Source: Pirellulaceae bacterium (GTDB lineage Bacteria; Planctomycetota; Planctomycetia; Pirellulales; Pirellulaceae). From it: a stretch of 64,000 bases of DNA. Within the stretch, counting starts at the first letter, position 1. Each line of letters starts with the position of its first letter. Both the position numbers and the translations under genes were made by a program. Below are positions 1 to 64,000 of the stretch, in pieces. The DNA lies in assembly GCA_019636375.1 (NCBI GenBank), contig JAHBXS010000003.1:496001-560000 (forward strand), given 5' to 3'. The notes below the pieces were generated by a model. The model ran no database searches and was not told where the DNA came from. It saw only the letters and a program-made list of their open reading frames with translations.

Positions 1-2
1 AA

Positions 3-2018
3 GTCGCCGCTGGCTACATTCTCCAAGCCGCTCGAGGGCTAGAATTTGCTCACAATGCTGGGATGGTTCATCGAGACATTAAACCTGCAAACCTCATGAT
101 CAACCGGTCAGGAATTATCAAGGTCGCAGATTTGGGTCTCGTCAAATGGGATCAGTACGAAGAATCTGAAACGCCTCAAGCCAAGCCAACGGCAAAGGCC
201 GAGAACGCTGATCTGACGGTAGCCGGGACGACTTTAGGGACCATCAACTACATGTCTCCCGAACAGGCTTCCGACTCAACAGCCGTCGATCATCGGGCCG
301 ACATCTACTCGCTGGGCTGCACATTTTACGCACTCTTAGCAGGCACGCCGCCTTTTAGAGGAAAATCAGTTGCTGAGGTTATCTCGAAACACATGGTGGA
401 CCCTCCGCCTCGGATCGAATTCAAATCAGAAAATTTGCCAGGCGATGTCAATGCCATCATTGGCAAGATGATGGCCAAGAATCCGGAGTCGCGTTATCAA
501 AACCTAGGCGAGTTAATTATCGATCTTGAGCGGTTTTTGGGCTTGGAAAGTGGCCAAGGCTACCAACCTTCGCAGGACGCTGTTGCGACACTCGAAGAGT
601 CGGTTCGGGAATTCAATGCCGCACCCAGTTTGGCGTTGAGGAAATGGGGACCCTTGGCCTTTGCGGGAGCTATCGCGCTGTTGGCAATCGTCGCTTTATT
701 GATTAGCCCGGTTTGGATTCTGCCCCTCGTGGGATTCGCTGGAGCCACGTTTGTGAGCGGAATCGTGATCCCCAGTTGGAAAAATCGTGAGCATTGGTTC
801 GGGCTCTGGCGCGAGTTGTTATGGGCACGGCGTTGGGAGTCACTCAGCAAGGGCCTAATCGTGGTCTTGCTCCTCTTGGCCGTGGCCGCCCTTTTCGGAG
901 TCGGCTTAATCACTTTATTGACAACCGTTCTAGGGGTCGCATTAGGCTTTGCTTGGGACGCGGTCGTGCAGCGGGGCATCGCGACTCAACGAGCCGAAGC
1001 CCTCGAACGCGGAGAGAAACTATTGCAACAAACCCGCCTGTCGGGAGTCAGCGAAAACGCGCTACAATTATTCGTCGCGAAGTACGCAGGCAATCAGTGG
1101 GAGGAGTATTTCGAAGCCCTGTTCGGATACCAAGCCAAGCGGCGGGCTCGTGAAGAACTGTCGCGAGTTGGCGCTGGATCAAGAAAACAAATCTGGCGTC
1201 CCTGGGTTGATCGCCTCGTCGATTATCTCGAAAAACGAGTCGCCGCGGAACGCCAACGTCGCGATCAAAAACACCTCGTCCGTGTCGAACGCGCGGCCCT
1301 TGTTCATCAGGGAGTCAAGGCGGAAGAGGCCGAGGCCCAAGCCAGCCTGCTTGCTGCGGCTTTGGTCGAGGATGCCGCCAAGTCTAAACCTAGTCCGTTA
1401 GCAACCGCCTCACAAGGCACTCGCCCCGTCGATGCCGCAGAGGCCGCAAGACTCAAACGCGAAAAATTTCAACGCATGATGGCCGAGGCTCGCAGCGGAA
1501 AATCCAAACGACGGGCCAGCCTCTGGGAAACGCTTGACCCTATCTGCGGCCCACTACTGAGCGCTCCCATGCGATTGGGGTTGGGTTTGCTGCTGCTCGT
1601 TGCTTTCGGATTTTGGGTCAAGGAAAACCTGGACATTAGCCAGTTTTCAAACGTCACCTCCGAAGAGGCAAAAGAGGCGGCTGGGGCTCTGTTGGCCGAC
1701 GGCAATGAAGCCGCCGCTCAATTAGCGAACCGTTTCGGCATCACGCAACTTTTGGGTAATCCCAAACCACTATCTTGGCCCATTGTGGGAACGAGTCTCA
1801 GCGGATTCGGACCGTTGACCGCTGGACTGTTGTTGATCTTTACGGGTCTCTTGGGAGGCTGGCGTTTGTCTCTGTTTGCCCTTCCCGCAGCTATTACCAT
1901 TCTGTTCGCGAGTTCGCTGGGAGTTCCTGATTTATCCTGGCTCGGTGGTTCAACCGGTCTCGCCAGCTTGATCGGCGTTGGGCTCGTCTTTGTCGGAATG
2001 CTTTTCCGAGAGACATGA
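3..2018 (+). CDS. Hanks-type Ser/Thr protein kinase, C-terminal part (5' truncated by window)
   Basis: The reading frame is open from base 3, so the gene begins before the window; the 671 visible residues start inside the kinase domain. Visible motifs are the catalytic loop HRDIKPANLM, a DLG triplet in place of DFG, and SPEQ in the APE position, followed by the C-lobe with DIYSLGCTFYALL. After the kinase domain (to about residue 175) come two hydrophobic hairpins near residues 218-260 and 280-320, a charged, Ala/Glu-rich, probably coiled-coil region (about 330-520), and three or four more membrane segments up to the C-terminus. A cytoplasmic kinase anchored by a multi-pass membrane tail is the expected layout. 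The family is common in planctomycetes; the substrate cannot be read from the sequence. The first ATG in view (63) lies inside the catalytic domain and is not the start. Confidence 0.93.
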   Translation, partial: VAAGYILQAARGLEFAHNAGMVHRDIKPANLMINRSGIIKVADLGLVKWDQYEESETPQAKPTAKAENADLTVAGTTLGTINYMSPEQASDSTAVDHRADIYSLGCTFYALLAGTPPFRGKSVAEVISKHMVDPPPRIEFKSENLPGDVNAIIGKMMAKNPESRYQNLGELIIDLERFLGLESGQGYQPSQDAVATLEESVREFNAAPSLALRKWGPLAFAGAIALLAIVALLISPVWILPLVGFAGATFVSGIVIPSWKNREHWFGLWRELLWARRWESLSKGLIVVLLLLAVAALFGVGLITLLTTVLGVALGFAWDAVVQRGIATQRAEALERGEKLLQQTRLSGVSENALQLFVAKYAGNQWEEYFEALFGYQAKRRAREELSRVGAGSRKQIWRPWVDRLVDYLEKRVAAERQRRDQKHLVRVERAALVHQGVKAEEAEAQASLLAAALVEDAAKSKPSPLATASQGTRPVDAAEAARLKREKFQRMMAEARSGKSKRRASLWETLDPICGPLLSAPMRLGLGLLLLVAFGFWVKENLDISQFSNVTSEEAKEAAGALLADGNEAAAQLANRFGITQLLGNPKPLSWPIVGTSLSGFGPLTAGLLLIFTGLLGGWRLSLFALPAAITILFASSLGVPDLSWLGGSTGLASLIGVGLVFVGMLFRET

Positions 2019-2162
2019 TCTGCGGGAAACGCTTACACCAATACTCAAACTTGATTAAGAGGGTTGAGAATTGGGAAGCTGATTCGACGCCTGTTGTCCA
2101 GGCGGCTGATAGGGATTGAGAGACTCACCGTTCACAGCTTACCTCCAATACGACAAGTCTGT

Positions 2163-2750
2163 TCAAGCTTTTGCTTTTGCTGCTGAGGGGTTCTGTTCGA
2201 TCTTATTAGCCAATGCCAAACCAACCGCCCAGACCACGAGAGGACACCAAGCAAACAACGCGTCGCCGATCAAACTTAGTCTAAAAAACGGTAGCGCATT
2301 GACGAAGCAATGCCACAAGCCCGTTGCTGTTTTGGGATACCACGGCGTGAAGCCCCACACGGCCAAATTCGTCAAAAAGAAAAATTGAAGGCTGGCCAGC
2401 AACACAGCGAGCGTTGCCACACCGAAACGGACGGCAAACCTTTGTTCATTCCAACACCCCAAACACCAGCGACCGAGCATCACATTCAGCATCAAACTTC
2501 CGTAGATCGCCACGACAAGCAGAGGTTCGGCGAACCCGAAAAAGAGGTCCGACGCCAACATCCCTACAAGCGGCACGCCCATCGCCCAGCGCCAATCTCG
2601 AAACCCTAGGCCCGCAAAAAGACAAATCGCCGCCACCGGTTTGACGTTGGGAAAATCCTGCAGCCAAAAACGACTGCAAAACAGGATCGTGGCGGCCGCA
2701 ATCACAGCGGCAAGTAGGTGCCAATTTGAAATTCGAGGTTGGCTGTTCAT
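2163..2750 (-). CDS. DUF6580-like integral membrane protein (possible ECF S-component type)
   Basis: The 195-residue protein consists almost entirely of hydrophobic segments, about five to six membrane helices, with a PNVKPVAAICLFAG stretch near the N-terminus and SLIGDALFAWCP near the C-terminus. This pattern fits the DUF6580 family, whose members resemble substrate-binding subunits of ECF transporters; the assignment is from memory of the family. I chose the ATG at 2750 because the protein then begins just before the first helix; a longer frame to 2903 adds 51 polar residues and runs into a palindromic repeat. It lies downstream of a DUF4430 lipoprotein gene on the same strand, 205 bases away. 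A joint role in uptake of a small molecule such as a cobalamin-like compound is possible but unproven. Confidence 0.7.
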   Translation of the reverse strand: MNSQPRISNWHLLAAVIAAATILFCSRFWLQDFPNVKPVAAICLFAGLGFRDWRWAMGVPLVGMLASDLFFGFAEPLLVVAIYGSLMLNVMLGRWCLGCWNEQRFAVRFGVATLAVLLASLQFFFLTNLAVWGFTPWYPKTATGLWHCFVNALPFFRLSLIGDALFAWCPLVVWAVGLALANKIEQNPSAAKAKA

Positions 2751-2862
2751 TATAACTTTCGTGATGCTAAAAAATCCGCTGCAATTCCGAGCGGTAACTG
2801 AACGATGTTTCTCGACAGTATACTTAATCGACCGGCCCTTGTCTTGACCCAAAATGATCGTT

Positions 2863-2944
2863 GTTGGAGTCCAAGATTCAGCTTTTTTACCGGTGGAGTC
2901 CAAGCCTCAGTTTGCCTCTGCCAGCCTAAAGGCAGTACTCCAAC
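2863..2944. repeat. Intergenic inverted repeat, family G (GTTGGAGT...ACTCCAAC)
   Basis: The element opens with GTTGGAGTCCAAG at 2863 and closes with GTACTCCAAC at 2935-2944. Inside it the TGGAGTCCAAG core appears a second time near 2893, and CTGCCAGCCTAAAGGCAG forms a smaller imperfect hairpin. It lies between two minus-strand genes and carries no credible ORF. Similar dispersed repeats are, as far as I recall, common in planctomycete genomes. Confidence 0.65.
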
Positions 2945-2955
2945 CCTCCCCCCGC

Positions 2956-3366
2956 CTAGTCTTCGGGCGAGTATTTCCCCAGGGTCCATTCAACCACATT
3001 TCCATCGGCAACCGGACAAATGCCAGAACTGACCTTGCCCAGTTCTCCGTTGACGCGATAGGTCCAGTTGTCTCCACGAGGCCCTTCGTTCGCAACCCCG
3101 CGAATTGATCTAACAAATAGCCTTTCACCTTGCCCCGAATGTTCGACTTCGCCTGGAAAACCCTTCGCCAGAATCCCAAACACCGAGGTGTCATCCGGCA
3201 CTTCAATGTCTTCGGCAGAATTCTCCGAGCGCCCGTTGAAATTAACGGACAACCTCACGGTGATTCGCGTTGCCGGTTGAGCTTCGTCAGCCGTTTCGAC
3301 AACCGTCTCCGTCCCAGCGCATCCCGCTATCACCAAAGTGAACACCGCTACAAGCCAAATCCCCAT
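2956..3366 (-). CDS. DUF4430-type secreted lipoprotein (transcobalamin-like fold)
   Basis: The 136-residue protein starts with MGIWLVAVFTLVIAGC, a signal peptide ending in a lipobox (VIAGC), so it is probably a lipoprotein. The rest contains TRITVRLSVNFNGRSE, VPDDTSVFGILAKG, GDNWTYRVNG and a C-terminal ADGNVVEWTLGKY. This is the pattern of DUF4430 domains, which share the fold of the transcobalamin C-terminal domain. The start at 3366 places the signal peptide at the N-terminus; an ATG at 3429 would add 21 basic and polar residues, and neither has a strong ribosome binding site. The gene follows the arsS-like gene by 127 bases and precedes a membrane gene, so a transport-linked ligand-binding role is a reasonable inference. 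Confidence 0.7.
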   Translation of the reverse strand: MGIWLVAVFTLVIAGCAGTETVVETADEAQPATRITVRLSVNFNGRSENSAEDIEVPDDTSVFGILAKGFPGEVEHSGQGERLFVRSIRGVANEGPRGDNWTYRVNGELGKVSSGICPVADGNVVEWTLGKYSPED

Positions 3367-3493
3367 TCGATTGCGATTGGTCAAAATTCTTTTGGTGCGT
3401 ATCCGACCAGGACAAAAAAAACGTTCCATTCGACAATGCTTTCTAAACAAAAATCAAACTGCCTATAAATCCAAGCGTCTCCGAGAATCGATT

Positions 3494-4552
3494 CTAAGTT
3501 GATTCAAGCAACCTTCCGCTACAACTCGAACCACATCCGGCTGTGCATCCAAAGCAATGGTTCGAGACCCAAATCCGGTGTTCAGTCAACTGATCAGCAG
3601 TTACCTCGGTGATGTGCAGACGACCCGTTCCAATCTTAATGGGTAAATCCAACATTTGGTTGAAGTCGCAATCGTACAGATACCCTTGCCAATCAACGGA
3701 TACCAGCGACCGGCACATTAACCCGTCAAGGGTCTGCGGATTAAAATGCTGAACCAGTTTGTCCATATAGACTTCGTATTGTTTCCGCTGCAACAGATCG
3801 TCCAAAAACCTGCTGATCGGCATGTTGGTGATGGTGTACAAGCGGTTGAAGCGAATTCCGTAGCGTGCCATCAGCTCTCGGCGATAGTCGGCTTCTAGCG
3901 AACTTTGATTCGGTGGCAAACCTAAACCGGTTGGATTGTAAACCAAACTCAACTCCAGCCCCGATTCTGGTTCACCGTAGCCGAGCGAATTCAGTCGGCG
4001 AATCGCTTGAATCGAACGGACAAAAACCCCATCGCCGCGTTGAGCATCACAGTTTTGTTCGAGGTAGCAGGGGAGCGAGGCGATAATGTTGACGCGGTTT
4101 TGGGTCAGAAATTCTGGCAAGTCCGTAAAACCCGGCGCGAGCAAAATCGTCAAATTGCAGCGGTCAATCACTTGAACCCCTAACCCCACGGCTTCCTCGA
4201 CCAATATCCGGAAATTCGGATTCATCTCCGGGGCTCCGCCTGTAATATCGAGCGTCTCGATTTTCGCATTCGACATGAACGCAATGACCTGCCGGGCTGT
4301 TTCCTCGTTCATTATCTCTCGCCGATCAGGACCTGCATCGACGTGACAGTGGGTACAAGTTTGATTGCACACACGACCGACGTTGATTTGCAACGTCTTG
4401 AGTCCCTTTCGCAAGAGCGGCCACTGTTGCTGCTCGGTCAGTTTTTCGATAAACGACACCCCGCCAATCCGCCCGTGATCTTCGAGAATTCGTAATTGTT
4501 CTGCCGGTGAAGCCAGGGGATTTCCAGAGCGTTGCAGGGTTTTGAGGATCAT
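3494..4552 (-). CDS. arsS: ArsS-like radical SAM protein (arsenosugar biosynthesis type)
   Basis: The 352-residue protein has the radical SAM cluster CNQTCTHC (Cys62, Cys66, Cys69), then DITGGAPEMNP and VIDRCNLTILL, and a Cys-rich C-terminus (HCFGCTAGCGSSCSG) that may hold a further iron-sulfur cluster. The conserved LQINVGRVCNQTC and CRSLVSVDWQGYLYDCDFNQ stretches match the ArsS family (radical SAM core plus DUF3641 C-terminal domain), which acts in the arsenosugar pathway. The adjacent divergent flavoprotein gene fits the usual company of this family. No arsM methyltransferase gene is visible nearby, so the pathway assignment rests on the family alone. Confidence 0.88.
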   Translation of the reverse strand: MILKTLQRSGNPLASPAEQLRILEDHGRIGGVSFIEKLTEQQQWPLLRKGLKTLQINVGRVCNQTCTHCHVDAGPDRREIMNEETARQVIAFMSNAKIETLDITGGAPEMNPNFRILVEEAVGLGVQVIDRCNLTILLAPGFTDLPEFLTQNRVNIIASLPCYLEQNCDAQRGDGVFVRSIQAIRRLNSLGYGEPESGLELSLVYNPTGLGLPPNQSSLEADYRRELMARYGIRFNRLYTITNMPISRFLDDLLQRKQYEVYMDKLVQHFNPQTLDGLMCRSLVSVDWQGYLYDCDFNQMLDLPIKIGTGRLHITEVTADQLTEHRIWVSNHCFGCTAGCGSSCSGRLLEST

Positions 4553-4706
4553 GTTGGAGTGGTAGCTAATTCGTAATTGGAGTTCCAGTCCAGTTTATTA
4601 TCGACTCCCGAGTGCGGTTTGCTAGAGGTGCTGACGACAAAGCGTGCCTGAAGTCGTATCATTGTGGGAGTCCGAAGCGCAAATTTTTCGTAAGAGCAAT
4701 TCTTTG

Positions 4707-6215
4707 ATGAGTCAGTTCGATCAACTTGAGCCATTTGACGAGCACAACCGCCGTTTGCTTTCCCAGGTTCATCCAGAAGACTGGAAAAATCCAACTCCAA
4801 AAAATCAGTATCATCTCGTTGTGATCGGAGCAGGGACGGCAGGTTTGGTCACCGCCGCTGGAGCTGCTGGGTTGGGGGCCAAAGTCGCCTTGATCGAACG
4901 CGATTTGATGGGGGGTGACTGTTTGAACTTCGGCTGCGTCCCCTCGAAGGCCCTGATCGCCTCCGCAAGACAAGTCGCCACGATTCGCACAGCCAGCGAA
5001 TTCGGAATCCAAGTCGCCGAGCCCACCGTCGATTTCTCCCAAGTCATGCAACGCATGAGACGCCTCCGCGCGGCGATCAGCCCCCACGATTCTGCAGCAC
5101 GCTTTCGCGATTTAGGAATCGATATATTTTTCGGGCAGGGAAAGTTTACGTCTGATTCGACGATCGAGGTTGCCGGCTCTACCTTGAACTTCAAAAAGGC
5201 GGTCATTGCGACAGGAGCCCGCGCGGCAAGCCTCCCAATTCCCGGCTTGAGCGAGGCGGGTTATTTGACGAACGAATCCGTTTTTTCGTTGACGGAGCTT
5301 CCTAAAAAAATTGCCGTGATCGGCGGCGGCCCGATTGGTTGCGAGATGGCCCAATGCTTCGCACGTTTCGGCTCGCAAGTCACTCTGCTGGAAACGGCTT
5401 CATCGATCCTCCCGCGCGAGGAGCCAACTGCCGCTAGAATTGTGCAAGAATCATTGCAACGTGACGGCGTCCGCTTACTCTTGAACACCGCAGTCTCGCA
5501 AGTGACCTCTCAAGGCCCCGATAAAATTCTTCACCTCACTTCAGCCGGGCAAACGGAACAAATCTTTGTCGATCAAATTTTGTTGTGCGCCGGGAGAACC
5601 CCGAATGTAGAAGATCTGGGTTTAGATCGGGCCGCTGTAAAAGCTGATTCCAAACGAGGAATTGTTGTTGATGATTTTATGCGGACTACTAACCGACGAA
5701 TTTTTGCGGCCGGTGATGTCTGTTCGCGATTTCAATTCACTCATGCCGCCGACTTTTTAGCGCGCATCGTCATTCAAAATGCATTGTTCTGGGGTCGGGC
5801 CCGCGCGAGTAAACTGATCATCCCCTGGTGTACTTACACCTCTCCGGAAATCGCCCACGTCGGCCTATACCCTGCCGAAGCCGAGCGAACCGGACGCCCC
5901 ATTCGCACATTTGTGCAAGAATTTTCCCGTCTTGATCGAGCGATTTTGGATGGTGAAACCGAGGGCTTGATTCAAATTCATTGTTCGCCGAAATCTGACC
6001 GCATCTTGGGAGCCACGATCGTTGGCCCTCATGCCGGGGACCTGATCAGTTCCGTTGTCATGGCGATGAAGCACAACATTGGCCTGCGTAAAATCGCATC
6101 CGTCATCCACCCGTACCCCACCTACGCCGAAGCCCTCCGCAAGGTTGGCGATCAATACAATCGCACGAGATTAACCCCCCTAACCAAATGGGTTCTGTCA
6201 TGGTTTGTCTCTTAA
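4707..6215 (+). CDS. Mercuric reductase-like pyridine nucleotide-disulfide oxidoreductase
   Basis: The 502-residue flavoprotein has an N-terminal FAD-binding GxGxxG motif (VIGAGTAGLVTA, about residue 39), the redox-active pair in GGDCLNFGCVPSKA (Cys72 and Cys77), a second nucleotide-binding GGGPIGCEMA and a FAD motif FAAGDVC. The C-terminal dimerisation domain ends with HPYPTYAEALRKV. It lacks the C-terminal vicinal Cys pair of true MerA and the N-terminal HMA domain, so mercury reduction is not supported; a general dithiol or unknown disulfide reductase is more likely. The ATG at 4707 is preferred to 4644 because the extra 21 residues look non-conserved. It is divergent from the arsS-like gene with about 150 bases between them. 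Confidence 0.9.
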   Translation: MSQFDQLEPFDEHNRRLLSQVHPEDWKNPTPKNQYHLVVIGAGTAGLVTAAGAAGLGAKVALIERDLMGGDCLNFGCVPSKALIASARQVATIRTASEFGIQVAEPTVDFSQVMQRMRRLRAAISPHDSAARFRDLGIDIFFGQGKFTSDSTIEVAGSTLNFKKAVIATGARAASLPIPGLSEAGYLTNESVFSLTELPKKIAVIGGGPIGCEMAQCFARFGSQVTLLETASSILPREEPTAARIVQESLQRDGVRLLLNTAVSQVTSQGPDKILHLTSAGQTEQIFVDQILLCAGRTPNVEDLGLDRAAVKADSKRGIVVDDFMRTTNRRIFAAGDVCSRFQFTHAADFLARIVIQNALFWGRARASKLIIPWCTYTSPEIAHVGLYPAEAERTGRPIRTFVQEFSRLDRAILDGETEGLIQIHCSPKSDRILGATIVGPHAGDLISSVVMAMKHNIGLRKIASVIHPYPTYAEALRKVGDQYNRTRLTPLTKWVLSWFVS

Positions 6216-6689
6216 AACGCCAGCACTTGTGTGGCCTTTAAGGCTTATCGAACTTTGTATCTCATCGCTCACATTTCGACAGTCGACAACCAAAGACCTT
6301 TGACTTCTGATTTTAGTTGAATCGTCTTTTGTCCGTGTTGCGCGTTGCAATTTGGAGCCTTCTAAAATTCACAACGGCCCAACCGCCACGTGAAAATAGG
6401 CAAACTGAAACGGTTTGATGGATTTTTTCAAAAAATCTGGTAATTCCATCCGAAGAACTCTGAAAGCCTTCTGCATTCAACGATTTGACTCAGCTTTAAT
6501 TTCAATACGTGACGGCGAATTGCTTGTTTTTGGAATTCTTGCAAGAAAAAATGTCGGATTCTGGCAAGCACGTTTGATGAGACTGACTCAAGCAGTGATC
6601 GCTGCATTTAAACGAAGGTTAACGTCGGCCCGGTAGACGCATATTCTGAACCCGCCATTTTTCAGTTGTCAACGCAGGAACACCAACTA
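6216..6689. other. Intergenic region, 474 bases
   Basis: No convincing gene, RNA or terminator is visible. A 73-codon frame at 6415-6636 has no start context or family resemblance and was not accepted. The region should contain the promoter of the gene at 6690, but I cannot place it. Confidence 0.5.
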
Positions 6690-7664
6690 ATGTCACGCTT
6701 CCTCGAATACTCTGTTGGCGTCGTGTTGCTAATATTGTTAACCTTCACCAACGTCGGTAACGCGCAAACGGTCTTGAGACAAGACGGGAGTCTTCCGCGC
6801 AACCGATCATTCGATTCAAATAGTGGCCGCATCTCAAGTCTTCCTTCAAATTTCAGGCGTCAAGACGAGGGAGTCACAGAGCGATTTGAGGACATTTCTA
6901 GTAGGGATGCCGAAACTGAAAATGAGGCAGAAAATGAATCCGAGAAATTCGAGACCGATCGCGATTCGTTTACCCCGTCCCCCAAAATTGCAGAACTTAA
7001 TCGGGTCATTCTTGAATCGAGTTATACCTTCATTGACAATCGCCATGCAAAAGAAACTCATAGTTATCCAGAACTCTTATTGAGATACGGGGCTTCGGAA
7101 AGAATCGAATTGCGTTTGGGTTGGAATTTTGAGGTTGGTGGAGGCAACTCGGTCTTGTCGGGGAATGTTGCCGAAGCACATGGACATCATGCGGAATTGG
7201 AAAAAGAAGCCAACATGTTGTACGGGTTCAAAGCGTTATTGACTGAGCAACAAGGCTTGACTCCCACCAGTTCATTCATCCTTCAAGGATATACGCCAAC
7301 TCAAGGAGAATCGAGCCTCACACGCCTTTCAGCCACCGCAGTCGCCGGTTGGGAACTTCCCTCGGAAATAAATTTTGACATCGCGACTCGATTTCAAACC
7401 AGCGAATTCGAGACTGATCGTTTCGAAATTTGGTCACCCTCGGCCGTCGTCAAGTTTCCGTTGTTCAGGAATGCAGAAGCACATCTGGAGTATTTTGGGG
7501 CCTTCTCGGAAAATCGCGAGACCGCCACCGTCCAGCACTTTTTCAGTCCAGGAGTTCATCATATGGTACATCGAGACCTGGAGGTGGGCTGGCGGGCAGG
7601 TTGGGGACTCAATGATCAATCCCCGAATTTCTTTTTCAATTTTGGAATCGGCAGACGATTCTAA
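6690..7664 (+). CDS. Secreted beta-barrel protein, MetA-pathway/transporter type
   Basis: The 324-residue protein has a typical signal peptide (MSRFLEYSVGVVLLILLTF, cleavage near NAQ) and a polar, Glu-rich linker (about residues 60-95). From residue 110 on there are alternating amphipathic strands such as LILRYGASERIELRLGW-like segments, and the protein ends in GIGRRF with a terminal Phe, as in outer-membrane barrels. This resembles the MetA-pathway phenol-degradation family, which is usually annotated as a putative outer-membrane transporter. The ATG at 6690 is chosen over the upstream TTG at 6666 because it gives a clean signal peptide and has AGGA 11 bases upstream. It is a lone gene with repeats downstream; the substrate is unknown. 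Confidence 0.65.
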   Translation: MSRFLEYSVGVVLLILLTFTNVGNAQTVLRQDGSLPRNRSFDSNSGRISSLPSNFRRQDEGVTERFEDISSRDAETENEAENESEKFETDRDSFTPSPKIAELNRVILESSYTFIDNRHAKETHSYPELLLRYGASERIELRLGWNFEVGGGNSVLSGNVAEAHGHHAELEKEANMLYGFKALLTEQQGLTPTSSFILQGYTPTQGESSLTRLSATAVAGWELPSEINFDIATRFQTSEFETDRFEIWSPSAVVKFPLFRNAEAHLEYFGAFSENRETATVQHFFSPGVHHMVHRDLEVGWRAGWGLNDQSPNFFFNFGIGRRF

Positions 7665-7721
7665 AAACTCTCTCATACGCCGCGCAACCCTTCTCGCGTT
7701 TTGTCAATGCTTAGTTTTAGG

Positions 7722-7788
7722 GTAGCGGAACTCGTCAAGAGTTTCGAATCACGCCTAAATCACCGAAAGTCTTGACGACTTCCGCTAC
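7722..7788. repeat. Intergenic inverted repeat, family C, copy 1
   Basis: The left arm at 7722-7746 begins GTAGCGGAACTCGTCAAG and the right arm at 7764-7788 ends CTTGACGACTTCCGCTAC. The 25-base arms differ at two positions and enclose a 17-base loop. A second copy with the same arm sequence occurs at 13488-13564. It lies in the 378-base gap between the barrel gene and the broken sensor kinase; otherwise that gap shows nothing. Confidence 0.9.
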
Positions 7789-8043
7789 AGAAATAACCCA
7801 AATTTTTAGGTTTGACAAAGCACTAAGAATCTCCCGCCTCATTGGCAACCGTTCATCAACCGATCAGTTGGAACACGACAATTCACTTTTCAACAGTTGA
7901 TTTTTGAATTATCTTGAACTATCAACAAAGTTGTCGCCAAAAATTGATGCCCTTTGAAATTGTCGCGACGATGAGGCAGAGATTTCAAAATTAATTTGCA
8001 ATAATAGCAAATGACGTAATCCTTGAACTCACGGGATGAAAAG

Positions 8044-8190
8044 TTGCCAACGGCCCAAAAATCAAAGCTCAACGTATCGCGTCTCGCCAAGACTGTCGGC
8101 GAAATTTTATTATTCGCAGTTGTGTTTTTCCTACTTCAGCGTTTGACCTTCAATCTGCGATTTCCACCCTATGAACGAACGACGATTTAG
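8044..8190 (+). pseudogene. N-terminal segment of the MASE1 sensor kinase, ended by in-frame TAG
   Basis: In the same frame as the kinase at 8215, the 48 codons from TTG 8044 encode a basic N-terminus and then a membrane helix (EILLFAVVFFLLQRL), followed by RFPPYERTTI and a TAG at 8188-8190. Directly after the TAG the frame goes on with VPGAVTFSVLLITHTRQWW. MASE1 domains carry a conserved W-P-P-x-G at this place, so the TAG stands where Trp (TGG) is expected; one G-to-A change explains it. The true start is uncertain: TTG 8044 has a weak GGGA upstream, and TTG 8023 is also in frame. Read together with 8215-10131 this would be one intact protein of about 695 residues. Confidence 0.7.
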
Positions 8191-8214
8191 GTTCCTGGTG
8201 CTGTAACGTTTAGT

Positions 8215-10131
8215 GTGCTGCTGATCACTCATACCCGCCAATGGTGGAAGTTTTATATCGGATTATGCCTAGGGGCTACCGCGGCGTACTATGAAGACGG
8301 TCAGATTTCTGCCCCGATCGCCTTGTTCGCCGCACAGTTTCATTTTGCCGCGGTTGTCATTGGCGTCTTGGGTATTCGGCGTTTTGTGGCGGACATACCG
8401 TTTGGTACGGTTGGAACCATGCTGGTGTTTGTGGCCTCTGCCGGTTTGCTGGTCCCGTTGGCAACCTCGGCACCCATCGAATTGACGCGCTGGGCGATGG
8501 GGGCAGATGATGTTGTCGCAAGTACCTTGAGATCGTTTCTTTGCGTATCGCTCGGTGTGGTACTAGCTTCGCCAGCGTTTACGACCTTGTTAGTAAGTGG
8601 TGCGGATTGGATTCGGTCGGGTTCCTGGCAGAGTAAATTAGAAGCGGCACTGCTGGCGATTTCCTTGGTGGTTGTGGGGCAGGTTGTGTTTAGCTCACCA
8701 GCAGGAACTGGAACTTTGCCGGCCTTGATTTATGCGCCGATCCCTATTTTGTTGTGGGCCGCATTGCGATTCGAGGTGGCGGGAGCGAGTTGGTCCTTGT
8801 TGGCCATCGCCTATCAATCGACTTGGAATGCCATCAATGATCGCGGACCGTTTGTCAGCGGTTCTACTGACGATTATGTGTTGCAGATGCAGTTGTTTTT
8901 GCTGGCGGTCTCGCTGCCAGTGTTGTTCATGGCGGCCGGGGTTCACGAGCGGCGACGTGCGTTCTCGTTGTTGGTCGGCGAAATCGAAGAACGTCGCCGT
9001 ATGGAGGAAAGATTTCGTTTGGTTGTCGAGTCAACACCCAACGCAATGTTGATGGTTGACCAAACGGGGGAAATCGTCCTTTCTAACAAACAGACGGAAC
9101 GCCTTTTTGGATTTCGCCAACAGGAACTGTTGGGCCGGGCTGTCGAAGAATTATTGCCCGAACGTTTTCGTCAAGATCATGTGATTTATCGTCAAGCATT
9201 TTTTGCCGACCCCAAAACCCGCTCGATAGGCTTAGGAACCGAGTTGTTTGCCAGACGTGCCGATGGTAGCGAGTTTCCAGTTGAGATCGGCCTCACGCCT
9301 ATCGACACCGGTAACGGCGCGATGGTGCTGGCAGCAATTGTGGATATCTCGGAACGGAAACGGGCTGAGGAGGCCCAGCAAGAATTAGTTCACGCCTCGC
9401 GGTTGGCCATGCTCAGTGAATTCACCGCCACGATCGCACACGAAATCAATCAACCGCTGGGAGCCATTTTAAGCAATGCCGACGCGGCTGAAATGTTACT
9501 GGAATCATCGGCGCCACCCTTGGATGAAGTCCGCCAAATTCTGGCCGACATTCGCGACGATGACTTGAGAGCCAGCAATGTCATCCGCAAATTGCGCGGA
9601 TTGCTGCGACGCGGCGAATTCGAGCGCGAGCCGATTGACATCAATTCGGTGGTCGCCGACGTGATGGTGATATTGCGTGCCGAGGCACAGCGGCGTGGAG
9701 TCGAACTGCGTTCCGAACTGGCTCCCGACCTGCCTGAATTGCTGGGTGACAAGATTCACTTGCAACAAGTCCTACTAAATCTGATCGTCAATGGCATGGA
9801 GGCGATGGTCGAAACGACGGGGCCGAAAAAGATTTCGATTGCCACTTATCAAAACGATGGACAGATTCAAGTCTCCGTGTCCGACACGGGGCCGGGAGTC
9901 TCTCCCGAACGCCTGCCGCGATTGTTTGATCGATTTTTTTCCACCAAGAAAGAAGGGATGGGGATGGGTCTAGCAATTTCGCGTTCATTGGTCGAGGAAC
10001 ACGGCGGACGAATTTGGGCCGAAAGCCCACCTAGCGAGGGTGCCACGTTTCGATTTAATTTACCCCTCGATTGCGGGCAAGCGGGCAGTCGCGATGCAGC
10101 CGCCATTGATTCTCAGGAGCAGAACCCATGA
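8215..10131 (+). CDS. MASE1-PAS sensor histidine kinase (N-terminus probably lost to TAG)
   Basis: From the GTG at 8215 the protein has 638 residues: about six or seven membrane helices of a MASE1-type sensor (1-245), a PAS domain (about 263-385, with LVVESTPNAMLMVD and the PAC-like ISERKRAEEAQ), a HisKA domain with phosphoacceptor His409 in IAHEINQPLG, and a HATPase domain with N-box LLNLIVNGMEAM, DTGPGVS and GMGMGLAISRSL. This is the FixL-like class that autophosphorylates and passes the phosphate to a FixJ-type regulator, here the next gene, which overlaps it by four bases (ATGA). The GTG lacks a ribosome binding site and removes the first helix, so the natural start probably lies upstream of the TAG at 8188. 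The signal sensed is unknown. Confidence 0.9.
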   Translation: MLLITHTRQWWKFYIGLCLGATAAYYEDGQISAPIALFAAQFHFAAVVIGVLGIRRFVADIPFGTVGTMLVFVASAGLLVPLATSAPIELTRWAMGADDVVASTLRSFLCVSLGVVLASPAFTTLLVSGADWIRSGSWQSKLEAALLAISLVVVGQVVFSSPAGTGTLPALIYAPIPILLWAALRFEVAGASWSLLAIAYQSTWNAINDRGPFVSGSTDDYVLQMQLFLLAVSLPVLFMAAGVHERRRAFSLLVGEIEERRRMEERFRLVVESTPNAMLMVDQTGEIVLSNKQTERLFGFRQQELLGRAVEELLPERFRQDHVIYRQAFFADPKTRSIGLGTELFARRADGSEFPVEIGLTPIDTGNGAMVLAAIVDISERKRAEEAQQELVHASRLAMLSEFTATIAHEINQPLGAILSNADAAEMLLESSAPPLDEVRQILADIRDDDLRASNVIRKLRGLLRRGEFEREPIDINSVVADVMVILRAEAQRRGVELRSELAPDLPELLGDKIHLQQVLLNLIVNGMEAMVETTGPKKISIATYQNDGQIQVSVSDTGPGVSPERLPRLFDRFFSTKKEGMGMGLAISRSLVEEHGGRIWAESPPSEGATFRFNLPLDCGQAGSRDAAAIDSQEQNP

Positions 10132-10748
10132 CCGAAATCGTCCCCATTATTCATATCATCGACGACGACGATTCGGTGCGCAAGGCGGTAAGTCGCCTGC
10201 TAAAAGCCGCCGGATATGCCGTGAAATCTTACGCCACCTCCGGTGAGTTCATGATGGCGGAAAACTTGGAGAGCCCAGGTTGTATCGTGCTCGATGTACG
10301 CATGCCGGGTCCCAGTGGACTTGAATTGCAATCTGCCCTCGCGCGACGAGGCAACGGTTTGCCAATCATTTTTCTCACCGGTCATGGCGACATTCCGATG
10401 AGCGTCCGAGCCATGAAGGCCGGAGCGGTTGATTTTCTGACCAAACCAGTCCAGCGACAAGAGTTATTGTCCGCCGTACAAAACGCACTAGACCGCCAAG
10501 CCAAACACCTATCCGAGCAAACTCGTAACCAGCACATACGAGAGTGTTACGCCACGCTCACCGAGCGAGAACGTGAAATCATGGCTCACGTTGTCGAGGG
10601 CAAGCTAAACAAACAAATCGCAGCAACCATGGGAATCGCCGAGCGCACCGTCAAAGCCCACCGCGCGCAAGTCATGTCAAAAATGCAAGTCGATTCCTTA
10701 GCCGACCTCGTCCGCACCGCCAGCGGGCTTGAACCCAGCGATGGATAG
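10128..10748 (+). CDS. FixJ-type response regulator with LuxR HTH
   Basis: The 206-residue protein has a receiver domain (about 6-120) with acidic cluster DDDD at 12-15, phosphoacceptor Asp56 in VLDVRMPG, Thr84 and Lys106 (FLTKP), then a LuxR-type helix-turn-helix (about 140-195, LTEREREIMAHVVEGKLNKQIA followed by ERTVKAHR). This is the FixJ/TodT (NarL/FixJ) class of transcription activators. Its start overlaps the kinase stop, so the two genes are translationally coupled and form a two-component pair. Likely targets are the sulfatase and secreted protein genes downstream, which is inference from position only. Confidence 0.95.
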   Translation: MTEIVPIIHIIDDDDSVRKAVSRLLKAAGYAVKSYATSGEFMMAENLESPGCIVLDVRMPGPSGLELQSALARRGNGLPIIFLTGHGDIPMSVRAMKAGAVDFLTKPVQRQELLSAVQNALDRQAKHLSEQTRNQHIRECYATLTEREREIMAHVVEGKLNKQIAATMGIAERTVKAHRAQVMSKMQVDSLADLVRTASGLEPSDG

Positions 10749-10939
10749 ATGCCCGCCGCCTCGTGAGTTGAATCAAGGAAAACAGCAAATTTACACTCGC
10801 AAGTGAACTCGTTTCTTGACAAGGTAATTTTCAAACCTTGAAGGGCTTGCTAGGCCAGTGCATTGGTGAATTAACCATAAACTTGCAGATGCCAAGACCG
10901 CGCCAAAATTGTCGCAGCATGTACACACCAACAACATTT

Positions 10940-11007
10940 GGAAACGCTGAGAGCGCAGAGGTCTTGGTATATCGTTTCCTCCGCGCTCTCAGCGCCTCTG
11001 CGTTTTA
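10940..11007. repeat. Intergenic inverted repeat, family B, copy 1
   Basis: The left arm reads AAACGCTGAGAGCGCAGAGG and the right arm CCTCCGCGCTCTCAGCG followed by CCTCTGCGTTTT, so the arms pair imperfectly. Both copies in this gap are preceded by TTTGG. Confidence 0.8.
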
Positions 11008-11120
11008 ATCAAGCTCTTCAAGTCCCTTCTGCCAGAACTAACCTTGTGCGAATTGCGGCAGAGCGGATCTTGGGAAGCCTGTGTGAGGGTCAGAACTAAA
11101 CCATCGAAAAAGCAGAATTT

Positions 11121-11196
11121 GGAAACGCTGAGACGCTGAGAGCGCAGAGATTTCGGTAAAAGGTTTCCTCTGCGTTCTCTGCGCCTCTGCGTTTTA
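11121..11196. repeat. Intergenic inverted repeat, family B, copy 2
   Basis: The element begins GGAAACGCTGAGACGCTGAG and ends GCGCCTCTGCGTTTT. Compared with copy 1 the left arm contains an extra ACGCTGAG unit. It starts 113 bases after the end of copy 1, in the same orientation. Confidence 0.8.
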
Positions 11197-11333
11197 ACCG
11201 TATTGCACCAAAGGGCAGTCTGATTTGCCCTCTGGGACAATTTTGGGCTGGAACGGCAAGCGGCATAATCTATCGGTCAACGATTCCGAACTGTTTCGGG
11301 GTCAGGGGAGTTGATGGCTGCGAAATTTGATTG

Positions 11334-11747
11334 ATGGAAATGCGACACGTGAATGTGGTGGTGGTCGAGGACGATGCTGGCATGAGACATGCGATCGTGC
11401 GGATTCTGTCGGTCGCTGGGATGGCTTCGACGTCGTTTCCCTCGGCTGAGGAATTGCTCGAATCGAACTCAATGGAGACCGCCGACGCATTGGTGGCCGA
11501 TATTCGGCTGCCTGGAATGTCTGGGCTGAATATGGTTCGAGAACTAGACAAACGAGGGATTTCTCGCCCAGTTATTTTCATCACTTCGCACGACGAACCG
11601 GTGGTTAGAAACGAGGCCCAGTCACTCGGTGCCAGAGACTTTCTGCCCAAACCGTTTTTAGGGACGACGCTGCTAGAATCTTTGCGACAGCTTGACAACA
11701 ATACAAAACAATCAAATCCGAGCGCGGGCTCGGAACCCAATTCGTAA
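11334..11747 (+). CDS. Single-domain response regulator (receiver only)
   Basis: The 137-residue protein is a lone receiver domain: VVEDDAGMRHAIVR, phosphoacceptor Asp in LVADIRLPGMSGL, a Thr in VIFITSHDE and Lys in FLPKPF. It resembles the receiver of the FixJ protein encoded just before it but has no DNA-binding domain. The ATG at 11334 is preceded by an in-frame TTG at 11331; either start gives the same domain. It lies 46 bases before the sulfatase gene, which has its own strong ribosome binding site, so co-transcription is likely. It may tune phosphate flow from the MASE1 kinase, either as a phosphate sink or as an alternative partner. Confidence 0.9.
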   Translation: MEMRHVNVVVVEDDAGMRHAIVRILSVAGMASTSFPSAEELLESNSMETADALVADIRLPGMSGLNMVRELDKRGISRPVIFITSHDEPVVRNEAQSLGARDFLPKPFLGTTLLESLRQLDNNTKQSNPSAGSEPNS

Positions 11748-11793
11748 TTGAATTTTCGAATGACAAAGTTCGCTTTTTGAAAGGAGCAATCAA

Positions 11794-13383
11794 ATGAAGT
11801 TGATGAAAGGGCGACGACTCTCGGTGGTCGCAATCCTCTGTGCAGGCTTCGTGGCTTGCTGGTCCGGCGCTGCGTCGGCGCAAGAAAAGAAGCCCAACAT
11901 TTTAGTGATTTGGGGGGATGATATCGGAACGTGGAACATCAGCCACAACAACCGTGGCATGATGGGCTATAAGACACCAAACATCGACCGAATCGCACGT
12001 GAGGGCGTTTCCTTTACAGATTATTATGGACAGCAGTCTTGTACTGCCGGTCGCGCGGCGTTCCTCAATGGAACTGTACCGGTTCGCACGGGGATGACCA
12101 AAGTCGGGATGCCTGGTGCGGAACAAGGCTGGCAAAAAACGGATGTAACCATCGCCACCGTTCTCAAGGCACAAGGATACGCCACAGGACAGTTCGGCAA
12201 AAACCATCAAGGCGACCGCGACGAGCACCTGCCTACGATGCACGGTTTTGATGAGTTCATCGGCAGTCTTTACCATCTCAACGCCGAAGAAGAACCGGAA
12301 AACCGCGACTACCCTCGAGATATGAAACTGGCTAACGGCAAGACGTTTCTGGAAACCTTTGGCCCTCGCGGTGTTCTCAAGTGCAAAGCCGACGGCCGAG
12401 GCGGTCAAACAATCGAGAACCTTGGACCGCTAACCAAGAAACGCATGGAAACGATCGACGAGGAAACTTTGGCCGCTGCCAAGGATTTCATCATTCGACA
12501 TCATGAGGCTGGAAAGCCGTTTTTCTGCTGGTGGAACGGCACCCGCATGCATTTCCGAACACACGTGAAAGAGGACCATATTGGAATTTCTGGTCAAGAC
12601 GAATACGGCGACGGCATGGTCGAGCATGACATGCACGTTGGCGAACTGTTGAAACTGATCGATGAACTAGGCATCTCTGATAACACGATTGTCCAGTACT
12701 CCACCGATAATGGCCCGCACTACAACACTTGGCCGGATGCCGGCACCACTCCCTTTCGCAGCGAGAAGAATTCGAACTGGGAAGGTGCATTCCGCGTCCC
12801 TTGCTTCGTAAAGTGGCCCGGCAAATATCAGGCTGGCGTAACCGTCAACGGCATTGTTTCTCATGAAGACTGGCTGCCTACTTTCGCAGCCGCTGCCGGT
12901 GCTCCAGGCATCAAAGAGCAACTCCATGCGGGTGTAATGCTCAATGGCCGCAGTTACAAAAACCACATCGATGGCTTCGACCTGAACGACTATCTTGCGG
13001 GCAAAACCGATCATTGCCCACGCGATGGGTTTATCTATGTCAACGATGGGGGCGAAGTCGTGGCGATTCGCGTTGGCGACTGGAAGGCCGTCTATCTGGA
13101 AAATCGGGCTCACCAGCTTGATGTATGGCGCGAACCGTTTGTTCATCTGCGTCTGCCGTTACTGTTCAACCTGCGACGTGATCCCTTTGAAAAAGCTCAG
13201 CACAATTCGAACACCTATCATGATTGGATGATCGATCGCGCATTTGTGCTCGTTCCGCTCCAAGGACTGGCCAGCAAGTTCTTGATGTCAATGAAAGACT
13301 ATCCGCCCAGCCAGACGCCAGGTGATTGGAGTCTGGATACGCTTGAAAGGCAGATCAAAAACATGACTCGCGGTGGTGACTAG
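11794..13383 (+). CDS. Arylsulfatase, secreted (CxAxR type)
   Basis: The 529-residue protein has a signal peptide (MKLMKGRRLSVVAILCAGF, ending in ASA-QE), metal-binding GDD at 41-43 and the sulfatase signature at Cys83 (CTAGRAAFLNG), the residue that must be turned into formylglycine. Ala instead of Pro at the third signature position is allowed in bacterial sulfatases but may favour a different maturase. Further motifs are QFGKNHQGD and STDNGPH. It hydrolyses sulfate esters, probably in the periplasm or outside the cell. An AAAGGAG site precedes the ATG by a good spacing, and a terminator hairpin follows at 13442-13472. It is the first of three sulfatases in the locus and differs clearly from the other two. 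Confidence 0.95.
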   Translation: MKLMKGRRLSVVAILCAGFVACWSGAASAQEKKPNILVIWGDDIGTWNISHNNRGMMGYKTPNIDRIAREGVSFTDYYGQQSCTAGRAAFLNGTVPVRTGMTKVGMPGAEQGWQKTDVTIATVLKAQGYATGQFGKNHQGDRDEHLPTMHGFDEFIGSLYHLNAEEEPENRDYPRDMKLANGKTFLETFGPRGVLKCKADGRGGQTIENLGPLTKKRMETIDEETLAAAKDFIIRHHEAGKPFFCWWNGTRMHFRTHVKEDHIGISGQDEYGDGMVEHDMHVGELLKLIDELGISDNTIVQYSTDNGPHYNTWPDAGTTPFRSEKNSNWEGAFRVPCFVKWPGKYQAGVTVNGIVSHEDWLPTFAAAAGAPGIKEQLHAGVMLNGRSYKNHIDGFDLNDYLAGKTDHCPRDGFIYVNDGGEVVAIRVGDWKAVYLENRAHQLDVWREPFVHLRLPLLFNLRRDPFEKAQHNSNTYHDWMIDRAFVLVPLQGLASKFLMSMKDYPPSQTPGDWSLDTLERQIKNMTRGGD

Positions 13384-13441
13384 GCCGTAGCATGAATCAA
13401 ATTTGATCGGCTGCTGGAGGTAAGTAGTCGTTCAAAAGCGA

Positions 13442-13484
13442 CACCGCGTCTTGCCACAAGCAGGGCGCGGTGGTTTTCTTTTTC
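13442..13484 (+). terminator. Rho-independent terminator after the sulfatase
   Basis: CACCGCG (13442-13448) pairs with CGCGGTG (13466-13472); the loop contains a smaller CTTG/CAAG hairpin, and a T-rich run GTTTTCTTTTT follows. Confidence 0.7.
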
Positions 13485-13487
13485 CGG

Positions 13488-13564
13488 GCAGCGGAAGTCG
13501 TCAAGAATTTCGTTCGTTTTCAACGATTTTTTTACACCACGAAAGTCTTGACGGCTTCCGCTAC
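13488..13564. repeat. Intergenic inverted repeat, family C, copy 2
   Basis: The arms at 13488-13512 (GCAGCGGAAGTCGTCAAG) and 13540-13564 (CTTGACGGCTTCCGCTAC) match the arms of the copy at 7722-7788. The loop is 27 bases, longer and different in sequence, so the arms rather than the loop are conserved. It follows directly on the terminator. Confidence 0.9.
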
Positions 13565-13610
13565 CACCAAGGGTCCTAAACTTTGATTTTAAAAAAGTGC
13601 CAAAACTAAA

Positions 13611-14606
13611 ATGAAACCACAAGCCATCAAATTCATCGTCTTGATTGCCGCTGTGAATATCTTATTTTCACCGCCCTATTCCCACGCTCAATTGCCGTCC
13701 TGGAACGATAGCCTGTCTAAGCGAGCCCTTGTGGCCTTTGTCGAGCGAGTCACCAATTTCGAAAGCCCAGATTTCGTTCCTCCCAAGGAGCGAATTGCCG
13801 TGTTTGACAATGACGGCGCATTGTGGTCTGAACAGCCGATGTACGTGCAATTGGCGTTTGCTCTGGATCGCGTCAAGGTTCTGGCCGAACAGAATCCTGA
13901 GTTGCGGGAGAAACAACCCTTCAAGGCCGCATTGGAGGGTGACCTCAAAACGTTGGCGGAATCGGGTGAGCGAGGACTGATGGAACTGATCATGGCCACT
14001 CATGCGGGAATGACTACCGAAGAATTCGCCGTGATCGTGAGCGATTGGTTGGCCACGGCTACGCATCCAAAATATCAGCGTCCCTATACCGAATGTGTGT
14101 ACCAGCCCATGCTGGAACTGCTCGCCTACCTGCGAGAAAATGATTTCAAGACTTTTATTGTCTCCGGTGGGGGCGTCGAGTTTATGCGGCCGTGGGTCGA
14201 GGAAGTCTATGGCATCCCGCCTGAACAAATCGTCGGCAGCAGTATCAAAGTCAAATACGAAGTTCGGGACGGGCAATCGGTCTTGATTCGATTGCCCGAA
14301 ATCGACTTGATTGACGACAAAGCGGGTAAGCCGGTCGGCATTCACAAATACATTGGCCGCCGCCCAATCATGGCGTTTGGCAATTCCGACGGCGATTACG
14401 AGATGTTGGAGTATGTTACCTCAGGTCTTGGTCCTCGCTTCGGCATGATCATTCATCACACCGACGCCGAACGCGAAAGTGCTTACGACCGCCAATCCCA
14501 CATCGGCCGCTTGGATAAAGCCCTTGATGATGCCGAGAAGTACGGATGGGTCATCGTCGATATGAAAAACGACTGGAACCGAATTTTTCCAGAGGCCGCC
14601 AGATGA
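13611..14606 (+). CDS. HAD-family phosphatase, secreted
   Basis: The 331-residue protein has a signal peptide (about residues 1-27, YSHA-Q) and a haloacid dehalogenase fold: motif I is FDNDGALW with Asp66 and Asp68, motif II FIVSGGGVEF, and motif III/IV AFGNSDGDYEM. In most members the residue after DNDG is Thr; here it is Ala70, a change in a residue that normally holds the phosphoryl group. The family relatives are phosphoserine-phosphatase-like proteins of unknown substrate. The gene follows a palindromic repeat and precedes the HlyD-type gene, all in the same direction. Confidence 0.85.
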   Translation: MKPQAIKFIVLIAAVNILFSPPYSHAQLPSWNDSLSKRALVAFVERVTNFESPDFVPPKERIAVFDNDGALWSEQPMYVQLAFALDRVKVLAEQNPELREKQPFKAALEGDLKTLAESGERGLMELIMATHAGMTTEEFAVIVSDWLATATHPKYQRPYTECVYQPMLELLAYLRENDFKTFIVSGGGVEFMRPWVEEVYGIPPEQIVGSSIKVKYEVRDGQSVLIRLPEIDLIDDKAGKPVGIHKYIGRRPIMAFGNSDGDYEMLEYVTSGLGPRFGMIIHHTDAERESAYDRQSHIGRLDKALDDAEKYGWVIVDMKNDWNRIFPEAAR

Positions 14607-14708
14607 TGCGATTTTTCGAAAATCGGCTGGTTGGGTGCAAATTGACAAAAAATGCCAACATTCAGGCGGGTCGGCCTCAAGTAATGAAAAAGTGAAGTTG
14701 GGTTTACG

Positions 14709-16289
14709 ATGTTAATTCTAATCATCTTATTCTACGTTTTACCGGTTTATCTGGTATTCTTTCGCTTCAAGTGGTTGCCGTTGACCCGGATGTGGAAGAT
14801 CATTTTGCCATTGCCGCCAATCTTCGCGCTCATTTTCGTGTGGTATGCGGTGGGTCGTTTTACACCCATTTCTCAGGATGCCTATATCCAAGCCCCGGTC
14901 GTTCAAATTGCGCCACAAGTGGCCGGATTGGTCACAGAAATATTGGTTGAAGACAATGCAATGGTGAATCAGGGTGATCCGCTGTTTCGGATCGATACTT
15001 CTCCCTATCAGTATCGAGCCGATCAAGCACGTGCCAGAATGTTTGAGGCCAGAGAAAATGCCTTGGGCCTTGTCGCCACGGTCTACGCAGCCAATGCGTC
15101 GGTAACGCGCGCGGCGGCGAGTCTGGAAGTAGCCCGCCAAGGGGTCAACAATGCCGAGGCCGATCTCGCTGCTTCGCAAGCAAACGTTGCCAAGACCAAA
15201 GCCCAAGTCCAACTGGCCGACGCAGAAGCGGAACGTGGCTCGCGGCTGGTTCAAAGTCAAGCGATTTCACAACAAGAATACGAAGAGTTGCTGCGCAATC
15301 AACAAGTCCAGCAGTCCGGACTCGACGAAGCGATGCAGAGAGAGGCCAAAGCCAAGACCGGCATTGAAATGGCAACGAGTCAAGTGACCGTTGCGGACGC
15401 TGCTTTAAGAGAAGCTAATGCTCAGCGGGACAAAGTATTGTCTCTGCTCGATCCTGTTCGGGCTTTGCACAATGCCATCGCAGCCTCCGAATCCGATCTA
15501 TTATTGGAACTGGTCCGCCAGTCAACGGGCGACGCAGCGGGGAATCATGCTCGGAATGAGACGATCAAGCAAGATATTGCTCTGCTGCGTTCGTACTTGG
15601 CGGAGGCCGAGAAGCTTGCTCCGTTGCTTGAAGGAAAAGTTGCTGCCGTCGTTCAAGCAGAGAGCGCGCTCAAAATTGCTGAGTTTGATCTGGATCAAAC
15701 GACAATCCGATCACCAATCAGTGGTCAGATCGTCAATCTGCATTTGACAAATGGAACGTACGTTACCCCAGGAAAGGCTGTATCCGCACTGCTGGACACC
15801 AATTCATGGCACCTTGTTGTCACGATGCCGGAGAATTGGCTCAGTCATGTTCGGGTTGGTGATGATGTGACGATCGCTTTGCGAAATTATCCCTTGAGTT
15901 TCCGCGATGGTAAGGTGATCTACATCGTTCCGGGGGCGATTTCTGGACAGGGCGTTCCGACAGGCGCGCTGCCCGATCCTCAATCGCGCCTGGGCCGACA
16001 ATTCGATACTCCGGAAACAAGCCAACAATTCCAGGTCATCGTTTCTTTGGCCGACGACCGACCAGAGCAACCACTACGTGTGGGGGGGACTGGTCACGCC
16101 GTGATTTTTGCGGGCGGCGGCCTAGCGGGCATGAATCAGGTCGCAACTTTGCTATGCACAATTGCCAGTTTTATGGATTTTTTTTTCCCAAAACCGCCAT
16201 TACTAACTATACTGATAGTTGTAGTATTGATTCTATTCGCAATCGCACTGACGCGATACATAACTCATGCAAGAAATTCTGATGACTAA
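14709..16289 (+). CDS. HlyD/EmrA-type membrane fusion protein with N- and C-terminal membrane segments
   Basis: The 526-residue protein has two N-terminal helices (LILIILFYVLPVYLVFF and LPPIFALIFVWYAVG), a biotinyl-lipoyl half (DAYIQAPVVQIAPQVAG), a long Ala/Gln/Glu-rich coiled coil (about 95-325), the second half-motif (FDLDQTTIRSPISGQIV) and a beta-barrel domain. Unusually, it ends with another membrane helix (LLTILIVVVLILFAIALT, near 490-515). Similar proteins of the YibH/YiaV type are inner-membrane adaptors for export. No matching transporter or outer-membrane gene lies next to it, so the partner is unknown. The ATG at 14709 has no strong ribosome binding site. Confidence 0.85.
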   Translation: MLILIILFYVLPVYLVFFRFKWLPLTRMWKIILPLPPIFALIFVWYAVGRFTPISQDAYIQAPVVQIAPQVAGLVTEILVEDNAMVNQGDPLFRIDTSPYQYRADQARARMFEARENALGLVATVYAANASVTRAAASLEVARQGVNNAEADLAASQANVAKTKAQVQLADAEAERGSRLVQSQAISQQEYEELLRNQQVQQSGLDEAMQREAKAKTGIEMATSQVTVADAALREANAQRDKVLSLLDPVRALHNAIAASESDLLLELVRQSTGDAAGNHARNETIKQDIALLRSYLAEAEKLAPLLEGKVAAVVQAESALKIAEFDLDQTTIRSPISGQIVNLHLTNGTYVTPGKAVSALLDTNSWHLVVTMPENWLSHVRVGDDVTIALRNYPLSFRDGKVIYIVPGAISGQGVPTGALPDPQSRLGRQFDTPETSQQFQVIVSLADDRPEQPLRVGGTGHAVIFAGGGLAGMNQVATLLCTIASFMDFFFPKPPLLTILIVVVLILFAIALTRYITHARNSDD

Positions 16290-16338
16290 AATACACCGAA
16301 TGTTGAGAGTTGCCTCATCCCTGTTAGGAGATTTATCC

Positions 16339-17235
16339 ATGACAAAACAGTTACTAAAGTGTACTACGGCGACCATTTTGTTATGGGTAGGGATTGCAAG
16401 CGGTCAAGAGCAACATGGCACGGATGTCGAGGCCATTCAGGCTAAGATACAAGCGTTTGTCGTTGCCTTCAATCAGAGAAACCACGCTGAACTTTCTGAA
16501 CTTTGGTCGGAAACTGGGGTATACATCAATCGTGAAACAGGTGAACGCCTGCAAGGGCGTCACGCAATTGCCGAAATGTATCGCAAGTCGTTCGACGCAA
16601 TGCCCAACCATCGATTAACAATTTCCGTGGATACAATTCGTTTTGTGACTGATCAAGTCGCGATTGAAGATGGCCATGCATTTCTAACCTCGGAAGAGAG
16701 CGATCCTGCTCGCTTGGCGTACACTGCGATTCATGTCAAGAAAGACGACCAGTGGCTGCTGGACAGTTTTCAAGAAATTGATGCACCTGAACCAGCGGGT
16801 GTTGATTCACCATTGAACCAACTTGAATGGTTGATTGGCAATTGGACAGACCGCGACCGACAAGGTGCGATTCGATATCAATACAACTGGGCAAAAAACA
16901 GCCGCTTCATCACTTGCTCTTTTGAAGTCAGTCTTAACCATCAGGTCGAACTGGAGGGGACCCAGATCATCGGCTGGGACCCAGTTACCGAGCAAATTCG
17001 CTCCTGGATTTTCGATTCCCAAGGAGGATTTGGCGAGGGCAAATGGCGACAAGTCGGAAACCAGTGGATCGTTGATGTCTCCTTCACATCCGCAGATGGA
17101 TCGCAAGGAACTGCCGTCAACGTATACACAAATGTCGATGGACGATCATTTTATTGGAAATCCGTTGAACGGAAACTTGATGGTCAAGACCAAGCGGACG
17201 TTGATGAAGTGGTGGTTGTTCGCGACAACGAATGA
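16339..17235 (+). CDS. SnoaL-like secreted protein with C-terminal WLIG/WDP domain (copy 1)
   Basis: The 298-residue protein has a signal peptide (MTKQLLKCTTATILLWVGI, cleaved near SGQ), a SnoaL-like/SgcJ-type domain (about 28-150, VEAIQAKIQAFVVAFNQRN and HAIAEMYRKSF), and a second domain (about 155-295) with EWLIGNW, IIGWDPVTEQIRSW and FDSQGGFGEGKW. The ATG at 16339 has TTAGGAG well placed upstream; a longer frame from 16267 overlaps the preceding gene and is rejected. A paralogue with the same two domains lies at 24802. In each case a low-complexity secreted protein gene follows. The NTF2-like fold often binds small ligands; no reaction is known for this group. Confidence 0.8.
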   Translation: MTKQLLKCTTATILLWVGIASGQEQHGTDVEAIQAKIQAFVVAFNQRNHAELSELWSETGVYINRETGERLQGRHAIAEMYRKSFDAMPNHRLTISVDTIRFVTDQVAIEDGHAFLTSEESDPARLAYTAIHVKKDDQWLLDSFQEIDAPEPAGVDSPLNQLEWLIGNWTDRDRQGAIRYQYNWAKNSRFITCSFEVSLNHQVELEGTQIIGWDPVTEQIRSWIFDSQGGFGEGKWRQVGNQWIVDVSFTSADGSQGTAVNVYTNVDGRSFYWKSVERKLDGQDQADVDEVVVVRDNE

Positions 17236-17295
17236 TACGATTGAAAAATGAAACGAACGATGGGACAAAACCGTAAAATAGATAAGGGCCGAGGC

Positions 17296-18834
17296 ATGTT
17301 GCGATATTTAGTACTCTTGACGACAAGTGTTTTACTCTGGAATGTATGTGCTACCGAGACCTTTGGTCAGCGGGGACGAGGCGGTGGAATGGGGGGTGGT
17401 GCTCGAAGTAGTTTCTCTGGCGGCCATGTGAGTGGCTCGAATATTAGTAGTCGTAGCCCATCAATGAGTCGCCCGTCCACTCAAATGCATTCTCCGGCAC
17501 AAACGCGACCGGCACCTGCCCGGCCAGCCGCGCAGCCGCCACGAGTTGGCAATCAAGGAAATGCGGCATTGCAATCTCGTTCCGCCGCTAGTCGGCCAAC
17601 GCAAGGTCAATTAGAGAGCTTTCTTAACTCCCCGAACCAGACCCGCTCGAGTACTCGTTCCCAAAGTGGCCCGTCAACATTTTCATCGACTCCAGAAAAT
17701 CCTAGCACGTTGCCCGCAAATCCAGGCGGCAAGCGTTCATTTACGACCGAGGGGGGCGCGACCATCACGGTGGGTGGGGGTCATGGTACTGTACAGGGCG
17801 AAGGTGGAACCGTCGGGGGCGCCGCCGGGGGAATCAAGATCGAAACTGCAAATGGAGAGACCTATTTCAAGGGCGGCGGTGCGATAGGCGCCACCGATGG
17901 CACAAATTCAGCCGTAGCCGGACGCGGCGTCACGGCTCGCCAAAATGAATACGGCAGTGCTGCCAAAGTCAGTGGTGGTTATGCCGATTCATCGGGCTAT
18001 CGTCAGGGGGGCAGCGTAACTGCCGTCCAAGGGGCTGGAGGCTACACCGCCGTCAATGTTCGCGGCGGGTACGGTTCTGGAGGAACTGGCCAAGTCGGCT
18101 CGAAGACTGCTATTGTAGGACCTAACGGCAATGTGGTTACAGCAGGACGTGGCGCAACGTTTGTAAATGGCCAGTTTGTTGGCGGTTCGACTTGGTCCGC
18201 AGTAAACGGAAATTACACGCATTGGAATTACTATTCGCCGAACTGGTATGCCCAATATCCTTCAGCTTGGTGGCCCGGTAAGTGGGCAGTGGCCACGACC
18301 GCATGGGCTGTGGCTACTTGGCCCTACGCGTCGGCTTACAGCGGCACCAGCGGAGAGCCTGTTTACTATGATTATGGTGAAACGGTAACTTACGATGACT
18401 CGCAAGTTTATGTCGACGGCGAGCCGGTGGCGAGCACGGAAGAGTACTATTCACAAGCGAGCGATATTGCCGACAAGGGTGCCGAAACAGCCAATGAAGA
18501 CTGGATGCCACTGGGCGTGTTCGCCATCGTTTCCGAGGAGGAACAGGCGCGAACGGATCGACAAGTGCAGCTTGCGATTAACCGCGACGCCGTTATTCGA
18601 GGAAACTACCAGGATCAAATGACTGGAACCGTAACGCCAGTCACCGGTTCAGTGGACAAGGAGTCTCAACGCGTCTCGCTCAAACTTTCCGGGAATGAAC
18701 AGTTGGTGGTTGAAACAGGTTTGTACAATTTGACCAACGACGAGGTTCCGGTTCTGGTGCATTTCGGACCGGAACGTCGGGAGAATCGGTTGTTCATTCG
18801 ATTGCAACCACCGGCTGACGCAGCAAGTAAATAA
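17296..18834 (+). CDS. Gly-rich secreted protein of unknown function
   Basis: The 512-residue protein starts with a signal peptide (MLRYLVLLTTSVLLWNVC, cleaved near FGQ), followed by Gly/Arg/Ser-rich and Pro/Ala-rich low complexity (20-150), a Gly-rich region with repeated GG and TVGG turns (150-300), an aromatic stretch (HWNYYSPNWYAQYPSAWW, near 315) and a charged C-terminal domain (about 400-505). I do not recognise a named family. The ATG at 17296 is chosen for the signal peptide; ATGs at 17248 and 17260 are also in frame. The layout parallels the protein at 25740, which also has low complexity followed by a Trp/Tyr-rich stretch. A surface or matrix role is inference. Confidence 0.75.
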   Translation: MLRYLVLLTTSVLLWNVCATETFGQRGRGGGMGGGARSSFSGGHVSGSNISSRSPSMSRPSTQMHSPAQTRPAPARPAAQPPRVGNQGNAALQSRSAASRPTQGQLESFLNSPNQTRSSTRSQSGPSTFSSTPENPSTLPANPGGKRSFTTEGGATITVGGGHGTVQGEGGTVGGAAGGIKIETANGETYFKGGGAIGATDGTNSAVAGRGVTARQNEYGSAAKVSGGYADSSGYRQGGSVTAVQGAGGYTAVNVRGGYGSGGTGQVGSKTAIVGPNGNVVTAGRGATFVNGQFVGGSTWSAVNGNYTHWNYYSPNWYAQYPSAWWPGKWAVATTAWAVATWPYASAYSGTSGEPVYYDYGETVTYDDSQVYVDGEPVASTEEYYSQASDIADKGAETANEDWMPLGVFAIVSEEEQARTDRQVQLAINRDAVIRGNYQDQMTGTVTPVTGSVDKESQRVSLKLSGNEQLVVETGLYNLTNDEVPVLVHFGPERRENRLFIRLQPPADAASK

Positions 18835-18855
18835 CTGTTCAAACCGATTTGGGCT

Positions 18856-19869
18856 TCATTTCACCTGTTTCATCGCCGGTGGCGTCCAGTTCCCCTCGGT
18901 AATTTCAGGTCCCGGCAGGTAAAGCCGAACGGTGCAATTCCATCCTTCGGTAACAGGAAGGTAATTGGTGGATTTTGAATCCCCGCCAAAGTGAATGGTC
19001 ATACTACCGTCCGCGTTCTTTGCCCCAGTGACATTGTTCACGGAGTAGGCGTTGAAATCGTTGGGTTCGAAGAAGCCCTCCTTGTTATAGACCGATACCG
19101 ACCAGAATCCACCTACGGGGACATCCTTGGGCATGGTGAGTGTATAGGCAGTCTTTCCGTCATTTTTATCTGCAATCAGTGAAACATATTTTGCCCCGCG
19201 CGCCGGGTTTCCGCCCCAACCGACAGAAGTGGCCATGAGATGAATAATGGGGTCTACCTGTCCCCGTTTGCCAAAGCCGTCGGAAAAATCTTGAAGCTGC
19301 ATGGCGAAAACGTTGAGGCCGTTGCGGGTCTTTTCGAGAGACTCAATGTCCCAGTCAGGCAACTCAAGTTTGCCCGGATCGGCTTGCACGAACTTGATTG
19401 CATTCTGAAGGGCGTGAGCTTTCTTGATATCATCTGGATCATTCGGATCAGCGAAAGTCCGGAATGCCACCATCACGTAGCGGGTTCCGACGGAGTCCAT
19501 TGTCAAAGTGACATCCCCCGAGCCATGCTTGAGGACCGGATTGTAATGATCCTGGCAGATGACCAGCATGGATTGGAAGCGATCGGGAGAAACAGGCTTG
19601 GTGATCGTCACCGGAGAGTTGAGATCAAAGATGCCAAACGAATACAGGGTGTCGCGGTTCCCACGGATCGTGGTTTGGTTCTCGACAGGGTAAGGAACGC
19701 GGAGATGCATCATTTTGCCGACGCCACCAGCTTTGTCGGCATAGGCTTTGAACTGTGCGTCGCTCTCAGCACGGATGTAATTTGCGATAGTTACTGGTAT
19801 TCCATCGGCCCAGGTTGAGACTGGCCATAGGGTTGTCAATGCGGTCAGAATGAGGATCGCTGTTTTCAT
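18856..19869 (-). CDS. DUF1254/DUF1214 secreted protein
   Basis: The 337-residue protein has a signal peptide ([23 protein letters not shown]), then an N-terminal DUF1254-like region ([19 protein letters not shown], about 70-90) and a C-terminal DUF1214-like region ([28 protein letters not shown], and [18 protein letters not shown]). Proteins of this group are found in many bacteria next to sulfatases and hydrolases, but no activity is established. The gene is convergent with the Gly-rich gene (22 bases between stops) and lies downstream of the two minus-strand sulfatases after a 314-base gap. Confidence 0.85.
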
Positions 19870-20183
19870 GGTATCGTAGTTCCTTACGCGTATATCAATA
19901 GGGGTATCGTGGTTTGTATGTACTGGACCTTTTTATGCCGTTAATGAGCTGCCTCTGCGCGGCAGTTTCTGGTCATCAATGAAAGCTTCATTCGATAGAT
20001 CAGTTTTTCGATTTCATCAGAAACACTCGCGCAGGCCCTGTCAGTTGTCCATTGTAGCATCTTCAAGTTCTCTTCCGAGCTGCCGAACACGGCGATGGAA
20101 ATCCTGCCGATTATTCGCTGAATGGCAATAGCCTTGCCAAAGCCCTAAAAATATTGCGCATCACTTCGGCTGACTCTATGGGC
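19870..20183. other. Intergenic region, 314 bases
   Basis: No clear gene is visible. On the minus strand a frame of about 66 codons (ending with TAA near 19943) encodes helical-looking residues such as SDEIEKLIYRMKLSLM but lacks a start codon with a ribosome binding site; it may be a decayed gene end. The promoter of the DUF1254 gene is expected here. Confidence 0.4.
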
Positions 20184-21695
20184 TTATTTCTCGTTGCCGA
20201 TATGTTGCGTAGCGGTTTGTGAGTTTTCAGGTTCACCAAAGCCCTTCTCATAGGGTAAAACCGGTTCGCCGTGCATGTTGGTCATAATCACCTTCATCTG
20301 ATCCACAAAGAAGAGAGGCCTGACCGCCTCCTGAGCCAATTCCTCCAGCCGCTGCTGAAGTCGGAACACGATCTCGGGATGCGCTGAAGCGACGTTATTT
20401 GTTTCTGATGGGTCCGCTGGGATGTTGAAGAGTTCGACGCTCGACGGCAGGACGGTCCGCCAGACGAGTTTCCAGTCGCCCTGGCGAATCGCCGCGCGGT
20501 ACGGCTCGAGGTTATAAAGAATCTCCGAACGCGGCGAAGCAGCTCCCCGCGAGATGACGTTCCAAACATCAAGGCCGTCAAGCGGTTTACACTTGTCGGT
20601 TGAGGCTCCGGCCAGTGCGGCGACCGTCGGATAAAGATCGACTACATGCACGAGTCCGTCGACCTCCTGCGCCCTGATACGTCCCGGCCAGTTGGCGAGT
20701 GCGCACACGCGAGTGCCTCCTTCGTAGTTTGACCCCTTACCGTCCCGGAAGGGTCTGTTGTCGCAGGGAATGGTGATCTTCGAGACGTCAGCCATGACTC
20801 CTGCGAACATCGGGTTCGACGTACCACCATTGTCACTGTGGAAGATGATCAGAGTGTTCTCACGGATTCCCTTTTTTTCAAGCGCGGCGACAACTCGGCC
20901 GATTTCGTCATCGAGGCATGTCACCATCCCGGCATACGTTCGCCGCGTCTGATCCTCGATATTGGGATAGCGATCGATGTACTCCCGCAGGGCCTGGTAT
21001 GGCGTGTGCGGTGCGTTGAATGTGAGGTAGAGATAGAGCGGCTTGGAAGAATCATGCTGCTCGATTAGTTGGACCGCATCGTTGCCAAGAAGCTTCGTCG
21101 TGTATCCCTCCTCGCGCACCGGTTCGTTGTTGCGGAACCAGTCGAGCACGCCTGCCTCATCGTGCGTGAAGTAATCCAGTTCGCCGATGATCGGGCCGTA
21201 TTGATAGTCAAAACCGCGCTGCCTAGGCCAGAACTTCTTGTCCGCGTGGCCGAGATGCCATTTGCCGATGATCGCCGTCTTATACCCCGCTTCCTTCAGG
21301 GTCTGCGGCAGCAGCCACTCCTCGGTATCCAGGCCGTAGTTCGAAACGGATGGAATGACGGAGGTCTGCAGCCCATAGCGAAATGGATATCGCCCTGTCA
21401 TGAGCGCCGCTCGCGTGGGCGTACACATCGGCTGAGCGTAGAATTGCGTGAGCTTCGCTCCGCCTGTAGCGAGGGCATCAATGTTTGGCGTCTTGATATC
21501 GGCAGCGCCATTGAAGCCGACATCCCGCCATCCAAGATCGTCAGCTACGATGTGGACGATGTGGGGCCTCTTCGCACCATCCTGAACAGATCGGCTGGTA
21601 TTGACTTGCGGTTTCGCAATCGCCATTCCATTAGCGGCGAATCCAAAAGTCAGTCCGACGAGCACCAAAGAAAGAGTCAACGCTTTTCGTTTCAT
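20184..21695 (-). CDS. Sulfatase, secreted (CxPxR type), short form
   Basis: The 503-residue protein begins MKRKALTLSLVLVGLTFGF with a signal peptide, then IVADDLGWRDVG (metal ligands Asp52 and Asp53) and the sulfatase signature at Cys91 (CTPTRAALMTGR). Other motifs are AIIGKWHLGH and IFHSDNGG. It should hydrolyse sulfate esters after maturation of Cys91 to formylglycine; the length fits arylsulfatase B-type enzymes. I chose the ATG at 21695 because it places the signal peptide first; a longer frame to 21773 adds 26 residues. It is 83 bases downstream of the long sulfatase on the same strand, so the two are probably one operon. Confidence 0.95.
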   Translation of the reverse strand: MKRKALTLSLVLVGLTFGFAANGMAIAKPQVNTSRSVQDGAKRPHIVHIVADDLGWRDVGFNGAADIKTPNIDALATGGAKLTQFYAQPMCTPTRAALMTGRYPFRYGLQTSVIPSVSNYGLDTEEWLLPQTLKEAGYKTAIIGKWHLGHADKKFWPRQRGFDYQYGPIIGELDYFTHDEAGVLDWFRNNEPVREEGYTTKLLGNDAVQLIEQHDSSKPLYLYLTFNAPHTPYQALREYIDRYPNIEDQTRRTYAGMVTCLDDEIGRVVAALEKKGIRENTLIIFHSDNGGTSNPMFAGVMADVSKITIPCDNRPFRDGKGSNYEGGTRVCALANWPGRIRAQEVDGLVHVVDLYPTVAALAGASTDKCKPLDGLDVWNVISRGAASPRSEILYNLEPYRAAIRQGDWKLVWRTVLPSSVELFNIPADPSETNNVASAHPEIVFRLQQRLEELAQEAVRPLFFVDQMKVIMTNMHGEPVLPYEKGFGEPENSQTATQHIGNEK

Positions 21696-21778
21696 GGTTT
21701 TGATTCCAGTGACTGTAAAGACCCAAAAGATGATTGTTGTTGTTTTCCGAGAAACGACGTTCGCTGCGTGCAATTAAT

Positions 21779-24241
21779 TTAATGTCTTCCTAGCGCGGCT
21801 CGAATGGCGTCTACCGGGTCGACCAGATGACCCGAATTGTTCGGATCGTCGGTAATCGACAACAGTACACCTCGAATCGTGCCGTTGAACCCGTTACCGA
21901 CGAGCCCGTAGTCCGGGGAAACTACTGCACCAGAATCCTCGCCGACATCTAGCCCATCGTCAGCTGAGTAGACCATCGCCAGCGTGGCTCCGATCTCCCC
22001 CTCGCCCACTTTCTGGCCGTTTACGAAGAGTGTCGCCGTCCCTCCTTTACCAGGACCGCCGCCTCCGTAGGAGAATTCCATACGCACTTGACACCGGCCT
22101 GCGGGAAGCACTTCTGCCGATTCTACGAAGAAGTTTTTAAAGCCGCCCCAATTGTAGCAATATTTGAGTTTGCCGTCCTTGGCGTAAAGACTCCAGCCAC
22201 CGATGTTTGCCCCCTGGGAGATGATGACTCCCTCAGCGCCTCCTTGAGGCACTTCGATCTCGGCGGTGACGGAGTGTGATTTGTTTTTGATATTCAGCAC
22301 GCAGTTCTCCAGCAGTCGGCCCATCCCTGGAAAGAGCAATTGAGAATTCCCTTTAATAAGGACTGGACGGCCAGCAGTTTCTGGATTCATCCTCTCTACC
22401 ATCCGGTCGTCCAAGGGCAGTACCTTATAACGCGCTGCCTCGATCAGAAACTGCCGCTGCAATTCAAGAAGTTTTTCGGGCATCTGTTTGGCTAGATCTT
22501 TGGCCTGAGTCCAGTCTTTGTCCGAGTAAAGTTCCCAAACATCGTCGTCAAAGGCTGGGGGTTTTAGATCCATTGCTGCCCAGGGCGTGCGGTGCTTAGT
22601 CACTGCAGTCCAGCCGTTGTGATAAATACCGCGATTTCCGAACATCTCAAAATATTGAGTTGAATGCCGTTCGCTGGCCCCTTCGTCGTCGAATGAGTAA
22701 CGCATACTCGTGCCCTCAATGGAATCCTGTCGGATACCGTTGACTGACTCGGGATGCGGAAGCCCAGCGACTTCCAGGATGGTCGGTGCCACATCGATGA
22801 CGTGTGTGAACTGCGTACGAATTTCGCCTTTGGCTTTGATACCTTTCGGCCAGTGAACGACAGTTCCATTGCGAGTTCCACCCCAATGTGAGCCCACTTG
22901 TTTGGTCCATTGATAGGGGGCACACATGGCATGCGCCCAGCCCACGGCATAGTGGTTGTACGATTCCGGCCCACCAAGCTTATCCAGTCGCTCCGTCAAA
23001 TACTCGGGGGTCTCCATTGCTTGCAGGCCATTGAAGTAGCTCATCTCGTTAAAGCAACCGTTAATCGAGCCTTCAGCCGAAGCACCGTTGTCGCCAACGA
23101 TGTAATAGATGAGCGTGTCATCCATGATTTCGAGTTTCTCCAGTAAATCCACGATACGTCCGACCTGGAAATCGGTGTACTCCAGAAAACCTGCGTAAAC
23201 TTCCATCTGTCGACTCAAAACCGGCTTAAAACTGTCGGGCATCTCATCCCAAGTCGGAATCTCTTTGTTCCAAGCGGTTAGTTGAGCATCCGCTGGGATA
23301 ACGCCGAGATTTTTTTGGCGGGCAAACGTCTCCTCCCGCTGTTTCGTAAAGCCCTGGTCGAATTTCCCCTTATATTTGTCCGCCCACTCCTTCGGAGCAT
23401 GATGAGGGGCATGGGTCGCGCCGGGGGCATAGTAGACAAAGAACGGCTTGTCAGGAGACAAAGCCTTCTGCTGACCAATCCACTTGATAGTTTTGTCGGT
23501 CATATCGTCCAACAGGTGATAACCTTCTTCAGGGGTCTTGGTGATCGTTACCGGCGTGGTTCCTTCATAAAGTGTTGGATACCACTGGTTCGCTTCTCCG
23601 CCTATGAACCCGTAGAAGAATTCGAAGCCACCACCCCCGGAGGGCCAAGCGTCAAACGGGCCGACTGGGCTAGTCTGCCAAACGGGGACTTCGTGGCACT
23701 TACCAAATTGCGCCGTGGAGTAGCCGTTGAGTGTAAGTGTCAATGCCAGCGGGGCCATCGAATTGGGACGAACGGAGCTATATCCCGGAGCACCCGTAGC
23801 AATTTCAGTGATCCCTCCCATTCCAACCGAATGGTGGTTGCGTCCCGTAAGAAGAGCCTGCCGGGTTGGCGAGCAAAGAGAAGTCGTATGAAAGCGAGTG
23901 TACCGCAGTCCGCCATGGGCCAGACGTTCGAGGGTCGGCGTTTGGCAAGGGCCACCAAATGCGCTCGATGCGCCAAACCCAACATCATCAATCAACACGA
24001 CGAGAACATTCGGCGCCCCATGTGGTGGCCGGATTTGTGGAATCGGAGGAACCTTAGAATCTGGGCTCTTCGCGTCGTATACAACGACATCCGGTCGAAC
24101 CGTATTAGGCATCGGAAGATGTGTTCGATTGAATGTAGAATCCTGGGCTGACAGAATAATTTCTTGTTGTCCAAAAGCAACGGCTAGGTAGACAACGGCT
24201 AGGGAAAAGCCGGCAGTGATTCTTATGACGACGACTCTCAT
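21779..24241 (-). CDS. Long-form arylsulfatase with C-terminal beta domain
   Basis: The 820-residue protein starts MRVVVIRITAGFSLAVVYLA and has the metal ligands in VLIDDVGFG (Asp85, Asp86), the signature at Cys123 (CSPTRQALLTGRNHH), AQFGKCHEVP and VGDNGASAEGS. After the sulfatase core (to about 640) comes a C-terminal domain (HSVTAEIEVPQGGAEGVI, GGWSLYAKDGKLKY, TATLFVNGQKVGEG) that resembles a lectin-like sandwich. Long enzymes of this kind are typical arylsulfatase A-like proteins. The ATG at 24241 has AAGGG upstream (AAGGGTAAGCCAATG), and the longer frame to 24346 is rejected. It precedes the short sulfatase. Confidence 0.95.
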   Translation of the reverse strand: MRVVVIRITAGFSLAVVYLAVAFGQQEIILSAQDSTFNRTHLPMPNTVRPDVVVYDAKSPDSKVPPIPQIRPPHGAPNVLVVLIDDVGFGASSAFGGPCQTPTLERLAHGGLRYTRFHTTSLCSPTRQALLTGRNHHSVGMGGITEIATGAPGYSSVRPNSMAPLALTLTLNGYSTAQFGKCHEVPVWQTSPVGPFDAWPSGGGGFEFFYGFIGGEANQWYPTLYEGTTPVTITKTPEEGYHLLDDMTDKTIKWIGQQKALSPDKPFFVYYAPGATHAPHHAPKEWADKYKGKFDQGFTKQREETFARQKNLGVIPADAQLTAWNKEIPTWDEMPDSFKPVLSRQMEVYAGFLEYTDFQVGRIVDLLEKLEIMDDTLIYYIVGDNGASAEGSINGCFNEMSYFNGLQAMETPEYLTERLDKLGGPESYNHYAVGWAHAMCAPYQWTKQVGSHWGGTRNGTVVHWPKGIKAKGEIRTQFTHVIDVAPTILEVAGLPHPESVNGIRQDSIEGTSMRYSFDDEGASERHSTQYFEMFGNRGIYHNGWTAVTKHRTPWAAMDLKPPAFDDDVWELYSDKDWTQAKDLAKQMPEKLLELQRQFLIEAARYKVLPLDDRMVERMNPETAGRPVLIKGNSQLLFPGMGRLLENCVLNIKNKSHSVTAEIEVPQGGAEGVIISQGANIGGWSLYAKDGKLKYCYNWGGFKNFFVESAEVLPAGRCQVRMEFSYGGGGPGKGGTATLFVNGQKVGEGEIGATLAMVYSADDGLDVGEDSGAVVSPDYGLVGNGFNGTIRGVLLSITDDPNNSGHLVDPVDAIRAALGRH

Positions 24242-24801
24242 TGGCTTACCCTTTGTGTTGAAGGCGTTTTCTGCCTGTAGCGATACGATCTCCAAATTGT
24301 CAGTGCATTGATAACACAATTTACGGATTTTGCAACTATTTCTCATCGATCAAACATGGATTAGACAGTGGGTGCGGATTCGTTTAACGGCCAAACCATC
24401 TCAACGAGACCAGGCATTTTCCTGCCCCAGAAGACATTGTCGTTCTTCAAATACTCGCAATTCGTTAATTCTAAACGTCCAATAAAGTACGCATTCGTTG
24501 TCATTAGGCCATGTCACCGAGCCTGGAAAGGACACCTCGGCTTTTTGAGCGAAAGGCCAAGACTTAGGACGAAAGTGAATGTTTGCTCCTCAAGTTTTTT
24601 CTACGAGACAGACAATTTCCGTCGACCGTACCTAGATTCCCGACAAATGGTATGATAGAGCGACTCCATGGACCGCTCAGAAGTTTAAACATTGGAACGC
24701 TAGAGCAATCGCCATCGGCAGCTAAGCTGGAAAGTCGATTTTGGTCTGTGCCGTTGAACAGGTTAGTTGAAGAGTCGTTTTTAGAAAAAAAGGGAACGCG
24801 A
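24242..24801. other. Divergent promoter region, 560 bases
   Basis: The gap lies between the minus-strand sulfatase pair and the plus-strand SnoaL-type gene, so it should carry promoters in both directions. I see no repeat pair, RNA gene or clear operator in it. Confidence 0.5.
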
Positions 24802-25722
24802 ATGAATTTTAGAATTTGGTTTTCTCAAGGACTGGCCTGGTTGGCCATGCTCATCGTCGGCATCGGTGTCGGTTCAATTACCGGACAAGAAGTTCAAAAT
24901 TCTGACGTCGAGGAATCGGTGCGACAGTTCTCTGCCGAATTGCTGAAGGCGTTCAACTCAGGAGAGTTGGATCAAGTGGTTGCCATGTTTACGGAAAACG
25001 GTGAACTAATCGATGAACAAGGGACCGTTCATTCCGGTCGCGCCGAAATCAAAATGTTGCTCGAAGGCTTCTTCGAAAGATTTCCCGGATCGACGATGGC
25101 TGTTGAATCGGAGTCGGTGCGACAGGCAGGGTCCGTAATCATCGACGATGGCGTGCGGGTGATCACCGATGCCAATGGGGTTTCTTCCATATTGCGTTAC
25201 ACTGCCGTGTTGGTCAAAACCGAAGTAGGTTGGAAGATCGCGTCCTTGCGAGATTTTCCTGAAGAGTCCGTTCCCACGTCCGGCGAGTTGCTAGAGCCAT
25301 TGTCTTGGCTCATCGGGGAATGGGTCAATGAAGGTTCTGATGGAAAAGTACAAATTAGTTACCGTTGGTCGGATGACAAAAATTTCATCCTCGGCGACTT
25401 TGTATTTTTCCGCGACGGACAAGAGTCAGGCAAGAGCTCTCAACGAATCGCTTGGGATCCGTTGTTGGCCAAGCCACGCTCATGGCTGTTTGATTCGGAC
25501 GGTGGGTTTGCCGAAGCCACATGGACGGAAATCGAATCCGGGTGGGTTATTAAGTCGTCAGCCGTGATGCCCGATGGCCAAACGGGTTCGGCGACACTTC
25601 AGATGAGTCCGGAGTCGGATAGCCGATTCGTGCTGTCTGGTCGTGACCGAGTTGTTGGTAACGAGTTAGAAGAGGACTACGAGATCGTTGTCGTGAAGCG
25701 TCCTCAAGTCGGCAGCAAATAA
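24802..25722 (+). CDS. SnoaL-like secreted protein with C-terminal WLIG/WDP domain (copy 2)
   Basis: The 306-residue protein has a signal peptide (MNFRIWFSQGLAWLAMLIVG, cleaved near TGQ), an NTF2/SnoaL-like domain (about 35-155, VRQFSAELLKAFNSGELD and GRAEIKMLLEGFF) and a second domain (about 160-300) with SWLIGEWV, IAWDPLLAKPRSW and FDSDGGFAEATW. It is a paralogue of the protein at 16339: both domains and their order are shared. The ATG at 24802 has AAGGGAACG upstream; a longer frame from 24583 looks unconserved. The following gene starts 17 bases downstream, so they are co-transcribed. Confidence 0.8.
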   Translation: MNFRIWFSQGLAWLAMLIVGIGVGSITGQEVQNSDVEESVRQFSAELLKAFNSGELDQVVAMFTENGELIDEQGTVHSGRAEIKMLLEGFFERFPGSTMAVESESVRQAGSVIIDDGVRVITDANGVSSILRYTAVLVKTEVGWKIASLRDFPEESVPTSGELLEPLSWLIGEWVNEGSDGKVQISYRWSDDKNFILGDFVFFRDGQESGKSSQRIAWDPLLAKPRSWLFDSDGGFAEATWTEIESGWVIKSSAVMPDGQTGSATLQMSPESDSRFVLSGRDRVVGNELEEDYEIVVVKRPQVGSK

Positions 25723-25739
25723 TTCAAAGGGTTCCGATT

Positions 25740-28118
25740 ATGAAAAGTTATTTCAATCGTTGTATGAAGTTGACGGCGTTGGTTTTGCTCGGTGGACTCG
25801 TCGTATCCATGACCGACGTTGCCTTGGGTCAACAACGGGGAGGTCAAAATCGTGGTCCCCGACCGTCGATGGGTAGCGTTGGCGGAAGCGGTGTGGGCCG
25901 GCCAGCGGCGAGTGCGGGGGGAATGTCACGGCCTAATGTCGGAAATTTGCCCACGAATCGCCCCAACGTCAATCGACCCTCAATGGGAAATGTAAATCCG
26001 ACTCGACCGGCCTCGCCTACGATGCAAAGGCCACAAAACAAGTTGCCTGGGGCGAACACGAACCCTAATCTTGGGGGGGGACGACCCTCTCTCGGTGGTA
26101 TGGGAACGCCCCAACGGCCCAATTTGCCGACTACCCGACCTTCTTTGCCACAAACGAACAGACCAGCAAATCCACCCACCACTCGGCCAAACCTACCGAA
26201 TCGGCCCGGCGTCGGCGATCTGCCAACGAACCGACCAAATATTGGTAACTTGCCAGGCAATCAGCCGAACAATCGACCAAATATTGGAAACCTTCCAGGC
26301 AATACACGGCCGAGTTTGCCGGACTATTCAAACCGCCCAAACGTCAAACCGCCTCAAGTAAAACCGCCTACGACGCGTCCGACAAACAAACTTCCGGATG
26401 TTCAGCCACCAACAACCAGACCGGGCGGCGGATTAGAACGACCGGTCGGGCGTCCTGAAAATCTGGACCGCCCCACAACTCGACCGGGTGGCGGACTAGA
26501 GCGTCCCGTTGGCCGTCCGGAAAATCTGGATCGTCCCACAACCCGTCCATCGAAGCCCAGTTTGGGGGGCGGCAAACCTGAAGTAAAGCCTGCAATTCCA
26601 AACCGTCCTGAAATTGGTAATCGTCCGCGACCAAACTTGCCTGACCGTCCAACGACACTTCCAGGCACGGTCGAGCGACCCCGTCCGGATCGCCCGACCA
26701 CACGACCGACGCCTGGAGATCGCCCAGTGACCCTACCTGGCAAGCGTCCCATTCACCCTGAGCGACCGACGACTTTACCGTCCACTAAACCGAGCTGGGG
26801 AAATCAGAATCGGCCTGGATTCAACAACCAAAACAATATTGCGGTAAACCGTCCATCCATCAACAACAGTTTTAATAACATCAACAACAACATCACCAAT
26901 ATCAATGTCAACACCAACAATTGGTATGGCAATCGTTACACCAATCGTCCTCGCTGGGATGTTGATCCAGGGTTCGGGCGACCGGCTTGGGGTCTGGGCG
27001 GCAACTATTGGTACGACCGCTGGCACCACAATTGTGTGCATCATCATTTTGGTTGGTACAACGGATGTTGGAACGGTTATTGGGGTAGCAGTTGGTATGC
27101 TCCTGTTGCGTGGTTTTCAGTTGGCTGGGGGCTCAACTCTTTAACGAATTCCTGGGGCGTGCAACCTTATTACAACCCCTATTACGCAGTGCCAAACGTT
27201 GCCCAATCGGTGGCCTACGACTACTCTCAGCCCATCGTGGTCAACAATTACATCCAGCCAGACGAACAAGGTCAACCGCAAGAAGTCAAAACCACCTCGG
27301 TGCAACAACAGGCATTTGAGACGTTTGACCGAGGGCTCGAACTGTTTAAAGCAGGAGATTACGTTCAAGCCCTACCTCGGTTCAGTTCTGCCTTGAAAGA
27401 CCTTCCCGGCGATGCCGTCGTCCATGAAGTTCGGGCCCTTGCGCAGTTTGCTGTAGGGGATTTTCAAGCCGCCGCTGCAGGTCTCAATTCGTTACTTGCC
27501 TCAGCGCCCGGAATGGACTGGACGACGCTAAGTGGTTTGTATGGAAACATCGACGACTACACCGCGCAATTACGCAAGTTGGAAGACTTTGTTGCCAAAA
27601 ACCCCAATGATGCCTCGGCAAATTTTGTTTTGGCGTATCACTACTTAGCGTTGGGAGCACAGGATGAAGCGGTCGTCGCTTTGCAGGCGGTAGTCGCCAA
27701 TCAACCGAAAGACGTCACGGCAAAACGGATGTTGGAGGCTCTGGCCCCCAGCCCCACAGCAGAAGCCGACGAACAGCTTGCGGGCCAACGCGATGGAGGT
27801 GGTGCAGGAATCGGCGAAACCGCAGATGACCTCGAAACGGATCTAGTGGGAACATGGCGTGCCCAGGCAGATGACTCAATCATCGAATTGGTGATTGATG
27901 AAAACGCTCAGTTTCGCTGGACTGCCAATGTTCCGGGGCAACCATCCGTCAAATTGACCGGAAATGTTGCCGGAGACGCCGATGCCCTCGAAATGATTAC
28001 GTCTGACCAAGGAACTTTAGCTGGAAATGTTCGTTCGCGAGGGGCTGACTCTTGGGTTTTCAAGATCGCGGGTTCTCCGCCGAGTGATCAGGGACTCGTT
28101 TTTAAACGGGCTCGTTAA
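25740..28118 (+). CDS. Pro/Asn/Arg-rich secreted protein with TPR region
   Basis: The 792-residue protein has a signal peptide (about 1-30), a long low-complexity region of NRP, TTRP and LP-type repeats (30-360), an Asn-rich stretch (INNSFNNINNNITNIN, near 375), an aromatic region (YYDRWHHN-like, WYNGCWNGYWGSSWY; about 420-450), two or three TPR-like helices (about 520-665, FDRGLELFKAGDYVQALPRF) and a C-terminal beta domain (about 700-790). Such planctomycete proteins are often labelled mu-protocadherin-like, a name without functional meaning. A 63-base unit is repeated in tandem at 26409-26534. The basic Pro-rich region could bind an acidic, for example sulfated, polymer; this is inference. 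Confidence 0.8.
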   Translation: MKSYFNRCMKLTALVLLGGLVVSMTDVALGQQRGGQNRGPRPSMGSVGGSGVGRPAASAGGMSRPNVGNLPTNRPNVNRPSMGNVNPTRPASPTMQRPQNKLPGANTNPNLGGGRPSLGGMGTPQRPNLPTTRPSLPQTNRPANPPTTRPNLPNRPGVGDLPTNRPNIGNLPGNQPNNRPNIGNLPGNTRPSLPDYSNRPNVKPPQVKPPTTRPTNKLPDVQPPTTRPGGGLERPVGRPENLDRPTTRPGGGLERPVGRPENLDRPTTRPSKPSLGGGKPEVKPAIPNRPEIGNRPRPNLPDRPTTLPGTVERPRPDRPTTRPTPGDRPVTLPGKRPIHPERPTTLPSTKPSWGNQNRPGFNNQNNIAVNRPSINNSFNNINNNITNINVNTNNWYGNRYTNRPRWDVDPGFGRPAWGLGGNYWYDRWHHNCVHHHFGWYNGCWNGYWGSSWYAPVAWFSVGWGLNSLTNSWGVQPYYNPYYAVPNVAQSVAYDYSQPIVVNNYIQPDEQGQPQEVKTTSVQQQAFETFDRGLELFKAGDYVQALPRFSSALKDLPGDAVVHEVRALAQFAVGDFQAAAAGLNSLLASAPGMDWTTLSGLYGNIDDYTAQLRKLEDFVAKNPNDASANFVLAYHYLALGAQDEAVVALQAVVANQPKDVTAKRMLEALAPSPTAEADEQLAGQRDGGGAGIGETADDLETDLVGTWRAQADDSIIELVIDENAQFRWTANVPGQPSVKLTGNVAGDADALEMITSDQGTLAGNVRSRGADSWVFKIAGSPPSDQGLVFKRAR
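26409..26534 (+). repeat. Two tandem 63-base units inside the Pro-rich gene
   Basis: Each unit encodes the 21 residues that begin PTTRPGGGLERPVG and end RPENLDR; unit 1 is 26409-26471 and unit 2 is 26472-26534. A third, partial unit (PTTRPSKP) follows. The protein copies are identical while the DNA differs at several third positions, so the duplication is not recent or the protein sequence is under selection. Confidence 0.9.
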
Positions 28119-28227
28119 TTTGGGGGAATTGACAGGAATTTTCCGCTCAATTGACAAACGATTGGTAGACAATCAAGATGGTTATGTTGTATCAGACGCA
28201 CACATTTTTTCTTGTAAAGGTTGTTTT

Positions 28228-29676
28228 ATGGCTACGTCACGATTAATGCGATGGGTGGGAGCTTGTCTCCTGATTTGTACCTCAATTGCGCCTGTCAACG
28301 CACAGTTTGAGCTGGAGGCCAAATGGGTGCCCGATCATGCTAACACGTTGGTGCTGATCAATGCTGACCAAATCTTCGGCAGCGCGATAGCCACCAAAGA
28401 AAACTGGGCAGCGACCGGAGCCGGAGCTTACGAACGTGGACTATCTATTGTTCCGCCAGGTGTTGGAAAAGTGATGTTGGCCAGTCAAATCGACCTGGAG
28501 TACCTTGAACCGATTTGGACGATTGGAGTTTTTGCCAAAGGCAATACGAGCAATGCGGTCGCCAAGTTAGCCGAACAAGATGGGCGCGAGGTGGAACAAG
28601 TTGGTTCACGCGACTTGGTTGCTCTTTCAGGAGACCAATATGTTGTCCAACTCGACGGTTCGACGGTCGGCGTTGTGACGCCAGCCAACCGTCAAACACT
28701 CGCACGCTGGCTAAAGGATGGAGATGCAGGCCGCGTCCGCCTGTCTGAGTACCTTTCTAATGCTTTAGCATTCGCTGACAAAAATGCCGATGTCATCATC
28801 GCTTTTGATCTGGAGAATTTGATCTCAAAAAGTGCCGCTCGCTCTCGCTTGATTAACTTCGAATCCATCCGTGCCAGCGATGTAGATGCTCTTGCAGACG
28901 CGATGAGCAAACTTCAAGGCTTGACCCTGGGCATTACAATTCGAGATGGAATTACCGGAGCACTTCGAATTGATTTTGCAGACGGGACCTCGGGGATCAA
29001 CTTGGTTAGCAAAAAATTTATTCTGGAAGCACTTGCCAACAATGGAGTTATGATCAATGACTTCTTGGATTGGGAAATCACTACCGAAGGTACTCGCGCT
29101 GTATTTAGCGGACCAATGACGACATCAGGCATTCGCAAAATCAGTTCGCTGATTAACCAACCGATCCGTGCACAATTTGCTGATTCACCGGGCGGTCAAC
29201 AGGCCCAACCAGCAAGTATGGGGAAAAGTACACGTCAATATTTTGACACCATTGATTTGTACTTCCGGGAACTTGACGAGTTTTTGCGTGGTCCACGGCA
29301 CACCAACGCTCGCGCTTATGCTCGTTGGTTCGACAAGTACGCTAACAAAATCGACGGGCTTTCCGTGAGAAATGTTGACCCGCAAATGGTCGAATTCGGT
29401 GCCAACATTTCAGAAGGATTTCGCGATGTATCCCAAGGCCTTTTTAGCTCCGATGCCACTGTAGTCGGTCGCCAAGCCACCGAACGCGGTGTTAACAGTA
29501 GTTTTTTCTACAGCGACTACAATTACGGCTATCGCTCCAACTCCTCGATTCGCAAAAACATCAAGGCCCAGGAATACTCCAAGGCCGCCGAGACCGCGCG
29601 GGGAATTCTTGAAAACATGCGAAATCAAATCGGTAGCATGCGTCGCGATATGACGGCACGTTATGAAGATTTTTAA
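28228..29676 (+). CDS. Secreted protein of unknown function
   Basis: The 482-residue protein has a signal peptide (MATSRLMRWVGACLLICTSI, cleaved near VNAQ). The mature part alternates strands and helices (WVPDHANTLVLINADQIF, VDALADAMSKLQGLTLGITI) and ends with a helical, charged region (AETARGILENMRNQIGSMRRDM). I do not recognise the family. The ATG at 28228 is preferred: TAAAGG stands upstream and the alternative frame from 28027 overlaps the previous gene. It is the last gene of the 24802-29676 operon, with a strong terminator 100 bases downstream. Confidence 0.75.
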   Translation: MATSRLMRWVGACLLICTSIAPVNAQFELEAKWVPDHANTLVLINADQIFGSAIATKENWAATGAGAYERGLSIVPPGVGKVMLASQIDLEYLEPIWTIGVFAKGNTSNAVAKLAEQDGREVEQVGSRDLVALSGDQYVVQLDGSTVGVVTPANRQTLARWLKDGDAGRVRLSEYLSNALAFADKNADVIIAFDLENLISKSAARSRLINFESIRASDVDALADAMSKLQGLTLGITIRDGITGALRIDFADGTSGINLVSKKFILEALANNGVMINDFLDWEITTEGTRAVFSGPMTTSGIRKISSLINQPIRAQFADSPGGQQAQPASMGKSTRQYFDTIDLYFRELDEFLRGPRHTNARAYARWFDKYANKIDGLSVRNVDPQMVEFGANISEGFRDVSQGLFSSDATVVGRQATERGVNSSFFYSDYNYGYRSNSSIRKNIKAQEYSKAAETARGILENMRNQIGSMRRDMTARYEDF

Positions 29677-29777
29677 TCGCCACCCATGCTGACGACAACT
29701 TCTGAATGAAGGCGCTTCCACTGGGATGCTTTTGTAGGTCGAGTTGCGGCAGAAAGATCGTTACAAAACTAAACGAA

Positions 29778-29808
29778 AACCGCCAACCAAAAAAGTTGGC
29801 GGTTTTTT
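29778..29808 (+). terminator. Rho-independent terminator of the 24802-29676 operon
   Basis: AACCGCCAAC (29778-29787) pairs perfectly with GTTGGCGGTT (29795-29804) across a 7-base A-rich loop, and a run of T follows. The A-rich bases just before it would also support termination of the minus-strand gene that ends at 29852 only weakly. Confidence 0.9.
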
Positions 29809-29851
29809 GTTTGCAAGAATTTTCTTGATCACCGCTTTGCCCTGAACGCGG

Positions 29852-30919
29852 TCAGGCCACCCGAGGCCGGTTGGCAAGCACAGGTCTTGACGGGGCCGAC
29901 CGTTGAGAGGCTACGAGTTGCACTTTCTCAAACACGTCGGCAACGGCAATCGTTTGCATTGCCAAATTCGCTCCTGTACGGCGTTGGCGACGGGTTCCTT
30001 TTTGATAGTGACGTTGAATTGATAGATGCTGGCGACCGTAAACTCCGCTGTCTTCGGGGCGTGTTGGTCCATGCAGAGCAATACAACGGGTGCCACTCGC
30101 TTCTGCAAGATGCAATGGCCCCGTGTCCCCTCCGATGAAACATTCGGCTCCGGCCAACAATACTGCCAGTTCCCGAAGCGATGTCGCCGGGGCCTTAGTT
30201 GCTGCCCCACAACTCGCAGCAATGATCTCGTCAGCCATTTGGGACTCTTCGTCTCCGCCCCACGTGACAAGCGGAATCCAACCCATCTCTTGCCGAACCA
30301 TCTCAGCTAAGGTTCCATAATTCCGAGGATCCCAACGTTTGGACGGCCAATTGCCTCCCGGATTGAGCACGAAGTATTTTTCAGACAAATTCGACAGAAA
30401 TGGCGACAGGCGCTCTTCAGCTTTTGTACATAGAGGCAGGCCTAAATCAACAGAGCCTAATGTCTTGGGCAAGGGAATCAGTCCTAACAACTCCAGCGTT
30501 CGATCCACCAAATGCGTTGATCGAGGAGCGACCAAGCGATTGTTTAACCACGCCGAGCCTTCCCGGCCATGTTCTCCTTGAAAGCCTACCCGCAATCGAG
30601 CACCGGAGACATACGCCGCAGCCGCACTTTTCAAAAGCCCTTGCGGATCGATTGTCATGTCAAACCGCTTCTCACGCAACGTGGCTCGCAAGGACTTCAC
30701 GACTCGCCATTTAAATAGCCATTTCCGAGGCACGGTCAGGACTTCGTCAATCGCGGGATGTAGGCTCAAGAGCGGAACCGATGCTGGTTCGGACAGCCAA
30801 GCCAAGTAACAATCAGGATATTGGCGCCGCAGTTCTACGGCCAGTGGCAAAGTCAGCAGACAATCGCCGATATGACTAAGCCTTGTGATTAAAATTCTGG
30901 GGCCTTGACGACCGTTCAT
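29852..30919 (-). CDS. Glycosyltransferase family 9 (heptosyltransferase-like)
   Basis: The 355-residue protein has the GT9 pattern: N-terminal ILITRLSHIGDCLLTLPL, FDMTIDPQGLLKSA, FVLNPGGNWPSKRW in the nucleotide-sugar half, and GGDTGPLHLAEASGT near residue 270. This is the WaaC/WaaF class that transfers ADP-heptose to lipopolysaccharide core, a cytoplasmic peripheral enzyme. The exact sugar is uncertain because planctomycete GT9 enzymes are diverse and no other LPS gene is next to it. The start MNGRQGPRILITRL gives a normal N-terminus. Confidence 0.9.
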   Translation of the reverse strand: MNGRQGPRILITRLSHIGDCLLTLPLAVELRRQYPDCYLAWLSEPASVPLLSLHPAIDEVLTVPRKWLFKWRVVKSLRATLREKRFDMTIDPQGLLKSAAAAYVSGARLRVGFQGEHGREGSAWLNNRLVAPRSTHLVDRTLELLGLIPLPKTLGSVDLGLPLCTKAEERLSPFLSNLSEKYFVLNPGGNWPSKRWDPRNYGTLAEMVRQEMGWIPLVTWGGDEESQMADEIIAASCGAATKAPATSLRELAVLLAGAECFIGGDTGPLHLAEASGTRCIALHGPTRPEDSGVYGRQHLSIQRHYQKGTRRQRRTGANLAMQTIAVADVFEKVQLVASQRSAPSRPVLANRPRVA

Positions 30920-31132
30920 CTCTGCAATCCTTTGCTTATGATGCGAGTTCTATAATTCAGTTCGGGTGACGTTTGGAAACTCGGTAATCCATTTGGTTCC
31001 CACAAAGCTTACTACGCATGGTCCAGCAAAGTTTTCGGGAAAAAATTGGCGATTCGGAATTTTTTTCGAGAATCACCGACTAACTACATCAGACAGTTTT
31101 TCCCGATCCTTTGATCGATCAATTGCCTGAGA

Positions 31133-31819
31133 TTAATCGGCCAGCAGTCTAACGGAATTGATGTAGTCCAGATTAGGATACTTCCGCTTGATGAATTCAT
31201 TTCCTCGCGCCTGGAATTCTCCTTGAACCTCGCGAGAATTCTCGCCATATTCCGTATTGATCTTTCCCAGTACCTCTGCGTTCTCGACGATTTTTCCCAA
31301 CGGTGTGAATCCCATAGAGTCTAAACGCGAGTTGTTTCCGAAGTTGATAAACAGTTGGACAGTACGCGAGTTTGGCCCAGCCATCGCAAACGAGATCGTG
31401 CCCTCGGTGTTGGATTTTCCAGTCGCTGGATCGTCTTTGATACGAGCTTCTGACCAGATTTTGTTCATCGCGGGATCGCCGTGAATTCCAAATTGAAACA
31501 TAAACCCGTCAATGGCCCGGAAAATGGCAATGTCGGTGTAGTAGCCTGCTTTGATCAAATTGTAAATTCGATCCACGCCATTCGGGGACCAATCTCGATG
31601 AAATTCCATCGTAAAGTCCCCTTTGGTGGTGGAAAACACCGCTCGAAATACATCTGGAGCCGTTTCCTTTAAGTCCTCGGGTTTAATTTGTGGGTCTTGT
31701 GGCGTGGTCGCCCGCACAAGTCGTTCACCCGCAGCGGGCTCTTTCAAAATGAAGCCGCCCGCAACCCCACAACCCAACACGAACGAAATCAACAGCAAAT
31801 ACAAAGGTGTTTGATTCAT
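31133..31819 (-). CDS. Cyclophilin-type peptidyl-prolyl cis-trans isomerase, exported
   Basis: The 228-residue protein has an N-terminal membrane or signal segment (MNQTPLYLLLISFVLGCGVA) with LGCG that could act as a lipobox. The cyclophilin domain (about 58-225) includes FSTTKGDFTMEFHRDWSP, YYTDIAIFRAIDGFMFQFG, EGTISFAMAGPNSRTVQLFINFG and FTPLGKIVENAEVL. The usual Arg of the active site (FHRV in most cyclophilins) is represented by FRAI, and QLFINF fits the SQFFI position. It should assist protein folding outside the cytoplasm. Confidence 0.9.
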   Translation of the reverse strand: MNQTPLYLLLISFVLGCGVAGGFILKEPAAGERLVRATTPQDPQIKPEDLKETAPDVFRAVFSTTKGDFTMEFHRDWSPNGVDRIYNLIKAGYYTDIAIFRAIDGFMFQFGIHGDPAMNKIWSEARIKDDPATGKSNTEGTISFAMAGPNSRTVQLFINFGNNSRLDSMGFTPLGKIVENAEVLGKINTEYGENSREVQGEFQARGNEFIKRKYPNLDYINSVRLLAD

Positions 31820-31850
31820 GAGACTTTCCTATTTTTCCTTAGCGCATTTC

Positions 31851-31934
31851 CCCAAAGGGGTCAGACCCTCTCCGGGGATGAAACAAAAAACGTAAATTCT
31901 GGCCTAGCCTCCAAAGGGTCTGACCCCTTTTGGG
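31851..31934. repeat. Intergenic inverted repeat, family F (AGGGTCTGACCCC)
   Basis: The left arm CCCAAAGGGGTCAGACCCT is at 31851-31869 and the right arm AGGGTCTGACCCCTTTTGGG at 31915-31934, with a 45-base loop. It lies between the cyclophilin gene start and the desaturase stop, both minus strand. Confidence 0.85.
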
Positions 31935-31984
31935 ATAGGCTCTTGGTTGTGTTTGAACTTAATCGTGACGCAGAGACGCTCGGT

Positions 31985-33016
31985 CTAAGCAGCCGATTGA
32001 TGAATTTCTTTACGGTTCAGAGCACTCTTGTTGGGACGCACAAGGTCCCAGACCAAGCCAAATTTTTCTAAAACGACCAGCGTTGCGTAGGTCACATCGA
32101 TTTCCCACCAGCGATGACCGTGTTGGGCCGTCCGGGGATCGGCATGATGATTATTGTGCCAGCCCTCGCCGTTGGTCAGTAGTGCAAACAGCCAATTGTT
32201 GCGACTGTCCTCTCGCGTTTCGTAATTTCGGTAGCCCCACATGTGAGCCGCTGAATTAATTCCCCAGGTCACGTGCCACGTAAAAACGGTCCGCATGATG
32301 ACGCCCCACATTAGCCACACTGCGCCCCATTGTAGGGCTCCGGCAAGGGTTCCAGTAACAATTAGGCCAGTCGCAGCTCCAAGTAGAGTTATCAGAACGG
32401 CATGGATCAAATACACCCAGACCCAGTTTAGTCCACGCTGCAACCATAAGCAAAGCGGGTCACGCATTACATCCCGAACATATCGATCGTAGGCCGCCGC
32501 CGTTGACAGTTCGCGGTTGTCGTAAAACAACCAGCCAACATGAGCCCAATAAGCGCTGACCTTAGGAGTATGCGGGTCCGGTTGATGGTCCGAATGTTGG
32601 TGATGCACGCGATGAATCAAAACCCAGCGGGCAGGGGAGTCTTGAAAACTGCACACCCCCAACAGAGTCAACAAATGCTCGAACCACTTTGAACATTTGA
32701 ATCCTCGGTGGGTCAACAGGCGATGATAACCGGCCCCAATTCCAATCGAGGTGAAGATGTAGTTTCCCAAAAACAGAAACCCCACGCCCCACCAAGAAAA
32801 AAAGTACTCAAAAAAGGCGAACGGGATCAACAGATGAAACCCAATTACCGGAATCACGTACTCCCAAAAAATGCGACTTTGTCGATCAACTCCCGCCGGG
32901 TACGGCACGCGAGGGAGTTTGTCCGAAGCGGCATTCTGCGCTGCGACTTCAGCCCCGTACTCGGGAGCAAGTTGATCTTGCGCGGGATCGTACTGGTTGG
33001 TCGGAGAAGTGTTCAT
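31985..33016 (-). CDS. Acyl-CoA/acyl-lipid fatty acid desaturase
   Basis: The 343-residue membrane protein has the three His boxes of delta-9-type desaturases: HRLLTH (98-103), HRVHHQH (135-141) and HNNHH near residue 280, arranged around four hydrophobic segments. It introduces a double bond into fatty acyl chains in the cytoplasmic membrane and so adjusts membrane fluidity. The ATG at 33016 is preferred; the upstream frame to 33136 runs into the terminator region and adds 40 unconserved residues. The gene stands downstream of the beta-helix protein gene but is separated from it by a terminator hairpin. Confidence 0.93.
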
Positions 33017-33133
33017 AGATTGATCGTTGAAACTGAGAATCTTTGGCCTCCAGTTTACGCTTTCGCCACGTTTCTCGAAACTGCAAAAACTGTGGCAAAA
33101 CTGCTGCGGCGACTCCTTGTTTGAGCCCAAACA

Positions 33134-33164
33134 CAAAAAAAAGCCGCTCGTTTCCGAGCGGCTT
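33134..33164 (-). terminator. Rho-independent terminator of the beta-helix protein gene
   Basis: On the minus strand AAGCCGCTCG (33164-33155) pairs with CGAGCGGCTT (33150-33141) over a 4-base loop, and the A run at 33133-33142 gives a U tail. It lies 43 bases after the stop of the minus-strand gene that ends at 33207. Confidence 0.88.
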
Positions 33165-33206
33165 TGAGGTTGGTACTTGAAATGAGCGGCTCAGCCGCCT
33201 TTTCAA

Positions 33207-36200
33207 CTAAAAGCCTTGCAGTTGGAAGGCAAATTCTTCGGCGGATACCAGTGGCTCGCAAACTGATCCGAATGGTCCAAAGGTGAATCCAGGACCGATA
33301 TCGCCGTTTTGGAAGCCGTTGGTGGCTCCGTCAAGCTCGATACGGAAGAACACTGGTGCCGAATTGTTGATAAAGGTCGGTGGTGTAACCGCGAAGAAGT
33401 TGTTGGAGAACGCCAGGCACATCGTACCGGTGACATCGTTGATGAAAGTTCCATCTCCAAACGCATTCTCTACAAAGATTGCGTTGATTTCCGCACGATT
33501 GTTGGTCTCAACAAAAACGTCCGTGGCCAAATTGTTGGACAACCGAGCGTTGACTACAGCGTCGTTGAAGCCTTCGATGGCGATTCCGCTCAGGCCGTTT
33601 CCAGTCGCGGTATTCGACTGGAGGTTCGCCAAGAGGCGAGCGTCACCGAACGCTTGCAGCGTTACACCGTCCAAACCGTTGCCATCCATCGTGTTGCCGT
33701 TCATGGTCACCCGAGTGAAGTTGTCCGGACCCAAGATTCCGTCGCCCTCGGCTCGAACCGAAACTCCGTTGGCACCGTTGCCGCTGAAGTCTGAGTTGAC
33801 CAGCAACACATCCGTGCTGGTTCCGTCGGCGGTGTTGATGATCAAACCGTTGGCACCACTTCCGCTGACAATACTTTCCTCAATCGCGATTCTATTGATA
33901 AACCCTTGCTCATCGTTGTTGAGCAAGAATCGCATCCCGTTGACACCCGAACCAATCACGGTGGACTGTGTTATGCGGAAATCAACCAAGCCGTCGTTGA
34001 AGACTTGGGTGAATATTCCGTCTCCAAAGTTTCCGTTGACCGTCATGTTATCCAGTCTTGCGGTAAGCGAAGAAGGTGTGCCGGAATTGTCACCAACCAG
34101 GAATCGCAAACCATTGTTCCCGTTACCGTTAGCAACATTGTCTGTCAAATTGACAAAGTGAGCCGCTCCCAAAGTGGATGCGAACTGAGCCCCATCACCG
34201 GCATTGGCATTGATCAAGCTGTTTCGGAGCGTTGTGTTGACGGTACTCGCAACACCATTGGCGGCAACTCGCACACCGGTAATGTTTCCGGTGGCCGTGA
34301 TGTCGTCGATCACAACAGTTTGGGAACCAACGTTTTGGTCGATGCTGATACCTACCCCGTTACCTGTGAAACTGGTGACTCCCGAAGTTTCACCGATAAA
34401 CGTTCTGGTGCCAGGCAAGCCGTCCGTCCAATCGACGATCCGCAAGCCGGCTCCGCCATTGTTAGCGAATTCACTATTGAGAACCGTTAAGTTGCCCGAG
34501 CCACCGTTCACATGCACACCATTTAAGGTGTTGCCAGATGCCTCATGGCCGAAAATGTCGACCGTGGTGCCAGTACCCGGGGTGTTCAAATGGTTCGCCA
34601 GCCGCACCCCATCACGATTGTTGTTGTTCGTGAGGTTGCGAATCATCGCGATTCGCGTCGCGTCGTAGTTCTCCATGTGGATGCCGTCCCGACCGTTTTC
34701 GAAAACTAAGTTATCTTCGAAGCGGAAGACAGAAGTGGGATCAACGGCGTTTTCTAGGAAAATCCCGTCAAATCCGTTGTTACGCACGATATTGCGATTG
34801 AATTCCCAGTTTCCGGCCAACTCGTTCACATAGACACCATGCAGGATCGCACCTCGAATTTCATTATCTTCGATCAAGCCATTACGCAACGGCGAGCCTG
34901 CTGCGAAACCATCGCCGTAGATCCCGTAGGCCATTTCGCCGTTCGAACCGTCCATCACAAAACCGCGAACGGTGTTGCGGTTAGCCAAGGTTACGGCGGC
35001 ACCATTTGCTTGAGCCGTAATCACAGGGTTGGGGAAGGAAAGATCGTTGCACAACAAGAAGAACTGCCCGTTTTGAATGGGGATCAAGTGCTCGGCTCCA
35101 TCACCCAGCAACATCTGACCGTCTTTAAGGACAATTCCTTGATTGTAGTTGAACGTCGTTCCTGTACCATGGCGAACAAAGATGATGTCATCTTCAACCG
35201 ATGCGTTTTGAGCGTCGATCAAACGAGCAAATGGAGTTTGTACGCGACCATCTGAAAATGCCGGGTCAGCAGTGTTGTCCACGTGAAGAACGTTGTAAGG
35301 CCGACCTGTGTCAGGATCGATTGCCAACACAAAGTCACGTTGGTAGCGAACGATATGGTCGTTACGCAGTGTCGGCTCCAGGTCGCGAGCAAGATAGGAA
35401 TGTTCATTGCCGCGAGCATTCGCTCCGAACATGAAGCCCATCTGCAGAACGCCGGTGGTCTTAAAGCGGTCGTCGTAGTTGACTTCCGCATTGATCATCA
35501 TCCCTTGCAGAATTTGAAAACCTAGTCGAGCACGACCGCCACCAAATGCGTCCACAAGTTCCGACTGATAGCCGTATCCACCGAGGTCGAGATGGCCATT
35601 GACCATGGCCAAAGCTTGGGGACGTGTCCGCAAGGTAACGTCGAAGCCTTTAAGGGCCGTGTCGATCCCAGGAATAATCACGATCACGTTGTCTTCAAAG
35701 CAGCGGTCCAAACCGTAAGAGTGATTGCGGTCACCGACTGGGAAATATCCGTTTCCGATGATGTCCCAACGACGGGTCTTAATCGATCCGTTCAAACCGA
35801 GTTGCGAGAACGTGTGAGCAAAGTTGCCTTGGCGGTCGTCGTCAATGTCGACCCAGCCACCCAACGTGAAATCGGCTCCTGCCGATTGAACGCTGAATAC
35901 TCGGCTGACTCCGAGGTTGCCGAAAAAGCGATTGCTCTCCAACGAAAAGTGAACGTTGGATTCGCCCAACCATCTCCCGTCGAGGAAGTCATCAAACAAC
36001 CGCGTCTTGCCACCCAGTGTCAGGTAGGAACCGCGATAACCAAGCCCTTGATCGGCAAGGTTGGTACGGAACCATACCCGGCCAGGGAGGCCCGCTTGGT
36101 ACTCCGCACCGGCTTGCTGGAAATTCCCCTGCGCCCCATAAGCACCGGCGGGAACGCCCATGTTGTATTGAGCGTGTAACACCGGCCCCCAAGCCATCAA

Positions 36201-36239
36201 AGCTAAGGCAAACCAGAATAGACCCAGTCTCTTCTTCAT
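33207..36239 (-). CDS. Secreted beta-helix protein with intimin-like N-terminal barrel
   Basis: The 1010-residue protein starts with a signal peptide (MKKRLGLFWFALALMAWGPV, LHA-QY). Residues about 30-290 form strands with YRGSYLTLGGKTRLFD, DIIGNGYFPVGDRNHSYG and LGFQILQGMMINAEVNYDD, which recalls the barrel of inverse autotransporters (intimin/invasin class). From about 390 to 950 many units of about 22-30 residues carry NxxxGxxN and NG(D/N)G turns, the signature of a right-handed parallel beta-helix (PbH1). The order barrel first, passenger second, is that of type Ve secretion; a LysM domain is absent. The C-terminus has no sorting tag I recognise. The ATG at 36239 gives the signal peptide. 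A terminator follows at 33134-33164. Confidence 0.75.
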   Translation of the reverse strand: MKKRLGLFWFALALMAWGPVLHAQYNMGVPAGAYGAQGNFQQAGAEYQAGLPGRVWFRTNLADQGLGYRGSYLTLGGKTRLFDDFLDGRWLGESNVHFSLESNRFFGNLGVSRVFSVQSAGADFTLGGWVDIDDDRQGNFAHTFSQLGLNGSIKTRRWDIIGNGYFPVGDRNHSYGLDRCFEDNVIVIIPGIDTALKGFDVTLRTRPQALAMVNGHLDLGGYGYQSELVDAFGGGRARLGFQILQGMMINAEVNYDDRFKTTGVLQMGFMFGANARGNEHSYLARDLEPTLRNDHIVRYQRDFVLAIDPDTGRPYNVLHVDNTADPAFSDGRVQTPFARLIDAQNASVEDDIIFVRHGTGTTFNYNQGIVLKDGQMLLGDGAEHLIPIQNGQFFLLCNDLSFPNPVITAQANGAAVTLANRNTVRGFVMDGSNGEMAYGIYGDGFAAGSPLRNGLIEDNEIRGAILHGVYVNELAGNWEFNRNIVRNNGFDGIFLENAVDPTSVFRFEDNLVFENGRDGIHMENYDATRIAMIRNLTNNNNRDGVRLANHLNTPGTGTTVDIFGHEASGNTLNGVHVNGGSGNLTVLNSEFANNGGAGLRIVDWTDGLPGTRTFIGETSGVTSFTGNGVGISIDQNVGSQTVVIDDITATGNITGVRVAANGVASTVNTTLRNSLINANAGDGAQFASTLGAAHFVNLTDNVANGNGNNGLRFLVGDNSGTPSSLTARLDNMTVNGNFGDGIFTQVFNDGLVDFRITQSTVIGSGVNGMRFLLNNDEQGFINRIAIEESIVSGSGANGLIINTADGTSTDVLLVNSDFSGNGANGVSVRAEGDGILGPDNFTRVTMNGNTMDGNGLDGVTLQAFGDARLLANLQSNTATGNGLSGIAIEGFNDAVVNARLSNNLATDVFVETNNRAEINAIFVENAFGDGTFINDVTGTMCLAFSNNFFAVTPPTFINNSAPVFFRIELDGATNGFQNGDIGPGFTFGPFGSVCEPLVSAEEFAFQLQGF

Positions 36240-36827
36240 CGATTTCTCCCGCGGCATACGGTTTGTTGTCATTTCTGCCCGCATTCTTAAAACTCATGCC
36301 TAAAACGACAGCGCAGTCGCGCCGTCAAAAGTCGTACATGTGATAAAGTGAATCGACACGATAAGATCAAGCCCATTAGAATTTTCGATACAATTGGATC
36401 GATTCGGATATTTTGACAGCTCGCTAGCGATTATTTTGCCAGCGAAATCGCTACGAAGAAGCGTTTGATCCCTTTTCTGTCTTGCGACTTCCACCTGCTT
36501 TACCCTGCTTAACACGGACAGAAGTCCCAAGCAGCGAGTGTTCAACGCTCAGAAACTTGCCAATCAGACTGATCAACCTGCTCACATCGCGGATCAAACC
36601 AATCATTCAAGGGGAGGCAATTCGCATGAGACTCGCGGATCAATTCTCGCGAATGGTTTGGTGCTTCACTCGGAAAATGCGCGGTTTTTCACGGTCTTTG
36701 AGGGTACGAATCCAGATTGCCGTTTGATTTTCGATCCGTTGTACTCATAATTAGCAAAGACCTCCGCGTTTTTGTGACGGGAGGCAGAGTTAAGTATTGA
36801 GTTCCCGTGGAACTGGAAGTTAAGTCG
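36240..36827. other. Divergent intergenic region, 588 bases
   Basis: The gap lies between the minus-strand beta-helix gene and the plus-strand metal locus, so it should hold promoters in both directions. Small frames within it have no start context. I see no repeat pair, operator palindrome or RNA gene that I would defend. Confidence 0.5.
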
Positions 36828-37337
36828 ATGTTTAATCGCTTGGTCGCTTGGATTTTGGTAGCCAGTCTTGCACTGGCCCCAGTCGCTTTTAGCCACCATC
36901 GCAGTTCATGCGCAAACAATGGCGTATGCCAGGGAGACTGTTGCGGAACATCGCTTAATCGCTGCTCATCCAAATCGGCAGCCACCCAATCAACCTCCAA
37001 ATCGCGAACGACTTGCTGCGGCTGTTGTTCGGGATCGCTTGCCGTTTCGGCTTCCGACGAGACGAACGACTCAAGGCCCCCCGCTATCAGAGCCGGCCAA
37101 ACACCTGGCCAATGCTTAAATTGCCAATGCGGTTGCCAAGGCGAGGAAGTCCCACCGGGCACGCCACCAATTCCCCGACGTTCGCTCACTGAAGTCGAGC
37201 AGACGATAATCGCAGCTCCGACGGCCTATGAGTTTGCCCTCGCCGGTGAACCGCCCCTTTACAATCGGTCACACTCACCTCCAATTCATAGCCCTCCAAA
37301 TTTCCGTCTCGCCTTGCTTTGTCGTTGGTTAATTTGA
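36828..37337 (+). CDS. Small Cys-rich secreted protein upstream of metal efflux genes
   Basis: The 169-residue protein has a signal peptide (MFNRLVAWILVASLALAPVA, cleaved near FSH) and 14 Cys, most of them in three clusters: CANNGVCQGDCCG (about residue 28), TCCGCCSG (about 60) and CLNCQCGCQGE (about 95). I do not recognise the family. Its place before an RND adaptor and a CusA-type pump suggests metal binding in the periplasm, with the Cys clusters as ligands, but this is inference. The ATG at 36828 has GGAAG upstream; a GTG at 36807 is also in frame. Confidence 0.65.
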   Translation: MFNRLVAWILVASLALAPVAFSHHRSSCANNGVCQGDCCGTSLNRCSSKSAATQSTSKSRTTCCGCCSGSLAVSASDETNDSRPPAIRAGQTPGQCLNCQCGCQGEEVPPGTPPIPRRSLTEVEQTIIAAPTAYEFALAGEPPLYNRSHSPPIHSPPNFRLALLCRWLI

Positions 37338-37689
37338 TTCGCGCCACTCGCTCGAAGTGAAGCGAAAGTCTTTTCAGCGTGTTCACAGCAAAACGCAGGC
37401 GCTTAATGCGTCAGTAGTCTTGCGAATTGCTGCCGTCCTGCGCCCTGATGGCCTTACCGACTTGCGGTCAGGATGTAAACCATCGCTTCTTCACCTTCGA
37501 GCCGATGCTGCATCTCTTTTTTCAATACGTGCGTTCAAAACATTTTTATAAGCCCGCCGCTCTAAGCGAGCCATCCAGAAATGTTGCCTCTCAAATTTGG
37601 TGACCTGATTCTGAGTCATTTGAGACAGTGCGCGTCAGACATATTCGCCTCCAATTCACCAGCGATTTTTGCAACCAAGTGAAGTTACC
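37338..37689. other. Intergenic region before the adaptor gene, 352 bases
   Basis: No gene is visible. An imperfect hairpin with CCCTGAT and GTCAGG arms (near 37442-37473) stands alone and has no T run. A promoter for the adaptor and pump genes may lie here. Confidence 0.4.
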
Positions 37690-39153
37690 ATGAGTCAACC
37701 TCATCAAGAACCTAAACTCGAAATACCGTCCCCACAGGATAGCCCCCGTGAGGATCAACTGCGCCCTGGACAAGCCTTGCGATTCAACGTTAAGGCTCTT
37801 GTCAGTATGTCCTACACCATCGGCATGACGCTTACGGCAGTGGCCCTGATGTTTTTCCTCGTCGGCCAAGCTCAAAAAGCGGGCTGGATTTCCTCGGGAG
37901 ATCATCAAGATTCCGGCGGCATGGAATCGGGCGGTTCGCGGTATATCTGCCCGATGATGTGCGTGGAGCCAACCAGCGAGCCAGGACGCTGCCCCGTTTG
38001 CGAGATGGAACTGGTCGAAGCCACGATGGGGCCGGTGTTCATCGATCCGGCCATGCGGCGAATCCTTAATATCCAAACCGCCAGGGCCGTCAAAAAGCCT
38101 GTCACGCGTTCGCTTCGCAGTGTCGGCGAATTGAGCTACAACGAAGAAAAACTCAAAACGATCTCCGCTTACGTCGATGGCCGCCTGGAGCAACTCTATA
38201 TCAACACTACCGGCAGCATTGTGTCTGCCGGGCAGCGAATGGCACTCATCTATTCGCCCCGATTGTATGCCGGACAAGTCGAATTGCTCAATGCCAAGCG
38301 CAGTTCGCCGAATACCCCGATGCACGAATCGGCCCGGCGGCGTCTGATCGAACTGGGCATGACCGAATCGCAAATCGACCAATTGGAACTTTCAAACGAC
38401 GCCACCAGCCGCTTGGAGCTCGTCGCTCCGATCAGCGGAACGGTGATCGAACGGCTGGCGGTCGAGGGGCAATACGTTGCCGAGGGCGAGCCGATTTTTC
38501 GCTTGGCCGATCTGAGTTCACTGTGGCTGATCCTCAAACTGTTCCCCGAAGACGCGGCTCTCGTGCGAGTCGGTCAAACGGTGTCTGCCCAAGTCCAATC
38601 AGAGCCGGGCAAAACGTTTTCCGGAATTGTCGAGTTTATCTCGCCCACTGTTTCGACCGACTCGCGAACGGTCGATGTGCGGGTGGTGCTGCCCAATCCC
38701 ACTGGTCACTTGCGAGTCGGCGATTTTGCACGAGCCCAGATTGAGGTGCCGGTCGTGGCTAGCGATTCAGCCGCCGACGTCGAGCCGATGAATGCGATTC
38801 TCGTGCCACGCGATGCGGTGTTAATGGTCGCGTCGGCGAGTGTCGTCTACCTCGAAACCGAACCGGGGCGGTTTGAAATGCAATCGGTCACCGTTGGGCC
38901 GACTGTCGGCAACGAAATCGTGATCCTGGCGGGATTGAAAGCGGGCGATATCGTGGCGACTCGCGGCAATTTTTTGATCGACTCGCAAATGCAGCTCGCT
39001 GGGAATCCCTCGCTGCTCGATCCCGGTCGAGCCGAACCTAAATCGCTGGACGATTTCCGGCCAGAGAACATCTTTCCCGAAATTCCACCGGCGGGCGAAA
39101 TGCGGCGAGTCACCCCGCGATCGCACGGCCAGCACGGAGACCACCAGCCATGA
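37690..39153 (+). CDS. RND efflux periplasmic adaptor with heavy-metal-binding domain (CusB-like)
   Basis: The 487-residue protein has one N-terminal membrane helix (about 40-62), a heavy-metal-binding domain with CPMMCVEPTSEPGRCPVC (about 87-104), then barrel-sandwich and beta-barrel parts (LKTISAYVDGRLEQLYI, LVAPISGTVIERLAVEGQYV, VGDFARAQIEVPV) and a C-terminal domain. CusB-like adaptors pick up Cu(I) or Ag(I) and connect pump and outer-membrane channel. The stop overlaps the pump start by four bases (ATGA), so the two are translated together. The ATG at 37690 is preferred to an upstream TTG at 37669. Confidence 0.93.
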   Translation: MSQPHQEPKLEIPSPQDSPREDQLRPGQALRFNVKALVSMSYTIGMTLTAVALMFFLVGQAQKAGWISSGDHQDSGGMESGGSRYICPMMCVEPTSEPGRCPVCEMELVEATMGPVFIDPAMRRILNIQTARAVKKPVTRSLRSVGELSYNEEKLKTISAYVDGRLEQLYINTTGSIVSAGQRMALIYSPRLYAGQVELLNAKRSSPNTPMHESARRRLIELGMTESQIDQLELSNDATSRLELVAPISGTVIERLAVEGQYVAEGEPIFRLADLSSLWLILKLFPEDAALVRVGQTVSAQVQSEPGKTFSGIVEFISPTVSTDSRTVDVRVVLPNPTGHLRVGDFARAQIEVPVVASDSAADVEPMNAILVPRDAVLMVASASVVYLETEPGRFEMQSVTVGPTVGNEIVILAGLKAGDIVATRGNFLIDSQMQLAGNPSLLDPGRAEPKSLDDFRPENIFPEIPPAGEMRRVTPRSHGQHGDHQP

Positions 39154-42100
39154 TCCGAGCGATGATCTCATTTTGCATCCACGAACGACTGTTGATCACC
39201 GTTTTGATGGTCGTCTTGATCGGCTTTGGCTGGTACGCCACGAGCCAAGTCCCCATCGACGCCATCCCCAATGTGGGCGAGAACCAGGTGATCGTGTTGA
39301 CCGATTGGCCAGGCCGCAGTCCTAAGGATGTCGAAGACCAATTGACTTATCCGATCTCCGTATCGCTGCAAACAGTTCCCGGTTCCCGCAGCGTGCGGGG
39401 CAAGAGCATGTTCGGGTTTAGCTTTGTCCAAGTCACGTTTGACGACAGCGTCGATTTTTATTGGGCTCGTTCGCGGGTGGCCGAGCAGTTGACGACCATT
39501 GCCGGTCAGTTGCCGTCCGACGTGACGCCGCGATTGGCTCCGGACGCGACGGCTTTGGGGCAAGTGTTCTATTATGTGCTCGACGCACCGGCCGGTTTTG
39601 ATTTGGCCGAACTCCGTTCGAAACAAGACTACTTCATCAAGTACGCTTTGCAGTCGGTTCACTGCGTCGCCGAAGTCGCTTCGATTGGCGGTTACGTCAA
39701 ACAGTACCAAGTCGATATTGATCCCGAAAAATTGCGCTATCACGGCATTGAACTGGGCCGCGTGATCGACTCGATCCGCAACGCCAACATCGACGTGGGG
39801 GCCAAGGTGGTTGACGACGGCGGGATTGAGTTCCTGGTTCGCGGCAAAGGGTTTTTAGGAGCGGGCCGCACCGAGGCGGAGACCATCGAACAAATCAACC
39901 AGACCGTCGTCGATACGCGGTCGGGTATTCCGATTCGCATCCAAGATTTGGGCTGGGTACAAACCGGCCCAGCCTTGCGAACGGGAGCTCTCGATTGGAA
40001 CGGCGTCGAAGCGGTCGGCGGAGTAGTCGTCATGCGGTTTGGCGAAAACCCCCGCGCGGTGATCGACAGGGTGAAGGCCAAGATTGCATCGCTCGAATCG
40101 GAACTGGACGGGATCAAGATCGTTGGCATCTACGACCGGACGGACTTGATCAACGAGACGATTCATACGCTCACCGATGCACTTATCCACGAGACGATGA
40201 TTACCATCGCGATCATGGTTTTGTTCCTGTTGCATGTGCGTGCCAGTGTGATTGTGGCCATCACGCTGCCAATGGCTGTGTTGATGTCGTTCATCGCCAT
40301 GAAAGTGTTCGGTGTGGATGCCAACATCATGTCATTGGCGGGGATTGCGATTGCGATTGGCACGATGGTCGATATGGGGATCATCGTGCTGGAAAATATT
40401 TATGGCGGATTGGCGGATTGGGAACGGCAAGGGGGCCAAGGGGGCGAGCGCCGGCGACTGGATGTAATTCGCGAGTCGTGCGAAGAAGTGATTCCGGCGG
40501 TGATGACGGCGGTGAGCACGACCATCGTCAGTTTTTTGCCCGTGTTCTTTTTGACGGGGCGCGATGGGCGGTTGTTTACCCCGATGGCTTGGACCAAAAC
40601 GTTTGCCTTGACCGCTAGTTTGATCGTGGCCGTGATCATTATTCCTATGCTTTGTCGCATGCTTTTGCGGTCGCAACGATGGCCCGCAGCAACGACGGCG
40701 GCGGTGTCGGGTGGATTGGCTGGTTTAATGGCGGGAGTGGTCTATTTTGTGTGGGGCCACCGATTGCAGTCGCTGACGGGCGTTGATCCGATTTGGCTCA
40801 CGGTAATTGGCGGCGCTCTGGGTTATGCGATTGGTTGGTGGCTGGCTCGCGAGCGACTGTGGCCGCTCGAGGAAAATCCGGTCAGCCGGGGCGTGCTGTG
40901 GCTGTATGCCGGGCGATTGCGGATGGCGTTGCGGCACAAGTGGTTGATGTTGTCATTGCCAGCAGTATTGGTCGTTGTAGGGCTAATTGCCTGGCTGGGG
41001 CTGGCGACGATCATGCGACCGGTCGAGACCGTGGCCCGTTGGTTCGGAGCCGATCTGCCCGCGATTGGTGCTTATCAAAACCTCAAAAAACAGTTCCCTG
41101 GTTTGAAGTCGTCCGACTGGATCGCTTTGGACGAGGGGAGTTGGTTCTATATGCCCAGCCTCTATCCGGCAGCCACTTTTTCGCAAACGATGGAGGTGTT
41201 GCAGAAACAAGATGTGCTGATTCGCCAGATTCCCGAAGTCGAAAATGTGTTGGGTAAAATCGGGCGGGCGGAATCGGCACTTGACCCAGCACCGGCAACG
41301 ATGATCGAAACCTACGTGATGCTGAAACCACCTCACCAATGGCGACCGGGAATCAAATCACGAGATATTTGGAACGAGATCAACAACGTCGCGACCTTGA
41401 CCGGTGTCACTCCGGCATCGGCCCTGCAACCCATCGAGGGGCGCGTGGTGATGTTACAAGCCGGCATTCGGGCCACGATGGCGGTGAGGATTTATGGTGA
41501 TTCGCTGGCTGGGTTGGCTGAGGCGTCGCTTGATGTGGCCCAGCGGCTGAGACTAAGCCCGTTGGTGAACGCCGGTACGGTCAGTCCCGATATCGTGTTG
41601 GGGAAACCGTACTTTGAGTTCGAGGTCAACCGCGACGAAGCGGCCCGGTACGGCATGTCCACGATGATGGTTAATGAAGTGGTCGCAGCGGGTTTGGGCG
41701 GCATGGACGTAACGACGACGGTCGAAGGGCGCGAGCGTTACGCGGTGCAAGTCCGGTTTGATCGCAGCACGCGCGAACAGACCGACCGGTTGGGTTTGAT
41801 CCAAGTGGTCACGCCGGGGGGCGATATTGTGCCCCTGCAAAGACTGGCCGATATCAGTACGACTTGGGGGCCGATGGCGATCAACAGCGAGGACGCGCGG
41901 CTGGTGGCACACGTGGCGTTTATGCCCTCGGGTCGAACCGGCTCGATTGAAACGGCTCGCGGCGTGATGGAGGAACTGCAAACGGCTCGTCAGAGTCGCG
42001 AGCTCGAATTTCCCGCTGGCAATTTCGAATTGGAGATGGTCGGTTCGTTTCAAAACCAGGTCGAGGCGAATCTGCGTTTGATGTGGATCATCCCGACGGT

Positions 42101-42629
42101 GGTTTTGATCAATCTGCTGCTGCACTATTTGCATTTCCGCAATTTGCCGCAGTCGTTGGTGGTGTTTTCGGGGATTCCGGTTGCGGCGGCGGGCGGGATG
42201 ATTGCCGTGGCTTGGGCGGGGATTCCCATGAACACAGCGGTTTGGATTGGCTTTATCGCTTTGTTCGGCCTGGCCGCCGACGATGGGATTGTGATTGCGA
42301 CCTACATTCGCGAAGTGTTGCGACGGCGGACGGTCAGTTCGATTGAAGAAATCCGTGAAGCGATTTATGAAGCGGGCTTGAAACGGATTCGTCCGTGTGT
42401 GATGACGACCGTCACGACCTTGATCGCGCTAACACCGATTTTGCTTTCCGACGGTCGGGGAGCGGATGTGGCGCGAGCGATGGCGATCCCGATTTTCGGC
42501 GGGATGTTGATCGAGCCATTTTCAACGTTTGTGGTGCCGACGTTGTATTGTTGGTATTTAGAGTTAAAGTTCCGACTCGGTTTCAAAGACCCGATTTGGG
42601 ATCAACAGGAACAAATCGATGCCGGGTAA
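39150..42629 (+). CDS. CusA/CzcA-type heavy-metal RND efflux pump
   Basis: The 1159-residue protein has the RND pattern: an N-terminal helix (LLITVLMVVLIGFGW), VPIDAIPNVGENQV, the periplasmic porter domain with SMFGFSFVQVTFDD, and twelve expected helices in two blocks, with DMGIIVLENIY in the first. The final block has GIPMNTAVWIGFIALFGLAADDGIV and IPIFGGMLIEPFSTFVVPTLYCW. It is a proton-driven pump of the HME group; metal specificity (Cu/Ag or Co/Zn/Cd) cannot be fixed, though the CusB-like adaptor suggests Cu/Ag. A hydrophobic insert between the two halves (AVSGGLAGLMAGVVYFVWG and VIGGALGYAIGWWLA) is larger than in E. coli CusA. Confidence 0.95.
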   Translation: MIRAMISFCIHERLLITVLMVVLIGFGWYATSQVPIDAIPNVGENQVIVLTDWPGRSPKDVEDQLTYPISVSLQTVPGSRSVRGKSMFGFSFVQVTFDDSVDFYWARSRVAEQLTTIAGQLPSDVTPRLAPDATALGQVFYYVLDAPAGFDLAELRSKQDYFIKYALQSVHCVAEVASIGGYVKQYQVDIDPEKLRYHGIELGRVIDSIRNANIDVGAKVVDDGGIEFLVRGKGFLGAGRTEAETIEQINQTVVDTRSGIPIRIQDLGWVQTGPALRTGALDWNGVEAVGGVVVMRFGENPRAVIDRVKAKIASLESELDGIKIVGIYDRTDLINETIHTLTDALIHETMITIAIMVLFLLHVRASVIVAITLPMAVLMSFIAMKVFGVDANIMSLAGIAIAIGTMVDMGIIVLENIYGGLADWERQGGQGGERRRLDVIRESCEEVIPAVMTAVSTTIVSFLPVFFLTGRDGRLFTPMAWTKTFALTASLIVAVIIIPMLCRMLLRSQRWPAATTAAVSGGLAGLMAGVVYFVWGHRLQSLTGVDPIWLTVIGGALGYAIGWWLARERLWPLEENPVSRGVLWLYAGRLRMALRHKWLMLSLPAVLVVVGLIAWLGLATIMRPVETVARWFGADLPAIGAYQNLKKQFPGLKSSDWIALDEGSWFYMPSLYPAATFSQTMEVLQKQDVLIRQIPEVENVLGKIGRAESALDPAPATMIETYVMLKPPHQWRPGIKSRDIWNEINNVATLTGVTPASALQPIEGRVVMLQAGIRATMAVRIYGDSLAGLAEASLDVAQRLRLSPLVNAGTVSPDIVLGKPYFEFEVNRDEAARYGMSTMMVNEVVAAGLGGMDVTTTVEGRERYAVQVRFDRSTREQTDRLGLIQVVTPGGDIVPLQRLADISTTWGPMAINSEDARLVAHVAFMPSGRTGSIETARGVMEELQTARQSRELEFPAGNFELEMVGSFQNQVEANLRLMWIIPTVVLINLLLHYLHFRNLPQSLVVFSGIPVAAAGGMIAVAWAGIPMNTAVWIGFIALFGLAADDGIVIATYIREVLRRRTVSSIEEIREAIYEAGLKRIRPCVMTTVTTLIALTPILLSDGRGADVARAMAIPIFGGMLIEPFSTFVVPTLYCWYLELKFRLGFKDPIWDQQEQIDAG

Positions 42630-42649
42630 CTAATTTTAAGGAGAGTAAC

Positions 42650-43099
42650 ATGAAAAGTTTTCACACGATGACCCTATGGGTTCTTTGTTCGATTGCCGGA
42701 TTGAATTTTTATTCATCCGACGATGATCAACCGCTGGACGACGTCCTGCGAATGAAAGTGCAAAAAATCTGCCCCGTTTCCGGGAACGAACTCGACACGA
42801 CCGGCGAGCCGATCAAGGTCGAGGTGGGGGAGCACAAAGAAACGATCTACTTGTGCAGCGAGGGGTGTGCTGATCACAAGATCGATCCGCATCACTGGGA
42901 AGCGATTCACATCAACATCGCCACGGCTCAGTTCAAATGTCCGGTGATGGACAAACAGCTTCCGGACGGAGCCAAATGGACGGTGGTGAATGGCGTTTTG
43001 GTTTACGTCTGCTGCCCGCCCTGTTCGCCAAAAATCCAGACCAAACCGAAAGAGAATTTGGAATTCATTAAAAAAACGTACGAAGAGGCCGTCAAATAG
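42650..43099 (+). CDS. Small exported Cys-motif protein of the metal efflux locus
   Basis: The 149-residue protein starts MKSFHTMTLWVLCSIAGL, a signal or anchor sequence, and is preceded by a strong TAAGGAG site. It contains two similar units: ICPVSGNELDTTGEPIKV with YLCSEGCADH, and KCPVMDKQLPDGAKWTVV with YVCCPPC. Each pairs a CPV/CPVM motif with a downstream Cys pair, like the small metal-binding domains of adaptor proteins and metal chaperones. I do not recognise a named family. It starts 20 bases after the pump stop and surely belongs to the operon; metal delivery to or from the pump is a fair inference. Confidence 0.7.
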   Translation: MKSFHTMTLWVLCSIAGLNFYSSDDDQPLDDVLRMKVQKICPVSGNELDTTGEPIKVEVGEHKETIYLCSEGCADHKIDPHHWEAIHINIATAQFKCPVMDKQLPDGAKWTVVNGVLVYVCCPPCSPKIQTKPKENLEFIKKTYEEAVK

Positions 43100-43211
43100 C
43101 CCCGGTGCAGTTTCATTGAATCGCCTTCGTATGGTGTTCAGAGTTCTCGATGCGAGTAAAATTAAATCGAGAATGCATCAGAACAGCGTTTTTGAGACGA
43201 CAAACCCTTTT

Positions 43212-43275
43212 GTAGCCACGCTCACCAGAGCGTGGAAAATTCACAAAAAAACCACGTTCTGGCGAACGTGGCTAC
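43212..43275. repeat. Intergenic inverted repeat, family D (GTAGCCACG...CGTGGCTAC)
   Basis: The left arm GTAGCCACGCTCACCAGAGC is within 43212-43235 and the right arm CCACGTTCTGGCGAACGTGG within 43252-43275; the outer GTAGCCACG and CGTGGCTAC pair exactly and each arm also folds on itself. It marks the left edge of the toxin-antitoxin insertion. Confidence 0.88.
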
Positions 43276-43307
43276 CCAATTTTTGGCCTTTTGGAAACAA
43301 AGCCTAG

Positions 43308-43564
<257 letters not shown>

Positions 43565-43565
<1 letters not shown>

Positions 43566-43930
43566 TGCGATTCAAGATCGACGAAAACTTGCCTGTTGAG
43601 TCGGCCTTGTTTTTGCGTGAGGCTGGCCATGATGCTTTGACCATTAACGACCAGCAAATGGTCGGCGAACTCGATTCCCGCGTGGCATCAGTTTGTCAAT
43701 CTGAAAAACGGGCCTTAATTACATTGGATTTGGACTTCTCCGATATCCGCACCTACCCACCAGCGCAGCATCACGGCATCGTTGTCCTCCGCCCGAGAAA
43801 TCAAGCCAAAGCGACCATCCTCAAATTGATACGTCAACTCATAAACTTGTTATTGGTTGAACCACTGGACGGCAAACTGTGGATACTCCAAGAGAACGGT
43901 TTACGTATCCGTGAGGGTGAGGATTCGTAA
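43565..43930 (+). CDS. DUF5615 PIN-like toxin
   Basis: The 121-residue protein shows the PIN-like pattern: KIDENLPVESALFLREAGHD, ADLDSRVASVC-like helix (VGELDSRVASVCQSEKRALI), LDLDFSDIRTYPP, and HGIVVLRPRNQAKA. The acidic residues Asp and Glu in the first motif and Asp-x-Asp in the third are the expected metal ligands of a ribonuclease. The ATG at 43565 is used; a TTG at 43562 is also in frame. Confidence 0.88.
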
Positions 43931-44083
43931 GGACGTTTACGCCCCGTTACAACCGTTATAGTCTTACCAATCCGATTGATCGAAACGCAATACGGTCGTT
44001 CCGGTTGTAGTGCTCGTAAAACCTGCAATCATTGCACGGAAAAGGCCGATTTTTACGGGCAGACGTTGATCTCGGTGACGGCG

Positions 44084-44148
44084 TGGCACAGGCTTCCAGC
44101 CTGTGTTTGGCTTTTGGTTGTTGGGTCACAGGCTGGAAGCCTGTGCCA
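44084..44148. repeat. Intergenic inverted repeat, family E (CACAGGCTTCCAGCCTGTG)
   Basis: Left arm TGGCACAGGCTTCCAGCCTG begins at 44084 (to 44105 with TG); right arm CACAGGCTGGAAGCCTGTGC at 44127 (to 44148). The arms pair perfectly and each also contains an own inverted CACAGGC/GCCTGTG. It ends 14 bases before the outer-membrane lipoprotein start. Confidence 0.92.
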
Positions 44149-44162
44149 CAAGAGCGAGCAAA

Positions 44163-45635
44163 ATGAACCCGCAGCTTTCAAAACAACGTTTGGATCGCCA
44201 CAAAGAAATTTTGTTGCTGTTCGTTGTCGTGTTGGTCATGCTGTTCGCCGGTTGCCGTTCAGGACGTTCTCCGATCGGTTGCGAGTATGCCTCTGTTCGA
44301 GATGTTGCCCGCACGCCATGGTGTTCACCGGCATTCGACGAAATGCAAGCAAGTTTTGAACAGCAGCAAGTTTTGGCGATTACTGCAGACCCAGTTGAAG
44401 AGGAGTATCTCGTTGGCACGAATGGCGAGTACCTTGATGCAAAAAATCGCATATGGATGCTTGAGGACCTGATTCAACTCGCCTTGGATCGGAACCCCGA
44501 AATCTCGATTGCTCGGCACGAGCTGGATCAAGCCTCGGCACGGGTCCCCCAAGCGGGTAGCCTTGACGATCCAATGGTCAATCTGATCGGTTGGCCGATT
44601 TATCCCAACGTGCCACAAACAGTCGCGGGGCGGATGACCTATGATGTCTCGGTTTCACAAGAAATCCCGTGGTTCGGCAAACGTCGAGCACGAGTTGGGG
44701 AAATGAGTCGCGAAGTCGCTGCAGCAGAGCGTCAGTTAGCTGCCAACGAACTCCAGGTGATGAACGAAGTCAAGCAAGCGTATTTCGCTTGGTGGCTGGC
44801 TGCTGAAACGCAGGAGATCATTATGCAAGAAATCGAGTTGCTGGGGAGTTTGAAGCAAGCCGTCGAGGCCCGCTATCGCACGGGGAATGCCAAGCAACAA
44901 GATATTTTGCGACTGGAGTCTGAAATTGGACTTTCGCGCGCCGAGTTGGCCCAAGCCACGGCCGATCAATCGCGAGCACTGGCTGATCTTGCCCGCGCAG
45001 TGCGCTGGGATGCCGTGAGACCTCCCGAACTTGAGCAACGAATTCCCTCAATCGAACTCCCCGGCGACTGGACTTCGATCAGCGAATTTATTCTGGCCAT
45101 GCGTCCCGAGTTGCAACAAGCCTGGATCAATGTACAACGCGACCAATGGAAGACCGAGCAAGCCCGTTTGGATTATTATCCGGACCTGACCTTCATGGTA
45201 GGCTGGGGTGACATGACCACACGCCGGGCGATGTCGCCGATTGCCGACGGGATTGGCAACATTACGACAGGGGTGAGTTTTAATTTGCCCGTTCGATATG
45301 GTCGATTGGATGCCGCCGTGCGGGAGTCGGAATCGCAAGTCTTGGCAAGCGTTTATGAATGGGACCGTTTACGTCAGGAGACCTTGCGCGACATCGAGGA
45401 ACGGCGTGCCGAAATCACTGGCCTTTATGAAAGCCTGGAAACCTATCGCAGCGAGATCATTCCCAAGATGGAGCAGGCTCTGGACGTCACGATTCAATCG
45501 TATCAAGTCAATCAAGCGGACTTCATTGATCTGATCACCATCCGCCGCGAGCTTGTTCGCCTGCGTTTGGGGGAACGTCGCTTGCAAACCCAATACCACC
45601 AATCCCTCGCCGAACTCTACCGCCTCGCACAGTGA
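44163..45635 (+). CDS. TolC-like outer-membrane efflux lipoprotein
   Basis: The 490-residue protein has a hydrophobic N-terminus (ILLLFVVVLVMLFAGCRSG) with the lipobox FAGC. Two outer-efflux-protein repeats follow, with long coiled helices (QLAANELQVMNEVKQAYFAW, QVNQADFIDLITIRRELVRL) and a barrel portion (YYPDLTFMVGWGD). This is the CusC/TolC-type channel that completes the adaptor and pump encoded upstream. The ATG at 44163 is chosen; an upstream start at 44103 lies within a palindromic repeat. It is separated from the pump genes by the toxin-antitoxin pair, so it may have its own promoter. Confidence 0.92.
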   Translation: MNPQLSKQRLDRHKEILLLFVVVLVMLFAGCRSGRSPIGCEYASVRDVARTPWCSPAFDEMQASFEQQQVLAITADPVEEEYLVGTNGEYLDAKNRIWMLEDLIQLALDRNPEISIARHELDQASARVPQAGSLDDPMVNLIGWPIYPNVPQTVAGRMTYDVSVSQEIPWFGKRRARVGEMSREVAAAERQLAANELQVMNEVKQAYFAWWLAAETQEIIMQEIELLGSLKQAVEARYRTGNAKQQDILRLESEIGLSRAELAQATADQSRALADLARAVRWDAVRPPELEQRIPSIELPGDWTSISEFILAMRPELQQAWINVQRDQWKTEQARLDYYPDLTFMVGWGDMTTRRAMSPIADGIGNITTGVSFNLPVRYGRLDAAVRESESQVLASVYEWDRLRQETLRDIEERRAEITGLYESLETYRSEIIPKMEQALDVTIQSYQVNQADFIDLITIRRELVRLRLGERRLQTQYHQSLAELYRLAQ

Positions 45636-45761
45636 TCTTTAGGCTTGCGGAACACCAAAACGGTTTGGCATTGACTTGAGAGCCAGACAGCAACTCGTTC
45701 GGACATCAGTTAAGATGGCTTGAGTCCACATTTTTTGAGTCTCGTTCTTTCAAGTTTTCCG

Positions 45762-45992
45762 ATGCCCTCTATCGTCTTAACCATTCGCGTCAAGCCTCGC
45801 TCGCGGGTTTCGGAGTTGACGCAAGCTGAGGATGGAAGTTGGGTGGCGAAGTTAAAATCGCCTCCGGTGGATGGGAAGGCGAATGCCGAATTACTGGAAT
45901 TAATCGCCGCACATTTCAAATGCCCGAAATCTGCGGTGAAAATCAAATCCGGGGCCTCTGGCAGAACAAAATTGGTCTGTATTGAGTCTTGA
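45762..45992 (+). CDS. DUF167 (YggU-like) protein
   Basis: The 76-residue protein has the DUF167 pattern: LTIRVKPRSRVSELTQ, SPPVDGKANAELLELIA, CPKSAVKIKSGASGRTKLV. These small conserved proteins have no proven activity; structure-based proposals involve nucleic acid contact. The ATG at 45762 is chosen because the upstream 14 codons from 45720 are hydrophobic and not shared by the family. Confidence 0.88.
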   Translation: MPSIVLTIRVKPRSRVSELTQAEDGSWVAKLKSPPVDGKANAELLELIAAHFKCPKSAVKIKSGASGRTKLVCIES

Positions 45993-46151
45993 TCCTGCGG
46001 GCAAAATGGTAAATTTCCGGTTAGCCTTTGAATTCAATCTGACTTTCTACTCTTGGACCTTGCGGGATGCGGTTTTGATTCTCAAAATGATCTTTGAGTC
46101 CTAAATTGTCAAAAAAACCAAATTGCGTGATTTAATAAACGAGAGGCAGTC

Positions 46152-47021
46152 ATGAAACTCGATGGAATGCGAGAAAGCAAGAATGTCGATGATCGGCGGG
46201 GGATGAGCCCTGGAACGATGTTAGCGGGCGGGGGTGGCCTGGGTGTGATCATTTTGTTGCTGTTGTTCCTTTTCACTGGCGATGAAAATTTTGCCCGACT
46301 CATGCAGCAACAGGCGCAAGCCCCGGCAGCAAACACTACAGGTGAACGCCCAGCTCCCGACGATACGACCCGCAAGTTCATCTCGGTGATCTTGGCAAGT
46401 ACCGAAGATGTCTGGACCGAACAATTTCAAAAACATACCAACCGCCGCTACATTGCTCCAGAACTTGTTATTTTTGACGGTCCTCAACAGACAGGTTGCG
46501 GGCCTGCCGATCCCCGCATGGGGCCTTTTTATTGTCCGGCAGATGAAAAGGTCTATATTCCACCTTCGTTTTTTGTTGAGCTGGCAAGGAGTCATGGTGC
46601 TCCGGGTGAATTCCCGCAGGCGTACGTGATCGCGCATGAAATTTCTCACCATGTACAAAAACTTCTGGGGTACACTGATCTTTTCGAGCAGGCTCGCCGC
46701 CGAGGAAACAAGATCGAGGCCAATCGAGCTCTGGTCCGCTTGGAGTTGCAAGCTGACTACATGGCCGGAGTTTGGGCTCATCATGCCCACCGGCAATACG
46801 AAATTCTTGATCAACGGGATATCTCTCAAGCCATCAAGGCGACCAGCGCCATCGGCGACGACACTTTGATGGAAAAGGCCGGTCGGTATGCCGATCCACG
46901 TGAGTACACCCACGGAACGTCGGAGCAACGGACAAAGTGGTTTATTCAGGGTCTGAAAACAGGTGACTTCACGGTGATCGACCAGTTCTTCAAGGTGAAC
47001 TACGATGATTTAGAACCTTAG
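46152..47021 (+). CDS. YpfJ-like neutral zinc metallopeptidase
   Basis: The 289-residue protein has one membrane helix (about 28-43), a low-complexity linker and the YpfJ domain: CGPADPRMGPFYCPADEKVYIP, zinc motif HEISHH (162-167), LELQADYMAGVWAH, where the Glu/Asp of ELQAD is the likely third ligand, and EYTHGTSEQRTKW. It is an exported membrane-bound peptidase; the substrate is not known. GAGAGG precedes the ATG. Confidence 0.93.
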   Translation: MKLDGMRESKNVDDRRGMSPGTMLAGGGGLGVIILLLLFLFTGDENFARLMQQQAQAPAANTTGERPAPDDTTRKFISVILASTEDVWTEQFQKHTNRRYIAPELVIFDGPQQTGCGPADPRMGPFYCPADEKVYIPPSFFVELARSHGAPGEFPQAYVIAHEISHHVQKLLGYTDLFEQARRRGNKIEANRALVRLELQADYMAGVWAHHAHRQYEILDQRDISQAIKATSAIGDDTLMEKAGRYADPREYTHGTSEQRTKWFIQGLKTGDFTVIDQFFKVNYDDLEP

Positions 47022-47099
47022 TTTCGCAAGAAATCTCACACGATTGAAAGAGGACGCGAAATTGATGGGTATTGCAACGAAGACCATTCTTCGGCGAGT

Positions 47100-48158
47100 C
47101 TATTTTGCCCGCGCAACGGAGACCTCGCAAACGACTGGAAAATGATCGGAACCGGCAGCGGGTAACACCTCACGATGATGAACGGCCAGCGCTTCAGACA
47201 CCAAGATATGATCGATGGGGATACTTACGAGGTTTCCGCCAACGGGCCAAGTGGCATGATAGCCAAAACCGTTCCGCGAATCCTTGAGGCCCGTCGCGGC
47301 TAAGAAGTCTCGGAAAAATGGGGACCAGGGAATGCAGTTGAAATCGCCCATGACCACCAGTGGTTGCTCACGGTGGGGGTTCGCAATTTCTACCAACCGC
47401 TCAAATTGCTGCGTTCGGCGCAAGAATTGAGAAAAACTCGTGGGGTTGAACAAGTGGACTCCGAGGATACGAATCGCTCGGCCTTCCCAATCGATCAACG
47501 CATCAATGTAGGGGTCATCCTTCCAATCGAGGTAAGAGTCTTGCTCGACTTCCTCTGGTTGATGAGTCAGATAGGCGATTTCATGTTCAATGATCGGATG
47601 TTTGCTCAAAATCGCCAAGCCGTAACCATAGTTTCTCGGCTCGCGAATCTGATGCGGAAAGGTTTCCAACAAATCGTCCAGCATTTTTTCATGCGCAGGC
47701 GTGTACTCCACCAACAAAGCGACATCGAGGTTGGCGTTTAGAATTGTCCGTTTGATCAGAGCCTCTTGTCGATTGACCAGCAGAATATTGAATGCCATCA
47801 GCCGCAGTCGCTTTGTTTCTGCAGGGTCGCCCAGGGGAACAGGCCAATACGGTTGTAACGGATTGAGGAGGGTAGCCACCGAGACCAAAAACAGGGCCAA
47901 TGCGGTTTTTCTCAATCCTCCAAACACTAAAAATACGGACAGGCCCAAACCCAATATTCCCATCTGCAACTGAAGACTTGCCAAGAGCTCTGCAGCAAAC
48001 AGCCACCGGCCGCCCCAAGAAATCAACATTAACAAGACGCCAGCCCAAGCGGTTGTGATTGCAAAGGAACTCAACAACGACCGGTGGACTTGCGGGGTTG
48101 GCGTGTCACCGTGATCGACAGATTCGGGAACCACGTTGGCTGGCGGGGATTCGTTCAC
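47100..48158 (-). CDS. Endonuclease/exonuclease/phosphatase-family membrane protein
   Basis: The 352-residue protein has three N-terminal hydrophobic segments (about 28-105) and then an EEP catalytic domain: LMAFNILLVNR, DVALLVEYTP, the HLFNP strand, VVMGDFNCIPWS and a C-terminal GSDHFPVV. The Glu, Asp-x-Asn and Asp-His pair are the expected metal-binding and catalytic residues. Membrane-anchored EEP proteins of this form are common, with unknown substrate (phosphodiester or lipid). It is convergent with the zinc peptidase gene, 78 bases away. Confidence 0.9.
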   Translation of the reverse strand: MNESPPANVVPESVDHGDTPTPQVHRSLLSSFAITTAWAGVLLMLISWGGRWLFAAELLASLQLQMGILGLGLSVFLVFGGLRKTALALFLVSVATLLNPLQPYWPVPLGDPAETKRLRLMAFNILLVNRQEALIKRTILNANLDVALLVEYTPAHEKMLDDLLETFPHQIREPRNYGYGLAILSKHPIIEHEIAYLTHQPEEVEQDSYLDWKDDPYIDALIDWEGRAIRILGVHLFNPTSFSQFLRRTQQFERLVEIANPHREQPLVVMGDFNCIPWSPFFRDFLAATGLKDSRNGFGYHATWPVGGNLVSIPIDHILVSEALAVHHREVLPAAGSDHFPVVCEVSVARAK

Positions 48159-48237
48159 TGAGAAGAGCTGATTTAGTCTGTTGGTTTTAGGTGACAGTTC
48201 ACGGGATTAGGCGTTGTTTGACAATAGTTTTAGTTTA

Positions 48238-48271
48238 GGTTTAAGTTTAGGTCCAAACTTCAACTTAAACC
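48238..48271. repeat. Hairpin and TTTAG-type quasi-repeat
   Basis: GGTTTAAGTT (48238-48247) pairs with AACTTAAACC (48262-48271) over a 14-base loop, and the left side belongs to a short row of TTTAGTTTAGG-type units. It lies downstream of the minus-strand DUF4254 gene and could act as a weak terminator; the stem is AT-rich and a clean T run is absent. Confidence 0.5.
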
Positions 48272-48349
48272 CTTGCCTTTATCCTCCCCACTCTAACAAC
48301 TCCGCGAACGTTGCCGTTTTTTTTGAACTTGGGGAATGTATCAACTCCA

Positions 48350-48973
48350 TTAAGCCACCCGGCGGTCGGCACTGCGTCGATAGATTTCGGGATTCAGGCT
48401 TGGATCATTGTACATTTTTAGCTGCCGAGTGACACGGTGTTGAATACTCCCTGCCTCGACCCCTTTCCAGAGAAGTTCCAAAGCCTCACAGAGGTGAGCC
48501 TGTTGTTGCAGGCAAATATCAAATCGATCCCGCACTTTCGCTTTGTGGGCTTGATCAACATCACGTCGGCCAAGTTCCTCCTGCAGATGGTACAACCTCA
48601 AAGCCATGATCGACAGTCGATCGATGGCCGAGCCCGGAGTCTCGGTGCATTTGATCGCCATTTTTTTAAGCCGGACCCCTTGTACTTCGAGGTGCGATTG
48701 CAGTTCGTCGTCGATGCGTTCGATCCAGTCGTTGCGAAGTTGATTGAGCCGATCAATTGCGCGTTTCACTTGAGCGATCTCTTTGTCACTGGCATCGGGA
48801 ATACGAGCCTTGTCCTCTTCGTGCCACAACATGAAATTGTAAGCGTGCTGTTGGCAAACGACGGCTAAAAATTCTTCGTAATCACCGCTCAACGTATCGA
48901 TTTGGGGAGGCTCATCGTGCCAACTCACGACCATCGACTCGTGCAGCGTAATGATTTCGTCAACGTTCAACAT
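48350..48973 (-). CDS. DUF4254 protein
   Basis: The 207-residue soluble protein is almost wholly helical, with [34 protein letters not shown], and [17 protein letters not shown]. These match the DUF4254 family, which is widespread in planctomycetes and Bacteroidetes and has no established function; family members often occur near glycosyltransferase genes. The ATG at 48973 is the natural start; the gene has no close partner on the same strand except the EEP gene 191 bases downstream. Confidence 0.85.
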
Positions 48974-49721
48974 GGTTCAACCCTCGACAGTCTAGTGGCA
49001 ATTCAACATCCAAAAGAGTGTAGGCTGATTCCAGTTTTTGGGGCAATAGAAAAATTCGAGCGTACCGAAAGCACGCACACGAAGAGCTGAGTTTCCGGCG
49101 GACCACCATCAAAAATCGCCCATTTTCAAACGACAAGCGGAATTCCACTCAAGCCCAAAATGCAATTCCCGAAGGCACCTCCGCAAAACAGATCAATAAC
49201 GGGCCTGGAGTGGTACTTGCTAGCATTCGCTTCCACGTACTAGATTGGGCGAAGATCGCTACCTGTTCGAGGAGCCGTTTGGAAACGATTTCTAAAATCC
49301 TCAACAATGGAAAAATGGCTCGTCACCGACCCACACCAAAGAAGGCGTTTTTTGCAAAATCGATTACCGTGGTGAAACCCTGAATTGATGCTTGGTTCGA
49401 CAGGCCAACCGAGTGTTTTTGAGAAAATTTGAATCGGCATTTAAGAATTGGATTTGTTGTCATACCGCACATGACTTTTGGTCGTATCAAGTATTTCGCG
49501 GCGTTTCTTCATATTTCTCGCAGAACGTCGCCTTAACAAATGGAAAACCGTGACTTTGTCTTGATATTGTCCTAGGTTTCGTTGGATTTACGGACCATTA
49601 TGCGATTGTCAAAAGCCATGATGACTTCCGCAAAATTTCCCCTAGATTTTTATCATTGTGGTGGCCTTCGGCCAAATGCACGCTTTTCTTGAGGACTTAG
49701 ACGGCAAAACAAGAACTTCCA
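48974..49721. other. Long intergenic leader before the giant gene, 748 bases
   Basis: No ORF in this stretch is convincing, and no tRNA or repeat pair is visible. It must contain the promoters of the DUF4254 gene and of the giant gene. The ATG at 49722 has no strong ribosome binding site, and the start could be one of the later ATGs before the LEPRHLLAAD motif. Confidence 0.5.
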
Positions 49722-52700
49722 ATGAAATTTTGTTGGGTTGATTGCGGCACGCTAGCGTTCGGATTAAACTCATTTTTGAGCGAGTTGGTGGGAAGTCGTT
49801 TTTCAACCGTGATCTTCGCTGCTGAAGCCCAATTTAATAGGGGCCCTAACGTGAAAAATTGGCGTCTGAAATCGGTGTTGGGAAAACCATTATTCGGTGG
49901 ATTGGTTTCGATGGGTTTGTCGTTGAATGGATCGCCGAAGCGGCGGGTTGCCGATCATCCTTGGCTGCGGACCTTCGAATTTCAGGCGCTCGAACCACGC
50001 CATCTCTTAGCCGCCGATTTCGGGGACGCTCCGTTTCCCTATCCGACACTACTAGACGATGACGGAGCGAGACACACCATTGTTGCTGGGGCACCTCGGC
50101 TGGGAGTTACCATCTCCTCTTCTGATGACGGACAGCCTTCTCTGAATGCCGATGCAGATTTGGGTGATGACGGTGTCTTTTTGGGAAATTTGACGCTTGG
50201 TAGTTGGGCCACCGTCATCGTCGATGTTCAGGGTGCGGCCGGATATCTAGACGCCTGGGTCGATTTCAATCAGGACGGGTCGTGGAATGATCCAGTGGAT
50301 AAAATTTTTAGTTCGCGATGGTTAGAGCTAGGCGAAAATATCCTTAACTTTTTTATTCCGGCAGACGCTTTTCCTGGAGAGACGTTTGCGCGTTTTCGAA
50401 TTAGCTCGACCGGTAATTTGCCTTCAACTGGTTTGGCATCTGACGGCGAGGTGGAAGACTATCTTGTTGACGTATCCTCAGGGATCAACAACTACAACCC
50501 CATTGGACCTGAGTTTCTTTTCTCTAACCCACAAATGGCTTTCGCCCCAACTTCCGCGGTGTTTGACTCATCGGGAAATGCGATCATCAGCCAAGGGAAT
50601 AGTATCCGGCGATTTAGCCCATCTGGGGTAAGCATTGGCGGATTTACAATTATCAGAGAGACTCCTGTTTTCGAAACAAAAATAGGAATAGAAGAAGGGT
50701 ATGACATTTTGCATGCCGTCTACAAGCGTTGGAACCCCTCAACCAATTCTACAGGACTCTTCTACAGCCGGCTCAATTTATTCGGAGCGACCGTTGGCGG
50801 TGAGATCTTGGTTCACGCCGAAACCGATCTCGACAATATTAATGATCACTCAATTGCCGTAAATCCGGCAGGTAGGGCTGTGGTTCTTTGGCGAAGTTAC
50901 GAAGATGATGGCTTGGGAGGCATTGGATCATCCATTGCAATGGTTAGGGGTTTTAACATAGGTTTAAACCAATTTTTTACTCGCGCTGTATCAACTTCAT
51001 CGTATCAGCTGAATCCTCGCCTCGCCATTAACGAATTCGGTGATTTTGCCGTTGGATGGACCGATCCGTGGCATGGCGAAGACGCAAATCCACAAGTTTT
51101 TGTAAAGCGATTCTCCAAAGACGGAATAGATTTGGGGGGGGGAGAGCAAGCAATCGGAAATGGGCTGTTGGGTTCAATCGCTTCGAATTCATATGGGGCT
51201 TTAGTAGTTGTATATGAAAAATTGGCTTTTCCGATTGATCAGGACATAAATAATCAAATTTTTGCTTTAAGAATTGACCGATTTGGACAAATTCAAGGCC
51301 CCGAGTTTCGAGTCCACTCGCTGAGCGGGAGTGACTATCGGCAAAATCCAATGGTTGCGACAAATTCCTTTGGAGACTTCGTCGTGGCATGGGACAGTTG
51401 GATGCAAGATGGTAGTGCAAAGGGGGTATATGCAAGGCGATTTAACGCGGATGGAACTCCGCTAGACGCAGAGTTTTTGGTAAACACTTGGACTGCTGGT
51501 AGCCAAGAATTGAGTTCCCTGGCTTTTAAAGGTTGGGACTTTGATGATTTAATGTTTGTTTGGGAAAGTGAAGGCATGGGTAGTGGTGGAATGTACCCCG
51601 TGGCTCAAAGGTTTGGTTATTCACCAAAAGTTTTGCTCCCTGACTTGGTGATAAATGAAATTATAATTCCAAGTTCCGCAAATCTTGGACAAGCGATTTC
51701 GATGGAATGGGTAGTCCGAAATTCAGGAGAAGCCACTGCGAGTGGGGCTGTTAGGGATCGTGTTTACTTGTCGAGCGATTCAATTCTAGGCAACGACATC
51801 CTGCTATTTTCGAAGGATTATTCACTTGACTTAAGTCCAGGAGTACAAGTTCGTCGATCAGAAAACGTGACTATCCCAACCGACTTAGAGGGCCAAAATT
51901 GGAAAATAATTGTAAAAACTGACGTATTGGACCAAATTGTTGAAAGAAGTGAATTTAATAATTTCAGGGTGTCGGGGACAACACTACTAGTCTCTGGTCC
52001 AGACCTCGTCGTCTCACTTGTTAGTGTTCCAGAGGTGGGAGAGAGCGGTGAACAAATTCAGGTTACCTGGGTAATTAGTAATCAAGGAGGTGCCGTCAAC
52101 AATGGCAATTGGAGTGACCGAATTTACCTCTCCACCGACAGTCAAGTCGGTGGAGACTTAGTTATCGGTTCGTTTTCATTCACGGGTTCTTTGGCCGCTG
52201 GGGAGTCGGTTCAACGGACCCAATTAGTGACGATACCTGCAGGGGTTTACGGAACGCGTTGGATCGTTGTGCAAACAGATGTCAACAACCAGATCGCAGA
52301 AAGTAACGAAGATAATAATTTTCGAATTTCGGATGGTCCCATCGAAATCGTTGACGCAATTGCACCTAATCTTCAAGTGGCCTCAGTGACAACACCACTT
52401 ACCGCTTTTTCTGGTCAGGCGGCGACGGTACGTTGGGTCGTAACGAATAGCGGAACGGCGCCGACCAATGTCTCGACATGGTTTGACGGAGTTTACCTAT
52501 CCTCAAATCCTGTTTGGGATAGCGGAGACCTATTCCTCGGCCAAATTCTAAACCAAGCATTTCTTGATATCGGAGAAAGTTACTCCAGCGAAGCAACTTT
52601 TATTTTGCCTAATGGAATTCAGGGCAACTATTACATAATCGTCGTCACTGACGGTACCAATCGAGTGATCGAACTTAACGAGACTGACAATGCAGGAACG

Positions 52701-55700
52701 GGGAGTGCGACCAATGTGCAATTGACCCCTCCGCCCGATTTGCGGGTCACACAAATCCAACCCCCAACACTGGCTTTCTCGGGGCAACCGACCACGATTA
52801 CTTGGACGGTGACCAACTCTGGTATTGGCGACACACGCGGTGCGTTTTGGCGGGACCGTGTTTATCTGTCGTCGAATCAAACGCTGGATGATAGTGATTT
52901 CATCTTGAGCACCGTCACTCGACAAGGAGCTTTGGCGAGCGGAGAGTCGTACACTCGAACGGTCAGCCTTGTTCTGCCGGTGGGGATCAGCGGAGACTAT
53001 TTCTTTATCGTGCGGACAGACGTGTTCGACGAAGTCTTCGAGCACGTCTTTTCAGCGAATAACACCTCGGCCGCTTCGAACCCGACCAATGTGCTTCTCA
53101 CACCCCCTCCGGACCTAGAAGTCACCCAGGTCTCGGCTCCTGCCACCGCTCGCTCAGGGGCGTCCATTTCTGTGAATTATCGTGTGGCGAACAACGGCTC
53201 AAGTGAAACGCCAAACTTCTCGTGGCGCGATGAATTATGGTTGTCATCGAGCAGTGTATTTGATCCAGACCAAGCAGTGCTGATTGGCTCGCGAAGTCAT
53301 TCCGGACAGCTTTTGGCCGGGAGTCACTACGATGCCGTTTTGTCTGGAATTCTGCCCCACGGACTTACCGGACCGTATCACTTATTTGTGCGAACAGACG
53401 CACTTAATTCTGTTTTTGAACTAGATACTGAAAATAACGTTAAGCGGACTTTAAACCCGGTCCAACTGGAGTCTCGGCCTGCCGATTTAGTCATTCCCAA
53501 TGTTTCGGCCGTTTCGGTTGTCGAGGCCGGAGGCACGTTGTTGGTAAGCTGGGAAGTTCGTAATCAAGGGATCGGCGATACGATCACAACTCGTTGGCGT
53601 GACCGCGTGGTCCTGTCCCGTGATGGCAGCGTGGGGAATGGCCAAGACATTGAGTTGGGGAGAGTCGTAAGAAACGGCCTGTTGGGTGTCGGTCAAAGTT
53701 ACCAAGTCACCAATCGACTTTTTGAAGTCCCGTTTGGCGTTGAGCCCGGTGATTATGTGCTGCTGGTGATCACGGACGCTGAAAATGAAGTTTACGAAGG
53801 AACGAATGAGAATAACAATCGCTCGCAACCTCGACCGATCACCGTCAACCGTCCGACAGCCGATTTACGAGTTTCCAACATCGTGGTTGGGGCGAGTGTC
53901 GCCTCTGGGACTCGGCTGACGGTAACTTGGACTGTTGGGAATTTCGGTCTCGCTGCGACGAACGCCGAATGGTGGCACGATGATGTTTACTTGTCGACCG
54001 ATCCGTTTCTCAGCAGTGATGATCTCAGAATTGGCAGTGTCATCCGTTCCAATCGACTCCTCGCCGGGCAGGAATACACTGCCAGTAGGGACTTGGAAAT
54101 TCCGATTGACCTCAGCGGCAATTTCTATGTCATCGTCGTGACCGATTCTGGCAACCGCGTCGAGGAAGGCGCGGGCGAAAGCAATAACGTCTTGGCGTCA
54201 TCGTCTGCGGTCACGGTGACGCTCAGTCCCGTGCCGGATTTGGCGGTCGTCTCAGTTTCTGCTCCCACAGAAGCATTTTCGGCGCAGTCCATGGTTATTT
54301 CCTGGACTGTCCAGAATGTTGGAATGGCGGAAGCATTCGGTCGGAACTGGTACGATTCGGTTTATCTGTCTTTGGATCAAGTCTTTGATCGGCAAAGTGA
54401 CATTTATCTTGGCTTCCGAACTCGTCGCGATCCACTGGCAGCTGGCGAACAATACACGCAGCAAGGGTCGTTCTTTATTCCCTTCGGGTTGACTGGGCAA
54501 TTTTATGTTTTCGTTGTCACCGATTCCGGAAACGTCGTGCATGAACGGGGGGCACTGGCCAATAATGTTGATTCCACATTGATTCCGACTCAGATTGTAT
54601 TGGCCCCTCCGGCGGACCTTGCCGTGGGAACCATCACGATCCCTGACACGGCGATTTCTGGTCAGAACGTTTCGATTACCTACACGGTACACAACCTCGG
54701 CCCGAACTGGGTTCGGGGAAGTTGGACCGATGCGTTGTTTATTTCGGCAGATCAAACCTGGGGCATCAATGATCCTTTGTTGGGCAAGATCAACATGGTC
54801 AACGCCAACATTGCACCGGGTGGCAGCTACACACAAACTCTGACAGCTCCGATGCCCGGTGTCATTCCTGGCACCTATCATGTCATTGTCCGTTCTGACA
54901 TTCGGAATCAAATTCGGGAAGGCAACCTTGTCAACAACCTTGCCGCATCAATCGATCAAATCCTGGTTGACTTTGAAGAATTAACTTTGGGCGTCCCAAC
55001 GAGTGGAACCTTATCGGCCGGTCAATTCGTTTATTATCGTGTTGACGTTCCCGCAGGCGAGGCTTTATCCATTTTTCTGGATAGTGCTGCGACCAACGGT
55101 TTTAACGAATTGTATGTTGCCCACAACCGCGTCCCGACTCGAAGTGATTTTGATTTTGCGTCGATCAAACCCTTTGAAGTGGATCAACGAGTTGTAGTAG
55201 GGAACACAATTGCCGGAACATACTACATACTCGCCTACGGCAATTCTACACCGGTTGGCCAGAGCAATTACAGCTTGACCGCTGAGTTAGTCCAATTCAG
55301 CGTTTTTGATACTAATTACGGACGGGGCGGAACTGCAGGCAATCGCACGATTCTAATTAATGGCGTGAAATTCGATCGAAGTGTACTGGCATCGATCGCG
55401 GATAGTGACGGCCTTGAATTTCCGGCTATCTCTTACTTTCGGGTGAATGACACCCAGCTGTACGCTACCTTCGATTTAACTGGGGTAAATTCAGGTCACT
55501 ATGATCTTACCCTTTTGAAGCCGACAACTAATGAGACTTTTACTGTTTCGAATAGCTTCGAAGTCATTGATGGTGGGGGAGCAAATGTATCGGTTTTCGT
55601 ATCGGCCCCTTCTGCCACTGTCCGACCGCGAGAAGGATTTCCATTTGTAGACAGATTGCAGTACAACTTTACGGTCGGATGGAATAACGGTGGGTTAAAC

Positions 55701-58700
55701 GACGCTCCTGCTCCACTCCTATTATTGGTAAGTAACGACGAATTCGGAAGCTCGATGCGCGAAATCGTTGGTGGTAACGGTACTTTGTCAGAGTATTTCA
55801 TTGCTTCCGGGGTGTTCGGTCCTCCGGGCGTTTTGACGACTCAAGATGGCGGTCAAAGGGTGCTGGTGACGAGAAACAGCGGTATAGCGATGGGAATAGA
55901 TAATGCTGACATCTTCTACACCCTGACAAACGTGCTAAGGGATGAGAATGCACCATTTGACTGGGAGTTTTTTAGGGATCGCCTTCGTCCTGCGAATGAC
56001 TTACGGGCAGACTTTGATGAAGCCTTCGATCGTGTTATTGCGTCGATTGGCCCCTTAAACAGACATGTTCAAGAAATGATTGCAAGAAACGTGCAAATTG
56101 TTTCATCCGTTCAATCAAACGCCACTAAATTCGAGGACATTCTTTATTTTGAAATGCTCAAGTCAAGGGCTTCAATTTATCCTTCAATTCGCGGTACGAT
56201 TAACGCCTCAGACTTCAATGTTCCGCTTGGAGACGAAGTGATATATGCAATCAATCGAAGCACGGATGAAATCTTTTCGACAACCTTGTTCCAAGATGGG
56301 AGCTTCTTCTTCGTAGATTTGTCGTTGGGGAACTATGAATTCTACTATCCTGCGGCCCAGTTGATGCCTACAGAACCACAAACTATTTCTGATGAAGATA
56401 CGCCACTTGATATTGTGCTACAAGCCACTGCCGGTATCTCTGTCTCCGGCACTGTAATTACCTCAGCGCAAACTCCACTAAGTAACGCAAGCATTTTGTT
56501 AGTGCCACTTAGTGAAGTCGATGCAATTAAACCAATTGCTGGTGCAACCGGAGAAGGAGGTAAATTTTTGATTTCGCATATAATGCCGGGAAGTTATCGC
56601 GTGTTGGTTTCAGCGAATGGTTATCAGACGGCAGTGATTGACCAAATCTACTTCGAAACCGGTGATTCCGATGAGCTTATCATCTCACTTGATAAAGTAG
56701 TTAACATTATTGGAACAGTGCGTAGCGAACTTGACGGCAGCCCTTTAAGCAACGCAATGCTGTCTGTTATTGATTCGATTTCTGGTGATAGTATCGATTT
56801 TACCTTTGGCGAGGATGATGGAAGCTTTGTTCTTTCAGCGCCGCCTGGAACTTATAAGATTACGGCTGAACGAATCGGATATTCCTCGGGCTCTATCCTT
56901 AATTATATAGTAAGTGAGGACAGTGCTGCCGATCCTCTTTCTATCGTTCTTAAATCAGCTCCGAGCATCTCAGGAATACTTGTTGATATTAGTGGCACCC
57001 CAGTTGGTGAAGCGACGATTGAACTCTTTACCGACGATATAAACGAGGGTTTGCTGCTACGTACATCGACATCCCAGGATGGAGACTACATGTTTGAGCA
57101 TGTCGCTCAAGGAACATACAAAATTCGTGCAATCAGCGGTACGGCTTTGCTTGTAGAGACTGATTTGACTGTGGACGGAACATCGGACATAACAGCAAAT
57201 CTATCTAGCGAGGCGGTCGCAAAAGTACAGGGAATCGTTCGAGACGGTATGGGAACTCCTGTTGTTGATGCGAGGGTTTCGGTATACCGAAACAGTAAGC
57301 CTATATTGTCAACCGTTGTCAATGAAAATGGCAAATTCGAGTTGCAGTTTTTCGTGAGCGGGTCTTATGTGATTGTTGCTGAATCGGACGCAGGGGTATT
57401 TCCCGCAAGGACGCTTGAAGTTGAACCAGATGGATCGACTATTTCAATTGAATTTGATACTGGGATTTATCAAGTTTCGGGGACCATTAAAGATCAAGAT
57501 GGCCTTGCACTACAGAGTGTTCCTGTATTTCTTGTGATAGACGACGACGTAAATGGTTACAGTCGAGAAGTACAAGTAACCACAGACGAACTCGGGAGAT
57601 TTATTTTTGACGGGCTGATCAGTGGGAGCTATTCTGTTTCAGCAGGCCCTAGTGGCTTGCTCGCTGCAACGGAGGTCGTCGTGAACGTCGAAAGCGAAAA
57701 CGTAGAAGGCATTCAACTGACTTTGTCGCGAGCTGCTTCGTTTAGTGCAACTGTTCGCGAGTCTAATTCTGATACGCCAATAGCAAATGCTATGCTCTTT
57801 GTATATTCTGTGGAAACTAATGATCTTCGTGGCGTTGTTGGCACGGACGATGACGGAGTTACAGCAATTTTCGCGTTACCGATTGGCGTTTACGACGTCA
57901 TTGTGGTTTCTGAGGGGCGGCCTGCAGTCACGCTTAAAGAATTTAGTCTTGAACATCTAGGTACTGATTTGTTTGTTTCAATGGATGCCGTAGGAACTGG
58001 TAAATCGGTGACTGGAACTGTATCATCGCGAATTCCTGAGCTTAGTGAAAATGCAGTTGTTTATGCTAATGACGAATTTGGACGAGTAATAGGAGTAGCT
58101 TTTGTACAGGATGACGGTGCCTATCAATTAATGGGCCTACCCAATAAAGAATTGCATATTTTGGGAACACTTGAAGGATCAATTGTAAATTCTTCCACAG
58201 TCGATTTGCGATTTTCAGATTCTGCTATCATTGATTTCACACTAAATCCCGTCGTGAGCGTTTCAGATTCAAGTTTTCTCAGTGAAGAAGGTAGTATCTT
58301 TCGGTTTTCAGCACCTGCTGGTTGGGGAGACAATTGGTGGAGAGACGCTCGGCGTGAGATTCCTGAAATGAACCTGGACGTTTCTGACGAGCAATTATGT
58401 GATGATGAGGATCAACTTGCGTATGACCGCGCTGTTCGTGCTGTTGAGAACGCCAAAACTGCTAGGGAGCTGGCTTTAGCAAGACAGGAAATACTTTACT
58501 GGCAGTCGTGGTCAGCCCCTCCTGCGATTATTGGTGCTACTTCAACGATTGCAGGAAAGATTTTGTTAGGGGGGCTAGTAATCCGAGGCGTAAAGATTCC
58601 ATTAGGCGTTCTTGGGACGATTATTGGTGTGGATTTTGCAAGACTATTCTTGTCAATCAATGACGCTTCGGCAGGGCTAAATTCTGCGAAATCAGAGTAC

Positions 58701-61700
58701 ATTCGCGTTGCAGCTGGTGTGGACCCTGCCATAGCAAGGGACTCCTTTTTGTTAGGAGCTCAAGCGCTTGAAACTGCGCAATCTGCGAGATTAGCGAAAG
58801 AAATCGAATTTGCAGACGGTATCCTTAAATTGCAGCAAAAATGGATGGATCCTGACGTTGCGAGAGGAGAACGGTTTAACCGGGCTCAGAAGGCGTTGAT
58901 TGATCGCTTAAATCTCAGAAACAGTAGTGCAAAAGCACTGGCAATGTTTGCGAAGGTCTTCGCGGCGCTAGATGCATTTTTCAGCACAAAGACAGAATTT
59001 GAGAGGTTGGGTCTTTTAGGTGAGGAAATAGGGACGCAATGGGCAAATTTGATTGCTGATGTAAATAGGTACTATAAGGCTTTTGAGGAAGCAGAAAGAC
59101 TAATCGCGGACTTTAACAATTCTAAACAAACTATTGGTGATCAACGCAGAGCAGTTGACGACACATCTTGGTCAACTAGAAAAAATACCTCTATCACAGT
59201 CTCTCCACGCGGTGTTTTGAGTAATGATATTGGTGTAAATTGTGATGAATTGATCGTCGGAAGCTGGTCAGCAGTCACCGGAGGCACTTTGTCAAATACC
59301 TCAGAACTTGGCGGATTTACTTTTACGCCATCTCAGGACTTTGTTGGTACCGCACGTTTTTCGTATTCTCTTGCCTACCGTGATGCTGAAGGTAGGGTTG
59401 TATTCGTGGATAATGCAAATGTATCAATAGAAGTTTTAGATGATGATGAATGTGAAGGAGATGCATGCGGAACTACCCACCACGTAGGCTCTTGGGACCC
59501 TAATGATATTGTTGGGCCTACCGGCTATGGAGAAGAAAACTGGATTGCCTCTGATGCGCTTTTGAACTATATGGTTCGGTTTGAAAATGATTCTGATTTA
59601 GCAAATGCTCCAGCACAAATTGTTAAAATCACTCAAACTCTGGACAGTGACCTAGACTATCGAACATTTAGGCTAGGTAACTTTGCCATTGGAGAACATC
59701 ACTTCAGCATCCCCGAAGGAAGAGCTTTTTACTCCGAGCGTTTGGATTTTGTTGATTCTCATGGTGTTTTCGTCGACATCTTTGCCGGAATCGACATTTC
59801 GACCGGAGAGGCTTTTTGGGAAATGCGTTCGATTGACCCCGCCACTGGCGACATTCCAACGAATCCACTTCTCGGATTCTTACCACCAAATCAGGATGGT
59901 ATTGAGGGGCAAGGCTTCGTTTCCTATACTGTCCGTGCAAAAGCAAATGTACCGACAGGTACCGTGATCGATGCGGAAGCCCGAATCATTTTTGATATCA
60001 ACGAACCGATCGATACTCCGCCGATCTTTAATACCATCGATGCGGGGATTCCCGTCAGCCAAATCGCGTTTCACTCTTCTCCCTCTGATGAAGCGACCTT
60101 TGTCGTTCGCTGGGATGGTGAAGACGACGAAAATGGTTCGGGGATTCACTCCTTTAATATCTTTGTTTCGACCGATGATCTGCCTTACGTTCCGTGGTTG
60201 ATGAACACTCGCCTGAGAGAGGCGATTTTCGTTGGGGAGTTTGGACGACGATACAAGTTCTTCGCATCGGTGCGCGATAATGCAGGAAACCGCGAGGCAA
60301 CCCCCAGCGAGGCTGAGTTGGATGTCAACATTGGATCTCTCGTGGCTCAGCTTGAAAATGGGTCCTTGATCGTCGAAGATCGTGCGTCCGTCGGTGTCAA
60401 CAATCACTTGACCATTTCCGTTGTCGGGTCCGACCTGATCATCGAGGACGCGAGTGAACGCTTCGGTTTCGCACCGAACGATGCAACTTTGTCCCAAAAT
60501 GGACGACGAATGGTGATCCCGGTCGACTTGATTAGCACGGGTGTGGTTATTCGTGCCGGTGCAGGGAACGACACGATCATCGTTAAGTCGTTTGGTTTAG
60601 ACCTCCCAGAAGGACTCGTTGTTGATGGTGGACTAGGTAATGACATTTATCAGTTCTGGGCAGATTTCCCGATAGGACATGTGACGCTGTTGGATGCGGG
60701 TGGAATTGACGCGCTCGATTTCTCTCCGACCAGCCTAAATGTGACACTACGCCTCGACTCTTCGGGCGTTCAACAGGTGACTCCAACCATGGCATTGCGA
60801 CTAGAGTCCGGAAACACCTTTGAAAATGCGACGGGGGGTTCGGGGAACGATGTCCTGATTGGAAATGCTCTGGACAACATTTTGATTGGTAACGCCGGGG
60901 ATGATGTCTTACGCGGTTTAGGCGGAAATGACGCGCTCAATGGCGGGATCGGCAATGATCGATTGATTGGCGGGCTGGGGGACGACCGTTACGTTTTTGG
61001 GGCGACAGCCCCCGGAGGTGAAACGAACTGGATTATCGAGGATCCACGTGAAGGGACGGATACGATTAGTTTTGCTTCTCGATCTGAAAACGTCACGTTG
61101 GACTTGGGGACGACTAGTTTGCAGCACGTGCATTCCGGGCGTTGGTTGCGATTGAGTTCAGATCAGGCGATTGAAAACGCGATCGGCGGCTCGGGCGATG
61201 ATGTGCTGATGGGGAATCGCCTCGATAACGAACTGCGAGGGAATGCCGGAAACGACACTTTGAATGGCAGGTTGGGAAATGATCGATTGATCGGTGGGCT
61301 TGGGAACGATCGGTACGTTTTCGGCGGCGCGTTCACAAGCGGCTATGCACAATCTCTCGGGAAGGAAACCAAGACGATCATCGAACATGAAAATGAGGGC
61401 TACGACGTGATTAGTTTTGCAGCGGTCACGCAGGACGTCACGATCAATCTCGGATCTACGCAATTGCAGCAGGTCCACCTAGGACGCGCCCTGCGATTGA
61501 GTTCGGGAGTCAGCATCGAAGAGGTCATTGGCGGATCAGGAAACGACTGGTTGATCGGAAATTCTCTCGATAACGTCTTGAGGGGAAATGGTGGCAATGA
61601 CATTCTAAACGGTGGGCTTGGAAATGATCGCTTGATCGGTGGCGAAGGAGATGATCGTTACGTTTTTGGTGACGCCTATGTTCCAGGTGAAATCAACACG

Positions 61701-62312
61701 ATCGTTGAACATGAGAATCAAGGCAATGACACCATTAGTTTTGCTGCCTCCACGTTAAACATCAGGCTAAACCTAGGTTTTGCAGGTCTCCAACAGGTTA
61801 ATTCTGAAAGGTGGTTGCAACTTTCGTCAGGACTGGGTGTTGAAAATGCACTGGGCGGTTCTGGGAACGACATCCTATTAGGCAATGCACTGAACAACCG
61901 GCTGGTTGGTAACGGTGGAAACGACATCCTCGTAGGCTTTGGCGGTGACGACATCCTTCTGGGTGGGGCGGGCCGCGACATTTTGATTGGCGGTTATGGC
62001 GCTGATCGCTTGGATGGAGGTTCGGGTCAAGATATCTTAATTTCTGGCTTCACGATTCACGATGGCAACGCCGCGAACTTGAGGGCAATTCGAGATGTCT
62101 GGACATCGACTGACCGGTATGTGGACCGAGTCGTCAATTTGAAAAATGGCGTCGGGAGTTCTCCCGTTGCATTGCGACCAGGCACCGATGTTCGTGATGA
62201 CAACCGAAATCCTGATCGAATGATCGGCGACATTGGCCGAGATTGGTTTTTCGCGGGACTAAATGACAAAATCGTGGACCTATTCGATGACGAACTCGTC
62301 GAGCAGATCTAG
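49722..62312 (+). CDS. Giant multidomain surface protein (GEVEDY, CARDB, regulatory-like and RTX repeats)
   Basis: The 4196-residue protein has LEPRHLLAAD at 90-99, a planctomycete N-terminal motif thought to mark exported proteins, and a GEVEDY domain (about 100-247). Next come about 390 residues with repeated GDFVVAW-type units resembling a propeller, nine CARDB repeats of about 120-125 residues (about 640-1750), a pre-peptidase-like domain (about 1752-1860), and seven carboxypeptidase-regulatory-like repeats (about 2234-2847). After these follow a helical, partly hydrophobic region (2867-3146), an Ig-like domain (3147-3245), a WDPNDIVGP-type domain (3257-3440), an Fn3-like domain and four RTX clusters (GGSGNDxLxGN, 3700-4107). 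The RTX part should bind calcium. The domains suggest adhesion at the cell surface or an S-layer role. The start is uncertain within about 80 codons. Confidence 0.9.
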   Translation: MKFCWVDCGTLAFGLNSFLSELVGSRFSTVIFAAEAQFNRGPNVKNWRLKSVLGKPLFGGLVSMGLSLNGSPKRRVADHPWLRTFEFQALEPRHLLAADFGDAPFPYPTLLDDDGARHTIVAGAPRLGVTISSSDDGQPSLNADADLGDDGVFLGNLTLGSWATVIVDVQGAAGYLDAWVDFNQDGSWNDPVDKIFSSRWLELGENILNFFIPADAFPGETFARFRISSTGNLPSTGLASDGEVEDYLVDVSSGINNYNPIGPEFLFSNPQMAFAPTSAVFDSSGNAIISQGNSIRRFSPSGVSIGGFTIIRETPVFETKIGIEEGYDILHAVYKRWNPSTNSTGLFYSRLNLFGATVGGEILVHAETDLDNINDHSIAVNPAGRAVVLWRSYEDDGLGGIGSSIAMVRGFNIGLNQFFTRAVSTSSYQLNPRLAINEFGDFAVGWTDPWHGEDANPQVFVKRFSKDGIDLGGGEQAIGNGLLGSIASNSYGALVVVYEKLAFPIDQDINNQIFALRIDRFGQIQGPEFRVHSLSGSDYRQNPMVATNSFGDFVVAWDSWMQDGSAKGVYARRFNADGTPLDAEFLVNTWTAGSQELSSLAFKGWDFDDLMFVWESEGMGSGGMYPVAQRFGYSPKVLLPDLVINEIIIPSSANLGQAISMEWVVRNSGEATASGAVRDRVYLSSDSILGNDILLFSKDYSLDLSPGVQVRRSENVTIPTDLEGQNWKIIVKTDVLDQIVERSEFNNFRVSGTTLLVSGPDLVVSLVSVPEVGESGEQIQVTWVISNQGGAVNNGNWSDRIYLSTDSQVGGDLVIGSFSFTGSLAAGESVQRTQLVTIPAGVYGTRWIVVQTDVNNQIAESNEDNNFRISDGPIEIVDAIAPNLQVASVTTPLTAFSGQAATVRWVVTNSGTAPTNVSTWFDGVYLSSNPVWDSGDLFLGQILNQAFLDIGESYSSEATFILPNGIQGNYYIIVVTDGTNRVIELNETDNAGTGSATNVQLTPPPDLRVTQIQPPTLAFSGQPTTITWTVTNSGIGDTRGAFWRDRVYLSSNQTLDDSDFILSTVTRQGALASGESYTRTVSLVLPVGISGDYFFIVRTDVFDEVFEHVFSANNTSAASNPTNVLLTPPPDLEVTQVSAPATARSGASISVNYRVANNGSSETPNFSWRDELWLSSSSVFDPDQAVLIGSRSHSGQLLAGSHYDAVLSGILPHGLTGPYHLFVRTDALNSVFELDTENNVKRTLNPVQLESRPADLVIPNVSAVSVVEAGGTLLVSWEVRNQGIGDTITTRWRDRVVLSRDGSVGNGQDIELGRVVRNGLLGVGQSYQVTNRLFEVPFGVEPGDYVLLVITDAENEVYEGTNENNNRSQPRPITVNRPTADLRVSNIVVGASVASGTRLTVTWTVGNFGLAATNAEWWHDDVYLSTDPFLSSDDLRIGSVIRSNRLLAGQEYTASRDLEIPIDLSGNFYVIVVTDSGNRVEEGAGESNNVLASSSAVTVTLSPVPDLAVVSVSAPTEAFSAQSMVISWTVQNVGMAEAFGRNWYDSVYLSLDQVFDRQSDIYLGFRTRRDPLAAGEQYTQQGSFFIPFGLTGQFYVFVVTDSGNVVHERGALANNVDSTLIPTQIVLAPPADLAVGTITIPDTAISGQNVSITYTVHNLGPNWVRGSWTDALFISADQTWGINDPLLGKINMVNANIAPGGSYTQTLTAPMPGVIPGTYHVIVRSDIRNQIREGNLVNNLAASIDQILVDFEELTLGVPTSGTLSAGQFVYYRVDVPAGEALSIFLDSAATNGFNELYVAHNRVPTRSDFDFASIKPFEVDQRVVVGNTIAGTYYILAYGNSTPVGQSNYSLTAELVQFSVFDTNYGRGGTAGNRTILINGVKFDRSVLASIADSDGLEFPAISYFRVNDTQLYATFDLTGVNSGHYDLTLLKPTTNETFTVSNSFEVIDGGGANVSVFVSAPSATVRPREGFPFVDRLQYNFTVGWNNGGLNDAPAPLLLLVSNDEFGSSMREIVGGNGTLSEYFIASGVFGPPGVLTTQDGGQRVLVTRNSGIAMGIDNADIFYTLTNVLRDENAPFDWEFFRDRLRPANDLRADFDEAFDRVIASIGPLNRHVQEMIARNVQIVSSVQSNATKFEDILYFEMLKSRASIYPSIRGTINASDFNVPLGDEVIYAINRSTDEIFSTTLFQDGSFFFVDLSLGNYEFYYPAAQLMPTEPQTISDEDTPLDIVLQATAGISVSGTVITSAQTPLSNASILLVPLSEVDAIKPIAGATGEGGKFLISHIMPGSYRVLVSANGYQTAVIDQIYFETGDSDELIISLDKVVNIIGTVRSELDGSPLSNAMLSVIDSISGDSIDFTFGEDDGSFVLSAPPGTYKITAERIGYSSGSILNYIVSEDSAADPLSIVLKSAPSISGILVDISGTPVGEATIELFTDDINEGLLLRTSTSQDGDYMFEHVAQGTYKIRAISGTALLVETDLTVDGTSDITANLSSEAVAKVQGIVRDGMGTPVVDARVSVYRNSKPILSTVVNENGKFELQFFVSGSYVIVAESDAGVFPARTLEVEPDGSTISIEFDTGIYQVSGTIKDQDGLALQSVPVFLVIDDDVNGYSREVQVTTDELGRFIFDGLISGSYSVSAGPSGLLAATEVVVNVESENVEGIQLTLSRAASFSATVRESNSDTPIANAMLFVYSVETNDLRGVVGTDDDGVTAIFALPIGVYDVIVVSEGRPAVTLKEFSLEHLGTDLFVSMDAVGTGKSVTGTVSSRIPELSENAVVYANDEFGRVIGVAFVQDDGAYQLMGLPNKELHILGTLEGSIVNSSTVDLRFSDSAIIDFTLNPVVSVSDSSFLSEEGSIFRFSAPAGWGDNWWRDARREIPEMNLDVSDEQLCDDEDQLAYDRAVRAVENAKTARELALARQEILYWQSWSAPPAIIGATSTIAGKILLGGLVIRGVKIPLGVLGTIIGVDFARLFLSINDASAGLNSAKSEYIRVAAGVDPAIARDSFLLGAQALETAQSARLAKEIEFADGILKLQQKWMDPDVARGERFNRAQKALIDRLNLRNSSAKALAMFAKVFAALDAFFSTKTEFERLGLLGEEIGTQWANLIADVNRYYKAFEEAERLIADFNNSKQTIGDQRRAVDDTSWSTRKNTSITVSPRGVLSNDIGVNCDELIVGSWSAVTGGTLSNTSELGGFTFTPSQDFVGTARFSYSLAYRDAEGRVVFVDNANVSIEVLDDDECEGDACGTTHHVGSWDPNDIVGPTGYGEENWIASDALLNYMVRFENDSDLANAPAQIVKITQTLDSDLDYRTFRLGNFAIGEHHFSIPEGRAFYSERLDFVDSHGVFVDIFAGIDISTGEAFWEMRSIDPATGDIPTNPLLGFLPPNQDGIEGQGFVSYTVRAKANVPTGTVIDAEARIIFDINEPIDTPPIFNTIDAGIPVSQIAFHSSPSDEATFVVRWDGEDDENGSGIHSFNIFVSTDDLPYVPWLMNTRLREAIFVGEFGRRYKFFASVRDNAGNREATPSEAELDVNIGSLVAQLENGSLIVEDRASVGVNNHLTISVVGSDLIIEDASERFGFAPNDATLSQNGRRMVIPVDLISTGVVIRAGAGNDTIIVKSFGLDLPEGLVVDGGLGNDIYQFWADFPIGHVTLLDAGGIDALDFSPTSLNVTLRLDSSGVQQVTPTMALRLESGNTFENATGGSGNDVLIGNALDNILIGNAGDDVLRGLGGNDALNGGIGNDRLIGGLGDDRYVFGATAPGGETNWIIEDPREGTDTISFASRSENVTLDLGTTSLQHVHSGRWLRLSSDQAIENAIGGSGDDVLMGNRLDNELRGNAGNDTLNGRLGNDRLIGGLGNDRYVFGGAFTSGYAQSLGKETKTIIEHENEGYDVISFAAVTQDVTINLGSTQLQQVHLGRALRLSSGVSIEEVIGGSGNDWLIGNSLDNVLRGNGGNDILNGGLGNDRLIGGEGDDRYVFGDAYVPGEINTIVEHENQGNDTISFAASTLNIRLNLGFAGLQQVNSERWLQLSSGLGVENALGGSGNDILLGNALNNRLVGNGGNDILVGFGGDDILLGGAGRDILIGGYGADRLDGGSGQDILISGFTIHDGNAANLRAIRDVWTSTDRYVDRVVNLKNGVGSSPVALRPGTDVRDDNRNPDRMIGDIGRDWFFAGLNDKIVDLFDDELVEQI
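51639..54970 (+). repeat. Nine CARDB-type repeats in the giant gene
   Basis: Units begin near 51639, 51999, 52362, 52731, 53106, 53478, 53860, 54235 and 54610. Each starts with a (P/A)DLxV motif, continues with W-x-V-x-N-x-G and DxVYLSxD, and ends with a strand followed by ENN or SNN. DNA identity between neighbours is low, so the repeats are old. Confidence 0.85.
56420..58260 (+). repeat. Seven carboxypeptidase-regulatory-like repeats in the giant gene
   Basis: Units of about 85-90 residues start near 56430, 56703, 56960, 57220, 57470, 57735 and 58000. Each contains a G-T-V/I strand, a P-L-x-N-A-type turn, a DG-x-F strand and PG-x-Y. Confidence 0.8.
60838..62040 (+). repeat. Four RTX-like calcium-binding clusters in the giant gene
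   Basis: Clusters begin near 60838, 61190, 61540 and 61860, each with GGSGNDxLxGNxLDN and GNGGNDxLNGGLGNDRL-type nonamers, and are separated by a spacer with D(T/V)ISFA and a conserved LQQV(H/N)-x-R/G strand. Spacing is about 350 bases. Confidence 0.9.
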
Positions 62313-62693
62313 TCTCACATTTCCCAGTCATTTCGCCAAAAAAGCGAAGATAAAAAAACTCGACGCCCTAACTCGATGGCAGAATGATCGCAGCATGATC
62401 AGGGAGCGACAGGGGAGTTTCCGTTGAATTCCCGATGTATGGCGTTGAATATCTGTAGAATCGACATTCGCACGATAAGACAATCCCCTTCATTTTATGG
62501 GCGATAGTCGATAGCTTGGAAGGTTTGCCTTGGCGGCTTCAAGGCTAAACGTCTTGTGTCATGAGTATGCGATGCTACATCGGCTCTAACGGCAATTGAT
62601 TTCGCCCAAGATTAATTGTCAGTGTTCCATCCAAGAAAGCCGCTATGACTTGGGAGAAATTTTGAAAATTAGTCCTTCGGAAAATGCCGTGTG
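62313..62693. other. Intergenic region, 381 bases
   Basis: No gene is visible. A weak TTCGC/GCGAA hairpin near 62330 lacks a T run. The stretch should hold the promoter of the following isomerase gene. Confidence 0.45.
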
Positions 62694-63512
62694 ATGAAAT
62701 TAGCGATTTGTAACGAGTTATTTGAGCCGTTGGATTGGGAGACTACCTGTCAGCGAGTGGCGGGGTACGGGTATGCGGGGATTGAGATTGCTCCCTATAC
62801 GATGGGGGCCGAGCCGACTCGCGTTCCAATGGATATGCGCAAGGAATGGAGCAGGATCGCGGCGGATCAAGGACTGGAGATCGTCGGACTGCATTGGTTG
62901 CTCGCGAAAACGGCTGGATATCATTTGACTTCGCCGGATCGTGGCGTGCGAGAAAAAACGACCGACTACTTAAAGGGGCTGGTTGAGCTGACGGCCGATT
63001 TGGGAGGTGGGGTGATGGTGTTTGGGTCGCCCGGACAACGATCGTTCGGGCCGGATCAGAATGCCGAATCTGCCAATGAGTGCGCGATGGAGGTCCTGCG
63101 AAATTTGGTGCCGGTGTTGGAGACTCAGCGTGTGGTGTTGGCTCTCGAACCGCTCAGTCCGGCCGAGACCAATTTTTGGAATACGGCCAAGGAGGTTTCG
63201 TCGTTGCTCGATGGGCTCGATAGTCCGTGGGTGCAATTGCATTTGGATGTCAAGGCGATGGCTAGCGAACAGAAGGCGGTTGCGGACATTATTCGAAGCT
63301 CTGCCGAGAGGCTCGTTCACTTTCATGCCAATGACCCGAACCGCTTGGGGCCGGGGATGGGGCTTGTCGATTATCGCGACATCGTTCAAGCGTTGCGGGA
63401 TGTCAATTACGAAGGCTGGTTAAGTGTCGAGGTCTTTGATTTTTCGCCGGGTTATGACTTGATCGCAGAGCAGAGCATCAACTATTTGCGACGCCAATTG
63501 GATGTTAGCTAG
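62694..63512 (+). CDS. Sugar phosphate isomerase/epimerase (xylose isomerase-like TIM barrel)
   Basis: The 272-residue protein shows the AP-endonuclease-2/xylose-isomerase-like TIM barrel: YAGIEIAPYT, IVGLHWLLAKTAGYHL, VMVFGSPGQRSF, VLALEPLSP, WVQLHLDVKAMASE, VHFHANDPNRLGPGMG and LSVEVFDFSP. The Glu, Asp-x-Lys, His and Glu residues fit the metal-binding set of the family, such as D-psicose 3-epimerase-like enzymes. Substrate is unknown. A GTG at 62691 and an ATG at 62694 are both possible starts. Confidence 0.9.
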   Translation: MKLAICNELFEPLDWETTCQRVAGYGYAGIEIAPYTMGAEPTRVPMDMRKEWSRIAADQGLEIVGLHWLLAKTAGYHLTSPDRGVREKTTDYLKGLVELTADLGGGVMVFGSPGQRSFGPDQNAESANECAMEVLRNLVPVLETQRVVLALEPLSPAETNFWNTAKEVSSLLDGLDSPWVQLHLDVKAMASEQKAVADIIRSSAERLVHFHANDPNRLGPGMGLVDYRDIVQALRDVNYEGWLSVEVFDFSPGYDLIAEQSINYLRRQLDVS

Positions 63513-63540
63513 AGAATTCTCTTGTTTTTTAAGATAGCGA

Positions 63541-64000
63541 ATGGAAAATCGATTTCAACATATTGAATTGGCGGATCGGCAAGCGTTGTTAATCAAGGCC
63601 GCATCGATGCTGCATCGGCATGGGACGCCTGCGCATCGGATGGAGCGGGTGATGAAGCGAGTTTCCGCAACGTTGGGTGTTGAAGCCGATTACTTGTATA
63701 CGCCGACGGCTCTGCTGATTTCATTTGCGGAGGGGAGCCATCGCACCGTGCTGCGGCGAATCGATGCTGGAGAAATTGATCTGGGGAAACTTGTGCAGTT
63801 TGATGAGGCACTGGAAGACCTGGAGGATGGCCGCAGGTCAGTGACAGAGACCAGTGCGCGGATTGATTTGATCGAACAGAGCCCACCCCGTTTTGGAAGG
63901 GTTTTGCCGGTTCTTGCCGGAGCGGTGGCAACGACTTGTGCCACGGTTTTCATAGGCGGCGGTTGGCGCGAGGCGGCCTTTGCGTTTGTGATGGGGGCAT
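63541..64000 (+). CDS. ThrE-type threonine/serine exporter, N-terminal part (3' truncated by window)
   Basis: The frame from ATG 63541 stays open to the end of the window (153 codons). It reads KAASMLHRHGTPAHRMERVM, LYTPTALLISFAEGSH, LVQFDEALEDLEDG, and then a first hydrophobic segment (VLPVLAGAVATTCATVFIGG). This is the DUF1212 N-terminal domain of the ThrE family, followed by its first membrane helix. It should export threonine or serine. It starts 28 bases after the isomerase stop, so both are probably in one operon. Confidence 0.85.
   Translation, partial: MENRFQHIELADRQALLIKAASMLHRHGTPAHRMERVMKRVSATLGVEADYLYTPTALLISFAEGSHRTVLRRIDAGEIDLGKLVQFDEALEDLEDGRRSVTETSARIDLIEQSPPRFGRVLPVLAGAVATTCATVFIGGGWREAAFAFVMGA

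Follow-up and report, generated by a model that had tools for sequence, protein, structure and literature searches.

An in-frame TAG at the conserved tryptophan of a MASE1 sensor kinase in a Pirellulaceae genome: a probable recent nonsense mutation

Introduction

Besides its own orthologs, the closest described counterparts of the gene treated here are the Shigella signalling genes dgcM, dgcN and dgcQ, which carry nonsense mutations, and dgcE, which carries an IS insertion, all of them having a premature stop before enzymatic domains that are otherwise intact (PMC11327459). The protein products of these dgc genes have been measured (PMC11327459), whereas the kinase in our window (the whole analysed stretch of 64,000 nucleotides from a Pirellulaceae bacterium) is a prediction from the sequence. 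DgcE is a diguanylate cyclase whose MASE1 domain is required for activity and turnover (PMC6510439), and its lesion, at codon 366, comes after that domain (PMC11327459), whereas the lesion in the window lies inside MASE1. Among the titles and abstracts listed in our literature searches, there was no planctomycete precedent.

The interrupted reading frame

The original prediction was that the kinase frame extends upstream of GTG 8215 through a membrane helix and the block RFPPYERTTI, and is stopped only by a TAG. Coordinates and residues agree with this description: in the translation of the window, the TAG is the only stop between 8020 and GTG 8215, it is in frame nine codons upstream of this GTG, and the hydropathy of the first transmembrane helix (TM1) peaks at 8095 (Table 1). 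The stop is preceded by EILLFAVVFFLLQRLTFNLRFPPYERTTI and followed by VPGAVTFSVLLI.

Table 1. Features of the kinase locus in the window
Feature	Coordinates	Strand	Remarks
Kinase frame, upstream part; TM helix 1 and conserved block LQRLTFNLRFPPYERTTI	8020..8187	+	open downstream of TAA 8017; TTG 8023 or TTG 8044 may be the start
In-frame TAG at near-invariant MASE1 Trp codon	8188..8190	+	TGG in all orthologs
Remainder of MASE1-PAS-HisKA-HATPase_c sensor kinase, without decay; 638 aa from GTG 8215	8215..10131	+	
FixJ/NarL-type response regulator (Response_reg + GerE)	10128..10748	+	overlaps kinase end by 4 bases
Sulfatase, open frame	11764..13380	+	near orthologous kinase-regulator pair in relatives
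HAD-like hydrolase, open frame	13593..14603	+	also common to relatives' loci

The in-frame start codons upstream of the TAG are only TTG 8023, TTG 8044, GTG 8122 and TTG 8143, whereas the orthologs have an ATG located 51-74 codons upstream of the YERTT block. The nearest in-frame ATG of the window, at 8011, is cut off by the TAA at 8017; it is placed at -53 codons from the YERTT block, as compared to -51 for the upstream ATG of one ortholog (L095). This TAA may be a second lesion or may be there by chance, the N-terminal tails aligning too poorly to say; if it were a true lesion, the reading of the gene as a pseudogene would gain. The N-terminal tail of another ortholog (G002; L093, 3866-4000) contains a short in-frame tandem repeat, GHQRL, in four copies.

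Domains and family membership

Profile searches locate MASE1, PAS, HisKA and HATPase_c domains in the kinase after GTG 8215. The MASE1 profile, PF05231, gives 46.7 bits on this part, beginning at profile position 42, and 52.4 bits on the frame read through the TAG, beginning at position 4 and including one TAG, both matches being above the curated cut-off of 29.8 bits. Thus, the beginning of MASE1 is missing from the part that follows the GTG, because the match there starts only at position 42, and the upstream frame is not due to chance, since the longer match runs from position 4 through the stop. No other MASE1 gene above the cut-off was obtained in the profile search of the genome. HisKA (PF00512, 35.5 bits) and HATPase_c (PF02518, 98.8 bits) are both present, and the translation contains HEINQPL, NLIVNGMEAM, DTGPG and GMGMGLAIS. 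The Trp that MASE1 conserves at the start of its second membrane segment, which is a conserved residue and no formal criterion of the MASE1 kinase family, is absent in the window, with the TAG in its place.

The gene is orthologous to a sensor kinase of MASE1-PAS-HisKA-HATPase architecture whose partner is a FixJ-type regulator. The NCBIfam equivalog cut-offs are not reached for either FixL (259.6 of 850 bits) or FixJ (214.9 of 255 bits), and the kinase and its regulator are related to FixL/FixJ without being members. No decay was seen in PAS, HisKA, HATPase or the overlapping FixJ-type gene, as had been claimed, and there is no other lesion between the TAG and the point where the regulator ends.

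Orthologs and conservation of the tryptophan codon

In the alignment, each of the three full-length Pirellulaceae orthologs has TGG exactly at the TAG codon, within the sequence LQ[RK]LTFLLRF[PS]PYERTT[FL]W[VI]PGALTF. The named ortholog copies come from MAGs, namely Blastopirellula sp. (L010/L093), Planctomycetota REEB455 (L094) and Pirellulaceae M30B19 (L095). The REEB455 MAG also contains a further, partial copy (L096), with W at the same column. The identity to the window kinase is 50-63% over aligned kinase segments; by genome, the orthologs were found at 62% in G002, 52% in G113 and 57-64%, in two pieces, in G085. These orthologs have an uninterrupted frame, in contrast to that of the window. 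A wider comparison used MASE1-region proteins taken from genome contigs; of the 52 that cover the column, 51 keep the Trp and the remaining one has Y.

The aligned relatives therefore possess both the upstream helix and the Trp, rather than beginning at the GTG or lacking the residue, and the claim that an intact sensor and a truncated one differ here by a single base (TGG to TAG) is borne out. The motif had been given incorrectly: instead of W-P-P-x-G, the window has [TAG]-V-P-G-A at this site and the orthologs have W-[VI]-P-G-A, and the PP of RFPPYE is a separate block upstream of the Trp motif. An order-wide search, covering a sample of 397 genomes out of a larger group, gave the kinase only in the window's genome and in G085; its distribution is therefore sparse.

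Window and orthologs share 72-76% identity over the 29 codons that precede the TAG, a stretch in which two intact orthologs (L010 vs L049) share 76%. Moreover, the differences per codon amount to 0.66-0.76 at position 3 and to 0.07-0.17 at position 2. Since the identity stays at the ortholog level and the changes fall mostly at third positions, there has been no long relaxation upstream of the TAG, and the gene was intact until recently or is still intact in reality.

A probable recent mutation and its alternatives

One G-to-A transition turns TGG into a stop. We think that the TAG is a real and recent Trp-to-stop mutation in a known kind of sensor kinase, and we would give this reading a probability of roughly 0.6. 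The near-invariant Trp codon, located where the second MASE1 membrane segment begins, would have become TAG by this single G-to-A step, and translation coming from upstream would terminate after TM1. A kinase restarted at GTG 8215 would be devoid of TM1 and of the loop bearing the Trp and, because of these losses, it would probably be mis-inserted or blind to its signal. The outcome would be a young pseudogene, or else a gene for a truncated, deregulated or inactive kinase. The kinase should not be entered as a natural 638-residue protein starting at the GTG, but as an interrupted gene, or else the base should be checked. The implications reach little past annotation. Unless it is an assembly error, the stop is an ordinary nonsense change of one letter.

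The original prediction had left three explanations open, of which recent mutation and sequencing error both stay viable, and read-through has found no support. An error in the consensus or in the sequencing, or a minority strain allele that entered the assembly, the real gene having TGG and being intact, is possible but, in our opinion, less likely. The genome is an incomplete assembly of eight contigs, estimated to be 94.37% complete and 2.32% contaminated, and both the absence of any relaxation in the upstream codons and the intactness of everything downstream of the TAG are what an error would leave. The conservation before the TAG does not discriminate between a young mutation and an error in the sequence, and the lesion-free domains are also compatible with such an error or with a working truncated protein. 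Against an error, among 84 sulfatase, SBP_bac_10 and response-regulator matches in the genome, stops occur in one short sulfatase remnant only (57 codons, with one TGA and one TAG), so that stray stops are not frequent in this genome.

A functional truncated kinase produced by initiation or re-initiation at GTG 8215 seems to us quite improbable. The frame is intact for 638 codons from this GTG, and restart beside a premature stop has been proposed for the nonsense-bearing Shigella diguanylate cyclases dgcM and dgcQ (PMC11327459). However, the orthologs have Ile or Ala at the position of GTG 8215, which therefore is no ancestral start, no Shine-Dalgarno sequence is evident by eye upstream of it, and neither TM1 nor the conserved Trp region would be present in the product.

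Read-through of the TAG, whether programmed or driven by a suppressor, to give a full-length kinase is very unlikely. The frames are conserved on both sides of the stop and the following base is a G, with which stop codons terminate less efficiently in E. coli (PMC11126739). Nevertheless, neither a dedicated tRNA(CUA) or PylS nor a rarity of TAG as terminator, by which TAG recoding would be recognized, was found in the genome. The suppressor tRNA that had been suggested does not appear among the 52 Rfam tRNA matches of the genome, none of which has a CUA anticodon (ARAGORN called 51 of them, and the loop region of the other one contains no CTA), and the tRNA-Trp looks normal by eye, with a CCA anticodon and a 5-bp anticodon stem. 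A profile search of the genome, with a control that exceeded the cut-off in one genome, gave no PylS; RF1 is present, and TAG is a common terminator: about 503 kb contain 185 frames of more than 350 codons, of which 57 end in TAG. The RNA downstream of the TAG folds no better than its shuffles (z +1.39, 190 of 200 being at least as good). Useful read-through is thus unlikely. Besides, the stop is not conserved, the orthologs having TGG, full-length members of the three large families mentioned above contain no in-frame stop, and E. coli misreads TAG as Tyr, Gln or Lys and not mainly as Trp (PMC11126739). The survey of stops across the genome combined family searches with sampled stretches. A codon-usage scan for other split genes (about 503 kb) proved too weak for membrane genes; it scored the kinase site itself at 0.07 and -0.05, and is therefore no judge of this site. 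That the TAG might be a point of regulated read-through or restart, yielding two kinase forms, a full sensor and a MASE1-truncated one, is very improbable.

Genomic neighbourhood and further observations

In the relatives, a FixJ-type regulator adjoins the kinase, as in the window, and the regulator, the sulfatase and the HAD hydrolase are common to the window (8020-14603) and to the L093, L094 and L095 loci. The sulfatase at L094 is a C-terminal piece only, and at L093 it is on the other strand. The FixJ-type regulator may control the sulfatase, which is a kept neighbour in several Pirellulaceae and gives a testable hint at what the kinase-FixJ pair regulates.

Two other observations were made in the same genome. 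At G000:C1:777402-780110, two sulfatase pieces (profile positions 143-300 and 1-111) share a strand, with about 1.8 kb between them, and may represent a single gene interrupted by an insertion. Finally, L081 8819-9847 (G000:C5:299818-300846) holds 10 tRNA genes in tandem (Phe, Pro, Lys, Thr, Gly, Gln, His, Ser, Leu and Arg). Several of them have low Rfam scores, their anticodons duplicate those of other tRNA genes of the genome, and the array possibly belongs to a mobile element.
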